Of a stretch of 64,000 bases of DNA, positions 1 through 64,000 are shown in pieces. Source of the DNA: a virus; the IMG/VR virus record IMGVR_UViG_3300042292_001109, positions 62,001 to 126,000 of that record, one strand, 5' to 3'. The translations under genes and the position numbers were made by a program. The notes below the pieces were generated by a model, which was not told the DNA's origin, made no database searches, and saw nothing but the letters and a program-made list of their open reading frames with translations. Within the stretch, counting starts at the first letter, position 1. Every line of letters begins with the position of its first letter.

Positions 1-130
1 TGATGAACAATACAATAAAATAGAAATTAAAAATGGACAAGCAATAATTTTGGAGCCAATGATTTATCACAGTTTTGAATCAGAATTATTACAATATATA
101 GAGTTTACAGGAGCAAACAATGCCAAGTAA
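1..130 (+). CDS. Partial CDS, C-terminal end of a possible cupin-like protein
   Basis: An open frame runs from base 2 to a TAA at 128-130 and gives the last 42 residues of a protein that begins before the window. The pattern of glycine, then hydrophobic-Glu-Pro-Met, a histidine and a closing beta strand ending IEFTG resembles the last strands of a cupin barrel, such as sugar isomerases or WxcM-like proteins. The stop lies 11 bases inside the next gene, so the two are probably translationally coupled. With so little visible the family is only a suggestion. Confidence 0.45.
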   Translation, partial: DEQYNKIEIKNGQAIILEPMIYHSFESELLQYIEFTGANNAK

Positions 131-1271
131 TTATTTTGCAGAAGGAGTGGATTTAGTCCCTCAATTAGTAAGTCGAGAATATTATCCTTCTACAATATTA
201 CCAAATGGGTTATTCTCTTGTGGAGCTAACGGCTTAGGCCAATTAGGATTAGGCGATAATGCTATTTCTAGATCTAGCCCCGTACAAATTGGAAGTTTAA
301 CAACTTGGAATAAATTAGCATGCGGGAGTCAACACACTTTAGCTACAAAAACCGATGGATCTTTATGGGCTTGGGGATATAATGAATTTGGTCAGTTAGG
401 ATTAGGCGATCGTACTCATAGATCAAGTCCAGTACAAGTTGGATCATTATTGACATGGAAGAACGTATCATGTGGAGGAAAATATACTTTAGCTACAAAA
501 ACCGATGGATCTTTATGGGCTTGCGGATATAACTCTTCTGGAGAGTTAGGATTAGGCGATACTACTTCAAGATCAAGTCCAGTACAAGTTGGTAGTTTAT
601 TGACCTGGAAGAATGTGGCATGCGGATACTTTCATACAGTAGCTACAAAAACCGATGGGTCTTTATGGGCTTGGGGATATAACTGGCAAGGGCAATTAGG
701 ATTAGGCGATAATATTGCTAGATCAAGTCCAGTTCAAGTTGGATCTTTATTAACTTGGGATAAGGTAGCAGGCGGTGGCTACTACGTGTTAGCTACAAAA
801 ACCGATGGGTCTTTGTGGGCTTGGGGAGGTAATGAATATGGGCAATTAGGATTAGGCGATACTACCTTTAGATCAAGCCCAGTTCAAGTTGGAAATTTAT
901 TGACTTGGAATAATCTATCAGGCGGATACTTTCATACAGTAGCTACAAAAACCGATGGGTCTTTATGGGCTTGGGGAACCAACACCCAAGGTGAGTTAGG
1001 ATTAATCGATAGAATCAATAGATCAAGCCCAGTACAAGTTGGATCGCTATTAAACTGGAATAAAATATCAAACGCGCCTACATCCTTTTCTACTAGAGCT
1101 ATAAAAACCGATGGGTCTTCATGGGCTTGGGGATATAATGGTTATGGACAATTAGGATTAGGCGATACTACTTCAAGATCAAGTCCAGTACAAGTTGGTA
1201 GTTTATTGACCTGGAAGAATGTGGCATACAGTAATAGCTTCAGTGTAGCCGAAATAAAGTCCCAGTTTTAA
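120..1271 (+). CDS. RCC1-repeat beta-propeller protein, likely virion adhesin or tail-fibre component
   Basis: The 383-residue protein is almost entirely seven RCC1-type repeats of about 50 residues. Each has the core T-D-G-S-L-W-A-W-G, then G-Q-L-G-L-G-D and R-S-S-P-V-Q-V-G. Seven copies fit a closed seven-bladed propeller. There is no signal peptide or membrane segment. It directly precedes glycan-modifying genes and the neck genes, where T4-like phages often carry fibre and adhesin genes, so a receptor-binding or fibre-decorating role is inferred. RCC1 propellers in other organisms bind protein or DNA partners, so the true ligand is open. The repeats are nearly identical in DNA, which suggests recent expansion or gene conversion. 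Confidence 0.75.
   Translation: MPSNYFAEGVDLVPQLVSREYYPSTILPNGLFSCGANGLGQLGLGDNAISRSSPVQIGSLTTWNKLACGSQHTLATKTDGSLWAWGYNEFGQLGLGDRTHRSSPVQVGSLLTWKNVSCGGKYTLATKTDGSLWACGYNSSGELGLGDTTSRSSPVQVGSLLTWKNVACGYFHTVATKTDGSLWAWGYNWQGQLGLGDNIARSSPVQVGSLLTWDKVAGGGYYVLATKTDGSLWAWGGNEYGQLGLGDTTFRSSPVQVGNLLTWNNLSGGYFHTVATKTDGSLWAWGTNTQGELGLIDRINRSSPVQVGSLLNWNKISNAPTSFSTRAIKTDGSSWAWGYNGYGQLGLGDTTSRSSPVQVGSLLTWKNVAYSNSFSVAEIKSQF
204..1242 (+). repeat. Tandem 150-bp coding repeats (seven RCC1 blades)
   Basis: Within the propeller gene a unit of about 150 bp recurs in frame. The most constant part of each unit is the stretch encoding A-T-K-T-D-G-S-L-W-A-W, seen near 342, 492, 642, 792, 942 and, more diverged, 1100. 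Conservation at synonymous positions is high, while the two loops after each W-G-x-N and G-D motif vary. Outer limits are approximate. Confidence 0.85.
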
Positions 1272-1309
1272 TATATATAATTATATTATTAACAACAGAG
1301 AATTATATT

Positions 1310-2077
1310 ATGAAAGAATACAACTTCATTACGGGATTACCTCGTTCAGGAACTACATTATTATCAACAATATTAAATCAAAATCCAGATTTTAATGCAT
1401 CTATCTCAGGTCCAGTTGCTAGATTTACCAGAGCAATTATTGAACAATCATCTGATCAAGGTGGTTATAGATTTCAATGCACAGAATTAAAACGTAAAGC
1501 AATTATTAAATCTATCTTTGATACATATTTTGAAGGCGATAAAGTACATTTTGATACAAATCGTGGATATCCATTAATGTTACCATTATTGAAGGATTTA
1601 TTTCCTCAAGCTAAGGTAATTGTTTGTGTTAGAGAGATTAGATGGATTTTAGATTCATTCGAAACGTTGATTAGAAAAAATCCATATACAGCTTCTAGTA
1701 TGTTTTCCCCTGAAGAAAACGTTAATGTTTATACAAGAACTCAGACATTATTAAGTGATAATAGAACTCTTGGGTTTGCGTATCATGCATTAAAACAAGG
1801 GTATTTTTCAACAGAACGATCAATGATGTTAATAGTAGATTATGAAAATTTAGCTAAAAATCCTAAAGTTGAGATGCAACGAATTTACAAATTTATAGAA
1901 AAACCGTATTTCGAACATAATTTTGATGACGTGGAATTTTCATTTGATGAATTTGATGCCGATGTTAATATGCCTGGATTACATACTACCAGAAAGAAAG
2001 TATCATTTATTAATAGACCATGTATTATTCCGCCAGATATTCAACAGCATGTAAAAGGTATGGAATTCTGGAAATAA
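1310..2077 (+). CDS. Sulfotransferase-family protein (PAPS-dependent)
   Basis: The 255-residue protein opens with the 5'-phosphosulfate-binding loop G-L-P-R-S-G-T-T-L-L at residues 9-18, the hallmark of the sulfotransferase P-loop family. A later R-x-x-x-x-x-x-x-S segment may be the 3'-phosphate-binding element. Such enzymes move sulfate from PAPS to a hydroxyl on a glycan, protein or small molecule. An APS-kinase-like gene three genes downstream could supply PAPS. The acceptor is unknown; the neighbouring propeller protein or host surface glycans are possible. The start is the ATG 38 bases after the propeller gene's stop. Confidence 0.82.
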   Translation: MKEYNFITGLPRSGTTLLSTILNQNPDFNASISGPVARFTRAIIEQSSDQGGYRFQCTELKRKAIIKSIFDTYFEGDKVHFDTNRGYPLMLPLLKDLFPQAKVIVCVREIRWILDSFETLIRKNPYTASSMFSPEENVNVYTRTQTLLSDNRTLGFAYHALKQGYFSTERSMMLIVDYENLAKNPKVEMQRIYKFIEKPYFEHNFDDVEFSFDEFDADVNMPGLHTTRKKVSFINRPCIIPPDIQQHVKGMEFWK

Positions 2078-2099
2078 CATATAAACGAGAAATTATAGT

Positions 2100-3452
2100 A
2101 TGACGTTGTTAGAAATAGCTATGTTTTTGCATGACAATAATAAAAGTAATTTGGCGCGCGAATTACTTAAAACTTTTGAATTACATGCATTTACGATAGA
2201 GCAAATGGATGAAATTATTGTAATTTACGATAAACTTCATTTTTATCAAGAAGTTATAGACTTAGCAATTAGAGAATTAGAGATTGCTACCGAGCAAGAA
2301 GAATATTTTATTAAAGTTAATTTAACTCGAGTTTATAATTTATTAAATGAGCCACATAAATCATTGGAATTGTCAAACTGGGTGCTTAATAAAACCCCCA
2401 ATAATGAAGATGTGTTAATTGAAAAGTCTATATCTTTATCATTGTTAAATAATAGGGATGAAGCTAATAAGCTTTTATTAGAACTTGAACAAAAGTCTAA
2501 TAATTCAGCAATTCGTAATGCAGTCAAACATAATCTTACCGCATATTATCTATCAAGACATGAATTTAATAAAGGGTTGTCTTGTATTTGGGATAACTCT
2601 AAACCTAAAGAAACCAATAAATACAATTTCGATTATTGGGATAAAACTCCTATTCAAGATGCAGTATTATTAATTGAATCTTATGGCGGATATGGCGATG
2701 AAATTATTAACATAAGATTTCTTGAAAATATTAAAGCGTTAGGTATGATCCCAGTATGGAAGACTCATAGAAAAGATATTCGAGATATTATTATTAGAAT
2801 GGGATATCAAGCAATCGAACACGTGACTGAATTAGACTCAACCAAATATACAGTTTGGTGTGTTTCTATGAGATTACCGTACCTATTAAATCTAGATGAA
2901 CATGAAATTGATAAAGGACCTTACTTAACAGCTACTCCTGAATCTATCGAAAAGTTTAAACAATATAGAGGTTGCGTTGGTATTAAATATTATGGAGAAA
3001 TAGGATACGAACATAATTTACATCGAACTCTAGATTTAGACGAATTAGTATCTAATATTTCGGAACAAGCAGTATTAGTTTCATTACATCAAGAACCAAT
3101 TCATTCCAACATTAGACCAATAATTGATTTATCGGCTAAATTAAAAACATTTGATGATACTCTAGGATTAATATATAATTTAGATTATGTCGTTTCCAGC
3201 TGTACTTCTGTGCCTCATGCAGCTGGAGCATTAGGAAAAGAAACTTATATTTTTACTCCAATATTTGAATACTATCTATGGAGTTCAACAACAGATACAT
3301 CAACTATCTGGTATAAGAATACGACTCTATTAAGACAAATTAAATGGAAATCATGGGCAGAACCAATGAATCAACTCAAATCGAAATTAGAAATCAGACA
3401 AGTATATGGAAATTCCACCATTTCCCTACCTAACAATAACAATTTATTATGA
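2100..3452 (+). CDS. TPR protein with C-terminal glycosyltransferase-like domain
   Basis: This 450-residue protein has an alpha-helical N-terminal half, about residues 1-170, with the spacing and small/aromatic pattern of tetratricopeptide repeats. Its C-terminal half resembles the nucleotide-sugar-binding lobe of GT9/GT41-like enzymes. The clearest motif is S-S-C-T-S-V-P-H-A-A-G-A-L-G-K near residues 365-380, where heptosyltransferases and SPINDLY/OGT relatives carry D-T/S-x-x-x-H-x-A-x-x-L-G. It probably glycosylates a protein, but donor and acceptor are not visible. It overlaps the next gene by four bases (ATGA). Confidence 0.6.
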   Translation: MTLLEIAMFLHDNNKSNLARELLKTFELHAFTIEQMDEIIVIYDKLHFYQEVIDLAIRELEIATEQEEYFIKVNLTRVYNLLNEPHKSLELSNWVLNKTPNNEDVLIEKSISLSLLNNRDEANKLLLELEQKSNNSAIRNAVKHNLTAYYLSRHEFNKGLSCIWDNSKPKETNKYNFDYWDKTPIQDAVLLIESYGGYGDEIINIRFLENIKALGMIPVWKTHRKDIRDIIIRMGYQAIEHVTELDSTKYTVWCVSMRLPYLLNLDEHEIDKGPYLTATPESIEKFKQYRGCVGIKYYGEIGYEHNLHRTLDLDELVSNISEQAVLVSLHQEPIHSNIRPIIDLSAKLKTFDDTLGLIYNLDYVVSSCTSVPHAAGALGKETYIFTPIFEYYLWSSTTDTSTIWYKNTTLLRQIKWKSWAEPMNQLKSKLEIRQVYGNSTISLPNNNNLL

Positions 3453-4012
3453 TTAAATTAAACCTTGGGTGCGGATATAATAAATTAGATGGATATATCA
3501 ACGTCGATTATGATCAAAATTGTAACCCTGATGTAATAGCAAATTTAGAAACTAAATTACCGTTCGATGATAATTCTGTTGACGAAATTATTCTTAATCA
3601 TGTATTAGAACATCTTGGGCAGCAAACAGATACCTTTTTAAATATTATTAAAGAATTTTATAGAATTTTAAGCGATCAAGGTCAATTAAAGATTGTAGTT
3701 CCGCATCATAATCACGAGAACTTTCACCACGACCCAACACACTGCAGAAAAATTACGCCTGTTACAATTGATATGTTTAATCAACATAGAAATAAACAAA
3801 CAATTGAATCTGGGGGTCAGGAAACTACATTAGGGTATCAGTGCAATGTTGATATAGAAGTATCACAAGTAGCTTATGATTGTGATACTGATATGTCTAA
3901 TCATAATATGCAAGAAATTATTGATATATCTAATACATATGGAAATGTATGCAGTCAAGTTAGAATCAATGCAATTATCCATAAGCCACCAAGATATCAT
4001 ACTCACCAATAG
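3449..4012 (+). CDS. Class I SAM-dependent methyltransferase
   Basis: The 187-residue protein begins with the S-adenosylmethionine-binding glycine loop L-N-L-G-C-G at residues 4-9. An acidic residue ends the following strand (I-N-V-D-Y-D), and an L-E-H-L motif sits near residue 54, as in small predicted methyltransferases of sugar and capsule clusters. A H-H-D-P-T-H segment downstream is typical of this subfamily. It overlaps the TPR/glycosyltransferase gene by four bases, which suggests that both act on the same glycan or protein. Substrate not identifiable. Confidence 0.78.
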   Translation: MIKLNLGCGYNKLDGYINVDYDQNCNPDVIANLETKLPFDDNSVDEIILNHVLEHLGQQTDTFLNIIKEFYRILSDQGQLKIVVPHHNHENFHHDPTHCRKITPVTIDMFNQHRNKQTIESGGQETTLGYQCNVDIEVSQVAYDCDTDMSNHNMQEIIDISNTYGNVCSQVRINAIIHKPPRYHTHQ

Positions 4013-4020
4013 AGAAAAAC

Positions 4021-4422
4021 ATGAAAATTTTAATAATGGGATTACCTAATTCCGGTAAAACAACATTAGCAAGGGAATTGGCTAAAATTTTACCAAATTC
4101 TGAATGGTTTAATGCAGATGAGATTAGAAAACAGTATAATGATTGGGATTTTAGCGATCAAGGAAGAATTCGTCAATGTGATAGAATAAAAAGATTAGCC
4201 GAGGATTCTAAAGCTGATTATGTTATTTGTGATTTCGTTGCTCCAACTAACGAAATTAGAAAATATTTTAGAGCAGATTTAATGATATTTATGGATACGA
4301 TTGATAGATGCGAATACGAGAATACAAATAAAATATTTGAAAAACCAAATAATTTTAACGTTAGGGTTGATAGTAAGCACGCATATTATTGGGCTACACA
4401 AGTAAAAAAAGCATTATTTTAA
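4021..4422 (+). CDS. APS-kinase-like P-loop kinase (CysC family)
   Basis: This short (133-residue) P-loop kinase carries G-L-P-N-S-G-K-T at residues 7-14. It then has W-F-N-A-D-E-I-R and F-S-D-Q-G-R-I, which match the adenylylsulfate kinase L-D-G-D-N-V-R and F-S-x-x-x-R motifs in spacing. It is shorter than cellular CysC (about 200 residues). APS kinase phosphorylates adenosine-5'-phosphosulfate to PAPS, the donor used by sulfotransferases such as the one at 1310-2077. A generic small-molecule kinase of the same fold is the alternative. Confidence 0.65.
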   Translation: MKILIMGLPNSGKTTLARELAKILPNSEWFNADEIRKQYNDWDFSDQGRIRQCDRIKRLAEDSKADYVICDFVAPTNEIRKYFRADLMIFMDTIDRCEYENTNKIFEKPNNFNVRVDSKHAYYWATQVKKALF

Positions 4423-4425
4423 AAT

Positions 4426-4471
4426 AATCCTTTTATTATAAATAGATAATAAAGTTTAAAATAAAAGGATT
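4426..4471 (+). promoter_or_regulatory. 12-bp inverted repeat enclosing a late promoter and covering the gp13 ribosome site
   Basis: AATCCTTTTATT at 4426-4437 is the perfect reverse complement of AATAAAAGGATT at 4460-4471. The right arm contains AAGGA, the ribosome-binding site of the gene starting at 4476. The late promoter box lies between the arms, so RNA read through from upstream can fold and hide the site, while RNA started at the late promoter lacks the left arm. Confidence 0.75.
4437..4444 (+). promoter_or_regulatory. T4-type late promoter for the gp13-gp17 block
   Basis: Exact TATAAATA, the T4 late-promoter element recognised by gp55 with gp33 and the gp45 clamp. It is 32 bases before the gp13 start, in a gene-free gap. 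Confidence 0.85.
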
Positions 4472-4475
4472 TTCC

Positions 4476-5222
4476 ATGGCACATGTTACAACAAGAGATG
4501 AATTAAAAGATTATGCTCTAAGAAGATTAGGTGCTCCAGTAATAAAGATAAATGTTGATGATAATCAATTAGAAGATAGAATAGATGATGCATTACAATT
4601 CTATCAAGATTACCATTATGATGCAACTGAATCTTTTTATTGGATGCATGTAATTACACAAGAAGATGTTAATCAAAGGTATTTTAATGTCGATCCAGGC
4701 ATTTTAGGTATTACAAGAGTATTTCCTCTTAATGATACAATTACAAAAAATAATATGTTTGATTTAAGATATCAACTTCGCCTCCATGAATTATATGATT
4801 TTACATCGACGTCATATACTAATTTCTCTATTACAATGCAACATCTCCAAAATTTAAGCGAGATGTTTACTGGAGACGTTCCAATTAGATTTCAAAGGCA
4901 TACTCGTAAGTTATATGTTGATTGGGGTTGGGGTTCTGCTCAAATACCAGTTGGTACTAATGTAATTGCAGAAGGATATAAAGCTATTGATCCAGAAACA
5001 TATGAAAGCGTTTATAATGACCGTTGGCTAAAAGAATACGTTACTTCATTGTTTAAACGTCAATGGGGTGATAATATGAAAAAATTTGGCGGTATTCAAC
5101 TTCCAGGTGGATTAACATTAAACGGAAAAGAAACATATGATGAGGCAACAGCAGATATTCAAAGATTAGAAACTGAAATGCAAGATAGATACGAATTGCC
5201 TGTTCAATTTTTAGTTGGATAA
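4476..5222 (+). CDS. 13: Neck protein gp13
   Basis: The 248-residue protein matches the gp13 family of T4-like neck proteins in its N-terminal half: a helix with R-D-E-L-K-D-Y-A-L-R-R-L-G, then a basic/acidic segment and an aromatic-rich strand region. Gp13 and gp14 build the collar that seals the packaged head and accepts the tail. It is shorter than T4 gp13 (about 309 residues), as in many environmental relatives. It is the first gene of the late block gp13-14-15-16-17 and has a good AAGGA site five bases before the ATG. Confidence 0.93.
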   Translation: MAHVTTRDELKDYALRRLGAPVIKINVDDNQLEDRIDDALQFYQDYHYDATESFYWMHVITQEDVNQRYFNVDPGILGITRVFPLNDTITKNNMFDLRYQLRLHELYDFTSTSYTNFSITMQHLQNLSEMFTGDVPIRFQRHTRKLYVDWGWGSAQIPVGTNVIAEGYKAIDPETYESVYNDRWLKEYVTSLFKRQWGDNMKKFGGIQLPGGLTLNGKETYDEATADIQRLETEMQDRYELPVQFLVG

Positions 5223-5227
5223 ACATT

Positions 5228-6091
5228 ATGCCAAGTAAATATTTTCAGAATTATGGTAAACCTGCAGTCGAGATAAATTTAATTGAGGATCTCTACAACG
5301 AGGCGATAAATATCCAAGGCTTTAGCGGGTACTATATTCCAAATACGAACGTTGAAGGACGAGATTTGATCTATGGAGACGATCCTTTAAAGCATTTTGA
5401 TGACGCGTATAAAATGGATATGTATCTTGTCAATACAATGGATTATGGAGACGAACAGGATTTCTTTTCTAAATTTGGATTGGAAGTAAGAAACCAGACT
5501 AAAATTCAATTTACCTTTAAAGAATTTATGAAACGAACTAATAATCAGTTCGAAGTTCCAAAGGAAGGAAATTTAATTTTTATTCCATTTTTTAAAGATT
5601 CAGGCGAATTATTTGAAATTAAGTTTGTTAACACATCAAAAGATTTATATACTCTAGGTAGAATAAGACCATTTTATTACGAATTATCTCTTGAACCGTT
5701 CAAATATAATGACGAAAGCCTTGATACTGGTATTGAGTTTATTGATGAAATAGAACTTATTGAAGCATATAAAACGATAATTGACGTTCAAAATGGAACC
5801 GGTAATTACGTGGCTGGCGAAATTATTTATCAAGGAGCTGCAAATAATAAATTAGCTCAAGCTGAAGTAGTTTCTTGGGATGCAGCAAATACAATATTAG
5901 TTGTAATGAATACCAAAGGGGAATTCTCTAACACAGCAGGATCTATTGTTGGTCAAACAAGTAATTCTAGCTATTTATTAACTGTCGTTGATACGAAAAT
6001 TCGTGAATCTCAATTCGATAATTTACCAATATTTAATGAAGTTATTGGATTCTTAGACTCATCACAAGGTTTTGGTAGTTTAAAATACTAA
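5228..6091 (+). CDS. 14: Neck protein gp14
   Basis: This 287-residue protein lies directly after gp13, as in T4. Its start (M-P-S-K-Y-F) and the segments Y-G-D-D-P-L-K and F-S-K-F-G-L-E are typical of gp14. It forms part of the collar that joins head and tail. The C-terminal part contains an inserted beta-rich section (about residues 195-260), of the sort also present in gp15, with the pattern G-E-x-I-Y-Q-G then V-S-W-D. The shared insert may be a small decoration domain. Confidence 0.93.
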   Translation: MPSKYFQNYGKPAVEINLIEDLYNEAINIQGFSGYYIPNTNVEGRDLIYGDDPLKHFDDAYKMDMYLVNTMDYGDEQDFFSKFGLEVRNQTKIQFTFKEFMKRTNNQFEVPKEGNLIFIPFFKDSGELFEIKFVNTSKDLYTLGRIRPFYYELSLEPFKYNDESLDTGIEFIDEIELIEAYKTIIDVQNGTGNYVAGEIIYQGAANNKLAQAEVVSWDAANTILVVMNTKGEFSNTAGSIVGQTSNSSYLLTVVDTKIRESQFDNLPIFNEVIGFLDSSQGFGSLKY

Positions 6092-6100
6092 GGGTAAAAT

Positions 6101-7063
6101 ATGACATATAGATTACAATCAATAAGAAAAACTACCATTGCATTTGCTAGTTTATTTAAAGATATTCCATTAATAAAATACGATGATAATGGGATAGAAG
6201 TAGAAAGAATGATAGTTCCTATTATCTATGGCGATAAAGAAAAATATGTAAAAAGATTAGATATTTCGCGCGAAAAAGTCCAAATAACTTTACCTCGTAT
6301 TGAATATGGGTTAACGACCATGGAGTATGATGTAGATAGAAAATTAAACCCTGTAAATAAATTGATGGGGTGCGCTGGATTAGGAGATACTTATGTTAAT
6401 TCACCTATTCCATATAATTTTAATTTTGAATTAATATTGTACACAAGAAATATTGAAGATGCCAATCAAATAATGGAATATATTTTGTCGCATTTTCAAC
6501 CGGATTATAATATGCGTATCGTTATGGTTCCGGAAGCAGGTATAATTAAAACTATACCCGTAACATTTAATGGAGATTCCGAAGAAGAAGATTCAACAGG
6601 TTCATTTGATTCTCCAGTTAGATCTGTATTTAGAACGTTAACATTTACAGCCAGAAGTTTTATTTACCAACCGCCATTAACATATATTCCAATTTTAACT
6701 GCGAATACAAATATGTATATTCCTCAAAATTATACTTACATTAATTTAAAATTAATTGATGGATTCGGTGATTTTGTTGGAGGGGAAAATATATATCAAG
6801 GATATAATTATGACACAGCTTCAGCAAAAGCAACAGTGGCTTCATGGGATAAATATACAAAAATATTATCTGTGTCAAATGTAATAGGCTCATTTACTAA
6901 ACACGCATTACTAAGAAATGTTGCAGGATCTGCAGAATATTTTATAGGAGAATTACCCGAAAGCGGATTAGTTTATGCAACATCAATAACTCCAACTCCA
7001 AATACTTTTCCACCAATTGGTCCATATGCATTAGATGTAGTAATAATTGATAAAACAATATAA
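6101..7063 (+). CDS. 15: Tail sheath terminator gp15
   Basis: The 320-residue protein follows gp14 and matches gp15, the hexameric ring that caps the tail sheath and tube and docks to the neck. Its N-terminal region (residues 15-100) is the conserved core, including the I-V-P-I-x-Y-G-D-K-E segment. The C-terminal quarter carries an insert with G-G-E-N-I-Y-Q-G and V-A-S-W-D, like that in the preceding gp14, so the two structural proteins share a small repeat-like domain. Confidence 0.93.
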   Translation: MTYRLQSIRKTTIAFASLFKDIPLIKYDDNGIEVERMIVPIIYGDKEKYVKRLDISREKVQITLPRIEYGLTTMEYDVDRKLNPVNKLMGCAGLGDTYVNSPIPYNFNFELILYTRNIEDANQIMEYILSHFQPDYNMRIVMVPEAGIIKTIPVTFNGDSEEEDSTGSFDSPVRSVFRTLTFTARSFIYQPPLTYIPILTANTNMYIPQNYTYINLKLIDGFGDFVGGENIYQGYNYDTASAKATVASWDKYTKILSVSNVIGSFTKHALLRNVAGSAEYFIGELPESGLVYATSITPTPNTFPPIGPYALDVVIIDKTI

Positions 7064-7066
7064 CTT

Positions 7067-7498
7067 ATGAGTAAATTTAATAGAACGATGGAGGATTTAT
7101 TTAACGTTCCTTCACCGGTGACAGAAGAAGAAACTGAATTTGCAGAATTTTTACCTGTAGAATCAACGCATGACCTTTCAACATTACTCGATCATGATTT
7201 AAAAACTGATTACGAAAGAACCCGCGAAAGTATCGATATATTAATATCAAAAGGAACTGAAGCAATTGATGATATGTTAGCTATTGCTAGGCAATCAGAA
7301 AAAGCTCGCGATTTTGAAGTCGCAGGTAATATGATCAAAACTGTTGTTGATGCATCAAAAGAACTACTAGAAGTTCAAAAGAAAATGCGCGACATTACCG
7401 GAAAAAAAGAAACCGTTACACAAAATATAAAAAATGCAGTTTTCGTTGGATCCACAAAAGATTTAATAAGATCTATTAAAAATGAGAATACTGAATGA
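7067..7498 (+). CDS. 16: Terminase small subunit gp16
   Basis: The 143-residue, helix-rich acidic protein sits immediately before the large terminase and overlaps it by four bases (ATGA), the classic gp16-gp17 arrangement. The central long helices, residues about 40-120, fit the coiled-coil oligomerisation region of gp16. Gp16 forms rings, stimulates the gp17 ATPase and helps select concatemeric DNA for packaging. Confidence 0.92.
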   Translation: MSKFNRTMEDLFNVPSPVTEEETEFAEFLPVESTHDLSTLLDHDLKTDYERTRESIDILISKGTEAIDDMLAIARQSEKARDFEVAGNMIKTVVDASKELLEVQKKMRDITGKKETVTQNIKNAVFVGSTKDLIRSIKNENTE

Positions 7499-9210
7499 TT
7501 GATTTTGAAGGCAGTAATAAATTATATTATAGAGATAACCCTAATTTAAGAAGAGCAGGCATTGAAAATTGGGAATTTGATGAATTCCAAAGAGATGAGA
7601 TTAGAAAATGTATTAATAATCCAATATATTTTATTAGAAATTATGTAAAAATTATTAATCTTGATGAAGGTCTTGTTTATTTTGATATGCATGATTACCA
7701 AGAAGAAATGGTTCAAGCATTTCATGAGAATAGATTTTCTATTGTAAGAATTGGTCGACAATCAGGTAAAACCACCACATCTGTTGGTTATCTTTTATGG
7801 TTATCGCTATTTACTGAAAATTATAACATTGCTATTACTGCCAATAAAAAATCATTAGCTGTTGAGATTCTATCTAGATACCAATTAGCATATGAAAATT
7901 TACCTATGTGGCTACAACAAGGTATTGTTATATGGAATAAAGGTAGTATTGAGTTAGAAAATGGTTCTAAGATGTTAGCAGCTTCTACTGCTGCTTCTTC
8001 TGTTCGTGGCGGATCATTTAACCTTGTATTTATGGACGAGTTTGCTCACGTTCATAATAACTTAGCAGAAGAATTCTTTACTTCAACATATCCTGTAATT
8101 TCATCAGGTAAAACTACAAAAATTATTATTGTATCTACTCCTCGTGGTATGAATTTATACTACAAAATGTGGATGGATGCAGTAAGTAAAAAGAGTGATT
8201 ATAAAGCTGTTGATATTCATTGGTCTAGAGTTCCAGGGCGCGATGAAAACTGGAAAGAAACTACGATTAGAAATACTTCTGCTCGTCAGTTTAACCAAGA
8301 ATTTGGTTGCGAATTTTTAGGTTCTACAAATACATTAATCGACGGATCTAAATTACAAACTCTTGTTGCAATAGATCCATTAGATACAGATGATGAAATA
8401 TTCTCCGGAATAACAATTCCAAATGAAATGGATGTATTTATTCCTCCAGTTAAAGAATCATTTGATGAAGAAACGAAAAAACAAATAGATAAAGATCACA
8501 TCTATGCAATGACTGTTGACGTTTCAGAAGGGAAAAACTTAGATTATGCCGCATTTTCTATTTTTGATGTATCAACAATTCCATATACTCAAGTAGCTAC
8601 ATATAGAAATAATCAATTGCATCCAATGTTATTTCCAGATATTATTAAAATGGCTGGAGAATATTACAACAACGCATATGTATTAATTGAGGTAAATAAT
8701 AATCCAACGGTAGCAGATACTCTATTTCAAGATTTAGAATATGAAAATGTATTAAAAGTTTATGCTGGAAATAAAAAAGCTCAACAAATAAGCGAAAACG
8801 GTAAAGCAACACAAAATGGCGTCAATATGAGTCCATTAGTAAAACGTGTTGGGTGTACTACATTAAAAACGTTAATTGAAACTGATAAATTACGAATTAA
8901 TTCTAGCGAAACAATATATGAACTAACTCGATTTATTGCAACAAATAATTCATTTGCAGCTGAAGAAGGTGCAAATGATGATTTAGCAATGACTCTTGTC
9001 ATTTTTGCTTGGTTATCTACTCAAAAATTATTTATAGAATTATCTTCTACAGATATTCGCAAAAGATTACAAATAGAAAATAATTATATTAAAGAAGATG
9101 ATATTGATGTTCCGCCTATGCCACAATTTAGTAACCCATTAATGGATAGATTTACATTAGAAGATGGAGATTTATGGGAAACTGTTCAACCTGCAGCATT
9201 TTATTATTAA
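7495..9210 (+). CDS. 17: Terminase large subunit gp17 (packaging ATPase and nuclease)
   Basis: This 571-residue protein has an ATPase domain with Walker A R-I-G-R-Q-S-G-K-T-T near residues 85-94, and Walker B/catalytic V-F-M-D-E-F near 178-183. A coupling S-T-P-R-G motif follows. The C-terminal RNase H-like nuclease shows the acidic positions T-V-D-V-S-E-G near 340 and N-D-D-L-A near 495. It pumps DNA into the prohead and makes the headful cut. Length and motif order match T4 gp17 (610 residues). Confidence 0.97.
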   Translation: MIDFEGSNKLYYRDNPNLRRAGIENWEFDEFQRDEIRKCINNPIYFIRNYVKIINLDEGLVYFDMHDYQEEMVQAFHENRFSIVRIGRQSGKTTTSVGYLLWLSLFTENYNIAITANKKSLAVEILSRYQLAYENLPMWLQQGIVIWNKGSIELENGSKMLAASTAASSVRGGSFNLVFMDEFAHVHNNLAEEFFTSTYPVISSGKTTKIIIVSTPRGMNLYYKMWMDAVSKKSDYKAVDIHWSRVPGRDENWKETTIRNTSARQFNQEFGCEFLGSTNTLIDGSKLQTLVAIDPLDTDDEIFSGITIPNEMDVFIPPVKESFDEETKKQIDKDHIYAMTVDVSEGKNLDYAAFSIFDVSTIPYTQVATYRNNQLHPMLFPDIIKMAGEYYNNAYVLIEVNNNPTVADTLFQDLEYENVLKVYAGNKKAQQISENGKATQNGVNMSPLVKRVGCTTLKTLIETDKLRINSSETIYELTRFIATNNSFAAEEGANDDLAMTLVIFAWLSTQKLFIELSSTDIRKRLQIENNYIKEDDIDVPPMPQFSNPLMDRFTLEDGDLWETVQPAAFYY

Positions 9211-9227
9211 ACATAAAATACCAAAAT

Positions 9228-9235
9228 TATAAATA
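9228..9235 (+). promoter_or_regulatory. T4-type late promoter for gp18
   Basis: Exact TATAAATA in the 71-base gap between gp17 and gp18, 46 bases before the gp18 start. A strong AAGGAG site follows at about 9269-9274. Confidence 0.85.
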
Positions 9236-9281
9236 CTTGCATGAAAGATATTTTCTATTTTACTAACAAGGAGTATAAGTT

Positions 9282-11402
9282 ATGGGATTTCAATTATCGC
9301 CAGGAGTAAATGTATCTGAAATAGATTTAACTAACGTCGTTCCAGGCGTAAGTTCTTCTATTGGGGCATTTGCTGGGCAATTTAGCTGGGGACCAGCGGC
9401 AATTAGAGTATTAGTTGACTCAGAAAACAGATTAGCATCAATTTTCGGAAAACCGAATAATAACAATTTTACATCATTTTTTACAGCAGCAAATTTCTTA
9501 GCATATACAAACAATCTTAGAGTTGTAAGAGCTATCGATAATTCAAATACATTTAACTCAACAAGTATTTCTGATTTTATCGATTTAGGAAATTTAACTG
9601 CAACTACAGCTAGTGCAAGCAATAATGTTGTATTTACTGATGAAGTATCATCATATATAACGCGCGGCGATACATTTAAAGTAACAACTCCAGGTGGAAA
9701 TCAATTTACATTAACTGCAAATACAGTTAGCGGTAATACAGTTGTTGTTTATAATAACTTAGTCGGCGATACTTCTGGGGCTTCTGTTACATTACCAGCA
9801 TATCAAACTAATGTCAGCATTTCAAATGAAGAAGATTACGAACTAAATTTTGAAGCGGGATCAATTACTAAATTTGGTGGATTTTATGGTCGTTATCCTG
9901 GAACATTCGGCAATTCATTAACTGTTAGCGTTTGCTCTTCATCAGATTCTTTCTTAAAAACCGGATTAACTGCAAATACAACATCAGCAAGTTCTACTGT
10001 AATTTTAAATACAGGATATGCTAATACATTCTTATCTTCTGGTGATATTATTACTATTAGCGGAACAAGTTATGATGTAGTTAGCGTTACTGCAGTAGAT
10101 GCGCGTACAACATCAGTTGTAATATCTGAACCAATGAGTGCTAATGTAACCAATTTAACAACATCAACAAAATGGGCATATGCATCTGCATTTGATTCAG
10201 CTCCAGGAACTTCAGTTTATGCAGCAGGAAAAACTTCTGCAAATGATGAAATACATATTATTGTTATTGATACCGATGGCAAATTTTCAGGAGAAAGAGA
10301 TACTGTATTAGAGAAATACTCTCATGTATCTAAAGCTGATGATGCAAGAACAGATGACGGTTCTCCGAATTATTATGTAACCAAACTTTTTAATGCGTCA
10401 AAATATGTTTATGTAGCTGATCACCTTGTTGGATCTTCTAATTGGGGTTCTACTTGCGACACAGGTTTAGAATTCGATAAATTAAAAAATTATTCAAGTA
10501 AATTATCCGGAGGAACTGATGTTGCTCCAACTACAGCAGATATATATTCCTCTTACGATTTATTTGCAAATCCTGACGAAGTTGATATTTCTTTAGTTCT
10601 TACTGGAGATAATGATATAACTGTTGTAAATCATGCATTGGATATCGTAAATCAAAGAAAAGATTGCGTTGCATTTGTTTCTCCAACTAGAGCTGATGCA
10701 GTTGAATCTATTAATTTAGATAATATTATTGAATATAGAAATGGGTTAACTCCTTCTACATCATATTCAGTATTTGATTCTGGATGGAAATATCAATTTG
10801 ATAAATACAATAACAAATATCGTTATGTCCCATTAAACGGTGATATTGCTGGATTATGCGCGAGAACTGATAATATTAGAGATCCATGGTGGTCTCCTGC
10901 TGGATTTAATCGCGGTCAAATTTTGAATGCAATTAAATTATCATGGAATCCATCTAAAGCTCAAAGAGATGAATTGTATAAAAATGGTATTAATCCTGTT
11001 GTTGCATTTCCAGGTGAAGGTATTATTTTATATGGCGATAAAACTATGCAAACAAAACCATCTGCGTTTGATCGTATTAATGTCCGTAGATTGTTTATCG
11101 TTCTTGAAAAAGCAATTGCTATTGCGGCTAAATACTCTCTATTTGAATTTAATGATGCATTTACAAGAGCTCAATTTGTGTCTATGGTTGAACCATTCTT
11201 AAGAGATGTAAAAGGGCGTAGAGGTATTTACGACTTTAAAGTTGTTTGTGATGACACAAACAACACAGCTGAAGTTATTGATACAAATAGATTTGTTGGT
11301 GATATTTATATTAAACCAGCTAGATCTATTAACTTTATCCAGTTGAATTTCGTAGCAGTTCGTACTGGCGTTGACTTTACTGAAATTGCAGGCAAATTCT
11401 AA
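9282..11402 (+). CDS. 18: Tail sheath protein gp18
   Basis: The 706-residue protein begins with S-P-G-V-N-V-S-E-I-D, the conserved N-terminal arm that links neighbouring sheath subunits. It ends with the conserved contractile core (D-R-I-N-V-R-R-L near residue 605, then F-I-x-L-N-F-V-A). The middle (about 90-330) is variable and beta-rich, as in other gp18 proteins, where it forms outward-facing protrusion domains. It builds the contractile sheath around the gp19 tube. A late promoter and a strong ribosome site precede it. Confidence 0.96.
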   Translation: MGFQLSPGVNVSEIDLTNVVPGVSSSIGAFAGQFSWGPAAIRVLVDSENRLASIFGKPNNNNFTSFFTAANFLAYTNNLRVVRAIDNSNTFNSTSISDFIDLGNLTATTASASNNVVFTDEVSSYITRGDTFKVTTPGGNQFTLTANTVSGNTVVVYNNLVGDTSGASVTLPAYQTNVSISNEEDYELNFEAGSITKFGGFYGRYPGTFGNSLTVSVCSSSDSFLKTGLTANTTSASSTVILNTGYANTFLSSGDIITISGTSYDVVSVTAVDARTTSVVISEPMSANVTNLTTSTKWAYASAFDSAPGTSVYAAGKTSANDEIHIIVIDTDGKFSGERDTVLEKYSHVSKADDARTDDGSPNYYVTKLFNASKYVYVADHLVGSSNWGSTCDTGLEFDKLKNYSSKLSGGTDVAPTTADIYSSYDLFANPDEVDISLVLTGDNDITVVNHALDIVNQRKDCVAFVSPTRADAVESINLDNIIEYRNGLTPSTSYSVFDSGWKYQFDKYNNKYRYVPLNGDIAGLCARTDNIRDPWWSPAGFNRGQILNAIKLSWNPSKAQRDELYKNGINPVVAFPGEGIILYGDKTMQTKPSAFDRINVRRLFIVLEKAIAIAAKYSLFEFNDAFTRAQFVSMVEPFLRDVKGRRGIYDFKVVCDDTNNTAEVIDTNRFVGDIYIKPARSINFIQLNFVAVRTGVDFTEIAGKF

Positions 11403-11414
11403 ATAATGAACTTG

Positions 11415-11440
11415 TGAGCCAGTGATTCGTTACTGGCTCA
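11415..11440 (+). terminator. Strong hairpin between gp18 and gp19, without a clear U tract
   Basis: TGAGCCAGT and ACTGGCTCA form a perfect 9-bp stem with an 8-base loop, 12 bases after the gp18 stop. The sequence after it is the late promoter TATAAATAATT rather than a T run, so it may stabilise the gp18 mRNA 3' end or weaken read-through instead of acting as a full terminator. Confidence 0.55.
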
Positions 11441-11448
11441 TATAAATA
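11441..11448 (+). promoter_or_regulatory. T4-type late promoter for gp19
   Basis: Exact TATAAATA abutting the preceding hairpin, 44 bases before gp19. An AAGGAG site lies just ahead of the gp19 ATG. Confidence 0.85.
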
Positions 11449-11491
11449 ATTAAAAGAATAATTACGATTTTTTAACAAGGAGTATCCAAAC

Positions 11492-12031
11492 ATGGCGTTC
11501 AATATTGCAGAATTTAGATCGGCAATGATTGGTGATGGAGCGAGACCTAATTTATTTTCAGTGTCTTTAACATTTCCAACAGTTGCAAGTTCACCTATTG
11601 CATCTCAAAAATTAACATTTATGGCTCATGCAACATCATTACCACCATCAATCGTGGGTGTTGCTACACAATTTTATTTTGGTCGTCAAGTAAAATTTGC
11701 TGGTGATAGACAATTCCCAGATTGGAGTTTGACGATTATTAATGATGAAGATTTTATCGTAAGAAATGCGTTCGAAAGATGGTCAGATAAATTAAACAGT
11801 CATTCACAAAACGTTCGTGCTGCTGGAGCAATTAATTCGCAATTATATTGCGCTGATGCTACAGTAACACAATATAGTAAAATTGGAACCCCAATTAAAG
11901 CATATAAATTTGTTGGTATGTTCCCTAATACAGTTGATCCTATTCAAGTTGATTGGGGTTCAAACGATAGAATTGAAGAATTTAATGTGACGTTCTCTTA
12001 TCAATATTGGGAATCAGATTCTGTAACCTAA
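11492..12031 (+). CDS. 19: Tail tube protein gp19
   Basis: The 179-residue protein fits the gp19 inner tail-tube family in length and in its core: an N-terminal strand R-P-N-L-F-S-V, the loop S-L-P-P-S, then W-S-L-T-I-I-N-D-E-D and a C-terminal V-T-F-S-Y-Q-Y-W strand. Hexameric rings of it stack to form the DNA channel inside the sheath. A distant paralogue lies at 19687-20229. Confidence 0.95.
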   Translation: MAFNIAEFRSAMIGDGARPNLFSVSLTFPTVASSPIASQKLTFMAHATSLPPSIVGVATQFYFGRQVKFAGDRQFPDWSLTIINDEDFIVRNAFERWSDKLNSHSQNVRAAGAINSQLYCADATVTQYSKIGTPIKAYKFVGMFPNTVDPIQVDWGSNDRIEEFNVTFSYQYWESDSVT

Positions 12032-12073
12032 TATATAAGAATATACTATTAATTATTAAAAAGGTATTTTATT

Positions 12074-13750
12074 TTGGCTAAATTCTCATTATTCGGTTTT
12101 AAAATAGGGAAAGATACACCAGCACAGGAAGTGCTACCTTCTTTTTCAGCACCAGTGTTAGATGATGGTGCAGTAACTATTACTGCAGCAGCGCATTATG
12201 GCACAACTATTGATTTAGATTCAAATTATAAAAATGACGTAGAATTAATCACTAGATATCGTGAAATGGCTATGCAGCCAGAGATAGAAAGTGCAGTTGA
12301 TGATATTATTAATGAAGCTATTATCAATGAAGATGGTGTTATTGTAAAATTAAAATTAGATAATTTAAAAGTTGCACCAAAAATAAAAAAAGCTATTGAA
12401 GATGAATTTGATAATATCTTGACTCTTTTGAATTTTAAACAACTGGGTCAAGATATTTTTAGAAGATATTATATTGATGGAAGAATGTATTATAATATTA
12501 TTCTTGATAAAGCAAACCCAAATGCGGGTATTCAAGAATTAAGATATACAGATCCACGAAAAATTACAAAAATTCGCGAAATTAAAAAAGTAAAAGATCA
12601 AACTACTGGATACGATATTGTCGCCGGTTATGTTGAATATTATATCTATTCTGATACTATATCAACAAAATCTAATTTAACTAATTCCGGATTAAGAATT
12701 GCCCCAGATTCAATGATTTGCGTTACATCAGGGTTATTAGACGCAAAACGATCAATTATATTAAGTAATTTACATAAATGCATCAAACCTCTAAATCAAC
12801 TAAGAATGATTGAAGATGCTAGCGTAATTTACAAAGTATCAAGAGCTCCAGAAAGACGTATTTTTTATATTGATGTCGGTAATCTACCTAAAATGAAGGC
12901 AGAACAATATCTTAAAGATATTATGACTAAATATAAAAATAAAGTCGTTTATGATGCTACAACAGGTGAAATCAGAGATGATAGAAGATTCCTTTCTATG
13001 ATGGATGATTTCTGGTTACCTAGACGCTCTGATAATAAATCAACAGAAATTACTACATTACCATCTTCTGCTGCATTTGATGATATGTCAATGGTAGAAT
13101 ATTTCGAGAAAAAATTATATAAAGCACTTAATGTTCCATTTTCTAGATTAGTTCAACCCGATAGTGCATTTGATGTTGGTACAAATCAAGTAATATCCAG
13201 AGATGAAATTAAATTTGATAAATTTATTCAAAGATTAAGAAATAAATTTACTGACGTGTTTGATCAAGCATTAAAAGTTCAATGCCAATTAAAAGGTATT
13301 TGCTCTGATGATGAGTTTGATGTATACAAACAAGATTTCGATTATGAATTTGTTAGAGATAATAATTATGCTGAAATGAAAGATTCAGAATTATTACAGA
13401 ATAGATTAAATTTATTGGCAGTTGTTGATCCATATAAAGGCGTTTATTATTCTCAAGCATGGATCCAAAAAAATATTCTTAAAATGGATGAAGATGAAAT
13501 TGAAGAAATGCAAAAACAAATTGCACAAGAAATTAAAGATCAAGTATATCCAGACCCAAAATTAATGAATGATCCAATGGCAGGTTTAGGCGGAGGAGAT
13601 GGTGGCGATGATGGGCAAGATCCAAATGCTGATCCAGATGGAGACGGAATACCAAATAGTCAAGATACTAATGACCAAGATCCATCTATAGGAAGAGCAA
13701 ACTCTAAACAACAATCCGATAAAACTTCAAAAAACCCATACTATGACTAA
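12074..13750 (+). CDS. 20: Portal vertex protein gp20 (TTG start)
   Basis: The 558-residue protein is the T4-type portal that forms the dodecameric ring for DNA entry and head assembly. Conserved segments include E-S-A-V-D-D-I-I-N-E-A near residue 75, S-R-A-P-E-R-R-I-F-Y-I-D-V-G-N-L-P in the middle and a glutamine/aspartate-rich tail. The chosen start is TTG at 12074, because it follows an AAGG ribosome site and gives the conserved M-A-K-F-S-L-F start; no nearby ATG does. The end has a D-x-D-x-D-G calcium-loop-like sequence near residue 520. Confidence 0.95.
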   Translation: MAKFSLFGFKIGKDTPAQEVLPSFSAPVLDDGAVTITAAAHYGTTIDLDSNYKNDVELITRYREMAMQPEIESAVDDIINEAIINEDGVIVKLKLDNLKVAPKIKKAIEDEFDNILTLLNFKQLGQDIFRRYYIDGRMYYNIILDKANPNAGIQELRYTDPRKITKIREIKKVKDQTTGYDIVAGYVEYYIYSDTISTKSNLTNSGLRIAPDSMICVTSGLLDAKRSIILSNLHKCIKPLNQLRMIEDASVIYKVSRAPERRIFYIDVGNLPKMKAEQYLKDIMTKYKNKVVYDATTGEIRDDRRFLSMMDDFWLPRRSDNKSTEITTLPSSAAFDDMSMVEYFEKKLYKALNVPFSRLVQPDSAFDVGTNQVISRDEIKFDKFIQRLRNKFTDVFDQALKVQCQLKGICSDDEFDVYKQDFDYEFVRDNNYAEMKDSELLQNRLNLLAVVDPYKGVYYSQAWIQKNILKMDEDEIEEMQKQIAQEIKDQVYPDPKLMNDPMAGLGGGDGGDDGQDPNADPDGDGIPNSQDTNDQDPSIGRANSKQQSDKTSKNPYYD

Positions 13751-14150
13751 TAAGAAAAAAATACATAGAGATTTACCGCAAATCTTAATCTTAAAAAGAA
13801 CTTATATTCAAAGATTCCCTAATGGACAACAAGTTGCTCTTTATCACTCAGAACATTTGGATCAATTTGTTACTGTTCCATTAGATGGTTCTCAATTTTC
13901 AAATACAACAGAATCAGTATTAGAAAAATTAACTCAAATATCAGAAAATGATGATATTGGAGTTGTTATTTTTAATGACTCTTCAGAGTTAAATATAAAT
14001 AAAGAATGCGCTGATGTAATTTTAGATTTTATTAGCAAAAACGAAGAATTAGCAGAACAATTACACGTTTCAGATAAAAGTTTCTTAGAAATTTTGGAAC
14101 AGGCTGCTCAATTACAATCAACAGATTTATCGGAAGAATCTGGTCAATAA
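13743..14150 (+). CDS. Small prohead-region protein of unknown function
   Basis: The 135-residue protein overlaps the portal gene by eight bases and precedes the prohead protease. T4 places the small prohead core proteins gp67 and gp68 there. I do not recognise clear sequence similarity to either. The N-terminus is basic and the remainder acidic and helical, with no membrane segment. A minor scaffold-core role is inferred from position only. Confidence 0.6.
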   Translation: MTNKKKIHRDLPQILILKRTYIQRFPNGQQVALYHSEHLDQFVTVPLDGSQFSNTTESVLEKLTQISENDDIGVVIFNDSSELNINKECADVILDFISKNEELAEQLHVSDKSFLEILEQAAQLQSTDLSEESGQ

Positions 14151-14166
14151 CAGGAGTTAACAAACG

Positions 14167-14808
14167 ATGAAATTGTTAAATGAGTTTACCGAAACAGAAG
14201 TTCTTGTAGAAGAAACTAACGGTAAAAAGAATCATACTATTAAAGGTTATTTCATTCATTGTAATGAACAAAATAGAAATGGCAGAGTTTATGTAAAAGA
14301 GCATATGCTACCTGAAGTAACAAGATATAAAAGAGATTATATTGATACCCGTAGATCTTTAGGTGAATTGTCTCACCCAGAAGGACCACAAATTAATCCA
14401 GATAAAGTATCTCACCTTATTACTAAATTGGATTTTGATGACCACCGTTGCTACGGTGAAGCTAAAGTTTTAGATACACCTAATGGAAACATCGTAAAAT
14501 CTTTTATTGATGCTGGCGTAAATTTTGGCGTATCAACAAGAGGATTGGGTTCTATTAAAGAATCTAATGGTATTAAATATGTCCAACCAGATTTTCGTTT
14601 AGTAACAGTTGATATTGTATTAGACCCATCAGGTAAAGATTGCTATGTTGAAGGTTTAATGGAAGGAAAGGAATGGATGTTTGTTGAAGGAAAAGGCTGG
14701 GTTGAACAATATTTACAAGAATCAAGAGATACTTTAAGAAAACTTACAGCTAAAGAAGTTGAACCGATGGCTCTTAAAATCTTCGAAAACTTTTTAAGAA
14801 AACTTTAA
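14167..14808 (+). CDS. 21: Prohead core protease gp21
   Basis: The 213-residue serine protease matches the T4 gp21 / herpesvirus-assemblin-like family. The catalytic histidine is in G-E-L-S-H-P (His70) and the serine in F-G-V-S-T-R-G (Ser123). Gp21 matures inside the prohead, cleaves scaffold gp22, capsid gp23 and internal proteins and destroys itself. It directly precedes the scaffold and capsid genes. Confidence 0.95.
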   Translation: MKLLNEFTETEVLVEETNGKKNHTIKGYFIHCNEQNRNGRVYVKEHMLPEVTRYKRDYIDTRRSLGELSHPEGPQINPDKVSHLITKLDFDDHRCYGEAKVLDTPNGNIVKSFIDAGVNFGVSTRGLGSIKESNGIKYVQPDFRLVTVDIVLDPSGKDCYVEGLMEGKEWMFVEGKGWVEQYLQESRDTLRKLTAKEVEPMALKIFENFLRKL

Positions 14809-14824
14809 TACAAAATTTAATTTA

Positions 14825-14832
14825 TATAAATA
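14825..14832 (+). promoter_or_regulatory. T4-type late promoter for gp22-gp23
   Basis: Exact TATAAATA in the gp21-gp22 gap, 32 bases before the gp22 ATG. I see no separate late box before gp23, so both genes may share this one. Confidence 0.85.
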
Positions 14833-14863
14833 ATTATTATAAAAATCTAATAGGAGATATTTG

Positions 14864-15943
14864 ATGTCACAAGATAAAAATTTAAATCTTTCTGAAGCTG
14901 CAATGGATATTCTGAACGGCAATAGAAAAGACAAAGGCGCTAAACAAGATAAATTTGGCGAAGGCGAAAAATTACATGATACAGTTAATAAAACAACAGG
15001 TCATGATGTAGGAAATGCTGATTGGGAAAAATTGAGCGTTGAAGCTCCATCTGCAACTCCTCCAGGGCAAACACCACCTGTTGGCGCTGAACCAATGAAA
15101 AAATTAGCTCCACAACCAGCTGAAGCTTCTTCTAAAGTTGATACAAAAGTAAATCTTCATCCTAAAAAAGGTGTTAATGAAGAAGGCGAACCAGACGAAG
15201 ATGAAGAAGAAGTAAACGAAGATATCGCAGCATTAATGGCTGGCGAAAACTTATCAGAAAGTTTCAAACGTAAAGCATCTGCTATTTTTGAAGCTGCTGT
15301 TAAATCTAAAGTTGGCGAATTAGCTGAAGAATTAGAAGCGCATTATGTTGCACAATTCGAAGAAGCTTATGAAGACATGAAAGAAGATTTTACTGATAAA
15401 GTTGATGAATATCTAGATTACGTTACTGAATCTTGGATGGAAGAAAACAAATTAGCAGTTGAATCAGGCTTAAGAACTGAAATTGCAGAAGGCTTTATTG
15501 AGTCTTTGAAAACCGTATTCGAAGAACACTATATCGATATTCCTGAAGAAAAATTCGATGTAGTAGAAGAATTAGCTTCTAAAGTAGAGGCATTAGAAAA
15601 ACAAGTTAATGAAGAAATGAATAAAAACATTAACTTGAAACAAAAATTGTCAGAACAAAAGAAAGTTGAAGCTCTTCACGCAGTATGTGAAGGATTAACA
15701 TTATCTCAAGCTGAAAAAATTAAAACTATTGCAGAGAGCGTAGAATTTGTAAGCGAAAATGATTTTGTTACACAAATGGAAGATATTAAAGAATCTTATT
15801 TCTCGGTATCTACTGTTAAACCCGCTTCTATCGAATCTTTAAATGACGTTATTGACTTAAATGAAGAAATAAAACCAGCAAAAAGAGTTGACCCAACAAT
15901 TGCTGCTTATGCTTCACGTATTTCACAAACAATTTTAAAATAA
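14864..15943 (+). CDS. 22: Prohead scaffold core protein gp22
   Basis: This is a highly acidic, helix-rich protein of 359 residues with long charged coiled-coil stretches (about residues 115-280). It lies between gp21 and gp23, as the T4 scaffold protein does. It fills the prohead core and is degraded by gp21. I take the ATG at 14864 rather than a TTG three bases earlier, because TAGGAG ends seven bases before this ATG. The Pro/Ala-rich section near residues 60-85 is probably disordered. Confidence 0.9.
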   Translation: MSQDKNLNLSEAAMDILNGNRKDKGAKQDKFGEGEKLHDTVNKTTGHDVGNADWEKLSVEAPSATPPGQTPPVGAEPMKKLAPQPAEASSKVDTKVNLHPKKGVNEEGEPDEDEEEVNEDIAALMAGENLSESFKRKASAIFEAAVKSKVGELAEELEAHYVAQFEEAYEDMKEDFTDKVDEYLDYVTESWMEENKLAVESGLRTEIAEGFIESLKTVFEEHYIDIPEEKFDVVEELASKVEALEKQVNEEMNKNINLKQKLSEQKKVEALHAVCEGLTLSQAEKIKTIAESVEFVSENDFVTQMEDIKESYFSVSTVKPASIESLNDVIDLNEEIKPAKRVDPTIAAYASRISQTILK

Positions 15944-15970
15944 AAATAAAAATTTAAGGAGTTTATCTAA

Positions 15971-17305
15971 ATGGCTTTATTAAACGAAGAATTGCAAAAT
16001 AAATGGAGTCCAGTTCTGGATCATCCAGAATTAGCAAAAATTACTGACCCATACAAAAAAGCAGTTACTGCAATTGTATTGGAAAATCAACAAGCAGCGA
16101 TGGATTCAGATCGCGAAACATTGATGGAAGGAACACCAACTAATACAACTGGTGGTATTTCTAACTTCGATCCAATTTTAATCAGTTTAGTACGTCGTGC
16201 TTTACCTAACTTGATTGCTTATGACGTAGCTGGCGTTCAACCAATGACTGGTCCTACTGGATTAATCTTTGCTTTACGTTCACGTTATGGCGCTCAAGGT
16301 AACGGTACATTCCCTAACGGTGGCGGTACTGAAGCATTCTATAACGAAGCTAATACTATCTTCTCTGGTATTATCGGCACAGGTGGTTCAACTACTACAG
16401 GTCAAGCGAATTCAGCTGTTGGAACTTCTGGTCCATTAGCAAATTCATCTTTTGATACTGGGCAAGCAATGACAACTGCTATGGGTGAAGTATTAGGCGA
16501 TGGTGCTGGTACTGTATTCGGCGAAATGTCAATTTCAATCGAAAAAGTTACTGTTTCTGCTAGAACTCGTGCATTGAAAGCTGAATACAGCTTAGAAATG
16601 GCTCAAGATTTGAAAGCAATCCATGGTTTGGATGCTGAAACTGAATTATCAAACGTTTTATCTACAGAAATTCTTGCTGAGATGAACCGCGAAGTAATTC
16701 GTACAATCTATACAGTAGCTAAAGCTGGTGCTCAATTCGGTACAGTTACTCCAGGCGTATTCGACTTAGATACAGACTCAAATGGTCGTTGGTCAGTTGA
16801 AAGATTTAAAGGTTTGATTTATCATATCGAAAGAGAAGCTAATCAAATCGCTAAAACAACTCGTAGAGGAAAAGGTAACATTTTAATCGTTTCTTCTGAC
16901 GTTGCTTCTGCTCTAGCTATGGCTGGTGTATTACAATATACTCCTGCGTTATCTGCTGATTTACAAGTTGATGACACTGGTAATACATATGCTGGTTTGT
17001 TACATGGTCGTATCAAAGTTTATATCGACCCTTACTTTGGTGGTTCATACCAAAACGTTGAATTATGTACAGTTGGTTATAAAGGTACAAGTCCTTATGA
17101 CTCTGGTTTATTCTACTGCCCATACGTTCCTTTACAAATGGTTCGTGCAGTTGATCCAGGTACTTTCCAACCAAAAATCGGCTTCAAAACTCGTTACGGT
17201 TTAGTAGCAAATCCATTCGCTGAAGGTACAACCCAAGGTCAAGGTTTGATTACTCCACGTAGCAACAACTATTACAGAATCTTTGCTGTTAAAAACTTGA
17301 TGTAA
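15971..17305 (+). CDS. 23: Major capsid protein gp23
   Basis: The 444-residue protein is the T4-type HK97-fold capsid subunit. It contains F-D-P-I-L-I-S-L-V-R-R-A-L-P-N-L-I-A-Y-D near residue 65, and R-A-L-K-A-E-Y-S-L-E-M-A-Q-D-L-K-A-I-H-G-L-D-A-E around 200, both highly conserved in gp23. The N-terminal roughly 55 residues would be removed by gp21; the E-G near residue 53 is a possible site. Codon choice is richer in C-ending codons than its neighbours, as expected for the most abundant protein. A strong terminator follows. Confidence 0.97.
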   Translation: MALLNEELQNKWSPVLDHPELAKITDPYKKAVTAIVLENQQAAMDSDRETLMEGTPTNTTGGISNFDPILISLVRRALPNLIAYDVAGVQPMTGPTGLIFALRSRYGAQGNGTFPNGGGTEAFYNEANTIFSGIIGTGGSTTTGQANSAVGTSGPLANSSFDTGQAMTTAMGEVLGDGAGTVFGEMSISIEKVTVSARTRALKAEYSLEMAQDLKAIHGLDAETELSNVLSTEILAEMNREVIRTIYTVAKAGAQFGTVTPGVFDLDTDSNGRWSVERFKGLIYHIEREANQIAKTTRRGKGNILIVSSDVASALAMAGVLQYTPALSADLQVDDTGNTYAGLLHGRIKVYIDPYFGGSYQNVELCTVGYKGTSPYDSGLFYCPYVPLQMVRAVDPGTFQPKIGFKTRYGLVANPFAEGTTQGQGLITPRSNNYYRIFAVKNLM

Positions 17306-17330
17306 TTTAGTTGTGTTTCATGGATGAAAC

Positions 17331-17357
17331 AAAAAAGGGAGCTTCGGCTCCCTTTTT
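17331..17357. terminator. Bidirectional intrinsic terminator between gp23 and the leftward modification genes
   Basis: GGGAGC-TTCG-GCTCCC with six A before and five T after. It can end transcription from gp23 on + and from the leftward glycosyltransferase gene on -. A second small hairpin, GTTTCA-tgga-TGAAAC, lies at 17315-17330. Confidence 0.9.
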
Positions 17358-17369
17358 CTATTTGGAAGT

Positions 17370-18179
17370 TTAGAAAAAACTATCTAAACCAAAAGAAGTG
17401 GATTTTTGATATTTACCTCCACTAGTATCCCGTAAGCGTAATTCAGCGTGACCTGTAGTTTCACGGACGTATTTTGTACATAAATCTGGAAATCTACGAA
17501 CTAAATCGTCAGCACTTTTATCAATACGTTCAAGAGTTCGTTCAACTTGCATTCCTCCATCTTCAGTATAATATTTGGATATAACAGTAATATTGTCTAA
17601 TCGCGAAACTGAACCATCAAGAACATAATGTTGAAGAGTTCGCTCAAAATCTTCTTTATCGCATAATTGAACCATACGATCTTGATGTTTATCGTTAATG
17701 CAGCCCCACAGCGACCCAATGCAGTAATATAAACCAGTCTTAGGGGTATAACTCATAAAAAACGCATTCGACGCTGCATAGACACCACAGAGCTTATTTT
17801 CGTTCTCCTGCATAATATTATACATTGGCTCAAATACTTCTTTATGGATATCTTCAATTGGCTCCATTTTCTTTTCATCAGCAGGAGCTTTGCGCATAAT
17901 ACTCGATAAATCATCATCAAAATTTACAACAAATTCCCCCTCATCATAATAATTTCTAATAAAGTTTCTAATTGGTCCCATACCAACAACACCCACAACA
18001 ATATTTTTGTTATAAATGTTATCTTTTAATGATGTTTCGTATGCAGTCTTTTCGGCATCATTAGCAACAAAGATTGTTACTGTACTTGGATCTACATTAT
18101 ATTTCTCCAATACACTTAAAGTTTTATCTCTAAGCGTATCAGATCGTTTATACGAAGGAATTGCAATATTCAATTTCAT
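17370..18179 (-). CDS. TET/JBP-associated-type glycosyltransferase, DNA base hypermodification
   Basis: The 269-residue protein is a GT-A-like glycosyltransferase: N-terminal strand N-I-A-I-P-S-Y-K-R-S-D-T-L (residues 4-16), G-M-G-P-I-R-N near 67-72 and the metal-binding N-F-D-D-D at 86-90. The gene is 8 bases downstream of a TET/JBP-like dioxygenase on the same strand. Phage glycosyltransferases in that setting (the TAGT group) attach sugar to 5-hydroxymethylcytosine in DNA. The last residues are G-L-D-S-F-F, a probable sliding-clamp-binding tail. The sugar donor is unknown. A protein or lipid glycosyltransferase is the alternative, made less likely by the partner gene. Confidence 0.78.
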   Translation of the reverse strand: MKLNIAIPSYKRSDTLRDKTLSVLEKYNVDPSTVTIFVANDAEKTAYETSLKDNIYNKNIVVGVVGMGPIRNFIRNYYDEGEFVVNFDDDLSSIMRKAPADEKKMEPIEDIHKEVFEPMYNIMQENENKLCGVYAASNAFFMSYTPKTGLYYCIGSLWGCINDKHQDRMVQLCDKEDFERTLQHYVLDGSVSRLDNITVISKYYTEDGGMQVERTLERIDKSADDLVRRFPDLCTKYVRETTGHAELRLRDTSGGKYQKSTSFGLDSFF

Positions 18180-18187
18180 AATCTACC

Positions 18188-19570
18188 TTAAAAAAAGTTA
18201 TCTAAACTGTTACCGAATCTACGGTCATACAAATCTTTGTGATAGGATTCTAACCAACCTTTGCCTTGCGGTTGAGCTAACAAATAATCAATCCACTCAT
18301 CAGATTCCCATAATCCAGGAGTGATGCCATTCCAACGGTATCTTTGGTCTGGATGATCGGGATTTAATCTACGACTATCAATAAATTCTCTGCGAGTATT
18401 CTCGTAATCATAAGTACCAAGCGTTAACATACCTTCATGGAAAAACGCAATCATACTAATTCTTTCTGCATCTGGATCTTTTAGTTTTAATTCAGTATTA
18501 CCATGTAATCCAGCTTGATTATTTACTAATAATAAATCAGTAGGTCTGACATCAACTGCATAACCAATTTCCGGAAATACTAAATAACATCCTTCATATT
18601 GATCATTATTTGACATAACACAAAGATTAGCGAATCCATCTTCCATATTAGCTGGATCGTAATGGCCAGCGGTTCGAAAGTTTTTATTTACTGTAATTGT
18701 CGTAAATGGAGTATCTGGTACAACAAATCTTTGATCAATTGATTCTGCAGCTCGTTTTTGATTACCATAACGCCATGGCAACATATCCTTAAAACCTTTA
18801 GCTAAAGATTGTAAGAATGGATAAGACTTAGAAAACTTTTCTAGATTATCTCTTGTATAGGTAGTTGGTCTACCAAAAGGAATTCTAGGATATCTATCAT
18901 ACCAACCAGCAATACCAGAATTTACGACATTAGCATAAGTCGTTTTACTAATCAATTTATCTAATACTCGTTGAGCTTCAGCTTTTGCTTCATCAATAGT
19001 TAATGCGCATAATTTATCGATAAAGTCATTAAATACAAATTTCTCAGCTCTAATTTGCTCAGTCAACCAGACGACACCACGACTATCATCAGATTTAAGA
19101 TTTTTATACTTGGCTCGTATTAAATCAACATCTGCCTTTGGCGTATATCCGCCGAATACTGAAGTCGAATTTTTATGTGCAAAGAATTCTAATAAATCAA
19201 ATTGTTCATCAGTAACCCATTCTCTTCCTGCGCATGTAGCAGTTCTTGGTCCACCAGCCATACCGCGATTTTGAGTTTCAACAGCTGCATCACGTAAACC
19301 CGCGTAAGCTGCATCAGCCTCTTCTTTATTAAAGAAATTTTTACGAAACTTAAATACAATATTCTTTTCAGATAACCCTTTATGACAAGAATTACATTCC
19401 ATATTGTTATCACAGTTTTCTTCGGCAGTAAAATCTGCGCAATCTGGAGGAAGATATACATCTAAATCTTCTTCAACTAATATTCTATAATGACTTTCAT
19501 TAAGCCATTTACCAACCAAATCGGGTCTTGGAGTTACCTCTTCCGGTTTTAAAACTACAACTTTTACCAT
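18188..19570 (-). CDS. TET/JBP-family 2OG-Fe(II) dioxygenase (5-methylcytosine oxidation)
   Basis: The C-terminal half of this 460-residue protein is a double-stranded beta-helix dioxygenase. The iron ligands are H-Y-D (His303, Asp305) and G-L-H-G-N (His356), and Arg370 is placed to bind 2-oxoglutarate. The F-R-T-A-G-H-Y-D context, with a long helical N-terminal region, fits the phage TET/JBP family, which oxidises 5-methylcytosine in DNA to 5-hydroxymethylcytosine. An N-terminal Cys cluster (residues 44, 53, 59, 62) may bind zinc. The protein ends S-L-D-N-F-F. It is first in a leftward operon with the glycosyltransferase, behind a host-type promoter at 19600-19628. No cytosine methyltransferase lies in this window. 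Confidence 0.85.
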   Translation of the reverse strand: MVKVVVLKPEEVTPRPDLVGKWLNESHYRILVEEDLDVYLPPDCADFTAEENCDNNMECNSCHKGLSEKNIVFKFRKNFFNKEEADAAYAGLRDAAVETQNRGMAGGPRTATCAGREWVTDEQFDLLEFFAHKNSTSVFGGYTPKADVDLIRAKYKNLKSDDSRGVVWLTEQIRAEKFVFNDFIDKLCALTIDEAKAEAQRVLDKLISKTTYANVVNSGIAGWYDRYPRIPFGRPTTYTRDNLEKFSKSYPFLQSLAKGFKDMLPWRYGNQKRAAESIDQRFVVPDTPFTTITVNKNFRTAGHYDPANMEDGFANLCVMSNNDQYEGCYLVFPEIGYAVDVRPTDLLLVNNQAGLHGNTELKLKDPDAERISMIAFFHEGMLTLGTYDYENTRREFIDSRRLNPDHPDQRYRWNGITPGLWESDEWIDYLLAQPQGKGWLESYHKDLYDRRFGNSLDNFF

Positions 19571-19599
19571 CTATATCTCCTATTGTAAGATTCAAATAT

Positions 19600-19628
19600 A
19601 TTTTACTACATAAATTAAAAAAAGTAAA
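19600..19628 (-). promoter_or_regulatory. Early host-type promoter for the TET-glycosyltransferase operon
   Basis: On the - strand, TTTACT, a 17-base spacer, then TAAAAT. The -35 region GCTTTACTTTTTT is the same as that of the promoter at 56259-56287. A TAGGAG ribosome site precedes the dioxygenase start. Confidence 0.65.
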
Positions 19629-19651
19629 GCGTTTTTTTGTATTTAGAATTT

Positions 19652-19659
19652 TATAAATA
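19652..19659 (+). promoter_or_regulatory. T4-type late promoter for the tail-tube-like gene
   Basis: Exact TATAAATA, 28 bases before the ATG at 19687. The 116-base gap therefore holds an early-type promoter facing left and a late promoter facing right. Confidence 0.8.
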
Positions 19660-19686
19660 CAAGTAAATAAATTATAAGGATTTTTT

Positions 19687-20229
19687 ATGGCTCTTAACGA
19701 TACAAACATCTGTAATACCGATTTGTTGCAGTCAGCAAAATTTATTTTTACGATTCCTAGATTAATGGAAGTTCAATTCTTCTGTCAAGCAGTAAATCTT
19801 CCAGGAGTAAATTCCCAAAGCACGGTTCAAGTAAACCCGTTTAGAGATATGGGCGTCCCAGGAGATAAAATGGAATACGAAGATTTATCTATCGAGTTTC
19901 TTATTGATGAGGAATTGAGATCTTGGACTTCGATATATTATTGGATTAAGGGATATACGCAAGCTGAAGCTTGGGACGATTATGCCAATTTAAATAAATT
20001 ATCAAAATATAGTCAATATGAATATATAAATACTCCACAATATGCTGACGCGATATTAACAACATTATCGCCAGCTTCTGATAAACCAAAGGTAAATATC
20101 CATTTTATAGATTTATTTCCAGTTTATCTGTCTGCTATACCGTTTGATGTTAGGGTTAGTTCTGCAAAAACAATGACAGCAACTGCAACATTTAGGTTTA
20201 AAAGGTATGAATTGACTTTAGTTGGCTAG
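19687..20229 (+). CDS. Tail-tube-fold protein, tail completion or tube-initiator candidate
   Basis: The 180-residue protein shares the T4 gp19 tube fold pattern: a first strand K-F-I-F-T-I-P-R, the loop V-N-L-P-G-V, a strand with D-L-S-I-E-F-L-I-D-E-E and a final T-A-T-F-R-F-K-R-Y. It is therefore a paralogue of gp19 at 11492. Its place between gp23 and uvsY is where cyano-type T4 phages carry the tail-completion protein gp3, so gp3 is a reasonable guess. A baseplate tube initiator is the alternative. It has its own late promoter. Confidence 0.7.
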   Translation: MALNDTNICNTDLLQSAKFIFTIPRLMEVQFFCQAVNLPGVNSQSTVQVNPFRDMGVPGDKMEYEDLSIEFLIDEELRSWTSIYYWIKGYTQAEAWDDYANLNKLSKYSQYEYINTPQYADAILTTLSPASDKPKVNIHFIDLFPVYLSAIPFDVRVSSAKTMTATATFRFKRYELTLVG

Positions 20230-20239
20230 CCTATATATT
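20212..20239 (+). promoter_or_regulatory. Host-type promoter for uvsY-uvsW
   Basis: TTGACT, a 16-base spacer, then TATATT, overlapping the end of the tube-like gene. The predicted start is about 20 bases before uvsY. Confidence 0.5.
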
Positions 20240-20266
20240 TTTGTAATGTTTACTTGAGAATATAAA

Positions 20267-20707
20267 ATGATAAAACTTGATACAATTATAGAATATTGGA
20301 AAATTGATAGTAAAATCGACGAATCAAAACCTCACCAAGAATTAGTTAATACCCCTTTATTGCACGCGAAATATGTCGAGATTCTTTCTCAGCATAGACT
20401 CGCTGCACAGAAAGCAAAATTCGACCATGCAAGGATGAAAAAAGTTCGTAGGGAGTATTACCTAGGAAATCTTGCAAAGGAAACCTTAGACGAGTATGGG
20501 TGGGATCAGTTCGACTTAAAGATTGGCACCAAAGGTAATATCGATACGTATCTTGAAGCTGACGATTTTTTAATAAAAATTCTTGAAAAGAAAGCCTACT
20601 ATGAGGAATGTATATATGTTTGTGAGGCAATAATTAAAGAGCTCGGTAACAGAACTTGGCAATTAAGAGAATATATGACATACACTAGATTCCTAGCTGG
20701 AAATTAA
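20267..20707 (+). CDS. uvsY: Recombination mediator UvsY
   Basis: The 146-residue helical protein matches UvsY in length (T4: 137) and context. The basic stretch K-F-D-H-A-R-M-K-K-V-R-R-E-Y-Y is the conserved single-strand-DNA and UvsX interaction region. UvsY loads UvsX recombinase onto DNA coated by gp32. It is followed at once by uvsW, and recombination genes gp47/gp46 lie downstream. Confidence 0.93.
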   Translation: MIKLDTIIEYWKIDSKIDESKPHQELVNTPLLHAKYVEILSQHRLAAQKAKFDHARMKKVRREYYLGNLAKETLDEYGWDQFDLKIGTKGNIDTYLEADDFLIKILEKKAYYEECIYVCEAIIKELGNRTWQLREYMTYTRFLAGN

Positions 20708-20708
20708 A

Positions 20709-22214
20709 ATGATAATTGAAATTGAAAAACATAACGAAACTTATGCCATCCTAAAATGCGACAAAAGTATTGCACAGGAACTAAGCGATTACTTCTCTTT
20801 TTTTGCTACTGGATATAAATTTATGCCCAGTTATAAAGCAAGATTATGGGATGGAAAGGTTCGCCTAGCAAAAATATTACCAAATGGAGATATGGAGTTT
20901 TTTATCGGTTTAATCCCTCAATTAGAGGCGTTTGCTAAAGATAGGGACTATACCCTTCAACACAATTATAAAGATAACTACGACCCAGTTACGGACACTG
21001 AGTTACACAAATTTATTACTTCATTAGATATCCATTCTAATGGAAAGAAAATTGAGGTTAGAGATTATCAATTTAAAGGCGTTTTAGATTTCCTTAACGA
21101 AAAACGTTTAATGTTATTATCTCCAACGTCATCAGGTAAAAGTTGTATTCTTTATATTATTGTTAGATTCTTGTTAGCGCATAATAGAAAGAAAGGATTA
21201 CTGTTGGTTCCAAACACATCATTATGTCATCAACTTACATCAGATTTTGCTGATTACTCAAGTCATAATAGATGGGATGTAAATAAACATATTCATATGA
21301 TATTTGCTGGTCAAGATAAAAATGCAGAAAAACATTTATATATTAGCACTTGGCAATCATTATTTAATCATAAAAGCCGAACTTATTTTGATCAATTTGA
21401 TTTTGTGTTATGTGATGAAGCTCATTTAGCATCAGCAAATAGCTTAACAGGTATTGTACAAAAATGCGTTAATGCCGATTATCGAGTTGGTGTTACTGGA
21501 ACTTTAAATGGACAAAAAATACATTCATTACAATTAGAAAGTTTATTTGGTCCAGTTAGAAAGGTTATTACAACTAAACAATTAATGGATAACAAACAAG
21601 TAACAAAATTAAATATTAAATGTATTGTTTTAAAATATCCCGAGGAAACTTGTAAGTTATCAAAAGGATTAAAATATCAACAAGAATTAGAATATTTAAT
21701 TGCTAATGCCAATAGAAATAAATTTATTAAGAATTTATCATTATCATTAAAAGGAAATACATTATTACTTTATCAATATGTTGAAAAACATGGAGATGTG
21801 TTATATGAGTTAATTTCTAATTCAAAACATGCTGTTAATAAAAAGATATATTATATTCATGGTAATATTAAGGCTGAAGAAAGAGAAGAAATTAGAAAGG
21901 CAATGGAGACTGAACATAATGTAATTTTAATAGGTTCTGTTGGAACAGTGTCTACTGGAACTAATATTAAAAACCTACATAATATTATATTTGCTAGCCC
22001 TTCTAAATCTAGAATAAGAAACCTCCAAGCTATTGGTCGCGTTTTACGTTTAAATGAAAATAAAGATGAAGCAGTATTATATGACCTTGCTGATGATTTA
22101 CGGTATAAGAAGCATCAAAATTATACTCTAACACATTTTCAAGAAAGAATCAAGATTTACAATGAAGAAAAATTTGATTATAAAATTATTAAAGTGGATA
22201 TGGAAACATTATGA
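20709..22214 (+). CDS. uvsW: Recombination helicase UvsW
   Basis: The 501-residue superfamily 2 helicase has Walker A S-P-T-S-S-G-K-S near residues 138-145, the box L-C-D-E-A-H near 236-241, V-T-G-T-L for motif III and a C-terminal A-I-G-R-V-L-R motif VI. The first 90 residues form the small N-terminal DNA-binding domain seen in T4 UvsW. It unwinds R-loops and branched DNA and helps switch the phage from origin-dependent to recombination-dependent replication. It overlaps the next gene by four bases. Confidence 0.95.
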   Translation: MIIEIEKHNETYAILKCDKSIAQELSDYFSFFATGYKFMPSYKARLWDGKVRLAKILPNGDMEFFIGLIPQLEAFAKDRDYTLQHNYKDNYDPVTDTELHKFITSLDIHSNGKKIEVRDYQFKGVLDFLNEKRLMLLSPTSSGKSCILYIIVRFLLAHNRKKGLLLVPNTSLCHQLTSDFADYSSHNRWDVNKHIHMIFAGQDKNAEKHLYISTWQSLFNHKSRTYFDQFDFVLCDEAHLASANSLTGIVQKCVNADYRVGVTGTLNGQKIHSLQLESLFGPVRKVITTKQLMDNKQVTKLNIKCIVLKYPEETCKLSKGLKYQQELEYLIANANRNKFIKNLSLSLKGNTLLLYQYVEKHGDVLYELISNSKHAVNKKIYYIHGNIKAEEREEIRKAMETEHNVILIGSVGTVSTGTNIKNLHNIIFASPSKSRIRNLQAIGRVLRLNENKDEAVLYDLADDLRYKKHQNYTLTHFQERIKIYNEEKFDYKIIKVDMETL

Positions 22215-22588
22215 CCGAAAAATTTGAAATTAAAATTGTTAGATTAAGAACTGGTGAAGATTTAATTGGATTCTATCATCAAGATAAAGAAACTAATACT
22301 GTAATAATAAAATACCCTAAAACATTCTACCCTACCATTGACATTGAAAATGAAACTGAAGAAATTATTATGGTTGACTGGATGCCTTTAGAAGCATTTC
22401 CTCTACAAGAAGCACCTATTCCAATGGATCACATTTTATTTGTTTCTTATTCATCTATAGAGTTTGGATATCGATATCTTGATGCTATATTGGATTATCT
22501 AGATCCAGAATCAACATTAGCTAAACAAATTAAAGAAACAATAATAGATGAAACAGATATTCCGCCAGAAGGATCTAGTATTCACTAA
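22211..22588 (+). CDS. Sm-like small protein, conserved hypothetical
   Basis: The 125-residue protein starts with a compact beta region, V-R-L-R-T-G-E-D-L-I-G-F, whose hydrophobic-T-G-E-x-hydrophobic-x-G pattern resembles the first strands of Sm/Lsm folds. The second half is acidic. A second protein of the same pattern is at 36817-37140. Such proteins are common and uncharacterised in T4-like phages. A role in RNA binding is suggested only by the fold pattern. Confidence 0.7.
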   Translation: MTEKFEIKIVRLRTGEDLIGFYHQDKETNTVIIKYPKTFYPTIDIENETEEIIMVDWMPLEAFPLQEAPIPMDHILFVSYSSIEFGYRYLDAILDYLDPESTLAKQIKETIIDETDIPPEGSSIH

Positions 22589-22592
22589 TTTA

Positions 22593-22687
22593 ATCCTCTT
22601 CGAGGATCTGCTACGCAGTAATTCTATTTTGAGACTCTAATGTTTATGGAACGAAGCATCAGCGAAGTTCCAAACAACACTTAGAGT
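22593..22687. ncRNA. Candidate structured RNA: three consecutive hairpins
   Basis: The gene-free gap 22589-22869 holds ATCCTC-ttc-GAGGAT (22593-22607), CTGC-tac-GCAG (22608-22618) and a long interrupted stem from ACTCTAA at 22634 to TTAGAGT at 22687, which also pairs TGTTT with AAACA and GGAAC with GTTCC. It may be a structured 3' end of the upstream mRNA or a separate small RNA. A possible leftward promoter lies at 22690-22718. Strand and function are undecided. Confidence 0.45.
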
Positions 22688-22689
22688 AT

Positions 22690-22718
22690 AATGTAACCTA
22701 CAAATTTAATTTCGTCAA
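22690..22718 (-). promoter_or_regulatory. Possible leftward promoter facing the hairpin region
   Basis: On the - strand TTGACG, 17 bases, TACATT. Its start would fall at the edge of the long stem. The -10 is weak. Confidence 0.3.
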
Positions 22719-22804
22719 GCACTTTTTTTCAACTTATTATATTTTAACGAGAAATAGTTCTTGACGAAAATTCAATCAAATTCCCTGTTCAGAAGAAATA
22801 ATTC

Positions 22805-22833
22805 TTGCTATTTTATCTATTTCATAGTATAAT
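22805..22833 (+). promoter_or_regulatory. Host-type promoter for gp55
   Basis: TTGCTA, a 17-base spacer, then TATAAT, about 37 bases before the gp55 start. The ribosome site is GGAG at 22858-22861. Confidence 0.7.
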
Positions 22834-22869
22834 ACTATTAAATAACTGATAATACATGGAGTAATTGCT

Positions 22870-23535
22870 ATGAAAGAATTAAAATTTGATTTTGCTGACG
22901 TTCCAGATTTTACTGAAGAAATACCTTCTTTATTAGAAGATCTTCCGGAAGAAAAACCCGTTGTTGCTAAAGTAAAACGAAAAAAGGTCACGCGAGAATA
23001 TATTAATAATGCTGATTTTTGCGCTGCTTTAGAGAAATATAAAGCTGATTGCGCTCTTGCTAAAGCTGAAGGGAAAATTAAACCTAGAATTCCAAATTAT
23101 ATTGGAGAATGTTTCGTTAAATTATCAGAGGGATTAGCTCGTAGACCTAATTTCTTTGGGTATTCATATAAAGATGAAATGATTGCTGATGGAATTGAAA
23201 ACTGTTTAATGTATTTTGAAAATTTTGATTCAGCAAAAACTAAAAATCCCTTTGCTTATTTTACTCAGATTCTTTGGTGGTGTTTTGTTCGTAGGATCCA
23301 AAAAGAAAAAAAACAGCAGTATATAAAATATAAAGCAACAGAAAATTTCGGTATTCTTGATGAAGCTGAGTTATTGGAACTTGGTGAAGGTCAAATTAAA
23401 CAAATTGAAGTTTATGATAATATGTATGATTTTATTCAAAAATTTGAAGATACTGAATTCAAAAAAAGCACTAAAAGTCCTGTAGCGAAGAAAAAGAAAA
23501 AAGCTAAAGGAATTGAAACTTTCTTGGAGGATTAA
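22870..23535 (+). CDS. 55: Late-transcription sigma factor gp55
   Basis: The 221-residue protein is a T4-type late sigma factor. The region F-A-Y-F-T-Q-I-L-W-W-C-F-V-R-R-I-Q-K-E-K near residues 125-145 corresponds to sigma region 2, which recognises TATAAATA late promoters. A lysine-rich linker leads to the tail G-I-E-T-F-L-E-D. In T4 the gp55 C-terminus binds the gp45 clamp, which activates late transcription; this tail fits that. The exact TATAAATA boxes in the window are its likely targets. Confidence 0.93.
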   Translation: MKELKFDFADVPDFTEEIPSLLEDLPEEKPVVAKVKRKKVTREYINNADFCAALEKYKADCALAKAEGKIKPRIPNYIGECFVKLSEGLARRPNFFGYSYKDEMIADGIENCLMYFENFDSAKTKNPFAYFTQILWWCFVRRIQKEKKQQYIKYKATENFGILDEAELLELGEGQIKQIEVYDNMYDFIQKFEDTEFKKSTKSPVAKKKKKAKGIETFLED

Positions 23536-24263
23536 TATGGTAATTCAGGAAAATATATTTTTGCTTTTGCTTTATCGTATTCTTTCTTGGTTTCAATAAT
23601 ACAAATAAATTTTTTACGTTTAATGCCTTTTGTTGATCGATTTTTATTTTCTTTTTTATATGCTTTTCTGGGGTTAGTTTCTTTTTTCCGTTGAGTATTA
23701 AATGTTAGTCCTGTATACCATCCATCAGGTATTTCATTTTTATGTTTTACTGCAGAATTTAATATACCATTAGTAATTCTAATTTTGTTAGACATTGGAT
23801 TATTTTTACCTGATACGTTTGCATGATTTTTTGATATTTTTTCTTTACTATCATTTGTTCGCGGTTTATTATAATTTGGATGTTTTTCTCTCGAAACATC
23901 TCTACCAAAAAACCCATTTGGCGCAGCATACGCCATGTTAACAAATAATGGATTCTTAACAACGTTAAATATTTTTTGTATTTGTAATTCTTTGTAGGTA
24001 GCTGATGGTCTAGTTTCGTGATATGATATTATTTCAATAGAAAATAAATGTGGATTAGTTTTTAATTCTGATTTCCAAATATTTTTATAAATTTTTGATT
24101 TTATGGATCCCATATAACCGGATTTAATACTATCAATTGTAGATGAACCGATGTAATTTGATGGGATTATATTTGAATTATTTTTTGGTGATAACTTATC
24201 GCCTGAGTATGTAATATGATAAACGCAGTATTTTTGTTCAGTATAAGTATTTGTGCTGGACAT
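23532..24263 (-). CDS. GIY-YIG homing endonuclease-like protein with NUMOD3-like motifs
   Basis: The 243-residue protein begins with a GIY-YIG-type nuclease core: Y-C-V-Y-H-I-T-Y, S-N-Y-I-G-S-S and G-Y-M-G-S. It continues with H-P-N-Y and S-K-E-K-I-S-K-N-H motifs typical of NUMOD3 DNA-binding segments, and a very basic C-terminus. It runs opposite to all neighbours and its stop overlaps the gp55 stop by four bases. I chose the ATG at 24263 because AAGGAG lies seven bases before it. A short conserved-type hairpin precedes it at 24299-24328. It is probably a free-standing mobile gene. Confidence 0.82.
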   Translation of the reverse strand: MSSTNTYTEQKYCVYHITYSGDKLSPKNNSNIIPSNYIGSSTIDSIKSGYMGSIKSKIYKNIWKSELKTNPHLFSIEIISYHETRPSATYKELQIQKIFNVVKNPLFVNMAYAAPNGFFGRDVSREKHPNYNKPRTNDSKEKISKNHANVSGKNNPMSNKIRITNGILNSAVKHKNEIPDGWYTGLTFNTQRKKETNPRKAYKKENKNRSTKGIKRKKFICIIETKKEYDKAKAKIYFPELPY

Positions 24264-24298
24264 AGTTGTCTCCTTTGATAACACGGTTAATGTTTAGT

Positions 24299-24328
24299 GC
24301 TACTGGATATGGGGATATCGCGAGTAGC
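24299..24328. promoter_or_regulatory. Leader hairpin of homing endonuclease 1 (paired with a copy at 34675)
   Basis: Outer stem GCTACT/AGTAGC around an 18-base interior that itself pairs GATAT with ATATC and has an unpaired GCG on one side. The element at 34675-34704 has the same layout with different stem bases. On + the stem is followed by TTTTTT and could also act as a terminator before gp47. Confidence 0.6.
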
Positions 24329-24360
24329 TTTTTTATTATTTATTATTTTTGGATTTTGTT

Positions 24361-25425
24361 ATGAGTAAAATAGTTTTTCTTGGTGATTGTCATTTTGGTG
24401 CAAGAGGCGACAGTATGTATTTTCATAAGTTTTTTGAAAAATTTTATGATCAGGTATTTTTTCCTTATCTTATACAAAATAATATAAGCACTGTTATTCA
24501 ATTAGGGGATTTATTTGATAGAAGAAAATACACGAATCATATAACATTATCTGAAGCTAATAATTATTTCTTTTCTAAGTTCGATAAATTTGATATTAAA
24601 TTAATAACATTACTTGGAAACCACGATTTAGCGTATAAAGAATCATTGAGTATTAGTAGTTCTGGATTATTTTTAACTCAGTTTAAAAACGTAACTGTTG
24701 TAAAAGAACCAACTAAACTTGACAATGGAATTTCTATTATTCCATGGATTTGTAAAGAAAATTATCAAGAATGTTTAAATTTTATTAAACAAGATACTTC
24801 TACTGTTTGTGTTGGTCATTTTGAAATAGAAGGTTTTAAGATGTACCAAAGTAGTATCCTATCGGAGCATGGATTGTCCGCTAAGGCGTTTTCTAATTAT
24901 GAAAGGGTATTATCCGGTCATTATCATCACGCGTCTAAGAGAGGGAATATCGAGTACATAGGGACTCCTTATGAGATGACTTGGCAAGATTATGCCGATC
25001 CAAAAGGTTTTAGAGTTTTTGACTTAGAAACTAGGGAATTGGAAACTGTACTTAATCCAAATTCAATTTTCTATAAGATGGATTATGATGATTCTGGATC
25101 TAGTGATGTCACTAATTCCAGTTATCTTGATAAAGAATTTTTATCTAACGTAATTGGTAAATATGTTAAGATTCAAGTTAAGGCTAAAACTAATCCATAT
25201 TTGTTTGATTTATTTGTCGATCAAGTTTATGCGAATAACCCTATAGATGTATCAATTACTGAAGATGTAGTTGATTTAGAAATTGATGAGGATGTTGATG
25301 AAACTGATGATACATTAACAATTACTTACAAATATATTGATAGTATTAATCAACAAGAATTAGATAAAAACAAATTGAAGACTATGATGTCTAATTTATA
25401 TACTGAAGCAATGGCGGTTGAATAA
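24361..25425 (+). CDS. 47: Recombination endonuclease subunit gp47 (SbcD/Mre11-like)
   Basis: The 354-residue metallophosphoesterase has the Mre11 motif series: F-L-G-D-C-H-F-G near the start, G-D-L-F-D-R, L-G-N-H-D and S-G-H-Y-H-H. With gp46 it forms the nuclease that processes DNA ends for recombination and degrades host DNA. The ATG at 24361 is chosen over an upstream TTG. The stop overlaps the gp46 start by one base. Confidence 0.95.
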   Translation: MSKIVFLGDCHFGARGDSMYFHKFFEKFYDQVFFPYLIQNNISTVIQLGDLFDRRKYTNHITLSEANNYFFSKFDKFDIKLITLLGNHDLAYKESLSISSSGLFLTQFKNVTVVKEPTKLDNGISIIPWICKENYQECLNFIKQDTSTVCVGHFEIEGFKMYQSSILSEHGLSAKAFSNYERVLSGHYHHASKRGNIEYIGTPYEMTWQDYADPKGFRVFDLETRELETVLNPNSIFYKMDYDDSGSSDVTNSSYLDKEFLSNVIGKYVKIQVKAKTNPYLFDLFVDQVYANNPIDVSITEDVVDLEIDEDVDETDDTLTITYKYIDSINQQELDKNKLKTMMSNLYTEAMAVE

Positions 25426-27146
25426 TGGTAATTTTTGAAACAATCCGGTTTAAAAACTTTCTTTCCTATGGAAATAACTTTACTGAAATTGAATTAAATA
25501 AAGATAGAACTACTTTATCCACTGGAATTAATGGGCAAGGCAAATCAACATTTATTGATGCAATTACCTTTGCCCTTTATGGAAAACCTTTTAGAAAAAT
25601 TAACAAAAGCGGTTTAATAAATTCAATTAATAAATCTGAATTGGTTACTGAAGTTGAGTTTTCTATTGGTCCAAACAAATATAAAATTATTCGTGGTATT
25701 AAACCAAATATTTTTGAAGTTTATTGTAATGGTGATTTAGTTCGCCAAGACGCAAAAGTAAAAGATTATCAAGAACAATTAGAAAGATATATACTTAAAA
25801 TGAGTTACAAATCTTTTACTCAAGTTGTTATTCTTGGCTCAGCTAGATATACTCCTTTTATGCAGTTATCAGCTGGAGATAGACGCTCTGTTATTGAAGA
25901 TTTGCTTGATATTCAGATTTTTTCTAACATGAACTCTATTGTTAAAGATAAAGTATCTGGAATTAAAGAAACTGTTCAAGATTGTAAATTTAATATTGAA
26001 TTATTTAAAGACAAAATAGAACTTCAAAAACAAAATATTAAACGTACCAATCAAGTTTCTGATGAACTAATTCTTAGAAAAAAAGAATTAATTGCAAATA
26101 CTTGTGTTGAAGTTGAAGATTTACAGCAAACTATCTCTGAGTTATTGTCTGAAAACGAACGACTGGGTCATGAAATTTCTGATATGGATGTCGTTGAAAA
26201 AAAGAAAAATAAATTATTATTAATTGAAGGTAAATTGCGCGATAATATATCTAAGGTAGAAAAAGATAATACATTCTATCATTCAAATGATAATTGTCCA
26301 ACATGCCGTCAATCTATTAATTCTGCGTTTAAACAGGAAATTATTGAAAAAAATAGCACTAAATTAATAGAATTAGTTGATGGCGAAAAAAAATTATCTA
26401 AGGAATTAAAGGTTGCTACTGATAGATTAGTTGCTATATCCAAGATAAACGCTAAAATTTTAAAGAATTCAAGTATTTTATCAGAGAAAAATTCAAATAT
26501 TGTTTCTGCGCAAAAATATATAAAACTAGTTTCTAATGAAATTGATCAACTAAAAGATTCATCAAATACCACTGATAATGGTTCAGATAAACTGCAAGAA
26601 TTAATTGAATCATTAGATGTTTATGTTGAAAAATATGAAGAATATATAAATGAAAAAAGTTATTATGATTTTATTTCTGTTATGTTAAAGGACGGAGGAA
26701 TTAAAACTCGTATAATTAAACAGTATCTTCCTATTTTAAACAAATATATAAATCAGTATTTGGCTCAATTAGATTTCTTTGTTAATTTTAATATTAATGA
26801 AAATTTTGAAGAAGTAATTAAATCTCGTCATAGAGATGAATTTACTTATGCTAATTTCTCTGAGGGCGAAAAAACTCGATTAGATTTAGCTATTTTATTT
26901 TCATTTAGACAGTTAGCTAGATTAAAAAATTCAGTAAATACCAATTTATTAATTCTTGACGAAATAATGGACGGCAGTCTTGATACTGGGGGTACTGATG
27001 TTTTTATGAATTTATTATCATCAGTTGATAAAAGTACAAATATATTTGTTATTAGTCATAAGTCTGATCAAGTATCAGATAAATTCGATACTGTATTAAA
27101 GTTCGAAAAAATAAAAAACTTTTCAAAGATGAAGGTTATACAATGA
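25425..27146 (+). CDS. 46: Recombination endonuclease subunit gp46 (SbcC/Rad50-like)
   Basis: The 573-residue protein has Walker A G-I-N-G-Q-G-K-S (residues 34-41), two long coiled coils flanking a zinc hook C-P-T-C near 291-294, the ABC signature F-S-E-G-E-K-T-R and Walker B L-L-I-L-D-E. This is the full Rad50/SbcC layout in a phage-size version. It works with gp47 in end resection. The next gene overlaps its stop by four bases. Confidence 0.96.
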   Translation: MVIFETIRFKNFLSYGNNFTEIELNKDRTTLSTGINGQGKSTFIDAITFALYGKPFRKINKSGLINSINKSELVTEVEFSIGPNKYKIIRGIKPNIFEVYCNGDLVRQDAKVKDYQEQLERYILKMSYKSFTQVVILGSARYTPFMQLSAGDRRSVIEDLLDIQIFSNMNSIVKDKVSGIKETVQDCKFNIELFKDKIELQKQNIKRTNQVSDELILRKKELIANTCVEVEDLQQTISELLSENERLGHEISDMDVVEKKKNKLLLIEGKLRDNISKVEKDNTFYHSNDNCPTCRQSINSAFKQEIIEKNSTKLIELVDGEKKLSKELKVATDRLVAISKINAKILKNSSILSEKNSNIVSAQKYIKLVSNEIDQLKDSSNTTDNGSDKLQELIESLDVYVEKYEEYINEKSYYDFISVMLKDGGIKTRIIKQYLPILNKYINQYLAQLDFFVNFNINENFEEVIKSRHRDEFTYANFSEGEKTRLDLAILFSFRQLARLKNSVNTNLLILDEIMDGSLDTGGTDVFMNLLSSVDKSTNIFVISHKSDQVSDKFDTVLKFEKIKNFSKMKVIQ

Positions 27147-27754
27147 GTGAGTTTATATATAATACTGCTGATGTAGTTTCTCAGGCTGCAGCAGTGCCTG
27201 AACCTCAATTTCTTGGTTATGAATTATGTGATCAAAAAGATCCAGTTTTAACTACAAAGTTAAAACACTTCGATTTTACCAATACTGAATTAAATTCTAG
27301 CGAAATTGCTTCAAAGTTAATTGCAACATGTAAATTTCATAAAGTATATGGAATTGCTGCAAATCAATGCGGATTAGAGCATAAAGTATTGGTTGCTGGA
27401 GTTGCAGATAATTTTGTTGCATTTTTCAATCCTATTGTTATTGAATCGCATGGCGAAATTTTACTAGAAGAATCTGATTTGAGTAATATGGGTTTATTAA
27501 TGGTAGTTAAACGCCCTACTACAGTTATTGTTTCATATCAAGATTTTGAAGGAAATGAAAAGATGACTAGGTTCGATGGTTTAACTTCAAGAATTATTCA
27601 ACAAGGAATAGATAGATTAAATGGAATTGATTTTAAAACTAAAGTTTCTAAATTTGTTTTAGAACGAGCTGAAACTGCTCTAAATAAAAAAATTAAGAAA
27701 TTCGTAAAGAGTCGCATAATCACGAAAAAGAGAGGTAAAAATGACAAGAAGTAA
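27143..27754 (+). CDS. Peptide-deformylase-like protein lacking the catalytic residues
   Basis: The 203-residue protein aligns with peptide deformylase by eye. Motif 1 G-I-A-A-N-Q-C-G is intact (residues 70-77). Motif 2, normally E-G-C-L-S, reads E-S-D-L-S (110-114). Motif 3, normally Q-H-E-x-D-H-L, reads Q-Q-G-I-D-R-L (153-159). The metal-binding Cys and both His and the catalytic Glu are therefore absent. It probably no longer removes formyl groups and may have become a binding protein. A basic tail of about 40 residues is unusual for the family. Confidence 0.75.
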   Translation: MSEFIYNTADVVSQAAAVPEPQFLGYELCDQKDPVLTTKLKHFDFTNTELNSSEIASKLIATCKFHKVYGIAANQCGLEHKVLVAGVADNFVAFFNPIVIESHGEILLEESDLSNMGLLMVVKRPTTVIVSYQDFEGNEKMTRFDGLTSRIIQQGIDRLNGIDFKTKVSKFVLERAETALNKKIKKFVKSRIITKKRGKNDKK

Positions 27755-28049
27755 ATGTCGTACATGTGTAACTATTTCTACTATTTGGAAATTAAGTAAA
27801 ATACATTTTAGGCATTTTATAGAAGATATTCGAGCATTTAATGAAGTTCAAGAATATTCGTGTAAAATTCATTATGCTGAGGATATTTCAAAAATTCCTT
27901 TAATTCCATCCAGAGAAGCCGAAGCAATTAAAAAGGTACGAGAAACTGCTGCATCTAAATATAATTCCGAGATTACCGAAAAGATATTCGCAATACCAGA
28001 AGATATACAAAATAAAATTAACGAACAAATTTTAAAAGAGACTACTTAA
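27741..28049 (+). CDS. Hypothetical protein
   Basis: The 102-residue protein overlaps the deformylase-like gene by 14 bases and has an AGAGG ribosome site inside it. A C-R-T-C pair near the start is the only motif. The middle is amphipathic and the end is helical and charged. No family recognised. It is cotranscribed with gp46 upstream and a glycosyltransferase-like gene three bases downstream. Confidence 0.7.
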   Translation: MTRSKCRTCVTISTIWKLSKIHFRHFIEDIRAFNEVQEYSCKIHYAEDISKIPLIPSREAEAIKKVRETAASKYNSEITEKIFAIPEDIQNKINEQILKETT

Positions 28050-28052
28050 ATT

Positions 28053-28847
28053 ATGGAAATTAAATTATCAAAAGAAAATCTAGAAGGCAAAAAACTATTT
28101 GTTGCTACACCAATGTATGGCGGTAGTTGTCTTGGTGCTTATATGAAGTCTTGTTTAGACTTACAAATGGCCGCATTGCAATATGGATTGGAAATTAAAT
28201 TCTCGTTCTTATTTAATGAAAGTTTAATTCAGCGAGCAAGAAATTATTTAGTTGATGAATTTTTACGTTCTGATTGTACTCATATGATGTTTATTGATGC
28301 TGATATTGGATTTAGTGCAGTAGATGTTATTGCAATGCTGGTATTAGATAAAGATATTATTGGAGCTCCTTATCCCAAGAAAACTATTAAATGGGAAAAT
28401 ATTAAAAAGGCAATTATTAAAAATCCTAATATTTCGACTGGAGAATTAGAGAGATTAGGTGGAGATATTGTATTTAATCCTGTTGCTGGAACTAAACAGT
28501 TTAATGTTACTGAACCATTACAAGTTCTTGAGATTGGAACTGGTATGATGATGATTCGTAAAGATGTTCTATCTAAATTTAAAGAAGAGTTTCCGCAATA
28601 TGAATATACGCCAGATCATGTTGGTACGCAACATTTCAGCGGTGATAGAAAAATTCATTCATATTTTAATGTTGAGATTGACGAAGAATCAAATCGCGTA
28701 TTGAGCGAAGATTATCATTTCTGTCAACAATGCAGAAAAATCGGAATTGAAGTTTGGATGGCGCCATGGGTTAATTGCGTCCATGTCGGAAGTTATCAGT
28801 TCCAAGGTAATTTACCAGCTGTAGCAAATTATCTCGGCGAATTGTAA
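28053..28847 (+). CDS. GT-A glycosyltransferase-like protein
   Basis: The 264-residue protein has an N-terminal nucleotide-sugar-binding fold: V-A-T-P-M-Y-G-G near residue 17, R-A-R-N-Y-L-V near 67 and the metal-binding F-I-D-A-D-I-G-F near 87. The end, H-V-G-S-Y-x-F-x-G, is also typical of this phage group. Donor and acceptor are unknown. The window encodes many glycosyltransferases, so virion, host-envelope or DNA substrates are all possible. Confidence 0.75.
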   Translation: MEIKLSKENLEGKKLFVATPMYGGSCLGAYMKSCLDLQMAALQYGLEIKFSFLFNESLIQRARNYLVDEFLRSDCTHMMFIDADIGFSAVDVIAMLVLDKDIIGAPYPKKTIKWENIKKAIIKNPNISTGELERLGGDIVFNPVAGTKQFNVTEPLQVLEIGTGMMMIRKDVLSKFKEEFPQYEYTPDHVGTQHFSGDRKIHSYFNVEIDEESNRVLSEDYHFCQQCRKIGIEVWMAPWVNCVHVGSYQFQGNLPAVANYLGEL

Positions 28848-28865
28848 AATAATTTAAAAAAGTGC

Positions 28866-28894
28866 TTGACTTTATAGAGGTGTTAATATATAAT
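28866..28894 (+). promoter_or_regulatory. Strong host-type promoter of the first tRNA cluster
   Basis: TTGACT, a 17-base spacer, TATAAT. The perfect inverted repeat TTATAGAGGT/ACCTCTATAA (28872-28881, 28895-28904) brackets its -10, like an operator. Confidence 0.8.
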
Positions 28895-28904
28895 ACCTCT
28901 ATAA
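28872..28904. promoter_or_regulatory. Perfect 10-bp inverted repeat around the -10 box, operator candidate
   Basis: Arms TTATAGAGGT and ACCTCTATAA with a 13-base centre containing TATAAT. The placement from the spacer to about the transcription start fits repressor binding; an mRNA hairpin is unlikely because the start lies in the right arm. Confidence 0.6.
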
Positions 28905-28946
28905 TAAAAAAGTTGTAAAATTTGACTAAATAGAATAAAGTATTTT

Positions 28947-28954
28947 TATAAATA
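28947..28954 (+). promoter_or_regulatory. T4-type late promoter of the first tRNA cluster
   Basis: Exact TATAAATA followed by GATA, 16 bases before the tRNA-Thr gene, so these tRNAs could also be made late. Confidence 0.75.
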
Positions 28955-28969
28955 GATACTTTACAAATT

Positions 28970-29045
28970 GCCAATGTAGCTCAATAGGTAGAGCGCTTCA
29001 CTTGTAATGAAGATGTTGCGGGTTCGATTCCTGTCTTTGGCTCCA
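28970..29045 (+). tRNA. tRNA-Thr (UGU)
   Basis: Cloverleaf with acceptor GCCAATG/CTTTGGC (one T-T mismatch), D arm with AGCTC...GAGC, anticodon loop CTTGTAA giving UGU, T loop TTCGATT and an encoded CCA. Confidence 0.95.
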
Positions 29046-29053
29046 AATTATTA

Positions 29054-29130
29054 CTCCCATTAGCTCAGTCTGGTAGAGCGATCCGTTTGGGGCGGATAGG
29101 TCGGCAGTTCGAATCTGTCATGGGAGACCA
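29054..29130 (+). tRNA. tRNA-Pro (UGG)
   Basis: Acceptor CTCCCAT/ATGGGAG, anticodon stem ATCCG/CGGAT around TTTGGGG giving UGG, T loop TTCGAAT, encoded CCA. Confidence 0.95.
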
Positions 29131-29136
29131 AATATT

Positions 29137-29205
29137 ATGCGAAGTATATCAGTGGTAGATAGCTAGGCTCATAACTTGCGGTTCTATTCCACCCTTTCGC
29201 GTCCA
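29137..29205 (+). tRNA. Degenerate tRNA-Met-like gene (CAU), about 69 nt
   Basis: Acceptor TGCGAAG pairs with TTTCGCG using G-U pairs, the D arm TATC...GATA is intact, the loop CTCATAA gives CAU, and CCA is encoded. The anticodon stem is weak, and the variable loop plus part of the T stem appear to be missing, leaving too few bases for a normal T arm. Probably a decaying or atypical tRNA. Confidence 0.5.
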
Positions 29206-29220
29206 ATTTTTAGGTGATAA

Positions 29221-30042
29221 ATGAAAAAAACTATTATTTCGCATTTTTATAATGAAGAATATTTACTTCCGTGGTGGTTAAATCACCATAAAAAATATTT
29301 TGATCATGGCATTTTGATTAATTATGCTAGTACAGATAAAAGTGTTGAAATTATTAAACACATTTGCCCTACTTGGGAAATAGTTAACAGCAAAAACCGA
29401 GACTTTAGTGCTAGTGACGTAGATCGTGAAGTGATGGATATTGAGGCAACTATAACTGATTGGAAAGTTTGTTTAAATACCACTGAATTTTTAATTGGCG
29501 ATTTTGCTAGTTTAAATTCGACAAAAGAAGAAGAATTATATATTCCATGTTTATATTTTGTTGATGAATTAGAGTTTAGGGGATCAAATACGTTGTCGTA
29601 TGACGTTCCTTTATGGGATGTTCTTAAAGTTGGTTTAGATGTTCCTAATACTATAGAACACAGAGGTTCTCGTTTAATGCATTCTAATTCTGTTAGATAT
29701 AGCCAAGGCAGGCATTACCCGAGATTAATTAATACAGCAAGATTTATTATTTTTAATTATGGTTTTGCTCCTATGACCGATGAATTTATAGCTAGAAAGT
29801 TGCAGATTCAAACGCGAGTACCTCTTAGCGATAGGTTTTCTATGGCTGGCGGTCAACATACTGATAATAATAGTCCAACTGGATTAACTAAAGAAAAATT
29901 ATTAGTTACGTTTAACGAACATTTATCCGAAAACGCTGAGAGTTATGAGCAATTACGAGATACTTTTAAATATCATGGAAGAATATTATTAAAACAAGAT
30001 TTGTCAAATATTATGAATAAGTATTTGTCTTTACTTTCTTGA
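29221..30042 (+). CDS. Glycosyltransferase-like protein (GT2/GT92-type)
   Basis: The 273-residue protein begins I-I-S-H-F-Y-N-E-E-Y-L-L-P-W-W-L-N-H-H, the start of the family of glycosyltransferase-like proteins with a F-x-N-E motif. I-N-Y-A-S-T-D-K-S follows, where a D-x-S/T-D loop is expected. A canonical D-x-D metal site is not obvious (I-G-D-F near residue 98 may replace it). It is embedded between tRNA clusters. Acceptor unknown. Confidence 0.65.
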   Translation: MKKTIISHFYNEEYLLPWWLNHHKKYFDHGILINYASTDKSVEIIKHICPTWEIVNSKNRDFSASDVDREVMDIEATITDWKVCLNTTEFLIGDFASLNSTKEEELYIPCLYFVDELEFRGSNTLSYDVPLWDVLKVGLDVPNTIEHRGSRLMHSNSVRYSQGRHYPRLINTARFIIFNYGFAPMTDEFIARKLQIQTRVPLSDRFSMAGGQHTDNNSPTGLTKEKLLVTFNEHLSENAESYEQLRDTFKYHGRILLKQDLSNIMNKYLSLLS

Positions 30043-30058
30043 CGTTTTGGGTTATATT

Positions 30059-30670
30059 ATGATTATTGGGTTACTTGGTTTTATTGGTTCTGGAAAAGGA
30101 ACTGCTGGCGATATTTTAGTAGAAAATAATTTTACTGCTCTATCTTTTGCTGGCTCATTAAAAGATGCAGTATCTTCTATTTTTGGTTGGGATAGAGCTT
30201 TATTAGAAGGTGACACCGAAGAATCTAGAGTTTTTCGTGAAACTGTTGATACTTTTTGGTCGGTTAAATTTAATAAACCTATAACACCTAGATATATACT
30301 ACAGTATTTTGGTACAGAAGTTTGTAGAGAAAATTTACTTGATGGAATTTGGGTTGATTCTCTTGAGCGAAAAATTCAACAGTATGATAATGTAGTTATT
30401 ACTGATGTTAGATTTAAAAACGAGATTAGTTTCTTAAAATCTATTGGAGCTGTATTTATTCAAATTGATAGAAAAGAAACACGACCTAACTGGTACGGTT
30501 ATCTTGATTCGTTAGATAAATCTGTATTTGATGCTTATGCAGCATCGCAAAATATACATAAATCTGAATACGATTGGTATGGAAATCCTCATATTGACTA
30601 TATAATTGACAATAATGGAACTCTACAAGAATTAGAGTTAAAAATATTAGATGTAATTGTAAATAATTAA
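30059..30670 (+). CDS. 1: Deoxynucleoside monophosphate kinase (gp1-like)
   Basis: The 203-residue P-loop kinase has G-F-I-G-S-G-K-G-T near residues 6-14, F-A-G-S-L-K-D-A near 30-37 and T-D-V-R-F-K-N-E, which match T4 gene 1 dNMP kinase. It phosphorylates dNMPs, including modified ones in T4, to the diphosphates. The ATG at 30059 is chosen over an in-frame TTG at 30047 because the conserved family start I-I-G-L-L-G-F follows it. Confidence 0.88.
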   Translation: MIIGLLGFIGSGKGTAGDILVENNFTALSFAGSLKDAVSSIFGWDRALLEGDTEESRVFRETVDTFWSVKFNKPITPRYILQYFGTEVCRENLLDGIWVDSLERKIQQYDNVVITDVRFKNEISFLKSIGAVFIQIDRKETRPNWYGYLDSLDKSVFDAYAASQNIHKSEYDWYGNPHIDYIIDNNGTLQELELKILDVIVNN

Positions 30671-30678
30671 AAGATAAA

Positions 30679-30755
30679 TCCCAGATGGGCGCAAGGTGTG
30701 CCAGCTGACTGTTAATCAGTTTATCAGGTAAGTTCGATTCTTACTCTGGGAGCCA
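30679..30755 (+). tRNA. tRNA-Asn (GUU)
   Basis: Acceptor TCCCAGA/TCTGGGA, anticodon stem CTGA/TCAG with loop CTGTTAA giving GUU, T loop TTCGATT, encoded CCA. Confidence 0.95.
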
Positions 30756-30772
30756 AATAAGACCCATTAGGT

Positions 30773-30846
30773 GTGACTATGACGGAATTGGTAGACGTCC
30801 TCGATTGTGATTCGAGATTTTGTGGGTTCAAGTCCCACTAGTCACC
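30773..30846 (+). tRNA. tRNA-His (GUG) with no encoded CCA
   Basis: Acceptor GTGACTA/TAGTCAC with discriminator C, anticodon stem CTCGA/TCGAG around TTGTGAT giving GUG, T loop TTCAAGT. The next bases are CCTAA, not CCA. Position -1 is T rather than the usual G. The flanks ACCCATTAGG (30762-30771) and CCTAATGGGT (30847-30856) are perfectly complementary and extend the acceptor helix by 10 bp. Confidence 0.9.
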
Positions 30847-30869
30847 CCTAATGGGTTTAAAAAATAATT

Positions 30870-30944
30870 GTCGCTATCGTCTATCGGTTAGGACACAAGA
30901 TTTTCATTCTTGTAAGCGGGGTTCGATTCCCCGTAGCGACGCCA
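30870..30944 (+). tRNA. tRNA-Glu (UUC)
   Basis: Acceptor GTCGCTA/TAGCGAC, anticodon stem CAAGA/TCTTG with loop TTTTCAT giving UUC, T arm CGGGG/CCCCG, encoded CCA. Confidence 0.95.
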
Positions 30945-30949
30945 ATACT

Positions 30950-31026
30950 GGGTAGGTAGTTTAATTGGATAAAACATGTGCCTCCAAAACACAAAGATGA
31001 GAGTTCGAGTCTTTCCCTGCCCGCCA
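30950..31026 (+). tRNA. tRNA-Trp (CCA)
   Basis: Acceptor GGGTAGG/CCTGCCC with one G-U pair, anticodon stem TGTG/CACA, loop with U33 then CCA, T loop TTCGAGT, encoded CCA. The top anticodon pair is a C-A mismatch. Confidence 0.88.
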
Positions 31027-31048
31027 ATTAATTTAATAAGAGAAAGTT

Positions 31049-31231
31049 ATGAAAACTTTATTTTTAGTTAGTTTATGTTTATTTGTAACAGGTTGCGCTA
31101 GTTCAGGCGATTTAGCTAAGTTACAAGATGATCATGCTGCTTTAACTGCAAAGGTCGAATCTTTAACAAATTCAAATAAACAGTGCGATAAAAAATTAGA
31201 TAATTTCTTTAAAAAAGTTCAGAAAAAATAA
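31049..31231 (+). CDS. Small Lpp-like lipoprotein
   Basis: The 60-residue protein has a lipoprotein signal: a basic start, a hydrophobic core and V-T-G-C with the acylated Cys at 16. The mature part is a 44-residue heptad coiled coil (L-A-K-L, A-A-L-T, V-E-S-L) ending in basic residues, like the murein lipoprotein Lpp. It should sit in the periplasm anchored to a membrane. A spanin-like or envelope-modifying role at lysis or exclusion is possible but unproven. It lies between tRNA genes. Confidence 0.8.
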   Translation: MKTLFLVSLCLFVTGCASSGDLAKLQDDHAALTAKVESLTNSNKQCDKKLDNFFKKVQKK

Positions 31232-31234
31232 TTC

Positions 31235-31263
31235 TTGACTAATACACGTTTACGTTATATAAT
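31235..31263 (+). promoter_or_regulatory. Strong host-type promoter of the second tRNA pair and gp45 operon
   Basis: TTGACT, a 17-base spacer, TATAAT, just before tRNA-Met. It may drive tRNA-Met, tRNA-Gly and the sliding-clamp operon. Confidence 0.8.
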
Positions 31264-31276
31264 AGTAATGTAATTT

Positions 31277-31353
31277 GCCCCTTTAGCTCAAATGGTTAGA
31301 GCGTCCGACTCATAATCGGTTGGTTCTAGGTTCAAGTCCTAGGAGGGGCACCA
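31277..31353 (+). tRNA. tRNA with CAU anticodon (elongator Met or Ile2)
   Basis: Acceptor GCCCCTT/AGGGGC type, anticodon stem CCGA/TCGG, loop CTCATAA giving CAU, T loop TTCAAGT, encoded CCA. If C34 were modified to lysidine it would read AUA as Ile; sequence alone does not decide. Confidence 0.92.
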
Positions 31354-31359
31354 AATATT

Positions 31360-31433
31360 GCGGGATTAGTTTAATGGTAGAACAGCAGATTTCCAATCTC
31401 CTAGTGAGGGTTCGATTCCCTTATCCCGCTCCA
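31360..31433 (+). tRNA. tRNA-Gly (UCC)
   Basis: Acceptor GCGGGAT/ATCCCGC, loop TTTCCAA giving UCC, T loop TTCGATT, encoded CCA. The anticodon stem has one C-C mismatch. Confidence 0.9.
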
Positions 31434-31473
31434 AATTTTTAAAATGATTCTTAACGATGAGGTGATATAAAAT

Positions 31474-32157
31474 ATGAAAATTTCTCAAGAAACAACTGCA
31501 ATTCTAAAAAACTTTGCTCATATTAATCAAGGTATTTTCTTTAGAAAAGGTTCTACAGTTTCAACTATGAGTCCAGGTAAAAATATCTTATCTGTTGCAA
31601 CTATCTCAGATACAATCCCCCAAGATTTCGGTATTTACGATTTAAATAACTTTTTATCAGTTGCTTCTTTATTTAAAGAAGGTCCAGAATTAGAATTTGA
31701 TGATAAACATGTTATTATTAAAGGTCGTGGCGGTCGTAGTAAGATTAAATATCGTGTTGCTGATCAATCAATGATTGTTGTTCCGCCAGAAAAACTTCCT
31801 AATGTTCCAGCTCCAGATGTTAAATTTACATTCTCTAAAGAAGATTTTGAGTGGGTATTAAAAACTGCAACTGTTCTTGGTGCACCTCATGTTGCCGTTG
31901 AATCGGATGGAACTACTGTATCTTTAGTTACTTTTGATGAAGCAAATGATTCAAGTCATGTTAATTCATTAGAAATGGCTGACGTTGATCCAGAAGGTAA
32001 AGTATTTAAATTAGTATTTAAAGCTGAAAATTTAAAAGTTATTCCAGATACGTATTCGGTTGAGATTTCTAGTAAAGGTATTTCAGCATGGACTTCTACT
32101 ACAGCTGAATTAAAATATTGGATTACTATTGAAACGAGTTCAACATTTGGTAAATAA
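31474..32157 (+). CDS. 45: Sliding clamp gp45
   Basis: The 227-residue protein matches T4 gp45 (228 residues), the trimeric ring that tethers the polymerase to DNA and, bound to gp33/gp55, activates late promoters. Recognisable are the N-terminal M-K-I-S-Q-E-T-T-A-I-L-K-N-F and the G-R-G-G-R-S-K-I segment. It heads the replisome operon gp45-(gp33?)-dsbA-gp44-gp62. It is the likely docking partner for the C-terminal peptides discussed for gp43, gp55 and the modification enzymes. Confidence 0.95.
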   Translation: MKISQETTAILKNFAHINQGIFFRKGSTVSTMSPGKNILSVATISDTIPQDFGIYDLNNFLSVASLFKEGPELEFDDKHVIIKGRGGRSKIKYRVADQSMIVVPPEKLPNVPAPDVKFTFSKEDFEWVLKTATVLGAPHVAVESDGTTVSLVTFDEANDSSHVNSLEMADVDPEGKVFKLVFKAENLKVIPDTYSVEISSKGISAWTSTTAELKYWITIETSSTFGK

Positions 32158-32160
32158 AAT

Positions 32161-32334
32161 ATGAGCGATTTTAATAATACAATGTTAGATAACTGGAATT
32201 CTTATATTCCAGCTACTTCAAGTTATAAAATGAAACAAATATTTTTATTTACTTTATTAGATGCTTATATTAGTGAAGAAGTTGATAAAAAAGAATTAAT
32301 ACATGGCATTAAATCAATTTTGACAGAGGAATAA
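32161..32334 (+). CDS. Small protein, possible late-transcription coactivator gp33
   Basis: A 57-residue frame starts four bases after gp45 and ends four bases before the dsbA-like gene. T4 gp33, the bridge between RNA polymerase and clamp, is encoded directly before dsbA. This protein is half the length of T4 gp33 (112), mostly helical, and lacks the T4 clamp-binding tail. The assignment rests on position only. Confidence 0.5.
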   Translation: MSDFNNTMLDNWNSYIPATSSYKMKQIFLFTLLDAYISEEVDKKELIHGIKSILTEE

Positions 32335-32338
32335 TATT

Positions 32339-32623
32339 ATGACTGAAACTTTAGAAACTGTATTTGGTACGCTTGATGATAAACAATTAAAAATTCTTAC
32401 TGATGGATTAAAAGAAATTTCAGTTCATTTTTCTAGAGTTGAGCGCGAAAAAGAAGCAATTAAAGATATCGTTGATGCTGTTAAAGATCAAATTGAGTTA
32501 CCAAAGAAAATTATTAATCGTTTAGCTAAAACGTATCATAAACAGAATTTTGCTGAACAGAATACTGAAGATAAAGAATTTGCTAAACTTTATGTAAGTG
32601 TTGTATCAGGTCATACAGCTTAA
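32339..32623 (+). CDS. dsbA: Double-stranded DNA-binding protein DsbA-like
   Basis: The 94-residue helical protein resembles T4 DsbA (89 residues), especially in I-I-N-R-L-A-K-T-Y-H-K-Q-N followed by an acidic patch, where T4 has F-N-R-L-L-A-L-Y-H-K-D-N. T4 DsbA binds double-stranded DNA and affects late transcription. A terminator follows 12 bases after the stop. Confidence 0.78.
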   Translation: MTETLETVFGTLDDKQLKILTDGLKEISVHFSRVEREKEAIKDIVDAVKDQIELPKKIINRLAKTYHKQNFAEQNTEDKEFAKLYVSVVSGHTA

Positions 32624-32634
32624 TTATTGATTTT

Positions 32635-32658
32635 TGGGTGGCTTCGGTCACCCTTTTT
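32635..32658 (+). terminator. Intrinsic terminator after the dsbA-like gene
   Basis: GGGTGGC-TTCG-GTCACCC (one G-U pair) followed by TTTTT. It separates the clamp operon from gp44. Confidence 0.85.
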
Positions 32659-32683
32659 ATTATTTTTATTGTGAGATTATATT

Positions 32684-33622
32684 ATGCGTGAACATGTACT
32701 TTGGGTTGAAAAATACAGACCAGAAAAAATTGCCGATTGTATTCTTCCTGAATCAATCAAATCAACGTTTCAAGAATTTGTTACTCAAAACAAAATCCCT
32801 CATTTATTAATTGCAGGTTCAGCTGGCGTTGGTAAAACAACTATTGCAAAAGCCTTATGTAAAGAAACAGATTGCGACTATATTGTCATTAATGGTTCTG
32901 ATGAAAATGGTATTGATGTTCTTCGTGGTAAAATTAAAAATTATGCTTCATCAGTTAGTTTATCTGGCGGACGTAAAGTAATTATTATTGATGAAGCAGA
33001 TTATTTAAATGCTAATTCACTACAACCAGCTTTGCGTAATGCAATTGAAGAGTTTTCTCGTAACTGTTCTTTTATATTTACTTGTAACTATAAAAATCGT
33101 ATTATTGAACCGCTACATTCAAGATGTTCAGTTGTTGATGTAAAGATTACAAAAGATGATAAGCAGAAATTAATGGCTCAGTTTTTTAAACGAGTTTGTT
33201 GGATTTTAGATGAAGAAAAAGTTGAATATAACAAAGAAGTTGTAGCTCAGGTTATTGCTAAATATTATCCAGATAATCGTAGAGTTTTAAATGAACTTCA
33301 GCGTTATGCAATGGGTGGTGTTATTGATGCTGGTTTATTATCACAAGTTTCTGATGTAAATTTAACACCATTAATCAAAGGTTTAAAAGAAAAATCATTT
33401 GCTGATGTTAGAAAGTGGGTTGTTGATAACTTAGATAACGATAGTCAAACAATTTATCGCAAGATGTATGATTCAATGTATGATATTTTAAAGCCGAATT
33501 CAATTCCACAGTTAGTATTATTAATTGGTCGTTATCAATATCAAACAGCTTTTGTTATTGATCATGAGATTAATTTAATGGCTTTCTTTACAGAATGTAT
33601 GGTTGACTTAGAATTCAAATAG
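32684..33622 (+). CDS. 44: Clamp loader ATPase subunit gp44
   Basis: The 312-residue AAA+ protein has Walker A G-S-A-G-V-G-K-T (45-52), Walker B I-I-I-D-E-A-D near 104-110, a sensor region F-T-C-N-Y and the S-R-C arginine-finger motif. With gp62 it loads gp45 onto primer-template DNA. Its start V-E-K-Y-R-P is a loader hallmark. Confidence 0.97.
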   Translation: MREHVLWVEKYRPEKIADCILPESIKSTFQEFVTQNKIPHLLIAGSAGVGKTTIAKALCKETDCDYIVINGSDENGIDVLRGKIKNYASSVSLSGGRKVIIIDEADYLNANSLQPALRNAIEEFSRNCSFIFTCNYKNRIIEPLHSRCSVVDVKITKDDKQKLMAQFFKRVCWILDEEKVEYNKEVVAQVIAKYYPDNRRVLNELQRYAMGGVIDAGLLSQVSDVNLTPLIKGLKEKSFADVRKWVVDNLDNDSQTIYRKMYDSMYDILKPNSIPQLVLLIGRYQYQTAFVIDHEINLMAFFTECMVDLEFK

Positions 33623-33629
33623 GTGATTT

Positions 33630-34013
33630 ATGGATTTGTTTAAAGAAGTTTTACCATCATTGCTTCAAACTAAAAAATCTATTATTACATCTGATAACGA
33701 AAAAGAATATGAACCTTATATTGTAAATCGCGCATTAAGCCAACATAATGATTGTTTGTTATATGTAAATGAAATGAATCAGTATTCTGGCTTAGATAAA
33801 AAAATGCAATATGATTTTTATTTGTTTATTTTACATAGCAAAAAACGCCCATTTCAAAAATGGTATAAAGCAAATGAATCAAAAGACATAGCATTAATTA
33901 AAGAGTATTTCGGTTATTCATCAGAAAAAGCCAAAGATGCGTTAAGAATTCTTACGTCTTTGCAGTTGGAAACTATAAGACAAATATTAGACAAAGGCGG
34001 GGTAATTAAATAA
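33630..34013 (+). CDS. 62: Clamp loader small subunit gp62
   Basis: The 127-residue protein directly follows gp44, as in T4, and shows the gp62 core Y-D-F-Y-L-F-I-L-H-S-K-K-R-P-F-x-K-W near residues 60-80. It is shorter than T4 gp62 (187). It completes the gp44/62 loader. Its stop overlaps by eight bases the end of a leftward homing endonuclease gene. Confidence 0.9.
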   Translation: MDLFKEVLPSLLQTKKSIITSDNEKEYEPYIVNRALSQHNDCLLYVNEMNQYSGLDKKMQYDFYLFILHSKKRPFQKWYKANESKDIALIKEYFGYSSEKAKDALRILTSLQLETIRQILDKGGVIK

Positions 34014-34647
34014 TTTTATTACATTTCCATCCTTTGTGATGCTCTCTTAATTTATTGGAAACTTTATACATATTTTGTTCTGAGAGATTATTTTCTTTAC
34101 AAAATTGTTTTAACCCAGTTATAATAAATTTAGTACCTATTGGATTTATTACTTCGTATTGCTTTTCTTTTAGCTTTTTTTGTTGAAGTCTATATGTATT
34201 AGAATTATATTTTGATTTTAAATCTTCCCACTGTTCTTTTTTAATATTAGAACATTTTAAGTTTCTATCTTCATTATAAGGAGAATTATTTTTATTCCAA
34301 TTATATTTTTGTTTTTGTGAAATTTTAATTTTTTGATTTTTTGTAAGAGTTCCGCTATCTAACCCATTTTCCTGGATTAGATTAGCCCACTTATCTGATT
34401 CAACAATATTGTTTTCCGTAGAAAAATGTAACGCAATTTCTTTTATTGATGTATCATAATATAAATCTGAAATCCATAAAGTTTTTACAAATTGTTTGCC
34501 GTGTTTTTTAATATGACTTTTCCATTTTATTCCTGATCCCAAATATGTGCGTGGATCTTTAGTTGTCTTACCGAAATATTTTAATCCGGTAATGGAATGT
34601 TGTTTAATATAAAGATATGTTGGTTTGATGGGTGAATATATATTCAT
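34006..34647 (-). CDS. GIY-YIG homing endonuclease
   Basis: The 213-residue protein begins with a GIY-YIG nuclease core: T-Y-L-Y-I-K-Q-H, then L-K-Y-F-G-K-T-T and Y-L-G-S-G-x-x-W. The C-terminal 50 residues, K-Q-F-C-K-E-N-N-L then H-K-G-W-K-C, resemble a NUMOD1/helix-turn-helix DNA-binding unit. It runs against its neighbours between gp62 and regA, with a leader hairpin and a late-type promoter upstream. It is a likely mobile gene targeting the clamp-loader/regA region of related phages. Confidence 0.85.
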   Translation of the reverse strand: MNIYSPIKPTYLYIKQHSITGLKYFGKTTKDPRTYLGSGIKWKSHIKKHGKQFVKTLWISDLYYDTSIKEIALHFSTENNIVESDKWANLIQENGLDSGTLTKNQKIKISQKQKYNWNKNNSPYNEDRNLKCSNIKKEQWEDLKSKYNSNTYRLQQKKLKEKQYEVINPIGTKFIITGLKQFCKENNLSEQNMYKVSNKLREHHKGWKCNKII

Positions 34648-34674
34648 GCTGATTGTTCCTTAATAACAGTTAGT

Positions 34675-34704
34675 GTAAGTGGATGTTAGCGCATCGCGAC
34701 TTAC
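34675..34704. promoter_or_regulatory. Leader hairpin of homing endonuclease 2 (paired with a copy at 24299)
   Basis: Outer stem GTAAGT/ACTTAC around an 18-base interior beginning GGAT and ending ATCGCG. The inner part pairs GATG with CATC. Compared with the element at 24299-24328, stem bases differ but pairing is kept. It lies 28 bases ahead of the endonuclease start on -. Confidence 0.6.
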
Positions 34705-34707
34705 AAA

Positions 34708-34719
34708 TATTTATAAATA
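34708..34719. promoter_or_regulatory. Divergent overlapping late promoters
   Basis: TATTTATAAATA reads as TATAAATA on + (34712-34719, toward regA) and on - (34715-34708, toward homing endonuclease 2). The two boxes overlap by four bases in an AT palindrome. Confidence 0.65.
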
Positions 34720-34758
34720 TATTATTATGATAATTTTGAATAAATAGGAAATATAAAA

Positions 34759-35160
34759 ATGAGTGACATTTTTAATGGATATGGCGTTGAGGTATTTATT
34801 GATGAGAATAATTTTTTAAAAATTAAAGAAACGTTATCTAGAATTGGCGTATTATCTAAAAAAGATAAAACTTTATATCAATCATGTCATATCTTACATA
34901 AACAAGGTAGATATGTAATTATCCATTTTAAAGAATTATTTGGTCTGGATAACAAATCTCATGAAATTAGTGAAAATGATATTGCTAGAAGAAATACTAT
35001 TGTAAACCTTTTAAGGGATTGGGAACTATTGGAAATTAGACATGAAGATGAATGTAAATCTCCATTAGTTCCAATTAGTCAAATTAAAATTTTATCGTAT
35101 AAAGAAAAAGATGAATATAATTTGGTTAGTAAATATAACATCGGCAAAGTTAAAAAATAA
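34759..35160 (+). CDS. regA: Translational repressor RegA
   Basis: The 133-residue protein matches T4 RegA (122 residues), which binds start regions of early mRNAs to repress translation. Typical segments are V-F-I-D-E-N-N-F-L-K-I-K-E-T-L-S-R-I-G and Y-V-I-I-H-F-K-E-L-F. It is in the T4 order gp62-regA-gp43, here with PAAR, hsp20 and small genes in between. Its stop overlaps the next start (TAATG). Confidence 0.93.
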   Translation: MSDIFNGYGVEVFIDENNFLKIKETLSRIGVLSKKDKTLYQSCHILHKQGRYVIIHFKELFGLDNKSHEISENDIARRNTIVNLLRDWELLEIRHEDECKSPLVPISQIKILSYKEKDEYNLVSKYNIGKVKK

Positions 35161-35423
35161 TGCCTGGAGTTACTAGAAAAGGTACGGATTCAGCTGGAGG
35201 TAAATTAGCTGCTGGATCCGGTGATGTATTTGTTAATGGAGCTGCAGCTGTTAGAAAAGGTGATGCAGTTACAGGTCATGGGGTCGCCCCTCATGATTCC
35301 CCAACTATGGCTGCTGGTTCTGGTTCAGTATTTGTTAATGGCATTGCAGTTTGTCGAGCTGGCGATGCCGCTACTTGTGGCCATTCAGCGTCAGGGTCGG
35401 GAGACGTTTTTGCTGGTGGCTAA
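35160..35423 (+). CDS. PAAR-domain spike-tip protein (gp5.4-like)
   Basis: The 87-residue glycine-rich protein is a PAAR repeat protein, with K-G-D-A-V-T-G-H near residues 33-40 and A-G-D-A-A-T-C-G-H near 67-75 in a repeated S-G-x-V-F-V-N-G frame. Histidines and a cysteine suit metal binding at the needle tip. In T4 the PAAR protein gp5.4 sharpens the gp5 spike that pierces the envelope. It overlaps the regA stop by one base and may use the late promoter before regA. Confidence 0.9.
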   Translation: MPGVTRKGTDSAGGKLAAGSGDVFVNGAAAVRKGDAVTGHGVAPHDSPTMAAGSGSVFVNGIAVCRAGDAATCGHSASGSGDVFAGG

Positions 35424-35432
35424 ATAGTTTTG

Positions 35433-35447
35433 CGAGAATGGTTCTCG
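35433..35447 (+). other. Small hairpin between the PAAR and hsp20 genes
   Basis: CGAGAA-tgg-TTCTCG, followed at 35457-35473 by GACC...GGTC around a CTTCGG loop. There is no T run, so mRNA processing or stability is more likely than termination. Confidence 0.4.
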
Positions 35448-35504
35448 TAGAAAAATGACCTGCTTCGGGGGTCGAAATTAAATCTTGCTTTTAAGGAGAA
35501 AAAT

Positions 35505-35933
35505 ATGTACGCTAAAGACTTAACTACTTTTAGAACAATTCATAATTCAGCATTAATTGGTTTTGACGAATTATTTCGTAGAATCACTGAATTGGAAAAG
35601 CCTCAAACTGGTTTTCCTCCATATGATATTATCAAACAGTCTGAAGAGAAGTTTGTTATCAAAATGGCAGTTGCTGGATATACAAAAGATCAAATCTCAG
35701 TTACTTTAGATACAGGTAAACTTGTTGTTACAGGTAAAATTAAACCAGATGAATCTAAAAAAGATTCGGAATTCTTATATAAAGGAATTGCTGAAAGAGA
35801 TTTTACTAGAACATTTACCATAGCTGATACAGTTGAAGTCGATAAAGTATCATTATCCGATGGTATGTTATATGTATCGCTAAGAAATGTAATACCAGAT
35901 AATAAAAAGCCTAAAATATTTCAAATAGAATAA
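35505..35933 (+). CDS. Small heat-shock protein Hsp20 (IbpA-like)
   Basis: The 142-residue protein has an alpha-crystallin domain (about residues 35-130): Y-D-I-I-K, F-V-I-K-M-A-V-A-G-Y, G-K-L-V-V-T-G-K and a C-terminal L-S-D-G-M-L-Y-V-S-L. The N-terminus resembles bacterial IbpA/B. It holds unfolding proteins in solution, perhaps during capsid assembly. Location between regA and gp43 is shared with cyano-type T4 phages. A strong AAGGAG site precedes it and a terminator follows. Confidence 0.93.
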   Translation: MYAKDLTTFRTIHNSALIGFDELFRRITELEKPQTGFPPYDIIKQSEEKFVIKMAVAGYTKDQISVTLDTGKLVVTGKIKPDESKKDSEFLYKGIAERDFTRTFTIADTVEVDKVSLSDGMLYVSLRNVIPDNKKPKIFQIE

Positions 35934-35951
35934 TTAGGTTTTATAACTATA

Positions 35952-35985
35952 GGGGCAATCAGAAATGGTTGCCCCTTTTTTTTTT
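35952..35985 (+). terminator. Strong intrinsic terminator after hsp20
   Basis: GGGGCAA and TTGCCCC with a 10-base loop, followed by ten T. Confidence 0.95.
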
Positions 35986-35987
35986 GC

Positions 35988-36016
35988 TTGACAAAAAACA
36001 ACTTATATAGTATAAT
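35988..36016 (+). promoter_or_regulatory. Near-consensus host-type promoter of the dCMP deaminase-gp43 operon
   Basis: TTGACA, a 17-base spacer, TATAAT. It starts two bases after the T run of the terminator. Predicted start is about 23 bases before the gene at 36046, which has an AGGAGG site. Confidence 0.9.
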
Positions 36017-36045
36017 ATTATTATAGTTTAAATGTAGGAGGTATT

Positions 36046-36318
36046 ATGTCTTATAGCCGTTGGTCTTGTTCAGATTGGTATGCATTTCATACAACTGAAT
36101 CCGGTGAAACAAAAGAAACTCAAAAGTTAGCTTTATGGTATGCTGGAGCTGACGAAAATCCAATTTATACATATGAAGAATTAAAAACAATTACTCCCGA
36201 GATAATTAGATCAAGGTGCGATATGGAAATTAGCGAAAGTAATATGGAAGAAGCACTTTATATTATAAAGCAATTTATATTTGATATTGATGATGAATTT
36301 AATCCTGATAAAAAATGA
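36046..36318 (+). CDS. Hypothetical protein
   Basis: The 90-residue acidic protein is first in the operon leading to DNA polymerase, behind a near-consensus promoter and a full AGGAGG ribosome site, so it should be well expressed early. It is rich in Trp and Tyr at the start (S-R-W-S-C-S-D-W-Y-A-F-H). No family recognised. It overlaps dCMP deaminase by four bases. Confidence 0.75.
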   Translation: MSYSRWSCSDWYAFHTTESGETKETQKLALWYAGADENPIYTYEELKTITPEIIRSRCDMEISESNMEEALYIIKQFIFDIDDEFNPDKK

Positions 36319-36827
36319 AAGAAAAATTTGTTAAATACTTTATGGATGTCGCCGAGAGAACTGCTCAGTTGTCCTATGCGACTCGTTTACAAGTTGGTAC
36401 GGTCATAGTAAAGAATAATCGTATCATTAGCTGTGGGTACAATGGAATGCCTGCAGGGTGGACGCCTAATGATTGTGAATATCCAGTTTCTATTGATAAT
36501 GTTGAATTTTCAAAATTACCTATTGACGAACAAGCTAGATTCACGTATAATTCCAATAAAAATGCATGGGAAGGGTTAAAAACTTATGATGAGTTAATTC
36601 ATTCTGAGGCAAATGCAATTAGTCAACTAGCGCGTTCAACAGAATCTGGTATAGATGCAACAATTATTTGTACTCATAGCCCTTGTTTACAGTGTGCAAA
36701 AATTATATACAGTTCTGGTATAAAAACATTATATTATAAAAACGAATATCGTTCATCCGCAGGTATTCGTTTTCTTGAAAAATGCGGTGTTAAAATCTAT
36801 AAAATTGAGGAAGAAAATGACAGTTAA
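36315..36827 (+). CDS. cd: dCMP deaminase
   Basis: The 170-residue zinc enzyme converts dCMP to dUMP for thymidylate synthesis. The zinc site is H-S-E-A-N-A near residue 96 and P-C-L-Q-C near 122; T-V-I-V-K-N-N-R-I-I-S-x-G-Y-N-G is the substrate region. T4 has the same enzyme. The window also encodes ThyX and ribonucleotide reductase, which together supply dTTP. Confidence 0.94.
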   Translation: MKEKFVKYFMDVAERTAQLSYATRLQVGTVIVKNNRIISCGYNGMPAGWTPNDCEYPVSIDNVEFSKLPIDEQARFTYNSNKNAWEGLKTYDELIHSEANAISQLARSTESGIDATIICTHSPCLQCAKIIYSSGIKTLYYKNEYRSSAGIRFLEKCGVKIYKIEEENDS

Positions 36828-37140
36828 ACAATTTAAATTATTGTCTGGCGAAACAGTTTTAGGTACATATCTTGGTCCATGTGAAACGCGACCTGAGTGT
36901 GATTTGTTCGAGGATACAATTCAATTAGTTATTGCTGATTCGCTGGAAAACCCAAAAGAACAATCAGTAGGATTTGCTCCTTTTCCAGAATATAATAACC
37001 CGAAAAATAAAAATAAGATTGAAATTAATAAAAATCTAGTTGTATTTTATATTGAACCAGACGAACAATTTGTTGAACAATATAATAAAATTTTTGGTAA
37101 AATCTTAACTGCGCCACAAAAAATCTTTACAGGAAAATAA
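36817..37140 (+). CDS. Sm-like small protein
   Basis: The 107-residue protein starts K-Q-F-K-L-L-S-G-E-T-V-L-G-T-Y, the Sm-like pattern also found at 22211. I choose the ATG at 36817, which has GAGGAAG ahead of it and overlaps the deaminase by 11 bases. Immediately followed by gp43 with no gap. Function unknown; RNA binding is a guess from fold pattern. Confidence 0.7.
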   Translation: MTVKQFKLLSGETVLGTYLGPCETRPECDLFEDTIQLVIADSLENPKEQSVGFAPFPEYNNPKNKNKIEINKNLVVFYIEPDEQFVEQYNKIFGKILTAPQKIFTGK

Positions 37141-39657
37141 ATGTCAAAATTCTACACTGACGTATCTATATTAGGGAATAGTATTTTATATAAAGGGATT
37201 GAGGATGGTAAGCGAGTTCAGTTTAAATATGAATATTCGCCTAAAGTTTATGTTAAATCAAATAAACAAAGTGATTGGAAAAATCTTTTCGGTCAATATG
37301 TTGAAGAAATCCAACCTGGAGATATTAAAGAAACTCGCGATTTTATTAAAAGATACGAAGATGTAGATAATTTTGAAATTTATGGTGATATCGGTTTCGA
37401 TGTTCAATTTATCTCTGATCAATTTCCAAAAGTTATTGATTGGGATATAGAATTCATTAATTCTTATGTATTGGATATCGAAACTTCAACTGAAAATTCC
37501 GGTTTTCCTTCGCCTGATGTTGCAGCAGAGGAAGTTCTTCTTATTACCATGAAAAACATGAAAACAAAACGCAGTACAACTTTTATGTCTAGAGAATATA
37601 CTGGAGATAAAAAAGAAAACTGTGAGTTTATTTTGTGTGATGATGAGTATTCTTTATTAAATCGTTTTGTTGATTTCTGGAAACGTAGTGATATCGATAT
37701 TATTACAGGTTGGAACGTAGAAGGGTTCGATATAAAATATCTGGTTAATCGTATTACAAAAATAGTTAGCGAAGATAGAGTTCGCGAATTAAGTCCATGG
37801 AACCGTATTAAAGAACGTAAAACAAAGGATGATTTTGGTAAACCAACAACTTTATTTGAAATTGTCGGAGTTAACGTCATTGATTTTAGAGATCTTTATA
37901 AAAAATACGGTCAGAAAAAGCCAGAAAACTTGCGCCTAGAAACAGTTGCTCAACTAGTATTAGGTCATGGTAAATTAGACCATAGTGAATTTGATACATT
38001 TAAAGATTTCTATACCAATGGTTGGAATAAGTTTGTTGACTATAACATTATCGACTGTGATAGAGTTGATGAGTTAGAAGATACAGAAAAACTTATTGAT
38101 TTATGTTTAACTATGAGTTATCTGGCTAAGATTAATTATGGTGATATTTATAGTCAGATTAGAATGTGGGATGCAATTATTTTTAATCATTTAAAAGCCA
38201 ATAAAATAGTAATTCCGCCTAGATCTAAAAATAGTAAAAGCGAACAGTTTGAAGGTGCATACGTTCGCGAACCAGTTCCTGGATTTTATCGCGATATTGC
38301 TAGTTTCGATGCCACTAGTTTGTATCCAAGTATTTTACAAACATGGAATATTTCGTTGGAAACTTTTACTGGTATGTTTGATGGTAATATTACAACTAAA
38401 GGTTTATTAGATAAAGAATATACTTTTCCAGAAGAATATGCTGTTGCAGCTAATGGAGCTATGTATCGTAAAGATAAAGTTGGTATGATTCCTGAGTTGA
38501 TTGACGTTTATATGAAAAAACGTAAAGAAGCAAAATCAACAATGTTAAAATATGAATCTGAGTTAGAAGCCTTAAAATCTAATAAAGATTATGATAAAAA
38601 AGAATACAAACGAATTTCAAATTTAATTTCCAAGTTTAATAATGAGCAGATGGCATTTAAAATTGCTATGAACAGTTTGTATGGAGCTTTGGGTAATGCG
38701 TTTTTTAGATATTACACCTTAGAAAATGCTAGAGCTGTAACTTTATCTGGTCAATACATTATTATTTCCGTTGGTGAATTTGTTAAATTAAAATTAGATA
38801 AAATGTTTAAAGCTGATTATCCATGGGTAATTTATCAAGATACAGATTCAATTTATCTTTCGTTAGAACCTATTGTTAATAAATTTTATTCTGATAAAGA
38901 ATTTAAAGAAATTGTTCCTGTTTTAAGTAAAATTTGTAAAGAAAAGATTGATCCAATTATTAATGAATGTTGTGATGATTTGCAAGCCTATACTCATGTA
39001 AAACGTAACTGTATTTCATTTAAACTTGAGGGTATTAGTTCTAATGGTTTTTGGACTGGTAAAAAACGATATGCATTAAATGTGTATGAAAATGAAGGTG
39101 TTGTTTATAACGAACCTAAGATAAAAATTATGGGTCTTGAAGTTGTTAAATCTTCAACTCCATTAGTTATTCGCGATAAACTTCGTAGTTCAGTTGGTTT
39201 GATTTTAAACGGAACTGAAGGTGATATTCAAGATTTTGTAGCTGCGGTTAAATCTAAGTTTAAAAATTATTCTGTTGAAGAGATTGCGTTTCCTCGTGGA
39301 GTAAATGGTATTGAAAAGTATTCTGATTCAGAAACGATTTATGGTAATAAATGCCCGATTCATACTAAAGGATCGATACTATATAACAATAAACTTCGTG
39401 AAATGGGTCTTCAGAATAGATATGAAATGATTGGTGAAGGTGCGCATATTAAATTTTGTTATTTAAAATTACCTAATCCATTAAAACATGAAGTAATTTC
39501 ATTTCCAGTTTCAATTCCACCTGAGTTTGATTTAGAACAATATGTAGATTACGATAAACAGTATGAAAAAACTTTCTTGGATCCATTAAATGGTATGTTA
39601 CAAGCCGTTGGTTGGTCGCATGAAAGAAGAAATTGTATTGATGACTTTTTTGCTTAA
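37141..39657 (+). CDS. 43: DNA polymerase gp43 (family B)
   Basis: The 838-residue replicative polymerase has the exonuclease motif L-D-I-E-T (Asp112, Glu114, as numbered in T4), polymerase motif A D-A-T-S-L-Y-P-S near residues 390-398, motif B K-I-A-M-N-S-L-Y-G-A near 505-515 and motif C Y-Q-D-T-D-S near 563-568. It ends N-C-I-D-D-F-F-A, a likely clamp-binding tail. T4 gp43 is about 60 residues longer. Confidence 0.97.
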   Translation: MSKFYTDVSILGNSILYKGIEDGKRVQFKYEYSPKVYVKSNKQSDWKNLFGQYVEEIQPGDIKETRDFIKRYEDVDNFEIYGDIGFDVQFISDQFPKVIDWDIEFINSYVLDIETSTENSGFPSPDVAAEEVLLITMKNMKTKRSTTFMSREYTGDKKENCEFILCDDEYSLLNRFVDFWKRSDIDIITGWNVEGFDIKYLVNRITKIVSEDRVRELSPWNRIKERKTKDDFGKPTTLFEIVGVNVIDFRDLYKKYGQKKPENLRLETVAQLVLGHGKLDHSEFDTFKDFYTNGWNKFVDYNIIDCDRVDELEDTEKLIDLCLTMSYLAKINYGDIYSQIRMWDAIIFNHLKANKIVIPPRSKNSKSEQFEGAYVREPVPGFYRDIASFDATSLYPSILQTWNISLETFTGMFDGNITTKGLLDKEYTFPEEYAVAANGAMYRKDKVGMIPELIDVYMKKRKEAKSTMLKYESELEALKSNKDYDKKEYKRISNLISKFNNEQMAFKIAMNSLYGALGNAFFRYYTLENARAVTLSGQYIIISVGEFVKLKLDKMFKADYPWVIYQDTDSIYLSLEPIVNKFYSDKEFKEIVPVLSKICKEKIDPIINECCDDLQAYTHVKRNCISFKLEGISSNGFWTGKKRYALNVYENEGVVYNEPKIKIMGLEVVKSSTPLVIRDKLRSSVGLILNGTEGDIQDFVAAVKSKFKNYSVEEIAFPRGVNGIEKYSDSETIYGNKCPIHTKGSILYNNKLREMGLQNRYEMIGEGAHIKFCYLKLPNPLKHEVISFPVSIPPEFDLEQYVDYDKQYEKTFLDPLNGMLQAVGWSHERRNCIDDFFA

Positions 39658-39670
39658 AGGAAAATAAAAT

Positions 39671-40753
39671 ATGAGTTTGTTAGATAAAATTAAAAAGAAT
39701 AGTACAATTAAAGAAACTTCGGTTCTTTCTAAATCAAAATTCTTTGTTGATAAAGATATGATTCAAACGCCAATTCCAATTATTAACGTGGCGTTATCAG
39801 GATCTTTAGATGGTGGGTTTACTCCTGGATTTACAATGTGGGCTGGTCCAAGTAAACATTTTAAAACTGCATTTAGTTTATTAATGGCTAAATCGTATAT
39901 GGATAAATATCCAGAATCAGTTTTGTTATTTTATGATTCAGAGTTTGGTACGCCGCAATCATATTTCCAATCTTTTGGTATTGATATGGATAGAGTGATC
40001 CACACTCCTCTTAAAAACGTCGAAGAATTGAAGTTTGATATAATGAATCAGATTGATAATATTGTCCGTGGAGATCGAATTCTTATCCTTATAGACTCTA
40101 TTGGTAATTTGGCTAGTAAGAAAGAAGTTGATGATGCCTTAGATGGTAAATCAACAGCTGATATGACTAGAGCTAAACAGTTAAAATCTTTGTTTAGAAT
40201 GATTACACCTCATTTAATGTTAAAAGATATTCCATTGGTAGCTGTTAATCATACCTATAAAACTATGGAACTTTATGCAAAAGATGTTGTTGGTGGCGGT
40301 ACTGGTTCATATTATGCAGCTGATAACATTTATATTTTAGGTCGTCAGCAAGAAAAAGAAGGAACTGAAGTAATTGGATATAACTTTATTATTAACGTTG
40401 AGAAATCTCGATATACCAAAGAGAAATCTAAAATTCCAGTTTGCGTAAGTTTTAAAGGTGGTATTAGTAAATGGTCTGGTTTAATTGATTTAGCATTAGA
40501 ATCTGGTATCGTTATTAAACCGAGTAATGGTTGGTATCAAAAAGTTAATTTAGCAACTGGTGAACTTTTAGAGAAAAAATATCGATTAAAAGAAACTGAA
40601 TCTGCTGAATTTTGGGATCCTATTTTGGAAAGCACTCAATTTAAAGCATTTATTGAAAGTAAATATAAAGTATCTCATGGAGATATTTTTGGTAATGATA
40701 TTGATGAAGATATTGATGCTGTATTTGCTGATGAGGAATTGGAAGATGCATAG
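39671..40753 (+). CDS. uvsX: RecA-like recombinase UvsX
   Basis: The 360-residue protein has the UvsX form of Walker A, G-P-S-K-H-F-K-T (59-66), a Walker B-like L-I-L-I-D-S near residue 140, and the G-G-G-T-G-S-Y-Y-A loop that binds DNA. Its C-terminus is strongly acidic. UvsX performs strand invasion with UvsY and gp32. Confidence 0.96.
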   Translation: MSLLDKIKKNSTIKETSVLSKSKFFVDKDMIQTPIPIINVALSGSLDGGFTPGFTMWAGPSKHFKTAFSLLMAKSYMDKYPESVLLFYDSEFGTPQSYFQSFGIDMDRVIHTPLKNVEELKFDIMNQIDNIVRGDRILILIDSIGNLASKKEVDDALDGKSTADMTRAKQLKSLFRMITPHLMLKDIPLVAVNHTYKTMELYAKDVVGGGTGSYYAADNIYILGRQQEKEGTEVIGYNFIINVEKSRYTKEKSKIPVCVSFKGGISKWSGLIDLALESGIVIKPSNGWYQKVNLATGELLEKKYRLKETESAEFWDPILESTQFKAFIESKYKVSHGDIFGNDIDEDIDAVFADEELEDA

Positions 40754-40949
40754 ATTAACTAGAATTGATATTAATGATATTTTTTATGTAACGCTTATTA
40801 TTAGTTTTCTTTGTTGGACAATAGCATCTTGGTTTACTCATATTATAGTTTGTATTAACAATAAAGAATGGTTATTTTTAATTGCCGGAGCCATTATGGC
40901 TCCAATTGCGTGGGTTCATGGAACTGGCGTTTGGTTTAATTTCTGGTAG
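40746..40949 (+). CDS. Small two-helix membrane protein
   Basis: The 67-residue protein has two hydrophobic segments (about residues 12-34 and 40-60) joined by a short basic loop. It overlaps the uvsX stop by eight bases and has GAGGAATTGG ahead of the ATG. Similar small membrane proteins sit after uvsX in related phages. Function unknown. Confidence 0.72.
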   Translation: MHRLTRIDINDIFYVTLIISFLCWTIASWFTHIIVCINNKEWLFLIAGAIMAPIAWVHGTGVWFNFW

Positions 40950-40958
40950 GAGAAAAAA

Positions 40959-41297
40959 ATGGTTGACGAAAGAACCGTTGTAGAGTATAATTTCATTGAG
41001 GTCAATGGAGCAAATGGATTAAAATTAGAATCCGGTGAATTTGACGGGGTTATCGTAACATTAAGCGATCTTAGTGTTCAAGATGATGGTACAGATAATC
41101 CAGATGGATCTGCTGTGTTAAGTTTTAATTATGATGTCGTTTATGACGCCGAAAAACCAAAAGAATTATTTGAAACTATAGATTTTAAAAATACTATAGG
41201 TGATATATTAATGAAAATTCTTACTGACAGTATTAAAGAAGCAGGAGAAAATATTGAATCTGAATACGCTGATTTTGAAGAACCTTCATTACTCTGA
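40959..41297 (+). CDS. Hypothetical acidic protein
   Basis: The 112-residue, strongly acidic beta-rich protein sits between uvsX and gp41. Its first codons contain a perfect host-type promoter on the same strand (40963-40991). The gene overlaps gp41 by 44 bases. No family recognised; the position suggests a replication-linked role. Confidence 0.7.
   Translation: MVDERTVVEYNFIEVNGANGLKLESGEFDGVIVTLSDLSVQDDGTDNPDGSAVLSFNYDVVYDAEKPKELFETIDFKNTIGDILMKILTDSIKEAGENIESEYADFEEPSLL
40963..40991 (+). promoter_or_regulatory. Host-type promoter inside the 40959 gene, upstream of gp41
   Basis: TTGACG, a 17-base spacer, TATAAT. It would drive gp41 and the glycosyltransferase genes separately from uvsX. 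Confidence 0.6.
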
Positions 41298-42651
41298 AGA
41301 ATTTACGAGAAAAGTATTACCTTTTTTAAGGGCAGATTATTTTAATGATAGAAATGAACGAACAATTTTTAACGAGATTAGTTCGTTCATTACAAATTAT
41401 GGAAATATTCCAACATATGAAGCTCTTATTATTCAGTTAAATGAAAAAGCAGTTTCCGAAGAAGAACATAAAGAAACTCTTACATTATTAAATGAATTGC
41501 ATGAAGCTAAATCTGAAACTGTAGATTTAGAATGGTTAGTTGATAAAACGGAAACTTTTTGTCAAGACCAAGCAATCTTTAATGCTGTTAGAGAATCTAT
41601 TACAATTCTTGATGGAAAACATAAAGATTTATCTAAGGGAAGTATTCCTACATTATTATCTGAAGCATTATCAATATCATTTGATTCAAGCGTTGGTCAC
41701 GACTATTTGGGTGATGCCGATAGTCGTTATGAATATTATCATAGAACTGAGGAAAAAGTTCCTTTTAGTTTAAATTATTTTAATTTAATAACAAATGGCG
41801 GCTTACCGAAGAAAACTCTAAATGTTATCTTAGCTCCACCCCATGGCGGCAAAAGTTTAATGATGTGTAATTTCGCAGCTGATTTTCAGTTATCAGGTAA
41901 AAATGTTTTATACATAACTTGTGAAATGGCTGAAGAAGAAATCGCAAAACGTATTGATGCTAATTTGCTTAGAATATCTATGGATGATTTAATGCAATTG
42001 GATAAATCTTCTTTTGATAAAAAGATTAATTATGTTAAATCAAAAACGATTGGTAAGTTATTTGTCAAAGAATACCCAACAGCTGCAGCTAATGTAAATC
42101 ATTTTAGAACTTTATTAAATGAATTGCGTTTAAAAAAGAATTTCGTTCCAGATGTAGTTTTTATTGATTATTTAAATATTTGTGCTAGTTCTAGAATGAA
42201 GATGTCTGGTAGTATCAACACTTATACATATATTCAAGCTATTGCGCAAGAATTGCGGGGCTTCGCTCAAGAGTTTAGTATTCCTGTAGTAACAGCAACT
42301 CAGACAACTAGAAGCGGATCTCAAAGTAGTGATGTTGATATGAGTGATGTATCTGAATCATTTGGTGTTCCTGCTATTGCTGATTTTATGTGTGCAATTA
42401 TTAACAGCGAAGAACTATATGATTTAAATCAAATAATGATTAAACAATTAAAAAATCGATATAGAGATTTAAATTTAAATAAACGTTTTGTTGTTGGCGT
42501 TGATAGAGCTAAGATGAAATTATTTGATGTTGAACAATCAGCGCAGGAAGGTATTACTGATGCTGGAAGCATGGATCCATCTGAGTCATATAAATCTATG
42601 CAAAAACAAAATAAATTTGAAAAGAAATCATTTGATGGGTTTAAAGTATAA
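41254..42651 (+). CDS. 41: Replicative DNA helicase gp41 (TTG start)
   Basis: The 465-residue DnaB-type helicase has an N-terminal helical domain, then Walker A P-P-H-G-G-K-S near residues 194-200, a Walker B strand V-F-I-D-Y-L-N and R-G-F-A-Q-E / T-Q-T-T-R motifs. It unwinds the fork and recruits primase gp61. The TTG at 41254 is chosen because GCAGGAG ends six bases upstream and no ATG gives the conserved N-terminus. Confidence 0.94.
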   Translation: MNLNTLILKNLHYSEEFTRKVLPFLRADYFNDRNERTIFNEISSFITNYGNIPTYEALIIQLNEKAVSEEEHKETLTLLNELHEAKSETVDLEWLVDKTETFCQDQAIFNAVRESITILDGKHKDLSKGSIPTLLSEALSISFDSSVGHDYLGDADSRYEYYHRTEEKVPFSLNYFNLITNGGLPKKTLNVILAPPHGGKSLMMCNFAADFQLSGKNVLYITCEMAEEEIAKRIDANLLRISMDDLMQLDKSSFDKKINYVKSKTIGKLFVKEYPTAAANVNHFRTLLNELRLKKNFVPDVVFIDYLNICASSRMKMSGSINTYTYIQAIAQELRGFAQEFSIPVVTATQTTRSGSQSSDVDMSDVSESFGVPAIADFMCAIINSEELYDLNQIMIKQLKNRYRDLNLNKRFVVGVDRAKMKLFDVEQSAQEGITDAGSMDPSESYKSMQKQNKFEKKSFDGFKV

Positions 42652-43364
42652 TGAAAAGCGCGATAGTAATAATTCCTACAACAGGAGCTGACACTCTTAT
42701 ACAAGCAGTAGAGAGTATTTCTAAACAAACATACAAGGACGTTACTGCTCTTATTGTAGTTGATGGAAAAGAATTTGCTTCTAAAGTAAGAAAGATGTTT
42801 TTTGGTAGAGGTTTTGGTATTCCTATTCAACTAGTTTATCTAGAAGAAAACGTTGGTGCTGGTGGTTTTTATGGCCAACGAATTTATGCCTCTTTTTCTC
42901 ATCTAGTAAACAAAGATTATTTGTTTTTCTTAGATCAAGATAATTGGTATGAACCTACTCATATTGAATCTATGATTTCAACTATTGAATCAACTGGATC
43001 TCAATGGGCATATAGTTTGCGTAATATATATTCTCCTGCTGGAGAGTATTTGTTGCAAGATAATTGCGAAAGTTTAGGAAAATGGTCTGCTTGGACTAAT
43101 ACAAATATGGTTGATACTAATTGTTATTGTATTCCAAAAGAAATTGCTATTAAAATTGCTTCATTCTGGCATTCCGGTTGGGGTGAAGATAGAGTAATTT
43201 TTAATGTATTGCATAATAATTTTAATAATTATGAATGTTCTGGTGAATATACAATTAATTATCGATTGGGCGGTAACGAGGGTTCTGTGACAAAAGAATT
43301 TTTTGAGCAGGGTAATAAAATAATGAATGAAACATATAATGGGAAATATCCATGGAAGAAGTAA
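42651..43364 (+). CDS. GT2-type glycosyltransferase
   Basis: The 237-residue protein has the GT2 fold start A-I-V-I-I-P-T-T-G, a nucleotide-binding L-E-E-N-V-G-A-G-G, and a metal motif F-L-D-Q-D-N near residues 93-98 in place of D-x-D. The acceptor-site motif W-G-E-D-R follows near 178. It starts at the gp41 stop codon and overlaps the next glycosyltransferase by 13 bases. Confidence 0.8.
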   Translation: MKSAIVIIPTTGADTLIQAVESISKQTYKDVTALIVVDGKEFASKVRKMFFGRGFGIPIQLVYLEENVGAGGFYGQRIYASFSHLVNKDYLFFLDQDNWYEPTHIESMISTIESTGSQWAYSLRNIYSPAGEYLLQDNCESLGKWSAWTNTNMVDTNCYCIPKEIAIKIASFWHSGWGEDRVIFNVLHNNFNNYECSGEYTINYRLGGNEGSVTKEFFEQGNKIMNETYNGKYPWKK

Positions 43365-44044
43365 CTGTAGAATTAAGATGTATGTATTGGCAAAATGGTG
43401 AATATTTAATTGAATCGCATAAAAAAGTAACTGAACATTTAGGGTTACAGGTTCAATATGATTTAACAACAATTCCTCATGGTCAATGGATGAATGAGGT
43501 TTTAGAAAATAGCACAGCTGACGTTGTTGGTTTTTTTGATAATGATTGCGTTCCCTTAAATGCAGGTATTGTAGAATATGCTATTGCATATGCAACTGCA
43601 ACAAAATCATTTATTGGAACAGCTCAAGCATCAAATCATATTGCTCCAAGAGCGCATATTTTTGCTGCTCCGTGCTTTTTCTTTATATATAGAGATACTT
43701 GGGTTAAAATGGGTAAACCATCTTTCTTAGAAAATTCAAGAAGCGATGTTGCTGAAGAAGTTTCATACGTTGCTGAAGATTTTATGGTTCCATATAAAGC
43801 ATTGTATCCAACAAATTTTGAGCGTGAGCCGGTTGAAGGTGTTTGGAGATTGGGTAATTTTGGATATTACGGTATTGGAACAGTATTTGCTAATTCTGTA
43901 TATCATTTATTTCAGGGAAGATATAAACAAAACGCTGACTTATTTAAATTAAGATGCGATGAAATAGTAGATGGAACGTTTTCTACTAATGGTATGTTTA
44001 ATTCTATTGAAGTTTATTCTGGAAAAATTTGTAATTATTCGTAA
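43352..44044 (+). CDS. Glycosyltransferase-like protein
   Basis: The 230-residue protein carries a GT-A-like core with V-V-G-F-F-D-N-D-C-V near residues 58-67 as the probable metal and nucleotide site. The N-terminal strand is less clear than in its neighbour. It overlaps the preceding glycosyltransferase and precedes a sugar-nucleotide dehydratase. Substrate unknown. Confidence 0.65.
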   Translation: MEEVTVELRCMYWQNGEYLIESHKKVTEHLGLQVQYDLTTIPHGQWMNEVLENSTADVVGFFDNDCVPLNAGIVEYAIAYATATKSFIGTAQASNHIAPRAHIFAAPCFFFIYRDTWVKMGKPSFLENSRSDVAEEVSYVAEDFMVPYKALYPTNFEREPVEGVWRLGNFGYYGIGTVFANSVYHLFQGRYKQNADLFKLRCDEIVDGTFSTNGMFNSIEVYSGKICNYS

Positions 44045-44059
44045 TTTGGGGGTTTTAAA

Positions 44060-45091
44060 ATGGCAAAAAGAGTATTAATAACAGGCGGAGCAGGTTTTAT
44101 TGCACATCATGTTCTATATCATTTCCTAACAAATACTGACTGGGAAATTGTTACGTTAGACAGATTAGATTTATCTGGTAATTTAAATAGATTAGCTGAC
44201 GTTATTGCTAGAAATCCGGAATTTAAAAGTAGAATTAAATTCGTATTTCATGATTTAAAAGCTGAAATTTCAACATTAACACAGAATTTTATTGGTGAAA
44301 TAAATTATATCCTACATTTAGCTGCAGGAAGTCATGTAGATCGATCTATTGAATTTCCTATGGAATTTGTAATGGATAATGTTGTTGGTACTACAAATAT
44401 CCTAGAGTTCGCTAGAAAACATAAAAGTTTAGAAAGATTTATCTATTTTTCTACTGATGAAATTTTTGGTGTCGCCCCAGAGGGCGTTGATTATAAAGAA
44501 CGCGATAGATATAATTCAACAAATCCATATTCAGCTTCTAAAGCTGCAGGCGAAGAATTGTGTGTAGCATATGAAAATACTTATGGAACTCCGATCTTTG
44601 TTACTCACACAATGAATGTGTTTGGTGAGCGTCAACATCCAGAAAAGTTTATTCCATTATGTATCCGTAGAGCTAGAGATGGAGATACAGTTTTTATTCA
44701 TTCTAATGCTGATAAAACTCAAGCTGGTAGCCGCCATTATATTCATGCTAGTGATGTTGCTGATGCTATGTTATTCTTATTAAATTTAGATAATCCTTCT
44801 ATCTACGAACCTGATTATGGTAATGCTAAATGCCCTAAATTTAATGTTGTTGGTAAAGAAGAAATTGATAATTTATCTTTAGCCAAAATGATTGCTGCTG
44901 CAGCGGGAAAAGAATTAAATTATGAAATGATTGATTTCCATACTTCTAGACCTGGACACGATTTACGTTATGCTTTATCTGGTGAATATATGAAATCTCT
45001 AGGTTGGGAACCAAAAGTATCTCTTCAAGAACGTATTTCAGAAGTCGTTCATTGGTCATTAGATAATCAAGAATGGATTGAGTTAGCCTAA
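44060..45091 (+). CDS. NAD-dependent sugar epimerase/dehydratase (RmlB-like)
   Basis: The 343-residue extended short-chain dehydrogenase has the Rossmann motif G-G-A-G-F-I-A near residue 8, the catalytic S-T-D-E-I-F-G and Y-S-A-S-K (Y-x-x-x-K), with N-V-F-G-x-R-Q-x-P-E-K-F-I-P near 190, which is characteristic of nucleotide-sugar 4,6-dehydratases. It likely makes a 4-keto-6-deoxy sugar intermediate. An epimerase role is the alternative. Confidence 0.85.
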   Translation: MAKRVLITGGAGFIAHHVLYHFLTNTDWEIVTLDRLDLSGNLNRLADVIARNPEFKSRIKFVFHDLKAEISTLTQNFIGEINYILHLAAGSHVDRSIEFPMEFVMDNVVGTTNILEFARKHKSLERFIYFSTDEIFGVAPEGVDYKERDRYNSTNPYSASKAAGEELCVAYENTYGTPIFVTHTMNVFGERQHPEKFIPLCIRRARDGDTVFIHSNADKTQAGSRHYIHASDVADAMLFLLNLDNPSIYEPDYGNAKCPKFNVVGKEEIDNLSLAKMIAAAAGKELNYEMIDFHTSRPGHDLRYALSGEYMKSLGWEPKVSLQERISEVVHWSLDNQEWIELA

Positions 45092-45873
45092 TGAAAAAAT
45101 ATTTGTATTATCACATTTACCTTACTGATGATACTGGAACTTGGTCTAGTTTATTTATAGACCAAGTTTATTTAACTATAAATTCCGGTTTATATGATGA
45201 ATTGGAAAAAATGTATGTTAATTGTATCGGTTCACCGGAACAAATAAATTTATTTGTTGGATTATGTACTCAGTTTAATAAAATTCAAGTATTAAATTGT
45301 TGTGAAACTAAATTAAATGATCAACAATTATCTTCTAATTATTTGGATAATCATAATCCTCATGACGAAACTATAACAATGAAAGAATTACAGGCTCATG
45401 CTAAACGCGAAGATGCTTATTTTCTTTATCTTCATTCTAAAGGAGTTACTGCTACAAGTAGAATGAAACAAGCAGGCGATTTTAGAAGATATGTTAATTA
45501 TTATAATTGGAGAAAGTTTTTAGAATGGGGTTGCGTTGAAAACTGGAAACTTTGTATTAAAGCATTAGAAACACATTCTTGCGCTGGAGTTAATTTGTGC
45601 GAATGGCCAACTCCTCATTATTCAGGAACAATTTGGTGGTCTAAATCTTCGCATATAAATAAACTCCCTGATATAATGGAAAATGATTGGTGGATAAATT
45701 TAATTAATTCTACTGATTTACGAACTTGGAATTCTATTAGGCTAAAAGCTGAAATGTGGATAGGTTCAGTTTGTAATAGCGATTTCTATACAATAAAAAA
45801 TGCTCCCTTTATGCCGCCAATTTCAAGTTTAGGTGAAACATACTTTCCTAGATCAATGTACGAAAAGGATTAA
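45091..45873 (+). CDS. Putative glycosyltransferase (capsule/rhamnan-type)
   Basis: The 260-residue protein has the motif Y-F-L-Y-L-H-S-K-G-V near residues 110-119, and H-Y-S-G-T-I-W-W-S-K further on. Both are found in a poorly characterised group of bacterial and phage glycosyltransferase-like proteins. It starts on the stop codon of the dehydratase gene. Reaction unknown. Confidence 0.6.
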   Translation: MKKYLYYHIYLTDDTGTWSSLFIDQVYLTINSGLYDELEKMYVNCIGSPEQINLFVGLCTQFNKIQVLNCCETKLNDQQLSSNYLDNHNPHDETITMKELQAHAKREDAYFLYLHSKGVTATSRMKQAGDFRRYVNYYNWRKFLEWGCVENWKLCIKALETHSCAGVNLCEWPTPHYSGTIWWSKSSHINKLPDIMENDWWINLINSTDLRTWNSIRLKAEMWIGSVCNSDFYTIKNAPFMPPISSLGETYFPRSMYEKD

Positions 45874-45876
45874 ATA

Positions 45877-46626
45877 ATGCCAAAAATATCAATAATTGCC
45901 CCCATTCATACTTCTTCTATTAGAGAAGGTTATAGTGAAAGATTTTTAGTAGAATTTTTTGCTTCATTATCGTATCAACATTTTAAAGATTTCGATATTG
46001 TTGTTGCTGACCATAGTGTTGGTGATAATTTAAAAGCTATTTGTGACACTTTTTCTCATGTATTAGATATTAAATACTATAAAAACGATTATATGCGAGG
46101 TTCTACTGCAGCCAATGTTAATTTTGGTATGAAAAAAGCTACTGGAGAAATATGTAAAATTTTATTTATGGATGATTTTTTTGTTGAACAAACTGGGTTG
46201 CAGGAAACTTGGGATGCGTTTCAAGCAAATCCAGATAAAAAGTGGTTGATTGCTGGCTTTGTTAATTGTAATGAAGATAGAACTGAATTTTTTAATGCTA
46301 GGCTACCTAGATTTGATAATGCATATGTTAACGGAGATAATTCAACGGGAAATCCTTCTACTTATGCAGTTCGTAGAGAATTTGCTATTGATATGGATGA
46401 AAATTTACGATTCGTAGTTGATGGAGAATACTTTGTTAGATCGTACTGGCATTATGGTCCTCCAATTATGATTGAAAAAGTTGTTCATTGTTTTAGATAT
46501 CACGAAGATGCTAATTATTTAAAACCTGAATTACAAGCTCTTGAAACAGAAGAACGTCAATATTCAGTAGAAAAATTTAGAAAAATGGATGAGGAAAGAG
46601 CTAATGCGAATCGCGTTCCACAGTAA
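45877..46626 (+). CDS. GT2 family glycosyltransferase
   Basis: The 249-residue protein has a clear GT2 core: I-S-I-I-A-P-I-H near the start, I-V-V-A-D-H-S, A-A-N-V-N-F-G-M-K-K-A-T-G-E, and F-M-D-D-F-F as the metal site near residue 99. The C-terminal part shows Y-F-V-R-S-Y-W-H-Y-G and R-Y-H-E-D-A. It overlaps the next gene by 23 bases. Confidence 0.85.
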   Translation: MPKISIIAPIHTSSIREGYSERFLVEFFASLSYQHFKDFDIVVADHSVGDNLKAICDTFSHVLDIKYYKNDYMRGSTAANVNFGMKKATGEICKILFMDDFFVEQTGLQETWDAFQANPDKKWLIAGFVNCNEDRTEFFNARLPRFDNAYVNGDNSTGNPSTYAVRREFAIDMDENLRFVVDGEYFVRSYWHYGPPIMIEKVVHCFRYHEDANYLKPELQALETEERQYSVEKFRKMDEERANANRVPQ

Positions 46627-47593
46627 TCAATTAGGTGAAAGAGGTACTGAAATTTGTCTCTACAAATATGCAAAATATAATAGAGAAATTTTGGGTAATG
46701 AATCTATTATTATTTCCTCTGGATTAAAACCAACTCCATCTTTAAATCGATTTAAAGATTTTTCAACAATCTTATATGAAGAAGAATATAGAGATGGAGC
46801 TAAAAATAATAATGTTAGAACTGCTATAGAAAAAATTTGCGATAAGCAAAAGATTGATGCGTTCTATGCAATTAAAGCTGGAGAAAATGATGGTATAATG
46901 CCTACTAATGCTAAATCGTTGGCTCATTGTGTGTTTAGAATGCACGATCCTCATGCTGACGTTTATTCTGGGGTATGTAAATATATTTCAGAAAAATTTG
47001 GAGCAACTCATCCTTATGTTCATCATATTCTAGAAAAAGAAGCTTCAGATATGCATGATACATTTAGAGAAGAATTGGGTATCCCTAAAGATGCATTAGT
47101 TCTTGGGCGTCATGGTGGTAGAGAAACTTTTAACCTACAATTTGTTTATCCTGCAATTAAAAAAGCGTTAGAGGATCGTAAAGACCTCTGGTTCGTCTTT
47201 TTAAATACAGATAAGTTTATTGATCACGAACGAGTTATTCATCTTCCATGGACGATGGACGAGCAAGTAAAAGCGAAGTTTGTTAATACTTGTGATGCTA
47301 TGATGCATGCAAGAGCTGATGGGGAAATATTTAGTTTATCTGTAGCTGAATTTACTATTAGAAATAAACCTGTTATTTCTTGGTTACCAAAAGAAATACC
47401 GCATTTTTATGATTATGGTCATATTTACTTAATGCAAAATAAAGCAATTTATTATGATACTGCCCAAGATCTATATAATATATTATGTTTCTTTGATAGA
47501 AATGAGATAGCTAAAATAGATTGGGATGGTTATACTGCTAATTATACTCCAGAAATCGTAATGCAAGAATTTAAGGATGTTTATTTAACATGA
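46604..47593 (+). CDS. GT-B glycosyltransferase (GT4-like)
   Basis: The 329-residue protein has a GT-B layout: N-terminal H-S-N-Q-L-G-E-R-G-T-E, a mid-protein hinge V-L-G-R-H-G-G-R-E and a C-terminal donor site M-M-H-A-R-A-D-G-E-I-F-S-L-S-V-A-E, equivalent to the E-x7-E of GT4. The ATG at 46604 is chosen because GAGGAAAGAG lies just before it. It overlaps the GHMP kinase gene by four bases. Confidence 0.8.
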   Translation: MRIAFHSNQLGERGTEICLYKYAKYNREILGNESIIISSGLKPTPSLNRFKDFSTILYEEEYRDGAKNNNVRTAIEKICDKQKIDAFYAIKAGENDGIMPTNAKSLAHCVFRMHDPHADVYSGVCKYISEKFGATHPYVHHILEKEASDMHDTFREELGIPKDALVLGRHGGRETFNLQFVYPAIKKALEDRKDLWFVFLNTDKFIDHERVIHLPWTMDEQVKAKFVNTCDAMMHARADGEIFSLSVAEFTIRNKPVISWLPKEIPHFYDYGHIYLMQNKAIYYDTAQDLYNILCFFDRNEIAKIDWDGYTANYTPEIVMQEFKDVYLT

Positions 47594-48537
47594 TAGTAAC
47601 GAATTGTCCATTAAGGGTTTCTTTATTCGGGGGTTCTACTGATAATCCTCTTTTTATTGAGAGATATGGATATGGCTCAGTAATAAGTTTTACTTGTGAT
47701 TTAAAAACCTATGTTACAATTCATGAAGATAAAGTTGGTTATAACAAACATTTACATAAATATGTTCTTAATTATTCTATTAGAGAAGAAGAATCTTTTG
47801 CTAAAGATATAAAAAATGAAGTTGTTAGAGTTGTATTAGAATATTTTAATATAGATCCTCTAACAATTTCATTAACCAGCGATGTTTACTCACAAGGGAG
47901 TGGATTGGCATCTTCGTCAGCTTATATTATTTCTTTAATTAAAGCGATATCTATTAAAAATGAATTACATTTAACTGATACTGAAATTTGTTTAATTGCT
48001 CTTGAATTAGAACAAAAGTTTAATCCGCATTGTGGATTACAAGATCCATTTGGTTGCGGGGTTGGCGGATTTAAGCGTATTGAATTTGAGAGAAATAATA
48101 AGGTTAGATATACATTCCTCCCAACAAAAATATTTGATATTTATGATATGCATTTAGTTTTTACAGGGGTTAATCGAAATTCAAAAAACGTATTAAAAGA
48201 TGTTACTAATAATATAGAAAAATCTCGTGGACTAATTCAAATTGTTGAGTTGGCTCAACAAGCATTATATAATGAAGAATATGAGTTATTTTTGCAATAT
48301 GTTTCTGATAGCTGGAAACTTAAAAAGGAAACAAGTAATTTAATTACCGAGAATGTAACTGTAGCTGAAATCGATCAAATATTATTAGATAACCCGACAG
48401 TATTAGCTCATAAATTATGCGGTGCAGGAAATGGCGGATTTTATCTTGTATTTTCAAAGAAAAACTGCTTGACTTTATCGTTACCTTATATTAAAATAAA
48501 TGTAAGTTCATCAGGTGTAGAAGGTATAAAAATATGA
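47590..48537 (+). CDS. hddA: GHMP kinase, D-glycero-D-manno-heptose 7-phosphate kinase-like (HddA)
   Basis: The 315-residue sugar kinase begins with P-L-R-V-S-L-F-G-G-S-T-D-N and has the GHMP ATP loop G-S-G-L-A-S-S-S-A near residues 103-111, then K-L-C-G-A-G-N-G-G-F near 276. These fit heptose-7-phosphate kinases (HddA), which form heptose-1,7-bisphosphate. Next to it lies the isomerase that makes its substrate. Fucokinase-like specificity is the alternative. Confidence 0.8.
   Translation: MIVTNCPLRVSLFGGSTDNPLFIERYGYGSVISFTCDLKTYVTIHEDKVGYNKHLHKYVLNYSIREEESFAKDIKNEVVRVVLEYFNIDPLTISLTSDVYSQGSGLASSSAYIISLIKAISIKNELHLTDTEICLIALELEQKFNPHCGLQDPFGCGVGGFKRIEFERNNKVRYTFLPTKIFDIYDMHLVFTGVNRNSKNVLKDVTNNIEKSRGLIQIVELAQQALYNEEYELFLQYVSDSWKLKKETSNLITENVTVAEIDQILLDNPTVLAHKLCGAGNGGFYLVFSKKNCLTLSLPYIKINVSSSGVEGIKI
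48469..48497 (+). promoter_or_regulatory. Host-type promoter within the end of hddA
   Basis: TTGACT, a 17-base spacer, TAAAAT, 37 bases before gmhA. It could start a separate transcript for gmhA and the genes after it. Confidence 0.5.
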
Positions 48538-49049
48538 GTTTAATAAAAGATTGTATAGATATTTTATCTAAAATGGAAGATTCCGAAGAATACAATAAAT
48601 TTAAAAGCGTTTTTAAGCAAAACAATAAATTTATTATTATCGGTAATGGAGGAAGCAATTCAGTTGCTTCTCATATCTCGCAAGATTATGTTAAAAAGTG
48701 TCATAAACATTCTTTAACGTTTTCCGATCCATCTATGTTAACGTGTTTTATTAACGATTACGGTATGGAAAATGCGTATTTAGAATTTGTAAAAGCATAC
48801 AGAACTTATGATACATTTATTATTTTAATAAGTTCTTCTGGCGAATCAGAAAATATATTAAAGGTAATTAAATATTGCGAAGCAAATGATTACCCTTATG
48901 GAATATTAACTGGATTTGCAAAAAGTAACAGTGCTAGAGTTTTGGGTCGTTTAGGTCGTAATGCCAAATTTGATTATCACGTTAATAGTAAAGATTATGG
49001 CGTAGTTGAGTGCGTACACCAAATATTTTTGCATGGAGTTGTTGAATGA
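48534..49049 (+). CDS. gmhA: Phosphoheptose isomerase-like SIS protein (GmhA)
   Basis: The 171-residue SIS-domain protein shows I-I-G-N-G-G-S-N-S-V-A-S-H near residues 35-47 and I-S-S-S-G-E-S-E-N near 98-106, the sugar-phosphate-binding motifs of GmhA. GmhA turns sedoheptulose-7-phosphate into D-glycero-D-manno-heptose-7-phosphate. It overlaps both neighbours by four bases. Confidence 0.82.
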   Translation: MSLIKDCIDILSKMEDSEEYNKFKSVFKQNNKFIIIGNGGSNSVASHISQDYVKKCHKHSLTFSDPSMLTCFINDYGMENAYLEFVKAYRTYDTFIILISSSGESENILKVIKYCEANDYPYGILTGFAKSNSARVLGRLGRNAKFDYHVNSKDYGVVECVHQIFLHGVVE

Positions 49050-49774
49050 TTTATTGTTTTGATTTAGACGGAACGATTTGTTCCTCTGTTGAAAATAGCG
49101 AATATTATAATTCTATTCCAGATAAAACTGTAGTTAATGAGATTAACCGTTTATATGATTCTGGCCATGAAATTATTATTATGACTGCAAGAGGTTGCGT
49201 TAGTGGAATTGATCATTATGATTTAACTGAAGACCAATTAAGAAAATGGGGTATAAAACATCATAAATTGCTTATGGGTATTAAACCTCATGCTCATATT
49301 TTTATTGATGATAAAGGGGTTTCCATTGATGATTGGAAAAACTCAATTCCAAATAAATTTGGAGTATTAGCTGGAGCGTTTGATATTATTCATCCTGGAT
49401 ATGTTAGAATGTTTAAAGAAGCTAAATTACATTGCACTAATTTAACAGTATTATTAAATATTTCTCCAGCAAATAAAATTACCCCAGTACAAACAGTAGA
49501 AGAACGTATTGAAATATTATCTGCAATTAGATATATTGATAATGTTATCTGTTATTCTACAGAAGAAGAATTGTATAATTTACTAGAGATAAATAATTTT
49601 GACATTCGTTTTTTGGGTTCTGATTATAAAGATAAAAGTTTCACTGGTAAAGATTTAGAATTACCTGTTTATTTTATAGAACGCGATCATAGTTATTCTG
49701 CTACTGCATTGAAACAAAAAATATTTGATTCAATAAATTTATATTTTAAACAAACAATAAATGGTGATGTATGA
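49046..49774 (+). CDS. Fusion: HAD phosphatase plus HldE/TagD-like nucleotidyltransferase
   Basis: The 242-residue protein joins two domains. Residues 1-95 are a small HAD phosphatase (F-D-L-D-G-T near 4-9, M-T-A-R-G near 47-51, F-I-D-D-K-G near 90-95), of the type in capsule clusters. Residues 105-235 are a nucleotidyltransferase with G-A-F-D-I-I-H-P-G-Y, where the family has G-x-F-D-x-x-H-x-G-H; the second His is Tyr here. Together they could remove the 7-phosphate and then form NDP-heptose. Confidence 0.75.
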   Translation: MIYCFDLDGTICSSVENSEYYNSIPDKTVVNEINRLYDSGHEIIIMTARGCVSGIDHYDLTEDQLRKWGIKHHKLLMGIKPHAHIFIDDKGVSIDDWKNSIPNKFGVLAGAFDIIHPGYVRMFKEAKLHCTNLTVLLNISPANKITPVQTVEERIEILSAIRYIDNVICYSTEEELYNLLEINNFDIRFLGSDYKDKSFTGKDLELPVYFIERDHSYSATALKQKIFDSINLYFKQTINGDV

Positions 49775-50676
49775 AAGTATTGGTTACTGGTGGTTGCGGG
49801 TTTATTGGAAGTCATTTAATTGATTTGTTAGTTGATTCTGGTTATACTGTTGTTAATGTTGATGATTTATCAGCAGATAATGATCAATTTTATTTTAATG
49901 AGAATATTAAAAATTATCATTTTGATATTTGTAATACTAAGCAATTAATATCAGTTAGTAGAGGGTGTGAATTTATATTTCATTTAGCAGCAGAATCGCG
50001 ATTAGGTGCTTCTATTGCTAATCCAAGAAAAGCAATTGATTCTAACATTAAAGGCGTTGTTTCGGTATTAGAAGCAGCAAAAGCAAATAAGATTAAAGGT
50101 ATTGTTTTCTCTTCAACATCTTCAATATATGGATTAAATACAAATTTTCCGCTAAAAGAAACTGAGCGAGAAGATTGTTTAAATGCGTATGCATCAACTA
50201 AGTATGCAGCAGAATTATTTTTGAGAAACTATTATGAAATCTACGGAATTAAATCAGTTATTCTTCGTTATTTTAATGTTTATGGTGAACGTTCTCCCAA
50301 ATCTGGTCAATATGCGCTAGTATTAGGTATCTTTGAAAAATTATTAAAAGATGGTAAACCATTAACAGTTACTGGTGATGGAACCCAAGAGCGAGATTTT
50401 ATACATGTAAAAGATATTGCTCAGGCTAATATACGATGTATTGATAATTTTGATACAAATCCAGATATGTGGAAAGCTCAAGTATTTAATATTGGATATG
50501 GAGAAACAAAAACTATTAATGAAATTGCTAATACTCTATCAGATAGTATTGTTTATATTAAAAAACCAGCTGGCGAAGCATTAAATAATTTATCAGATAA
50601 TACTAAATTTAAATTAGCAACAAATTGGGTTCCAACTATAAATGTGATTGACTGGATTAAAGAAAAACTATTATAA
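49771..50676 (+). CDS. NAD-dependent nucleotide-sugar epimerase (GalE/WbpP-like)
   Basis: The 301-residue short-chain dehydrogenase has G-G-C-G-F-I-G-S-H at residues 7-15, F-S-S-T-S-S-I-Y-G with catalytic Ser, Y-A-S-T-K (Y-x-x-x-K) near 150 and R-D-F-I-H-V-K-D near 208, typical of UDP-hexose 4-epimerases. Being last in the heptose operon, it might instead epimerise NDP-heptose. It overlaps the fusion gene by four bases. Confidence 0.85.
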   Translation: MKVLVTGGCGFIGSHLIDLLVDSGYTVVNVDDLSADNDQFYFNENIKNYHFDICNTKQLISVSRGCEFIFHLAAESRLGASIANPRKAIDSNIKGVVSVLEAAKANKIKGIVFSSTSSIYGLNTNFPLKETEREDCLNAYASTKYAAELFLRNYYEIYGIKSVILRYFNVYGERSPKSGQYALVLGIFEKLLKDGKPLTVTGDGTQERDFIHVKDIAQANIRCIDNFDTNPDMWKAQVFNIGYGETKTINEIANTLSDSIVYIKKPAGEALNNLSDNTKFKLATNWVPTINVIDWIKEKLL

Positions 50677-50677
50677 T
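50648..50677 (+). promoter_or_regulatory. Host-type promoter overlapping the late promoter at 50677
   Basis: TTGACT, an 18-base spacer, TATAAT. The last T of its -10 is the first T of TATAAATA at 50677-50684. Confidence 0.5.
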
Positions 50678-50684
50678 ATAAATA
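50677..50684 (+). promoter_or_regulatory. T4-type late promoter of the 50.7-56.3 kb operon
   Basis: Exact TATAAATA, followed by G-T-T, 38 bases before the ligase-like gene. It implies late, virion-phase expression of the operon. Confidence 0.85.
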
Positions 50685-50721
50685 GTTAATTATATTATAT
50701 ACATTAAGCCAGAGAGGTTAT

Positions 50722-51894
50722 ATGCTAAGTTTTAAAGATTTTCTTGTTGAGAACGAGGAAGAAGGTGCTAAATTAAAGCACATTAAACATCCAGAAGATA
50801 GAGTTTTTGAAGGTTCAAATGGATATGCTCATGCTAAAGGTGCATTGCATCATGCTCATGATGCAATTAAATCTGGAGAACATAGCACTAACCTTACTAT
50901 GAAATACGATGGATCTCCTTCCATCGTATATGGTCATCATCCAGAGAATGGTAAATTCTTTGTAGCCAGTAAATCTGCATTTAATAAAAATCCAAAAATA
51001 AATTATACTCACGAAGATATTGAGCAAAACCATGGCCATGCTCCTGGATTAGTTGAGAAGTTAAAAGATTCGTTGGATCATTTACATAAAATTACTCCAA
51101 AAAAGGGTGTATATCAAGGCGATTTAATGTTTAGTGGAGATGATAAGAAACATAATGATAATGGATCCGTATCATTTACTCCAAATACAATTAAATATAC
51201 TGCTCACGGCGAAGAAGCAGATAAAGTTAAAAAAGCAAAATTAGGTGTTGTTACTCATACACAGTATCATGGAAATACCTTATCTTCTATGAAAGCTGAT
51301 CCTCATCCAGATTTACATAATTTTAAATCTCATTCAGATGTTTGGAGTAAAACTCCAGAACACGATACCAAAAACGTTCATTATAGCGAAGCTGATCAAG
51401 CTAAATTTCAAAAACATATGGATGCTGCTGATAAAATTCATAAAACGCATAAAGATACTATGTATGATGCTACAGCTCCTCATGGTGGTGACAGCGGTCA
51501 TTTAGCAACATATATTAATCATACGGTTAGAACTGGCGAAAAACCTTCTGCAGATGGATTGCAGAATCATATAGTAGGTAAATATGAAAAACAAATTGAT
51601 AAGTTAAAAAGTGATGCAGGTAAAGCTAGAAAACATACTGAACTGACTAGTCATCTATCTCATATTGCTGGTAATTCTGATCATTATAATCGTTTATTAA
51701 AAATGCATGGCCATTTACAGTCGGCTAAAAATATTTTAACCAAAACATTAAATCAACATGAAGGTGGATTAGAACACCATATTGGTGACAAAAGAACAAA
51801 TCCGGAAGGATTTGTTATTCATCATAATGGAGAACCAACTAAACTTGTTAATAGAGAAGAATTTTCTAAAGCTAATTTGTTAAAGGTACGTTAA
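50722..51894 (+). CDS. Ligase-superfamily-like protein with capsid-targeting-like N-terminus
   Basis: The 390-residue protein is conserved among T4-like phages but uncharacterised. It shows features of the DNA/RNA ligase nucleotidyltransferase fold: K-Y-D-G-S at residues 61-65 (motif I K-x-D-G), V-A-S-K-S near 81-85, Y-Q-G-D-L-M at 131-136 (motif III-like), P-E-G-F-V-I at 361-366 (motif IV-like) and T-K-L-V near 373-376 (motif V-like). The start M-L-S-F-K-D-F-L-V-E resembles the T4 capsid-targeting sequence M-K-T-Y-Q-E-F-I-A-E. The middle is His/Lys-rich. A role in joining or capping nucleic acid is inferred. Confidence 0.7.
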   Translation: MLSFKDFLVENEEEGAKLKHIKHPEDRVFEGSNGYAHAKGALHHAHDAIKSGEHSTNLTMKYDGSPSIVYGHHPENGKFFVASKSAFNKNPKINYTHEDIEQNHGHAPGLVEKLKDSLDHLHKITPKKGVYQGDLMFSGDDKKHNDNGSVSFTPNTIKYTAHGEEADKVKKAKLGVVTHTQYHGNTLSSMKADPHPDLHNFKSHSDVWSKTPEHDTKNVHYSEADQAKFQKHMDAADKIHKTHKDTMYDATAPHGGDSGHLATYINHTVRTGEKPSADGLQNHIVGKYEKQIDKLKSDAGKARKHTELTSHLSHIAGNSDHYNRLLKMHGHLQSAKNILTKTLNQHEGGLEHHIGDKRTNPEGFVIHHNGEPTKLVNREEFSKANLLKVR

Positions 51895-52517
51895 TGAGCA
51901 CTAAAAATCCTGTTGTTACTGCTTTTGGTAGAATGAATCCACCTACAACTGGGCACTTACAGTTAATTAATGCTGTTCGTTCTACTGCAGAAAAAGAAAA
52001 TGCTGATCATGATATTATCGCTTCAGGTAGTCATGATCCAAAGAAAAATCCATTAACTTCAGAACACAAATTAAAACATTTATCTAGATATTCTCCTGGA
52101 ACTAATTTTTCTGTAGCTGATTCTAAATCTCCAACATTATTACATCATTTATCTAAATTACACGATAAAGGTCATGATCATTTAATTTATGTTGCGGGTT
52201 CGGATCGCACAAAAGATATGGAAGAATTAATACATAAATATAATGGAGTGCCATCTAAACATGGATATTATAATTTTAAAAAGATAGAAGTGCGTTCAGC
52301 TGGTCATAGAGATCCAAATGCAGAAGGAACTGCTGGTATGTCTGGAACTAAAATGCGAGAATTTGCTAAAAACAATGATTTTCATTCATTTAGACAAGGA
52401 GTTCCATCTCACGTTTCAGATGATCATGCAAAAGAATTGATGAGTGATGTTAAATCTGGTATGAATGTTCATGAATCATATATTCGTGGATTTTTAAACA
52501 AAATAAGACTATTTTAA
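51894..52517 (+). CDS. HxGH-type nucleotidyltransferase (NMNAT/cytidylyltransferase-like)
   Basis: The 207-residue protein begins T-A-F-G-R-M-N-P-P-T-T-G-H, a phage variant of the nucleotidyltransferase G-R-F-x-P-x-H-x-G-H loop, and has S-G-T-K-M-R-E near residues 150-156, matching the I-S-S-T-x-x-R motif. Relatives transfer AMP or CMP, for example to NMN. The substrate is not predictable, but it is encoded with a ligase-like and a kinase-like protein, which suggests nucleic-acid or cofactor repair. Confidence 0.75.
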   Translation: MSTKNPVVTAFGRMNPPTTGHLQLINAVRSTAEKENADHDIIASGSHDPKKNPLTSEHKLKHLSRYSPGTNFSVADSKSPTLLHHLSKLHDKGHDHLIYVAGSDRTKDMEELIHKYNGVPSKHGYYNFKKIEVRSAGHRDPNAEGTAGMSGTKMREFAKNNDFHSFRQGVPSHVSDDHAKELMSDVKSGMNVHESYIRGFLNKIRLF

Positions 52518-52518
52518 A

Positions 52519-53331
52519 ATGCAAAATAAACAAGCAATTTTTATTATCGGATCTCCTGGATCCGGAAAGGATGTCGTAATTAGAGATATTGCATCTAATT
52601 ACGGTATTGTAGAATTTACGTCAACTCAAATTGATGAGATGTTATATAATGACGCAGTATTTAAACGAGCTAAATCGGAAAAACAAGATTCTCTTTTAGA
52701 AAGATATTCTATACTCGTTACTGGAAATTCATTTGATTTAGGGTTTGTTATAACTAAAGATATATTAGAAGCAATTGGTTATACAACGCATTTAATTGTT
52801 GTTGAGGCTGATTTAGGAATTGCTGTTGAAAGATTAAAAGATAGAAAAAATTTAAAAGAATCATTGGATAGAATTAGTGTTGGAAATGCAAATAGACAAG
52901 CAATTATTAGTTTATTTAACTCTTATATTACTGTGGATAATTCAAAATCATTGGATTTAACTGAATCAAGAGAATTTATTTATGATATTTTAGAAGATTT
53001 AACATTTAAATCCGATTTGCGTTTAGAAGAAATTGTAAAAATTAATTTGAAGAAAAAGGTTAATAAAATTGTTCCATTAAAACTTCCTGCAGATACTTCT
53101 GATACGAGAAGTATGACTCCAGGGACGTGGTCTGTTTATAATGGAGTTGCTGAATCAGTTGAATCACCTAATTATGATATTTCCCCTATAGCTACCGGTC
53201 CTATGCAAAGTACCGCATCTTCAACAGTTAGTATGCAATCTGATCAAGATAAAGAAAATACCAGAAAAGTGTTGAATAAAATTAAAAAAATAAATTTCAG
53301 AAAGGTAATCCCAAATGCCATCGAAAAATAA
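52519..53331 (+). CDS. P-loop kinase-like protein
   Basis: The 270-residue protein has Walker A G-S-P-G-S-G-K-D at residues 12-19 and a lid-like segment V-E-R-L-K-D-R-K-N near 108-116. The fold (residues 1-160) resembles adenylate, nucleoside or polynucleotide kinases. The C-terminal 100 residues are low-complexity, Ser/Thr-rich and basic at the end. It overlaps the next gene by 17 bases. Confidence 0.72.
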   Translation: MQNKQAIFIIGSPGSGKDVVIRDIASNYGIVEFTSTQIDEMLYNDAVFKRAKSEKQDSLLERYSILVTGNSFDLGFVITKDILEAIGYTTHLIVVEADLGIAVERLKDRKNLKESLDRISVGNANRQAIISLFNSYITVDNSKSLDLTESREFIYDILEDLTFKSDLRLEEIVKINLKKKVNKIVPLKLPADTSDTRSMTPGTWSVYNGVAESVESPNYDISPIATGPMQSTASSTVSMQSDQDKENTRKVLNKIKKINFRKVIPNAIEK

Positions 53332-54064
53332 ACATAGTTCAAGTAGGTTTACTTCACTAAAAGGGGCATTTTCATCTACTCATCCATCGAAACATTTTCA
53401 TGGAAAAGAAGCAAAACCTAGTGTAATTACTCCAGATTATTCTGATACATCAACCCCGCAGCTAGTTGCACATTCATCAGGAAAAAATTCGCCATTTTCA
53501 TTATCATTCAAAGATAGATTAGTAATGAAATATCATGAAGAGTTTTGTGGATTAACTGAGGATACAGATACTTCTGTTAGACAATATAAAAATCCAGAAA
53601 CTGCTCGTTTTGCTAAAGCTGGTATTCATTTGCATTCAAGATATACAAATCCAAAAATTGCACAATTAACTAATAAATTTAATAATCGCGAAAAAAAGGT
53701 AACTAAATCTGATAGCGAAATTAAAGCAGATACTATTTTAATGAATACTATGAATAGGGAACATGAAAAAAATTATCAAAATAAATTTCATCATGAATAT
53801 AAACCTCCGGAACGCGCAGTTCATTCAAAACCTCCTGTTAACACGCAACATTTGACTCATACTGAACCTCATGTAGTTCCGCCAAGTCATCCTGTTCCGC
53901 ATGCTCCTGTTCCACATATTCCAAATCATCCGCAACATCAAAGTAATCCTGCTATGCATGATCCGCATATTATTGGACAAAAACAAGATTCTTTTGTTGT
54001 AAAACATACGCCGAAATTTAACCCGCCGGCTAAATTTCACCCAATTAAAAACAACAATAAATAA
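53315..54064 (+). CDS. His/Pro-rich hypothetical protein
   Basis: The 249-residue protein is basic and mostly disordered, with a His- and Pro-rich C-terminal half (about residues 165-245). A short folded-looking region R-L-V-M-K-Y-H-E-E-F near residue 68 may be a helix. No family recognised. Because it lies in a late operon with capsid-targeted proteins, it may be a virion component. Confidence 0.65.
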   Translation: MPSKNKHSSSRFTSLKGAFSSTHPSKHFHGKEAKPSVITPDYSDTSTPQLVAHSSGKNSPFSLSFKDRLVMKYHEEFCGLTEDTDTSVRQYKNPETARFAKAGIHLHSRYTNPKIAQLTNKFNNREKKVTKSDSEIKADTILMNTMNREHEKNYQNKFHHEYKPPERAVHSKPPVNTQHLTHTEPHVVPPSHPVPHAPVPHIPNHPQHQSNPAMHDPHIIGQKQDSFVVKHTPKFNPPAKFHPIKNNNK

Positions 54065-54077
54065 TAGGAGAAGTTAA

Positions 54078-54494
54078 ATGGATTTTAAAGCCATAAAAGA
54101 GCTTAGATTAGAGAATTCTTTACAGGATATTGAAGTAACAGAAGAATTTGAACAAATCGACGAAATTAGTAATTACGATCAAGTTGTTACATATTATAGA
54201 CATCTAAAATTAGATCCATATAAATTGCGCGGGGTTGCTGGATCTAGGCTTCGTGAAAGAATTAAAAACTCTCCTGCATTTAAAGCATGGCTTCAATTAA
54301 AAGCGCATAATGTAGAAAGTGTTGAAAGTAATTCAACAAAAACATTAATTGAAACTATTAAAGATGCTAAGAAAGATAGTGTTGGAAAAAAAGCAAAAGT
54401 TACTTTTTATGGTTATCCAGGTAAAGATGCTAAAATGAGTAATACCGATTTAGAACAGGCTAATACTCCAAATAATTACCTTAACCAAAATTAA
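54078..54494 (+). CDS. Hypothetical protein
   Basis: The 138-residue protein has an acidic helical start, a middle helix-turn-helix-like stretch (R-G-V-A-G-S-R-L-R-E-R-I-K near residue 56) and a C-terminal tail rich in Asn. AGGAG precedes the ATG. No family recognised. Late operon member. Confidence 0.68.
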   Translation: MDFKAIKELRLENSLQDIEVTEEFEQIDEISNYDQVVTYYRHLKLDPYKLRGVAGSRLRERIKNSPAFKAWLQLKAHNVESVESNSTKTLIETIKDAKKDSVGKKAKVTFYGYPGKDAKMSNTDLEQANTPNNYLNQN

Positions 54495-54510
54495 AAATAA
54501 TATTATAATT

Positions 54511-54894
54511 ATGGATGACTTGACTGAAGATAATTTTTTATTATTTGCCGCAAAACATTATTATTCTGTGCATTATTCTATGACTGAATTTAATTCCGAT
54601 TTAAAAAGAATAATTTACATTAAACGATTGTTAAAGAAATATAAAAAATCCGGCGAATTAGCTGAACGGTTAATTTTAAATCATTTAATATTATTATATA
54701 ACGTTTTTGAACCAACTATAGCTGTAAATAAAATGTTATTTTTTAAATTAGATGATAATTGCTATAGTGCATTAAAAACGTTTTTAGTTTATCTAAATAG
54801 AATGCCTACAGAAATTTTGTATGATGGAACTAAATTAATTTCCTCTGATATTCCTTTAGATATGGAAATCGCAAAAATATTAAGAGAATTATGA
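54511..54894 (+). CDS. Conserved hypothetical protein of T4-like phages
   Basis: The 127-residue helical protein has a pattern (F-A-A-K-H-Y, then K-R-L-L-K-K-Y, then L-N-H-L-I-L-L-Y-N-V-F) that I recognise as common in T4-like phages but without known function. It overlaps the next small gene by four bases. Confidence 0.72.
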   Translation: MDDLTEDNFLLFAAKHYYSVHYSMTEFNSDLKRIIYIKRLLKKYKKSGELAERLILNHLILLYNVFEPTIAVNKMLFFKLDDNCYSALKTFLVYLNRMPTEILYDGTKLISSDIPLDMEIAKILREL

Positions 54895-55067
54895 AAACAT
54901 TTAAACAATTTTTAGAAGAAGATGGAGAAGGTGCTCCTGCTGCGGTTAGTACCGCTCCAACTAATACTACAAATGGTATAGCAGGACTTAAAGATCCTGG
55001 AGTAAGAGTGCCAAGAAAAAAACAATCTCCAGTTATGACTGGAACTCCAATAACAAGGGCAGGATAA
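54891..55067 (+). CDS. Small protein with capsid-targeting-like N-terminus
   Basis: The 58-residue protein begins M-K-T-F-K-Q-F-L-E-E, almost the T4 capsid-targeting sequence M-K-T-Y-Q-E-F-I-A-E found on internal head proteins. The rest is Ala/Thr/Pro-rich with a basic P-R-K-K-Q and I-A-G-L. It probably enters the prohead and is trimmed by gp21. It starts four bases before the stop of the preceding gene and ends one base before the next ATG. Confidence 0.75.
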   Translation: MKTFKQFLEEDGEGAPAAVSTAPTNTTNGIAGLKDPGVRVPRKKQSPVMTGTPITRAG

Positions 55068-55068
55068 A

Positions 55069-55593
55069 ATGGATAATAAATATAAAAATAAATTAACTTC
55101 TATTATTGAAGATTGCGGTTTTAATAGAACACGTAAAGCTAATCAAAAAGAAATAGAACAAGCTTTATTTGAAGCTACAAAACCTGGATATCCGCCTGAA
55201 GAAGCTCAAGATCCAAGTTCAAAAGAAGGAATTTCCAATGCAATTGCTTCTGAATTTTTTGCTCGTTGTAGAGCTCTAGCTACAACTACTCATTTTGCTC
55301 ATTTAAGTACAGATTCTTTTTCGGAACATTCTGCTCTAACAACTTTTTATGAAGAAATTGTTGAAACTGTAGATAAATTCTGTGAAGCTTATATTGGATT
55401 ATATGGTAAATTTATTAGTTTGCCTCCAATTGCTGCTGAAATGAAAATCGCAGTTGATGCTATTATAGAATTTAGGGATTGGATTTCTAAAAATAGAGGA
55501 TTAATTACTGATGATACTTCTATGCAAAATATAATTGACGAATCTGTTGAATTATGCAATACTACAATTTATAAATTACAAAAATTGAAATAA
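55069..55593 (+). CDS. Ferritin-like (Dps-like) phage protein
   Basis: The 174-residue helical protein resembles a phage ferritin-like family, with T-T-H-F-A-H near residues 70-75, then E-H-S-A-L-T-T-F-Y-E-E, then I-V-E-T-V-D-K-F-C-E. The helix pattern and acidic/His positions recall Dps, but a full di-iron site is not evident. It might bind DNA or iron, or be purely structural. The first 60 residues are an extra, less ordered region. Confidence 0.6.
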   Translation: MDNKYKNKLTSIIEDCGFNRTRKANQKEIEQALFEATKPGYPPEEAQDPSSKEGISNAIASEFFARCRALATTTHFAHLSTDSFSEHSALTTFYEEIVETVDKFCEAYIGLYGKFISLPPIAAEMKIAVDAIIEFRDWISKNRGLITDDTSMQNIIDESVELCNTTIYKLQKLK

Positions 55594-55605
55594 CTGGTAT
55601 TTGTT

Positions 55606-55797
55606 ATGATGACTGTCAAAGAGGCAACCCCGATGATCCATTATAATAATTATAACGATAAAGAAATATTATCAAAAAGTAATATAGCAAAAAGACTTAA
55701 CTTATTGCGATCTTTAGAAAATTATTCTCATAAACTAGATAAATTACTTGAACAAACATCAAAAATAGAAGATATTTCCCTAAAGGTGGGCAGATAA
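55606..55797 (+). CDS. Hypothetical small protein
   Basis: The 63-residue protein has a helical C-terminal half with heptad leucines (L-L-R-S-L-E-N-Y-S-H-K-L-D-K-L-L). Two adjacent ATG codons could start it. It shares a base with the start of the next gene (TAATGG). No family recognised. Confidence 0.6.
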   Translation: MMTVKEATPMIHYNNYNDKEILSKSNIAKRLNLLRSLENYSHKLDKLLEQTSKIEDISLKVGR

Positions 55798-56255
55798 TGG
55801 CAGATAATTCAACGTTGCATGATGTAAAAGTCGAAACGTTATCGGAATTAAAAGTTGAAGTTGCAGTCTTAAAACAAGAAGTCGGATTTATTAATAGGCT
55901 TTTTAGTAGAATCGAAGACGTAATTGATAAAATCGATACTCAACATGCAGCAGTATTAGATAAAACTACGAAAATAGAATATAACCTTCTTAATACTAAA
56001 GATGAATTAGAAGATTTATATAAAATATTAGAAGACTCTGAGAAAAATATTTCAAGTAGAATTAATGCTATTGAGAAGTTATTAACAGAGGAAATTAATT
56101 CTATGAATAAAACTTTAACTGATAGAGTTGATAAAAATGAAGCCAAAACTGTAGACCTATTACAATACAAATGGTTATTGTGGGGCGGCGGTGTAGTTGT
56201 TTTATGGATATTTTCAAATATTGATATGCTCAAAAAATTATTTGTAATAAAATAA
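55797..56255 (+). CDS. Coiled-coil protein with C-terminal membrane anchor (XhlA-like)
   Basis: The 152-residue protein is coiled coil for residues about 10-120 and ends in one membrane span (W-L-L-W-G-G-G-V-V-V-L-W-I-F near 126-139) with a short basic tail. This resembles XhlA-type phage proteins that assist holins, but also generic membrane-tethered coiled coils. It is the last gene before a terminator. A lysis or membrane-docking role is a suggestion. Confidence 0.7.
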   Translation: MADNSTLHDVKVETLSELKVEVAVLKQEVGFINRLFSRIEDVIDKIDTQHAAVLDKTTKIEYNLLNTKDELEDLYKILEDSEKNISSRINAIEKLLTEEINSMNKTLTDRVDKNEAKTVDLLQYKWLLWGGGVVVLWIFSNIDMLKKLFVIK

Positions 56256-56258
56256 TGC

Positions 56259-56287
56259 TTTACTTTTTTATCTTTTCGTAGTATAAT
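56259..56287 (+). promoter_or_regulatory. Host-type promoter of gp61 primase
   Basis: TTTACT, a 17-base spacer, TATAAT. The -35 region GCTTTACTTTTTT equals that of the leftward TET operon promoter. Predicted start near 56294 lies inside the left arm of the next hairpin. Confidence 0.75.
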
Positions 56288-56316
56288 AAGCCTGAATATA
56301 AACTTCAGGCTTTTTT
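56288..56316 (+). terminator. Intrinsic terminator fused to the primase promoter
   Basis: AAGCCTGAA and TTCAGGCTT form a perfect 9-bp stem with a 7-base loop and a run of T. It ends the 50.7-kb late operon, while RNA started at the overlapping promoter lacks most of the left arm. Confidence 0.85.
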
Positions 56317-56319
56317 ATA

Positions 56320-57321
56320 ATGAGCATTTGGATAGATAGAAAATACATTTTAATGTTATCACCTAAGTTGGAACTCTTTAAACAAAAGAATACCAACCTA
56401 TATACCATGCGTTGCCCATATTGCGGCGACTCTCAAAAAATGAAATCAAAAACTCGTGGATTCGTTTATGCAAAAAACGATAATTATTTCTACACGTGTT
56501 TTAATTGCGATAAAGGAACAACTCTTAGATCTTTGCTTGGTTATCTAGATCCTCACCTAGAACAAGAATATATCATGGAAAATTTCCAGGAAAAATTTAC
56601 TGGAAAGAAAAATAATTCTATTGATAAACCTGCAATTCCAAAATTTAAAATTCAAGATAAAAAAATAGATTTACCTACTATTGCTGATTTAGATGATAGT
56701 CATATTGCTAAAAAGTATATCTTAGATCGCAAAATACCAGAAAAATATCTTAAATATCTATTTTTTACTGATGATTTTAAAGCTTTTGTTGAATCCGTTT
56801 CTGATAAAAAACTTGATCAAACTGGTCCAAGGGTAATCATTCCATTTTATTCTAGATCTGGTGATTTAGTTGCATTTCAGGGAAGAGCTCTTGATAGTTA
56901 TTCCATGAGATATATAACAGTAAAGATTGACAGGGAACAAGAAAAGATTTTTGGGCTGGATAAAGTTGATCCAATGAAGCTGATTTATGTTGTAGAAGGT
57001 CCATTCGATTCTTTATTCCTACCAAACGCGATCGCAACTGCAGACTCAAATTTGGCCGCTGCAGCTAATGTGTTTGATAAGAGTAAGTTGATACTAATCC
57101 CTGACTGCGAGCCTAGAAACGCGAATATCGTTAAAAATATCGGGAAGTTTATTAAGAATGGGTTCTCTGTTTGTTTATTACCAGAATCATTTGGAGTTAA
57201 GGATATTAATGATGCAATAAAAAATGGCTTGACGCAGGAGGAATTATTAGTTATAATAAGTAATAACACCTTCTCTGGGTTACGAGCTGAACTGGAATAC
57301 TTAAATTGGAAGAAAATATGA
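56320..57321 (+). CDS. 61: DNA primase gp61
   Basis: The 333-residue primase has an N-terminal zinc finger C-P-Y-C (32-35) and C-F-N-C (60-63), a T4-type linker, and a Toprim domain with V-V-E-G-P-F-D near 223-229 and I-P-D-C-E near 262-266. It makes RNA primers with helicase gp41. Length matches T4 gp61 (342). The ribosome site is weak. Confidence 0.95.
   Translation: MSIWIDRKYILMLSPKLELFKQKNTNLYTMRCPYCGDSQKMKSKTRGFVYAKNDNYFYTCFNCDKGTTLRSLLGYLDPHLEQEYIMENFQEKFTGKKNNSIDKPAIPKFKIQDKKIDLPTIADLDDSHIAKKYILDRKIPEKYLKYLFFTDDFKAFVESVSDKKLDQTGPRVIIPFYSRSGDLVAFQGRALDSYSMRYITVKIDREQEKIFGLDKVDPMKLIYVVEGPFDSLFLPNAIATADSNLAAAANVFDKSKLILIPDCEPRNANIVKNIGKFIKNGFSVCLLPESFGVKDINDAIKNGLTQEELLVIISNNTFSGLRAELEYLNWKKI
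57229..57257 (+). promoter_or_regulatory. Host-type promoter within the primase gene
   Basis: TTGACG, a 17-base spacer, TATAAT, about 60 bases before the gene at 57318. It could drive thyX and downstream nucleotide genes. Confidence 0.6.
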
Positions 57322-57500
57322 CAACTAAAATAGAAAAAATTAATGCTAGCGAAGATGGAAATACGAAATTCCTTATTGATGGTCTAGAATACATGAGAGT
57401 TAGTGGCATTTGGTTTAGATGGGATAAATATCAGGTAAAATATATTCCCGAAGATAGACCGGAATTAGAAAGTTTATATTTGGAGACTTTTGGAAAATGA
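57318..57500 (+). CDS. Hypothetical small protein
   Basis: The 60-residue protein overlaps the primase stop (ATGA) and thyX start by four bases each. It has an aromatic central strand (V-S-G-I-W-F-R-W). No family recognised. Tight coupling suggests a real gene. Confidence 0.65.
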   Translation: MTTKIEKINASEDGNTKFLIDGLEYMRVSGIWFRWDKYQVKYIPEDRPELESLYLETFGK

Positions 57501-58363
57501 TTACAGCTAAAATGATTGCAGATTCTTATTACGATTTTGATAATAGAATTTGTACTTTACAATTAAAATACCCTAGATTTATTCATGCAGAATTTATGAC
57601 ACATCGAGTATTTTCTAGATCTGCATCTAGTTCTAGAGCAATTCCAATTAGTAAAATTATTTCTCAAGTTTGGAATGACCCAGCTATGCCGGTTTACTGG
57701 GGAGCTAATGTTTCTGGAATGCAAGCTAATGAAGAATTAACTGGATGGAAATTATCTGCTGCTAAATTTATTTGGAAAACTTCAGCTAAAGTTGCTTGTA
57801 TTTTTGCTTATGGATTTGATAAAATTGGATTACATAAACAAATTGGTAATAGAATTTTAGAGCCATGGCAATATATTAATGTTATTGTTACTTCAACAGA
57901 ATGGGATAACTTTTTTGATTTAAGAATTCATCCGGATGCTCAGCCTGAGATTCAAACTCTAGCTAAAGCAATCTATGATGCTATTGAATCCAGTGAATCT
58001 GTTGAAAGAGAACATGCTGAGTGGCATTTACCGTACATTACTGATGAAGAACGTAAATATTATGATGAAGAAGATTTATTAAAAGCTTCAACAGCTCGTT
58101 GTGCTAGAGTTAGTTACAGCAATCATGATGGTAGTGCTGCTAATTTAGCAAATGATATTATATTACACGATAGATTGGTTGGTTCGGTTCCAATTCATGC
58201 TAGTCCAGCTGAACATCAAGCAACTCCAGGAGATCCATCATATTGGTATCGTAACTTTAGAGGCTGGATACAGTATCGCGATAGAGTAGAGCAAAAATTA
58301 AATAAATTTAATGCAGAGGATCACCAATATGAGTTCCAGCTTGAATTACATAACAGCTATTAA
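57497..58363 (+). CDS. thyX: Flavin-dependent thymidylate synthase ThyX
   Basis: The 288-residue protein has the ThyX motif T-H-R-V-F-S-R-S-A-S-S-S-R (35-47; family R-H-R-x-x-S-x-N-x-x-S-x-R) and conserved H-A-E and W-x-x-F-x-x-L-R segments later. It makes dTMP from dUMP with methylene-tetrahydrofolate and FAD. T4 instead uses the unrelated ThyA-type enzyme. Confidence 0.92.
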   Translation: MITAKMIADSYYDFDNRICTLQLKYPRFIHAEFMTHRVFSRSASSSRAIPISKIISQVWNDPAMPVYWGANVSGMQANEELTGWKLSAAKFIWKTSAKVACIFAYGFDKIGLHKQIGNRILEPWQYINVIVTSTEWDNFFDLRIHPDAQPEIQTLAKAIYDAIESSESVEREHAEWHLPYITDEERKYYDEEDLLKASTARCARVSYSNHDGSAANLANDIILHDRLVGSVPIHASPAEHQATPGDPSYWYRNFRGWIQYRDRVEQKLNKFNAEDHQYEFQLELHNSY

Positions 58364-58553
58364 TGTTCAAAAACAATATTATTATGATTTAAATTTTAAA
58401 TCTGATTTAGATCAAAAAATGGTTGAACAACAAGAGTTTAAACAAGTTCAATTACAAAATAAATGTCATAATGATAATTTAGTGTACGATCCATATTGGA
58501 TTAATGGAGTAAATTATCATGCATCATTAAGTAAACACAATTATATTAGATAG
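58329..58553 (+). CDS. Hypothetical small protein
   Basis: The 74-residue protein overlaps the end of thyX by 35 bases. AGAGGA lies about ten bases before the chosen ATG; an in-frame ATG at 58311 is possible. It is rich in Gln, Asn and Tyr and mostly helical. No family recognised. Confidence 0.55.
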   Translation: MSSSLNYITAINVQKQYYYDLNFKSDLDQKMVEQQEFKQVQLQNKCHNDNLVYDPYWINGVNYHASLSKHNYIR

Positions 58554-58561
58554 AGGAAATT

Positions 58562-58972
58562 ATGAGTAAAGTTGAATTAAAAGATTATGAAGCATTTGTC
58601 CAATCAACAATTTCACAACCATCATCAATTTTTGGTATTCTGGAATCAAGGTTGAGCGAATTGGATGGTAATAAATTAGGAATTTTAATTCCTGAATTAT
58701 TAACTGCTTCTTTTGGTTTAACTGCTGAGGCAGGTGAATTTACTGAAGTTGTTAAGAAAATCGTATTTCAAGGTAAACCGCTAGATGAAGATAATATCTT
58801 TCACTTGAAGCGCGAATTAGGTGATATTTTATGGTATGTAGTTGTTGCTTGTAATGCATTAAATATTACGTTAGAAGATGCTATTGTAATGAATGTCGAG
58901 AAGTTATCCGCTAGATATCCGCAAGGTTTTGATATTATTAAATCAGAAGTTAGACAAGAAGGTGACGTGTAA
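58562..58972 (+). CDS. mazG: MazG-family nucleotide pyrophosphohydrolase
   Basis: The 136-residue protein has the MazG/all-alpha NTP pyrophosphohydrolase motifs: G-L-T-A-E-A-G-E-F near residues 51-59 and K-R-E-L-G-D-I-L-W-Y near 80-89, the paired E-x-x-E / E-x-x-D metal sites. It hydrolyses NTPs or dNTPs to monophosphates. Phage MazG is common in cyano- and pelagi-type phages. Confidence 0.88.
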   Translation: MSKVELKDYEAFVQSTISQPSSIFGILESRLSELDGNKLGILIPELLTASFGLTAEAGEFTEVVKKIVFQGKPLDEDNIFHLKRELGDILWYVVVACNALNITLEDAIVMNVEKLSARYPQGFDIIKSEVRQEGDV

Positions 58973-59154
58973 TGGGTAGAGCAATTATTGAAGCAGGTTT
59001 TGTTTTAATATTGTATTTTTTGATTATCGGAATTGTTTGCCCGTATCTAGTTTCGGCTAGAGATGACATTGAAGTAATTTCCGGTTTTGTTTTAATTGTA
59101 TTAACTGCTGCAACAGTACCATCTGTTGTAAAATATATTTTTAGAGGTGTGTGA
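58972..59154 (+). CDS. Small two-span membrane protein
   Basis: The 60-residue protein has two hydrophobic stretches (about residues 6-26 and 35-56) with a short acidic loop. It shares one base with the mazG stop (TAATG). Function unknown. Confidence 0.68.
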   Translation: MGRAIIEAGFVLILYFLIIGIVCPYLVSARDDIEVISGFVLIVLTAATVPSVVKYIFRGV

Positions 59155-59155
59155 T

Positions 59156-59350
59156 ATGTTAATTGAAAATGTTGAGATGTTTGTTGATAAAGATACGTTT
59201 GCGCCGAAAGCTAGAGTTACTCTTATTTTGGATATTGAATCATTAATGGATGCTACTGCAGTATTACCTAGAGAACAATTAGCCGAAATGTTTTTAAGTA
59301 AATGGGAAACGGCTTATGCTGATTATAAGAAAAAAATGATTGGAGAATAA
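59156..59350 (+). CDS. Hypothetical small acidic protein
   Basis: The 64-residue protein has a beta-strand start and a helical end. AGAGG nine bases upstream supports the ATG at 59156. It is followed two bases later by the SPFH gene. No family recognised. Confidence 0.65.
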   Translation: MLIENVEMFVDKDTFAPKARVTLILDIESLMDATAVLPREQLAEMFLSKWETAYADYKKKMIGE

Positions 59351-59352
59351 AA

Positions 59353-60198
59353 GTGAAAAAATTATTATGGTTGTTAGTGATTCTATTCCTTGTTGCTTGT
59401 TCTAATGTTCCTCCAGGTTATACTGGAATTAAGGTATTTTTAAATGGCGGTGACAAGGGCGTGGATAGTCAAGTATTAGGCGTTGGGCGTTACTGGATCG
59501 GTGTTAATGAAGACTTATTCTTATTCCCAACATTTACGCAAAACCATGTTTGGACCAAAGCTTCTACTGAAGGTAGCCCAAATGATGATTCGTTTACATT
59601 TCAAACCAGACAAGGTTTAACTGTAAATACTGATGTTGGTATTAGTTATCATATCGAACCAGATAAAGTGACTGATATTTTTCAGAAATATCGCAAAGGC
59701 GTTAGTGAAATTACTCATGTTGTATTACGCAATAGCGTGAGAGATGCGTTTAACAAAGCTGCTTCATCTAGAGATATTGAATCTGTTTATGGTGAGGGTA
59801 AAAGTGCTTTAATTGATGATGTAACTACTCTTGTTCGTCATGATATGGATTCAGTTGGTATTAAAATAGAAAGCATTTATTTGGTTGGCGATATGCGTTT
59901 ACCTGAATCTATTGTTGAATCTATTAATGCTAAAATTCAAGCATTACAAAAAACTCAACAACGAGAAAATGAAGTAGCGCAATCAAAAGCTGAGGCAGAT
60001 AAAACTATTGCTGAAGCTCGAGGTGTAGCTGAATCTAAGATTGCTATTGCTAAAGCAGAAGCTGAGGCGATTGAAATTAAAGGTGCTGCATTGAGAAATA
60101 ACCCAAGCGTGCTTGAGCTAAATAAAATCGATAAATGGAATGGTGAATTGCCTCAGTATATGACTGGACCAGTTCCAATGTTAAATTTTACAAAATAA
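59353..60198 (+). CDS. SPFH/prohibitin-domain lipoprotein (GTG start)
   Basis: The 281-residue protein has a lipoprotein signal (basic start, hydrophobic core, L-V-A-C with Cys16), then a band-7/SPFH domain (about 20-180; P-P-G-Y-T-G-I-K-V at its start) and a helical Ala/Glu-rich coiled coil (190-245), as in HflC and prohibitin. SPFH proteins form membrane rings that control proteases and membrane domains. A phage copy may stabilise the envelope or block superinfection; this is inference. GTG is used, with GGAG upstream. Confidence 0.85.
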   Translation: MKKLLWLLVILFLVACSNVPPGYTGIKVFLNGGDKGVDSQVLGVGRYWIGVNEDLFLFPTFTQNHVWTKASTEGSPNDDSFTFQTRQGLTVNTDVGISYHIEPDKVTDIFQKYRKGVSEITHVVLRNSVRDAFNKAASSRDIESVYGEGKSALIDDVTTLVRHDMDSVGIKIESIYLVGDMRLPESIVESINAKIQALQKTQQRENEVAQSKAEADKTIAEARGVAESKIAIAKAEAEAIEIKGAALRNNPSVLELNKIDKWNGELPQYMTGPVPMLNFTK

Positions 60199-60225
60199 AA
60201 CTTTATAATTAGTATATGGATAATG

Positions 60226-60243
60226 AGTTGCAGGGATGCAACT
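60226..60243 (+). terminator. Hairpin before nrdB, weak terminator
   Basis: AGTTGC-agggat-GCAACT followed by a T-rich, interrupted stretch. It may partly end transcription after the SPFH gene. Confidence 0.5.
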
Positions 60244-60271
60244 ATTTTAATTTTTATTGAAAAGGACTAAT

Positions 60272-61261
60272 ATGGCTATTAGATTACTGACGCCAAAGGA
60301 AACATACACTGTTGATTACCCAGTGGCGATTGAATTTGCTAGAAAACAGCAAGAAATTATGTGGTTTGATTTTGAAATTGAGGTCGAAAAAGACCTACAT
60401 GATATAAGAACTAATTTTAACGAAGCGGAACTCTATGGATTGACTTCTACTTTAAAATTATTTACCAAATATGAAATTTCAGTTAATGAATACTGGAAAA
60501 ATTATGTTGCTCAGGTGTTTCCGAGACCTGATATTCAAAGAATGGCTGATGCCTTTGCTTTTATGGAAACTAATGTTCATGCTCCTTTTTATAATAAAAT
60601 TAATCAAGTTTTAGGTTTAGATACTGATGAATTTTACTTATCATATCTAGATGATGAAGTTTTAGTTAATAGAATGAAATGGATCGGTAAACGTTTATCG
60701 AAAAGAGAAACTTTAATGGATAAATTAAAATCTGTTGGAATTTTCTCTATGGTTGAAGGAGCTGTTTTATTTGGCCAGTTTGCTTTTATTAAACATTTTA
60801 ATTCAAATGGTAAAAATAAAGCAATTAATGTAAATGCTGGAATTAACTTTTCCGCTATTGATGAATCTTTACATTCGCAAGGCGGTGCTTGGTTATTTAG
60901 AACGTTATTAGCTGAAGCAAAAGTTGATGGACAATTTAGCGAAGAAGATGAATTGCATTTACGTTCTGAATTAGAGGAAACTGCTCGAGTAATTAGAGAA
61001 CATGATGGATTTATTAATGGTAAAACTTTTGAAAAAGGTCATATTAAAGGTGTTACAGAAACTCAGTTAAATAATTTCACTGAATCTAGATTAGACATGT
61101 GTTTAAAACAATTAGGTTATAAATCTATTTTTAAACCGTCGTGGAATCCAATTGCAGAATGGTTTTATAAAGACTTAGAATCAACTACACTACACGATTT
61201 CTTTAGTTCGACTGGTAGTGACTACAACCGCAACTGGAAAGAGGCAAGATTTGTATGGTAA
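60272..61261 (+). CDS. nrdB: Ribonucleotide reductase small subunit NrdB
   Basis: The 329-residue di-iron protein supplies the tyrosyl radical for class Ia reductase. Recognisable are W-F-D-F-E-I-E-V-E-K-D, M-E-T-N-V-H-A-P-F-Y near residues 92-101 and D-E-S-L-H near 201-205, which carry iron ligands. The ATG at 60272 follows AAAAGGA. It overlaps nrdA by seven bases. Confidence 0.94.
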   Translation: MAIRLLTPKETYTVDYPVAIEFARKQQEIMWFDFEIEVEKDLHDIRTNFNEAELYGLTSTLKLFTKYEISVNEYWKNYVAQVFPRPDIQRMADAFAFMETNVHAPFYNKINQVLGLDTDEFYLSYLDDEVLVNRMKWIGKRLSKRETLMDKLKSVGIFSMVEGAVLFGQFAFIKHFNSNGKNKAINVNAGINFSAIDESLHSQGGAWLFRTLLAEAKVDGQFSEEDELHLRSELEETARVIREHDGFINGKTFEKGHIKGVTETQLNNFTESRLDMCLKQLGYKSIFKPSWNPIAEWFYKDLESTTLHDFFSSTGSDYNRNWKEARFVW

Positions 61262-62964
61262 AGCAAGAAAAATCAATTTATGATGAATTGAGTGATGAGA
61301 GAAAAGAGTTACAAGAAACTGGTCAACTGCCTGCATGGTGCACAACTATTGCTTGGCAAATGCTTAAGGAGAAAAACCTTTCTGCTGAGTGTCCAGATTT
61401 AAAATCAGTTTATAATCGAATAACTAAACATGCTGCAAAATATACTCCAAATCCTGATGAATGGCAACCTAAATTTTTTGAATTATTATGGAATGGTTGG
61501 TTGGCTGCCTCTACTCCAGTTTTATCTAATATGGGAACTGGATTTGGTTGTCCTGTTAGTTGTTCTGGAGGAGAAATTCCAGATAGCGTTTTTGGATTCT
61601 ATGGAGCTCAACAAGAGGCTGCTGTATTAAGTAAAAATGGTTTCGGTACTAGTGGCTACCTAGGAAAGATTAGACACCGTGGAGCTCCTATCAAGGGCGT
61701 TAAAGGAGGAGCTTCAGGCGTTCTCCCAGTCTTTAAAGATTTTATTCAAATGTCCAGAGATATTTCTCAAGGTAGTCAACGTCGCGGAGCTTGGGCTGGG
61801 TATATTGAAATTGATCATCCAGATTTTTATGAGATTGTAAATTTTATTAGCAAAAACCCCGATGATGCAAATCTTGGATGGGTTGTTACTGATGAATTTA
61901 TTGCTCGATTAGATGCTAATGATAATGAAGCCACATTACGTTATCAATTAGCATTAAAAACTAAAATGATTACTGGAAAAGGATATTTCTTTTTTGTTGA
62001 TCGAGTTAATAATCTTAGTCCTCAAATGTATAAAGATAAAGGATTAAGAGTAAATGCATCTAATCTCTGTACGGAGATCGCTTTACACTCCAGCGAAGAT
62101 TATACATTTAGCTGCGTTTTATCCTCGATGAATGCTTCACTTTATGATGAGTGGAAAGATACTGACGCAGTATTTAATGCAACAGTATTCCTAGATTGTG
62201 TTAATCAAGATTTAATTGAAATCGGTAAAACACAACCTGGAATGGAAAAAGTTGTTGCTTTTGCTACAGCATCTAGAGCTCTTGGTTTGGGTATGCTTGG
62301 GTTCCATACATATTTACAAGACCATAATATTCCATTTGAATCAATGGACGCTTATTATAAAAATACTGAGATCTTTAAACATTTAGATGTGGAATCATTA
62401 CGAGCATCTAAATGGATGGCAGAAAATTGGGGTGAACCGGAATGGTGTGTAGGTTATGGTGTAAGAAATACTCATCGAGTTGCTATTGCTCCAAATCTCA
62501 GTTCAGCTTTAATCTGTGGTTCTGTTAGTCAGGGAATTGAACCAATTTATAAAAATGCTTATGTTCAAAATACCTCTGCTGGTAAAATGGATCGCGTTAA
62601 CCCATCATTATTAACAGTGATGAAAAACAAAGGCGTTTATACAGATGCAGTGGTTAAAGACATTATAAGTAATAACGGTTCAGTTCAACATGTTACTTGG
62701 TTAGATGATAATGAAAAAGCAGTATTTAAAACAGCTTTTGAGATTGATCAAAAACAAATTGTTAGATTAGCATCAGCTCGTCAACGTTATATTGATCAAG
62801 CTCAAAGCATTAATTTCTTCTTTTCAGCTGATGAAGATGAAGAATATATTAGCGAAGTTCATAAATTGGCATTTAAAGATCCATGGATTAAATCATTGTA
62901 TTATGTTAGATCTGAAAATGGAGTAAATGTTACTAAAGGTGAATGTGTTGCTTGTCACGGTTAA
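61255..62964 (+). CDS. nrdA: Ribonucleotide reductase large subunit NrdA, short form
   Basis: The 569-residue class I reductase has the active-site N-L-C-T-E near residues 276-280, the redox cysteines C-P-V-S-C near 98-102 and C-V-L-S, S-Q-R-R-G-A-W-A near 176-183, and a C-terminal redox pair C-V-A-C at the end. It reduces ribonucleotides with NrdB. It is about 190 residues shorter than T4 NrdA, and the N-terminal ATP-cone regulatory domain is absent. Confidence 0.94.
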   Translation: MVKQEKSIYDELSDERKELQETGQLPAWCTTIAWQMLKEKNLSAECPDLKSVYNRITKHAAKYTPNPDEWQPKFFELLWNGWLAASTPVLSNMGTGFGCPVSCSGGEIPDSVFGFYGAQQEAAVLSKNGFGTSGYLGKIRHRGAPIKGVKGGASGVLPVFKDFIQMSRDISQGSQRRGAWAGYIEIDHPDFYEIVNFISKNPDDANLGWVVTDEFIARLDANDNEATLRYQLALKTKMITGKGYFFFVDRVNNLSPQMYKDKGLRVNASNLCTEIALHSSEDYTFSCVLSSMNASLYDEWKDTDAVFNATVFLDCVNQDLIEIGKTQPGMEKVVAFATASRALGLGMLGFHTYLQDHNIPFESMDAYYKNTEIFKHLDVESLRASKWMAENWGEPEWCVGYGVRNTHRVAIAPNLSSALICGSVSQGIEPIYKNAYVQNTSAGKMDRVNPSLLTVMKNKGVYTDAVVKDIISNNGSVQHVTWLDDNEKAVFKTAFEIDQKQIVRLASARQRYIDQAQSINFFFSADEDEEYISEVHKLAFKDPWIKSLYYVRSENGVNVTKGECVACHG

Positions 62965-62973
62965 GGAATTATT

Positions 62974-63303
62974 ATGGCTAAATTAAGTAAATTGGTTTTT
63001 ACGCTTTCTGATAAAAAAGAATTAATTTTATCTAATCATGATGCATTAGAATTGTATAATGAGTTGCATAAAATTTTCGACGGAAAATTATCTATTGGAG
63101 AAAAATCTACTGTTATTACAGAAAGCGTAGGCGTTGGTCCTATAGGAGGAGTGGGCGGAGGAGTTCAACCTCCATGGTATCCAAATGATAACTCTTATGT
63201 TAAATTTGAAGGAGATACAATTACATTACCTAATTCTATTGATGAACACCCATATGATTGGACTTCAGCTCCGCCTGCTAAAAAATACTGTCAATGCAGT
63301 TAA
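62974..63303 (+). CDS. Hypothetical protein with Gly-rich linker
   Basis: The 109-residue protein has a folded N-terminal half (strand-helix, L-V-F-T-L-S then A-L-E-L-Y-N-E-L), a Gly/Val/Pro-rich linker (about 50-65) and a C-terminal C-Q-C. No family recognised. It immediately follows nrdA and might be a reductase accessory, on position alone. Confidence 0.68.
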   Translation: MAKLSKLVFTLSDKKELILSNHDALELYNELHKIFDGKLSIGEKSTVITESVGVGPIGGVGGGVQPPWYPNDNSYVKFEGDTITLPNSIDEHPYDWTSAPPAKKYCQCS

Positions 63304-63456
63304 ATGCTAAATAAGGTAAGAAAACTAAATTTCATTGCTTTACTGGGGTTATTTTTAATCCCAGTAATTTTTACAACAACTATTTTTTATTATGCTCTAC
63401 TGTTGATAATAGGATTATACTATGCCATTACGCGATTACGAATGCCCAAGCTGTAA
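63304..63456 (+). CDS. Small membrane protein
   Basis: A 50-residue frame begins at the ATG directly after the preceding stop (TAAATG). It has two hydrophobic segments separated by F-T-T-T and ends within the next gene by 35 bases. The composition fits a real small membrane protein, but length and overlap make it uncertain. Confidence 0.5.
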   Translation: MLNKVRKLNFIALLGLFLIPVIFTTTIFYYALLLIIGLYYAITRLRMPKL

Positions 63457-63604
63457 ACAAGTTTGGGAAGAATTAAGAAAAGACCAATCTGACCCTCTAA
63501 ACTGTAAATATTGTGCAGCTGAATCTCCTAAAAGATTAATCGCTCGTACTAATTTTGCGTTAAAGGGTAATGGATGGTATAAAACAGACTTTAAACATAA
63601 ATAA
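63422..63604 (+). CDS. FmdB-type zinc-ribbon protein
   Basis: The 60-residue protein matches the FmdB/CxxC putative regulatory family: M-P-L-R-D-Y-E-C-P-S-C near the start and C-K-Y-C near residues 28-31 form one zinc ribbon, followed by F-A-L-K-G-N-G-W-Y. Function of the family is unclear. Confidence 0.85.
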   Translation: MPLRDYECPSCKQVWEELRKDQSDPLNCKYCAAESPKRLIARTNFALKGNGWYKTDFKHK

Positions 63605-63623
63605 AAAGAGGACAAGGAAGTCT

Positions 63624-63779
63624 ATGATAACAAAAATAACTTGTTTTGAATGCGACTCAGAATATCAAATTCACTCTCAACAGGGATGCCTTACCGATGA
63701 TATTAGGTATTGTATTGTTTGTGGTAGTGAAATTGAAACGGAAATTGATGACGAAGAAGAAATTGAAGACGAAGAATAA
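63624..63779 (+). CDS. Small zinc-finger acidic protein
   Basis: The 51-residue protein has C-F-E-C near residues 7-10 and C-I-V-C near 30-33, a zinc-ribbon layout, and ends in a run of Glu/Asp. The ATG at 63624 follows AAGGAAG. Together with its neighbour it forms a pair of zinc-ribbon genes. Confidence 0.75.
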   Translation: MITKITCFECDSEYQIHSQQGCLTDDIRYCIVCGSEIETEIDDEEEIEDEE

Positions 63780-63819
63780 CCCTAAGTAAAGTTATCTTAA
63801 CTTGAACAGGTAAAAATCA

Positions 63820-64000
63820 ATGTGGCTTTACAACAACGAACCATTAACTGCTCCCCCAGAAAAAGCAATTGGGTTTGTTTATCTAATTACCAACACCCAA
63901 AATAACAAAAAATATATTGGTAAAAAAGTTTTCCATTTTAGTAAAACTATCCAGAAGAATTTAAAAAAGAAAAAAGTAAAGGTTGAATCCGATTGGAAAA
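63820..64000 (+). CDS. Partial GIY-YIG endonuclease-like protein
   Basis: The first 60 residues of a protein that continues past the window. G-F-V-Y-L-I-T-N, then K-K-Y-I-G-K-K form a GIY-YIG start (F-V-Y / Y-I-G). A short hairpin AAGTTA-tct-TAACTT precedes it at 63789-63803, unlike the leaders of the other two endonuclease genes. Free-standing GIY-YIG nucleases in T4-like phages are usually mobile or repair related. Confidence 0.75.
   Translation, partial: MWLYNNEPLTAPPEKAIGFVYLITNTQNNKKYIGKKVFHFSKTIQKNLKKKKVKVESDWK

Follow-up and report, generated by a model that had tools for sequence, protein, structure and literature searches.

The DNA analyzed here (the window) is a 64-kb stretch, bases 62001–126000 of a 126,085-base IMG/VR record from an uncultivated T4-like phage. 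The neighborhood of interest is a T4-like morphogenesis block in which gp13–gp17 are followed by the tail sheath, tail tube, scaffold and major head protein genes (Table 1). The nearest gp13 proteins from isolates are distant (Stenotrophomonas DLP6, 45% identity; Pelagibacter Mosig, 42%; Methylophilales Melnitz, 41%). At the gathering score, Rfam had no match in 4300–4700, and only 7 tRNAs were found across the window.

Table 1. Coordinates of the gp13 leader elements and flanking genes in the window.
Feature	Position	Strand	Basis or remark
Upstream co-directional genes: RCC1-repeat, sulfotransferase, unknown, methyltransferase, APS-kinase-like	120–4422	+	Possible source of read-through
Left arm, AATCCTTTTATT	4426–4437	+	Sequence; upstream of the predicted late start, so in read-through RNA only
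Late promoter, T4-type, TATAAATA	4437–4444	+	Within the hairpin; the T4 late promoter consensus occupies −13 to −6 (PMC1524935)
Predicted late +1	4450 (±1–2 nt)	+	Inferred from TATAAATA at −13 to −6
Right arm, AATAAAAGGATT	4460–4471	+	Sequence; extends from 4455
Shine-Dalgarno-like AAGGA	4465–4469	+	Inside the right arm
gp13, neck / head-tail adaptor Ad2, 248 aa	4476–5222	+	PHROG 211, E 7e-40
gp14, gp15, gp16, gp17, remainder of the gp13 transcription unit	5228–9210	+	Intergenic gaps of at most 9 nt

An earlier note on this DNA had described perfect 12-bp arms around TATAAATA, with AAGGA in the right arm ahead of gp13, as a late promoter nested in a hairpin that includes the ribosome-binding site (RBS). 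The arms, TATAAATA and AAGGA were confirmed in the sequence at the places given, and the nested anatomy is supported. The first T of TATAAATA is at the same time the last base of the left arm, and 39 nt separate the promoter from the gp13 ATG at 4476. A repeat search extends the arm pairing to 17 nt at 94% complementarity, with one mismatch (4426–4442 with 4455–4471). The note went too far in proposing that "neck proteins" in general are gated: the ribosome site held in the hairpin is that of gp13 only, and gp14–gp17 could be affected solely via translational coupling. The octamer TATAAATA by itself is no evidence for a promoter, since 16 copies were found where 20 were expected; it is a promoter candidate because of its position before gp13 and because the same motif precedes gp18, gp19 and the scaffold gene. 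A separate perfect palindrome, ATTATTTTAAAATAAT, lies at 4414–4429, where it spans the upstream stop codon and shares four bases with the left arm; it is present in the relative L005 too, and it could compete with the gp13 hairpin.

Folding predictions differ strongly between the two RNAs that could carry the gp13 start. The hairpin of the read-through RNA is predicted at −15.0 kcal/mol (z −2.2), and the late RNA is predicted to be nearly unfolded (−1.5 kcal/mol). The predicted cost of opening the RBS is ∼7.5 kcal/mol in read-through RNA versus 1.4 in RNA begun at 4450. Across all flank lengths and starts tried, the cost was 7.1–8.7 versus 1.3–2.2 kcal/mol, and the result was insensitive to a late start anywhere within 4447–4452. 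The Shine-Dalgarno (SD) site of gp13, its AUG or both are in this way predicted to be sequestered in upstream-initiated RNA. We propose that RNA entering from the upstream genes would carry both arms, fold and hide the gp13 Shine-Dalgarno site, whereas RNA begun at the late promoter between the arms, at ∼4450, would be without the left arm and would therefore leave the site exposed. In consequence, gp13 would be made essentially from its own late promoter only, regardless of the upstream genes. The gp13 leader is probably a cis-acting RNA switch whose state depends on where transcription begins. What supports this reading is the anatomy, the rarity of the placement, the accessibility as predicted, and the covariation within two clades of gp13.

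Upstream regions of gp13 were gathered from IMG/VR by protein and pattern scans. The earlier note had staked its reading on conservation or covariation of the arms in relatives, and the arms do covary, in two clades. In the clade of the window (which also holds L005, L006, L007 and L011), the promoter core TATAAATAGATAATAAA hardly changes, and the arms vary together: 95% of cells are paired, and 3 pairs are altered on both sides versus 0–1 in slid controls. The L006 arms, TTCCTATATTAT and ATAATATAGGAA, are quite different in sequence, keep full complementarity and have the same promoter between them. Likewise, in L058, whose gp13 shows only 61% identity in the best segment, the arms around the promoter (GTATCTACCTTTTG and CAAAAGGTAGATAC) differ markedly in sequence yet pair fully. 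In a second gp13 clade the left arm lies over the 3' half of the promoter and the bases immediately preceding +1, as in TATAAATAGTCCTAG..CTAGGACTATT; here 5 pairs and 19 cells are altered on both sides, and the covariation score was reached in 0 of 500 shuffles. When the left half of one gp13 leader was joined to the right half of another, sequestration was lost (p 2e-6), with 26% of native gp13 leaders reaching at least 6 kcal/mol versus 4% of the swapped ones; the same swap had no such effect on non-gp13 late promoters (p 0.23). Together, the covariation in two clades and the swap null argue that the helix is kept by selection in relatives. Searches at the DNA level gave, for the promoter core, gp13 leaders and unrelated sites and, for the exact left arm plus promoter, nothing beyond two look-alikes in coding sequence and L092, which duplicates L001.

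Two observations on individual relatives are recorded here. L007 has a 73-nt block with the late promoter and left arm in two copies that are 97% identical (3261–3333 and 4908–4980), one preceding a 489-aa gene and the other gp13; the hairpin of the first copy is imperfect. The duplication suggests that a promoter cassette was copied together with an accessory gene, or flanks one. In the L078 and L079 gp13 leaders, a strong hairpin (AAATAGTTGGGA and TTCCAACTATTT) begins in TATAAATA and has the ribosome site outside it, and likely serves a different role.

Among the ∼24 late-promoter/gene pairs of the 126-kb record, gp13's is the sole outlier, and a genome-wide rule of sequestered late promoters was accordingly rejected. 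In a comparison set of 105 non-redundant late promoters, those of gp13 showed more sequestration than the others (MWU p 1.3e-6), even with at least one gp13 promoter (L208) classed as "other", which works against the gp13 excess; none of nine gp18 promoters was sequestered. The hairpin is also far from universal at gp13: nearly half of the regions upstream of gp13 are without TATAAATA, and many leaders that have it are without a hairpin (e.g. L361, L350 and L109). In a widened set of 64 gp13 promoter clusters, strong sequestration (at least 4 kcal/mol) was found in 24 of the 54 whose upstream neighbor is co-directional versus 0 of the 9 whose neighbor lies on the opposite strand (MWU p 0.0085, Fisher p 0.009, both before tree correction), a contrast that fits the read-through rationale. 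On the gp13 tree of all 64 rows the hairpin label needs 17 changes, so at that threshold the hairpin has been gained or lost many times. The tree-corrected orientation test goes in the right direction with a sign test that is not significant, and since it lacks power, having only ∼2 informative independent pairs, the orientation result is suggestive only.

Several other explanations of the hairpin were weighed. The most improbable of them is chance pairing in A/T-rich DNA. No perfect 12-bp inverted repeat in the window other than the gp13 pair has a loop of at most 30 nt, and shuffles of the window yield 0.6 such repeats per 64 kb on average, so the existence of the repeat is by itself unremarkable genome-wide. 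In read-through RNA, opening the RBS is predicted to cost 7.5 kcal/mol where the shuffles average 3.1, and 21 of 1500 left-flank shuffles reach the observed value (this result takes precedence over a smaller run with 0 of 100); with ∼24 promoters examined, this energy test, which considers the window by itself, is modest evidence. What speaks against chance is that a 12-bp stem reaching the RBS region arose in only 5 of 3000 shuffles of the 45-nt left flank, so that the placement of the stem is rare by chance, and that the arms covary in relatives. It is also highly improbable that the repeat acts as DNA, either as an operator bound by a dimeric protein or by forming a cruciform at the promoter, the RNA pairing being a by-product. 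Promoter-centered inverted repeats are typical of operators, and an excess of G-U over A-C pairs, which would prove action at the RNA level, was not above shuffles, so that covariation by itself is also compatible with a DNA-level constraint. However, the arm sequences differ freely between relatives yet stay complementary, and the ribosome site recurrently falls within the right arm.

It is very unlikely that the hairpin is a terminator, stopping upstream RNA just short of gp13 and passed by late RNA for want of the left arm. L208 does have a GC-rich stem followed by UUUUUU and L342 a U-rich tail, and in L208, L212 and L216 the hairpin overlaps the promoter and ends in a T run resembling an intrinsic terminator, unlike nearly all others. 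But of the 27 gp13 clusters with strong sequestration, only 2 have at least 5 U among the 8 nt that follow the stem, on which ground this reading was rejected for most clusters, and the window stem is followed by TTCC, with no terminator found at 4426–4480 by the scan. Translational coupling is somewhat less remote, though still improbable. Here the ribosome that ends the upstream kinase gene would cover the left arm and open the hairpin, making gp13 proportional to the upstream gene. The last upstream stop codon (4420–4422) ends just 3 nt before the left arm, so that a terminating ribosome could indeed open the hairpin; L005 is alike, and in several relatives the upstream gene ends within ∼15 nt of the arm. 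On the other hand, arms are present in L058, where the upstream open reading frame (ORF) ends 201 nt before gp13, and in L007, where it ends 113 nt before the promoter, and coupling leaves the promoter between the arms unexplained.

The mechanism proposed for the gp13 switch is already known and is of the T4 e/I-TevI type. In T4, structured RNA lowers lysozyme synthesis from gene e by ∼100-fold; the same design has been described for soc, 49 and I-TevI, and similar ones for segB and for mobE of phage Aeh1 (PMC3014915, PMC2988022). Gene e resembles gp13 in having a T4-type late promoter beside a hairpin, the SD in the right arm and, by prediction in the case of gp13, late RNA without the left arm, and its late promoter is conserved in T4-type relatives (PMC3014915). 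The parallel drawn earlier with gene e is upheld by these papers and by a control on the gene e leader of the T4-type phage RB10, which is of the overlapping-arm form and gave 13.5 vs 4.3 by the measure used for gp13. The two differ in that the e left arm extends over the 3' half of the promoter (AATACCTTC), the form seen in the second gp13 clade, whereas the window arms flank the promoter. With its A/U-rich stem, in which two pairs are G-C, the gp13 hairpin is expected to be weaker than that of T4 e. Moreover, e is a lysis gene with a measured effect, and gp13 a neck gene whose effect is predicted. In I-TevI, segB and Aeh1 mobE, as predicted for gp13, the position of the late promoter leaves the ribosome site free in late RNA (PMC2988022), but they are mobile endonucleases rather than a structural gene, and the read-through RNA of I-TevI is early or middle, whereas that of gp13 is putative. 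RB10 gene 13 is orthologous to the window gp13 and also lies after fiber genes. Its leader differs: a GC-rich hairpin (GGGGCC..GGCCCC) precedes the RBS, there is no such RBS sequestration and, unlike in the window leader, TATAAATA does not occur within the 100 nt inspected.

The upstream region bears on what the switch would do. Going upstream, the next TATAAATA is met at record base 55234, ∼11.2 kb off among tail-fiber genes, and a scan found no terminator-like site on the + strand between window base 1 and 4476. A sigma-70 scan upstream of gp13 gave sites no more numerous than in shuffles and is therefore uninformative about early promoters; the late sigma factor gp55 was not located in the non-exhaustive set of proteins scanned. 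In proposing that the hairpin prevents premature synthesis, the earlier note outruns the evidence. The co-directional tail-fiber, RCC1-repeat and accessory genes upstream may themselves be late, in which case "early" may not apply to the putative read-through RNA. If that RNA is late, the device would insulate the gp13 dose from variable upstream genes and not delay gp13, a possibility to which the distant TATAAATA among the tail-fiber genes also points. More tentatively, with the balance tipping slightly against it, gene 13 may be a recurrent control target in uncultivated T4-like phages, with the hairpin rebuilt with new arms and serving as a dose insulator, not an early/late timer. The hairpin would then arise wherever the late promoter sits behind co-directional variable genes, and neck-protein dose would be independent of accessory or fiber genes inserted upstream. 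In the literature searched, which lay mostly outside subscription journals, there was no report of such a switch at gene 13 or of its being recurrent in environmental T4-like phages. With the gp13 leader, a mode of control seen in T4 at lysis and homing-endonuclease genes would also reach an assembly gene of uncultivated T4-like phages, and the comparative evidence, covarying arms that differ in sequence per clade, comes from more than one genome. It raises the question of why a neck protein should be shielded from read-through RNA, and makes the variable region upstream of gp13 a meeting place of gene insertion and expression control. Several RCC1-repeat genes are found in this fiber/accessory region upstream of gp13 (window 120–1271; record bases 58676–61729), next to sulfotransferase and APS-kinase-like genes. 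Elsewhere in the window, a RegA-type translational repressor homologue is encoded at 34759–35160 (PHROG 242), with TATAAATA 47 nt before its start.
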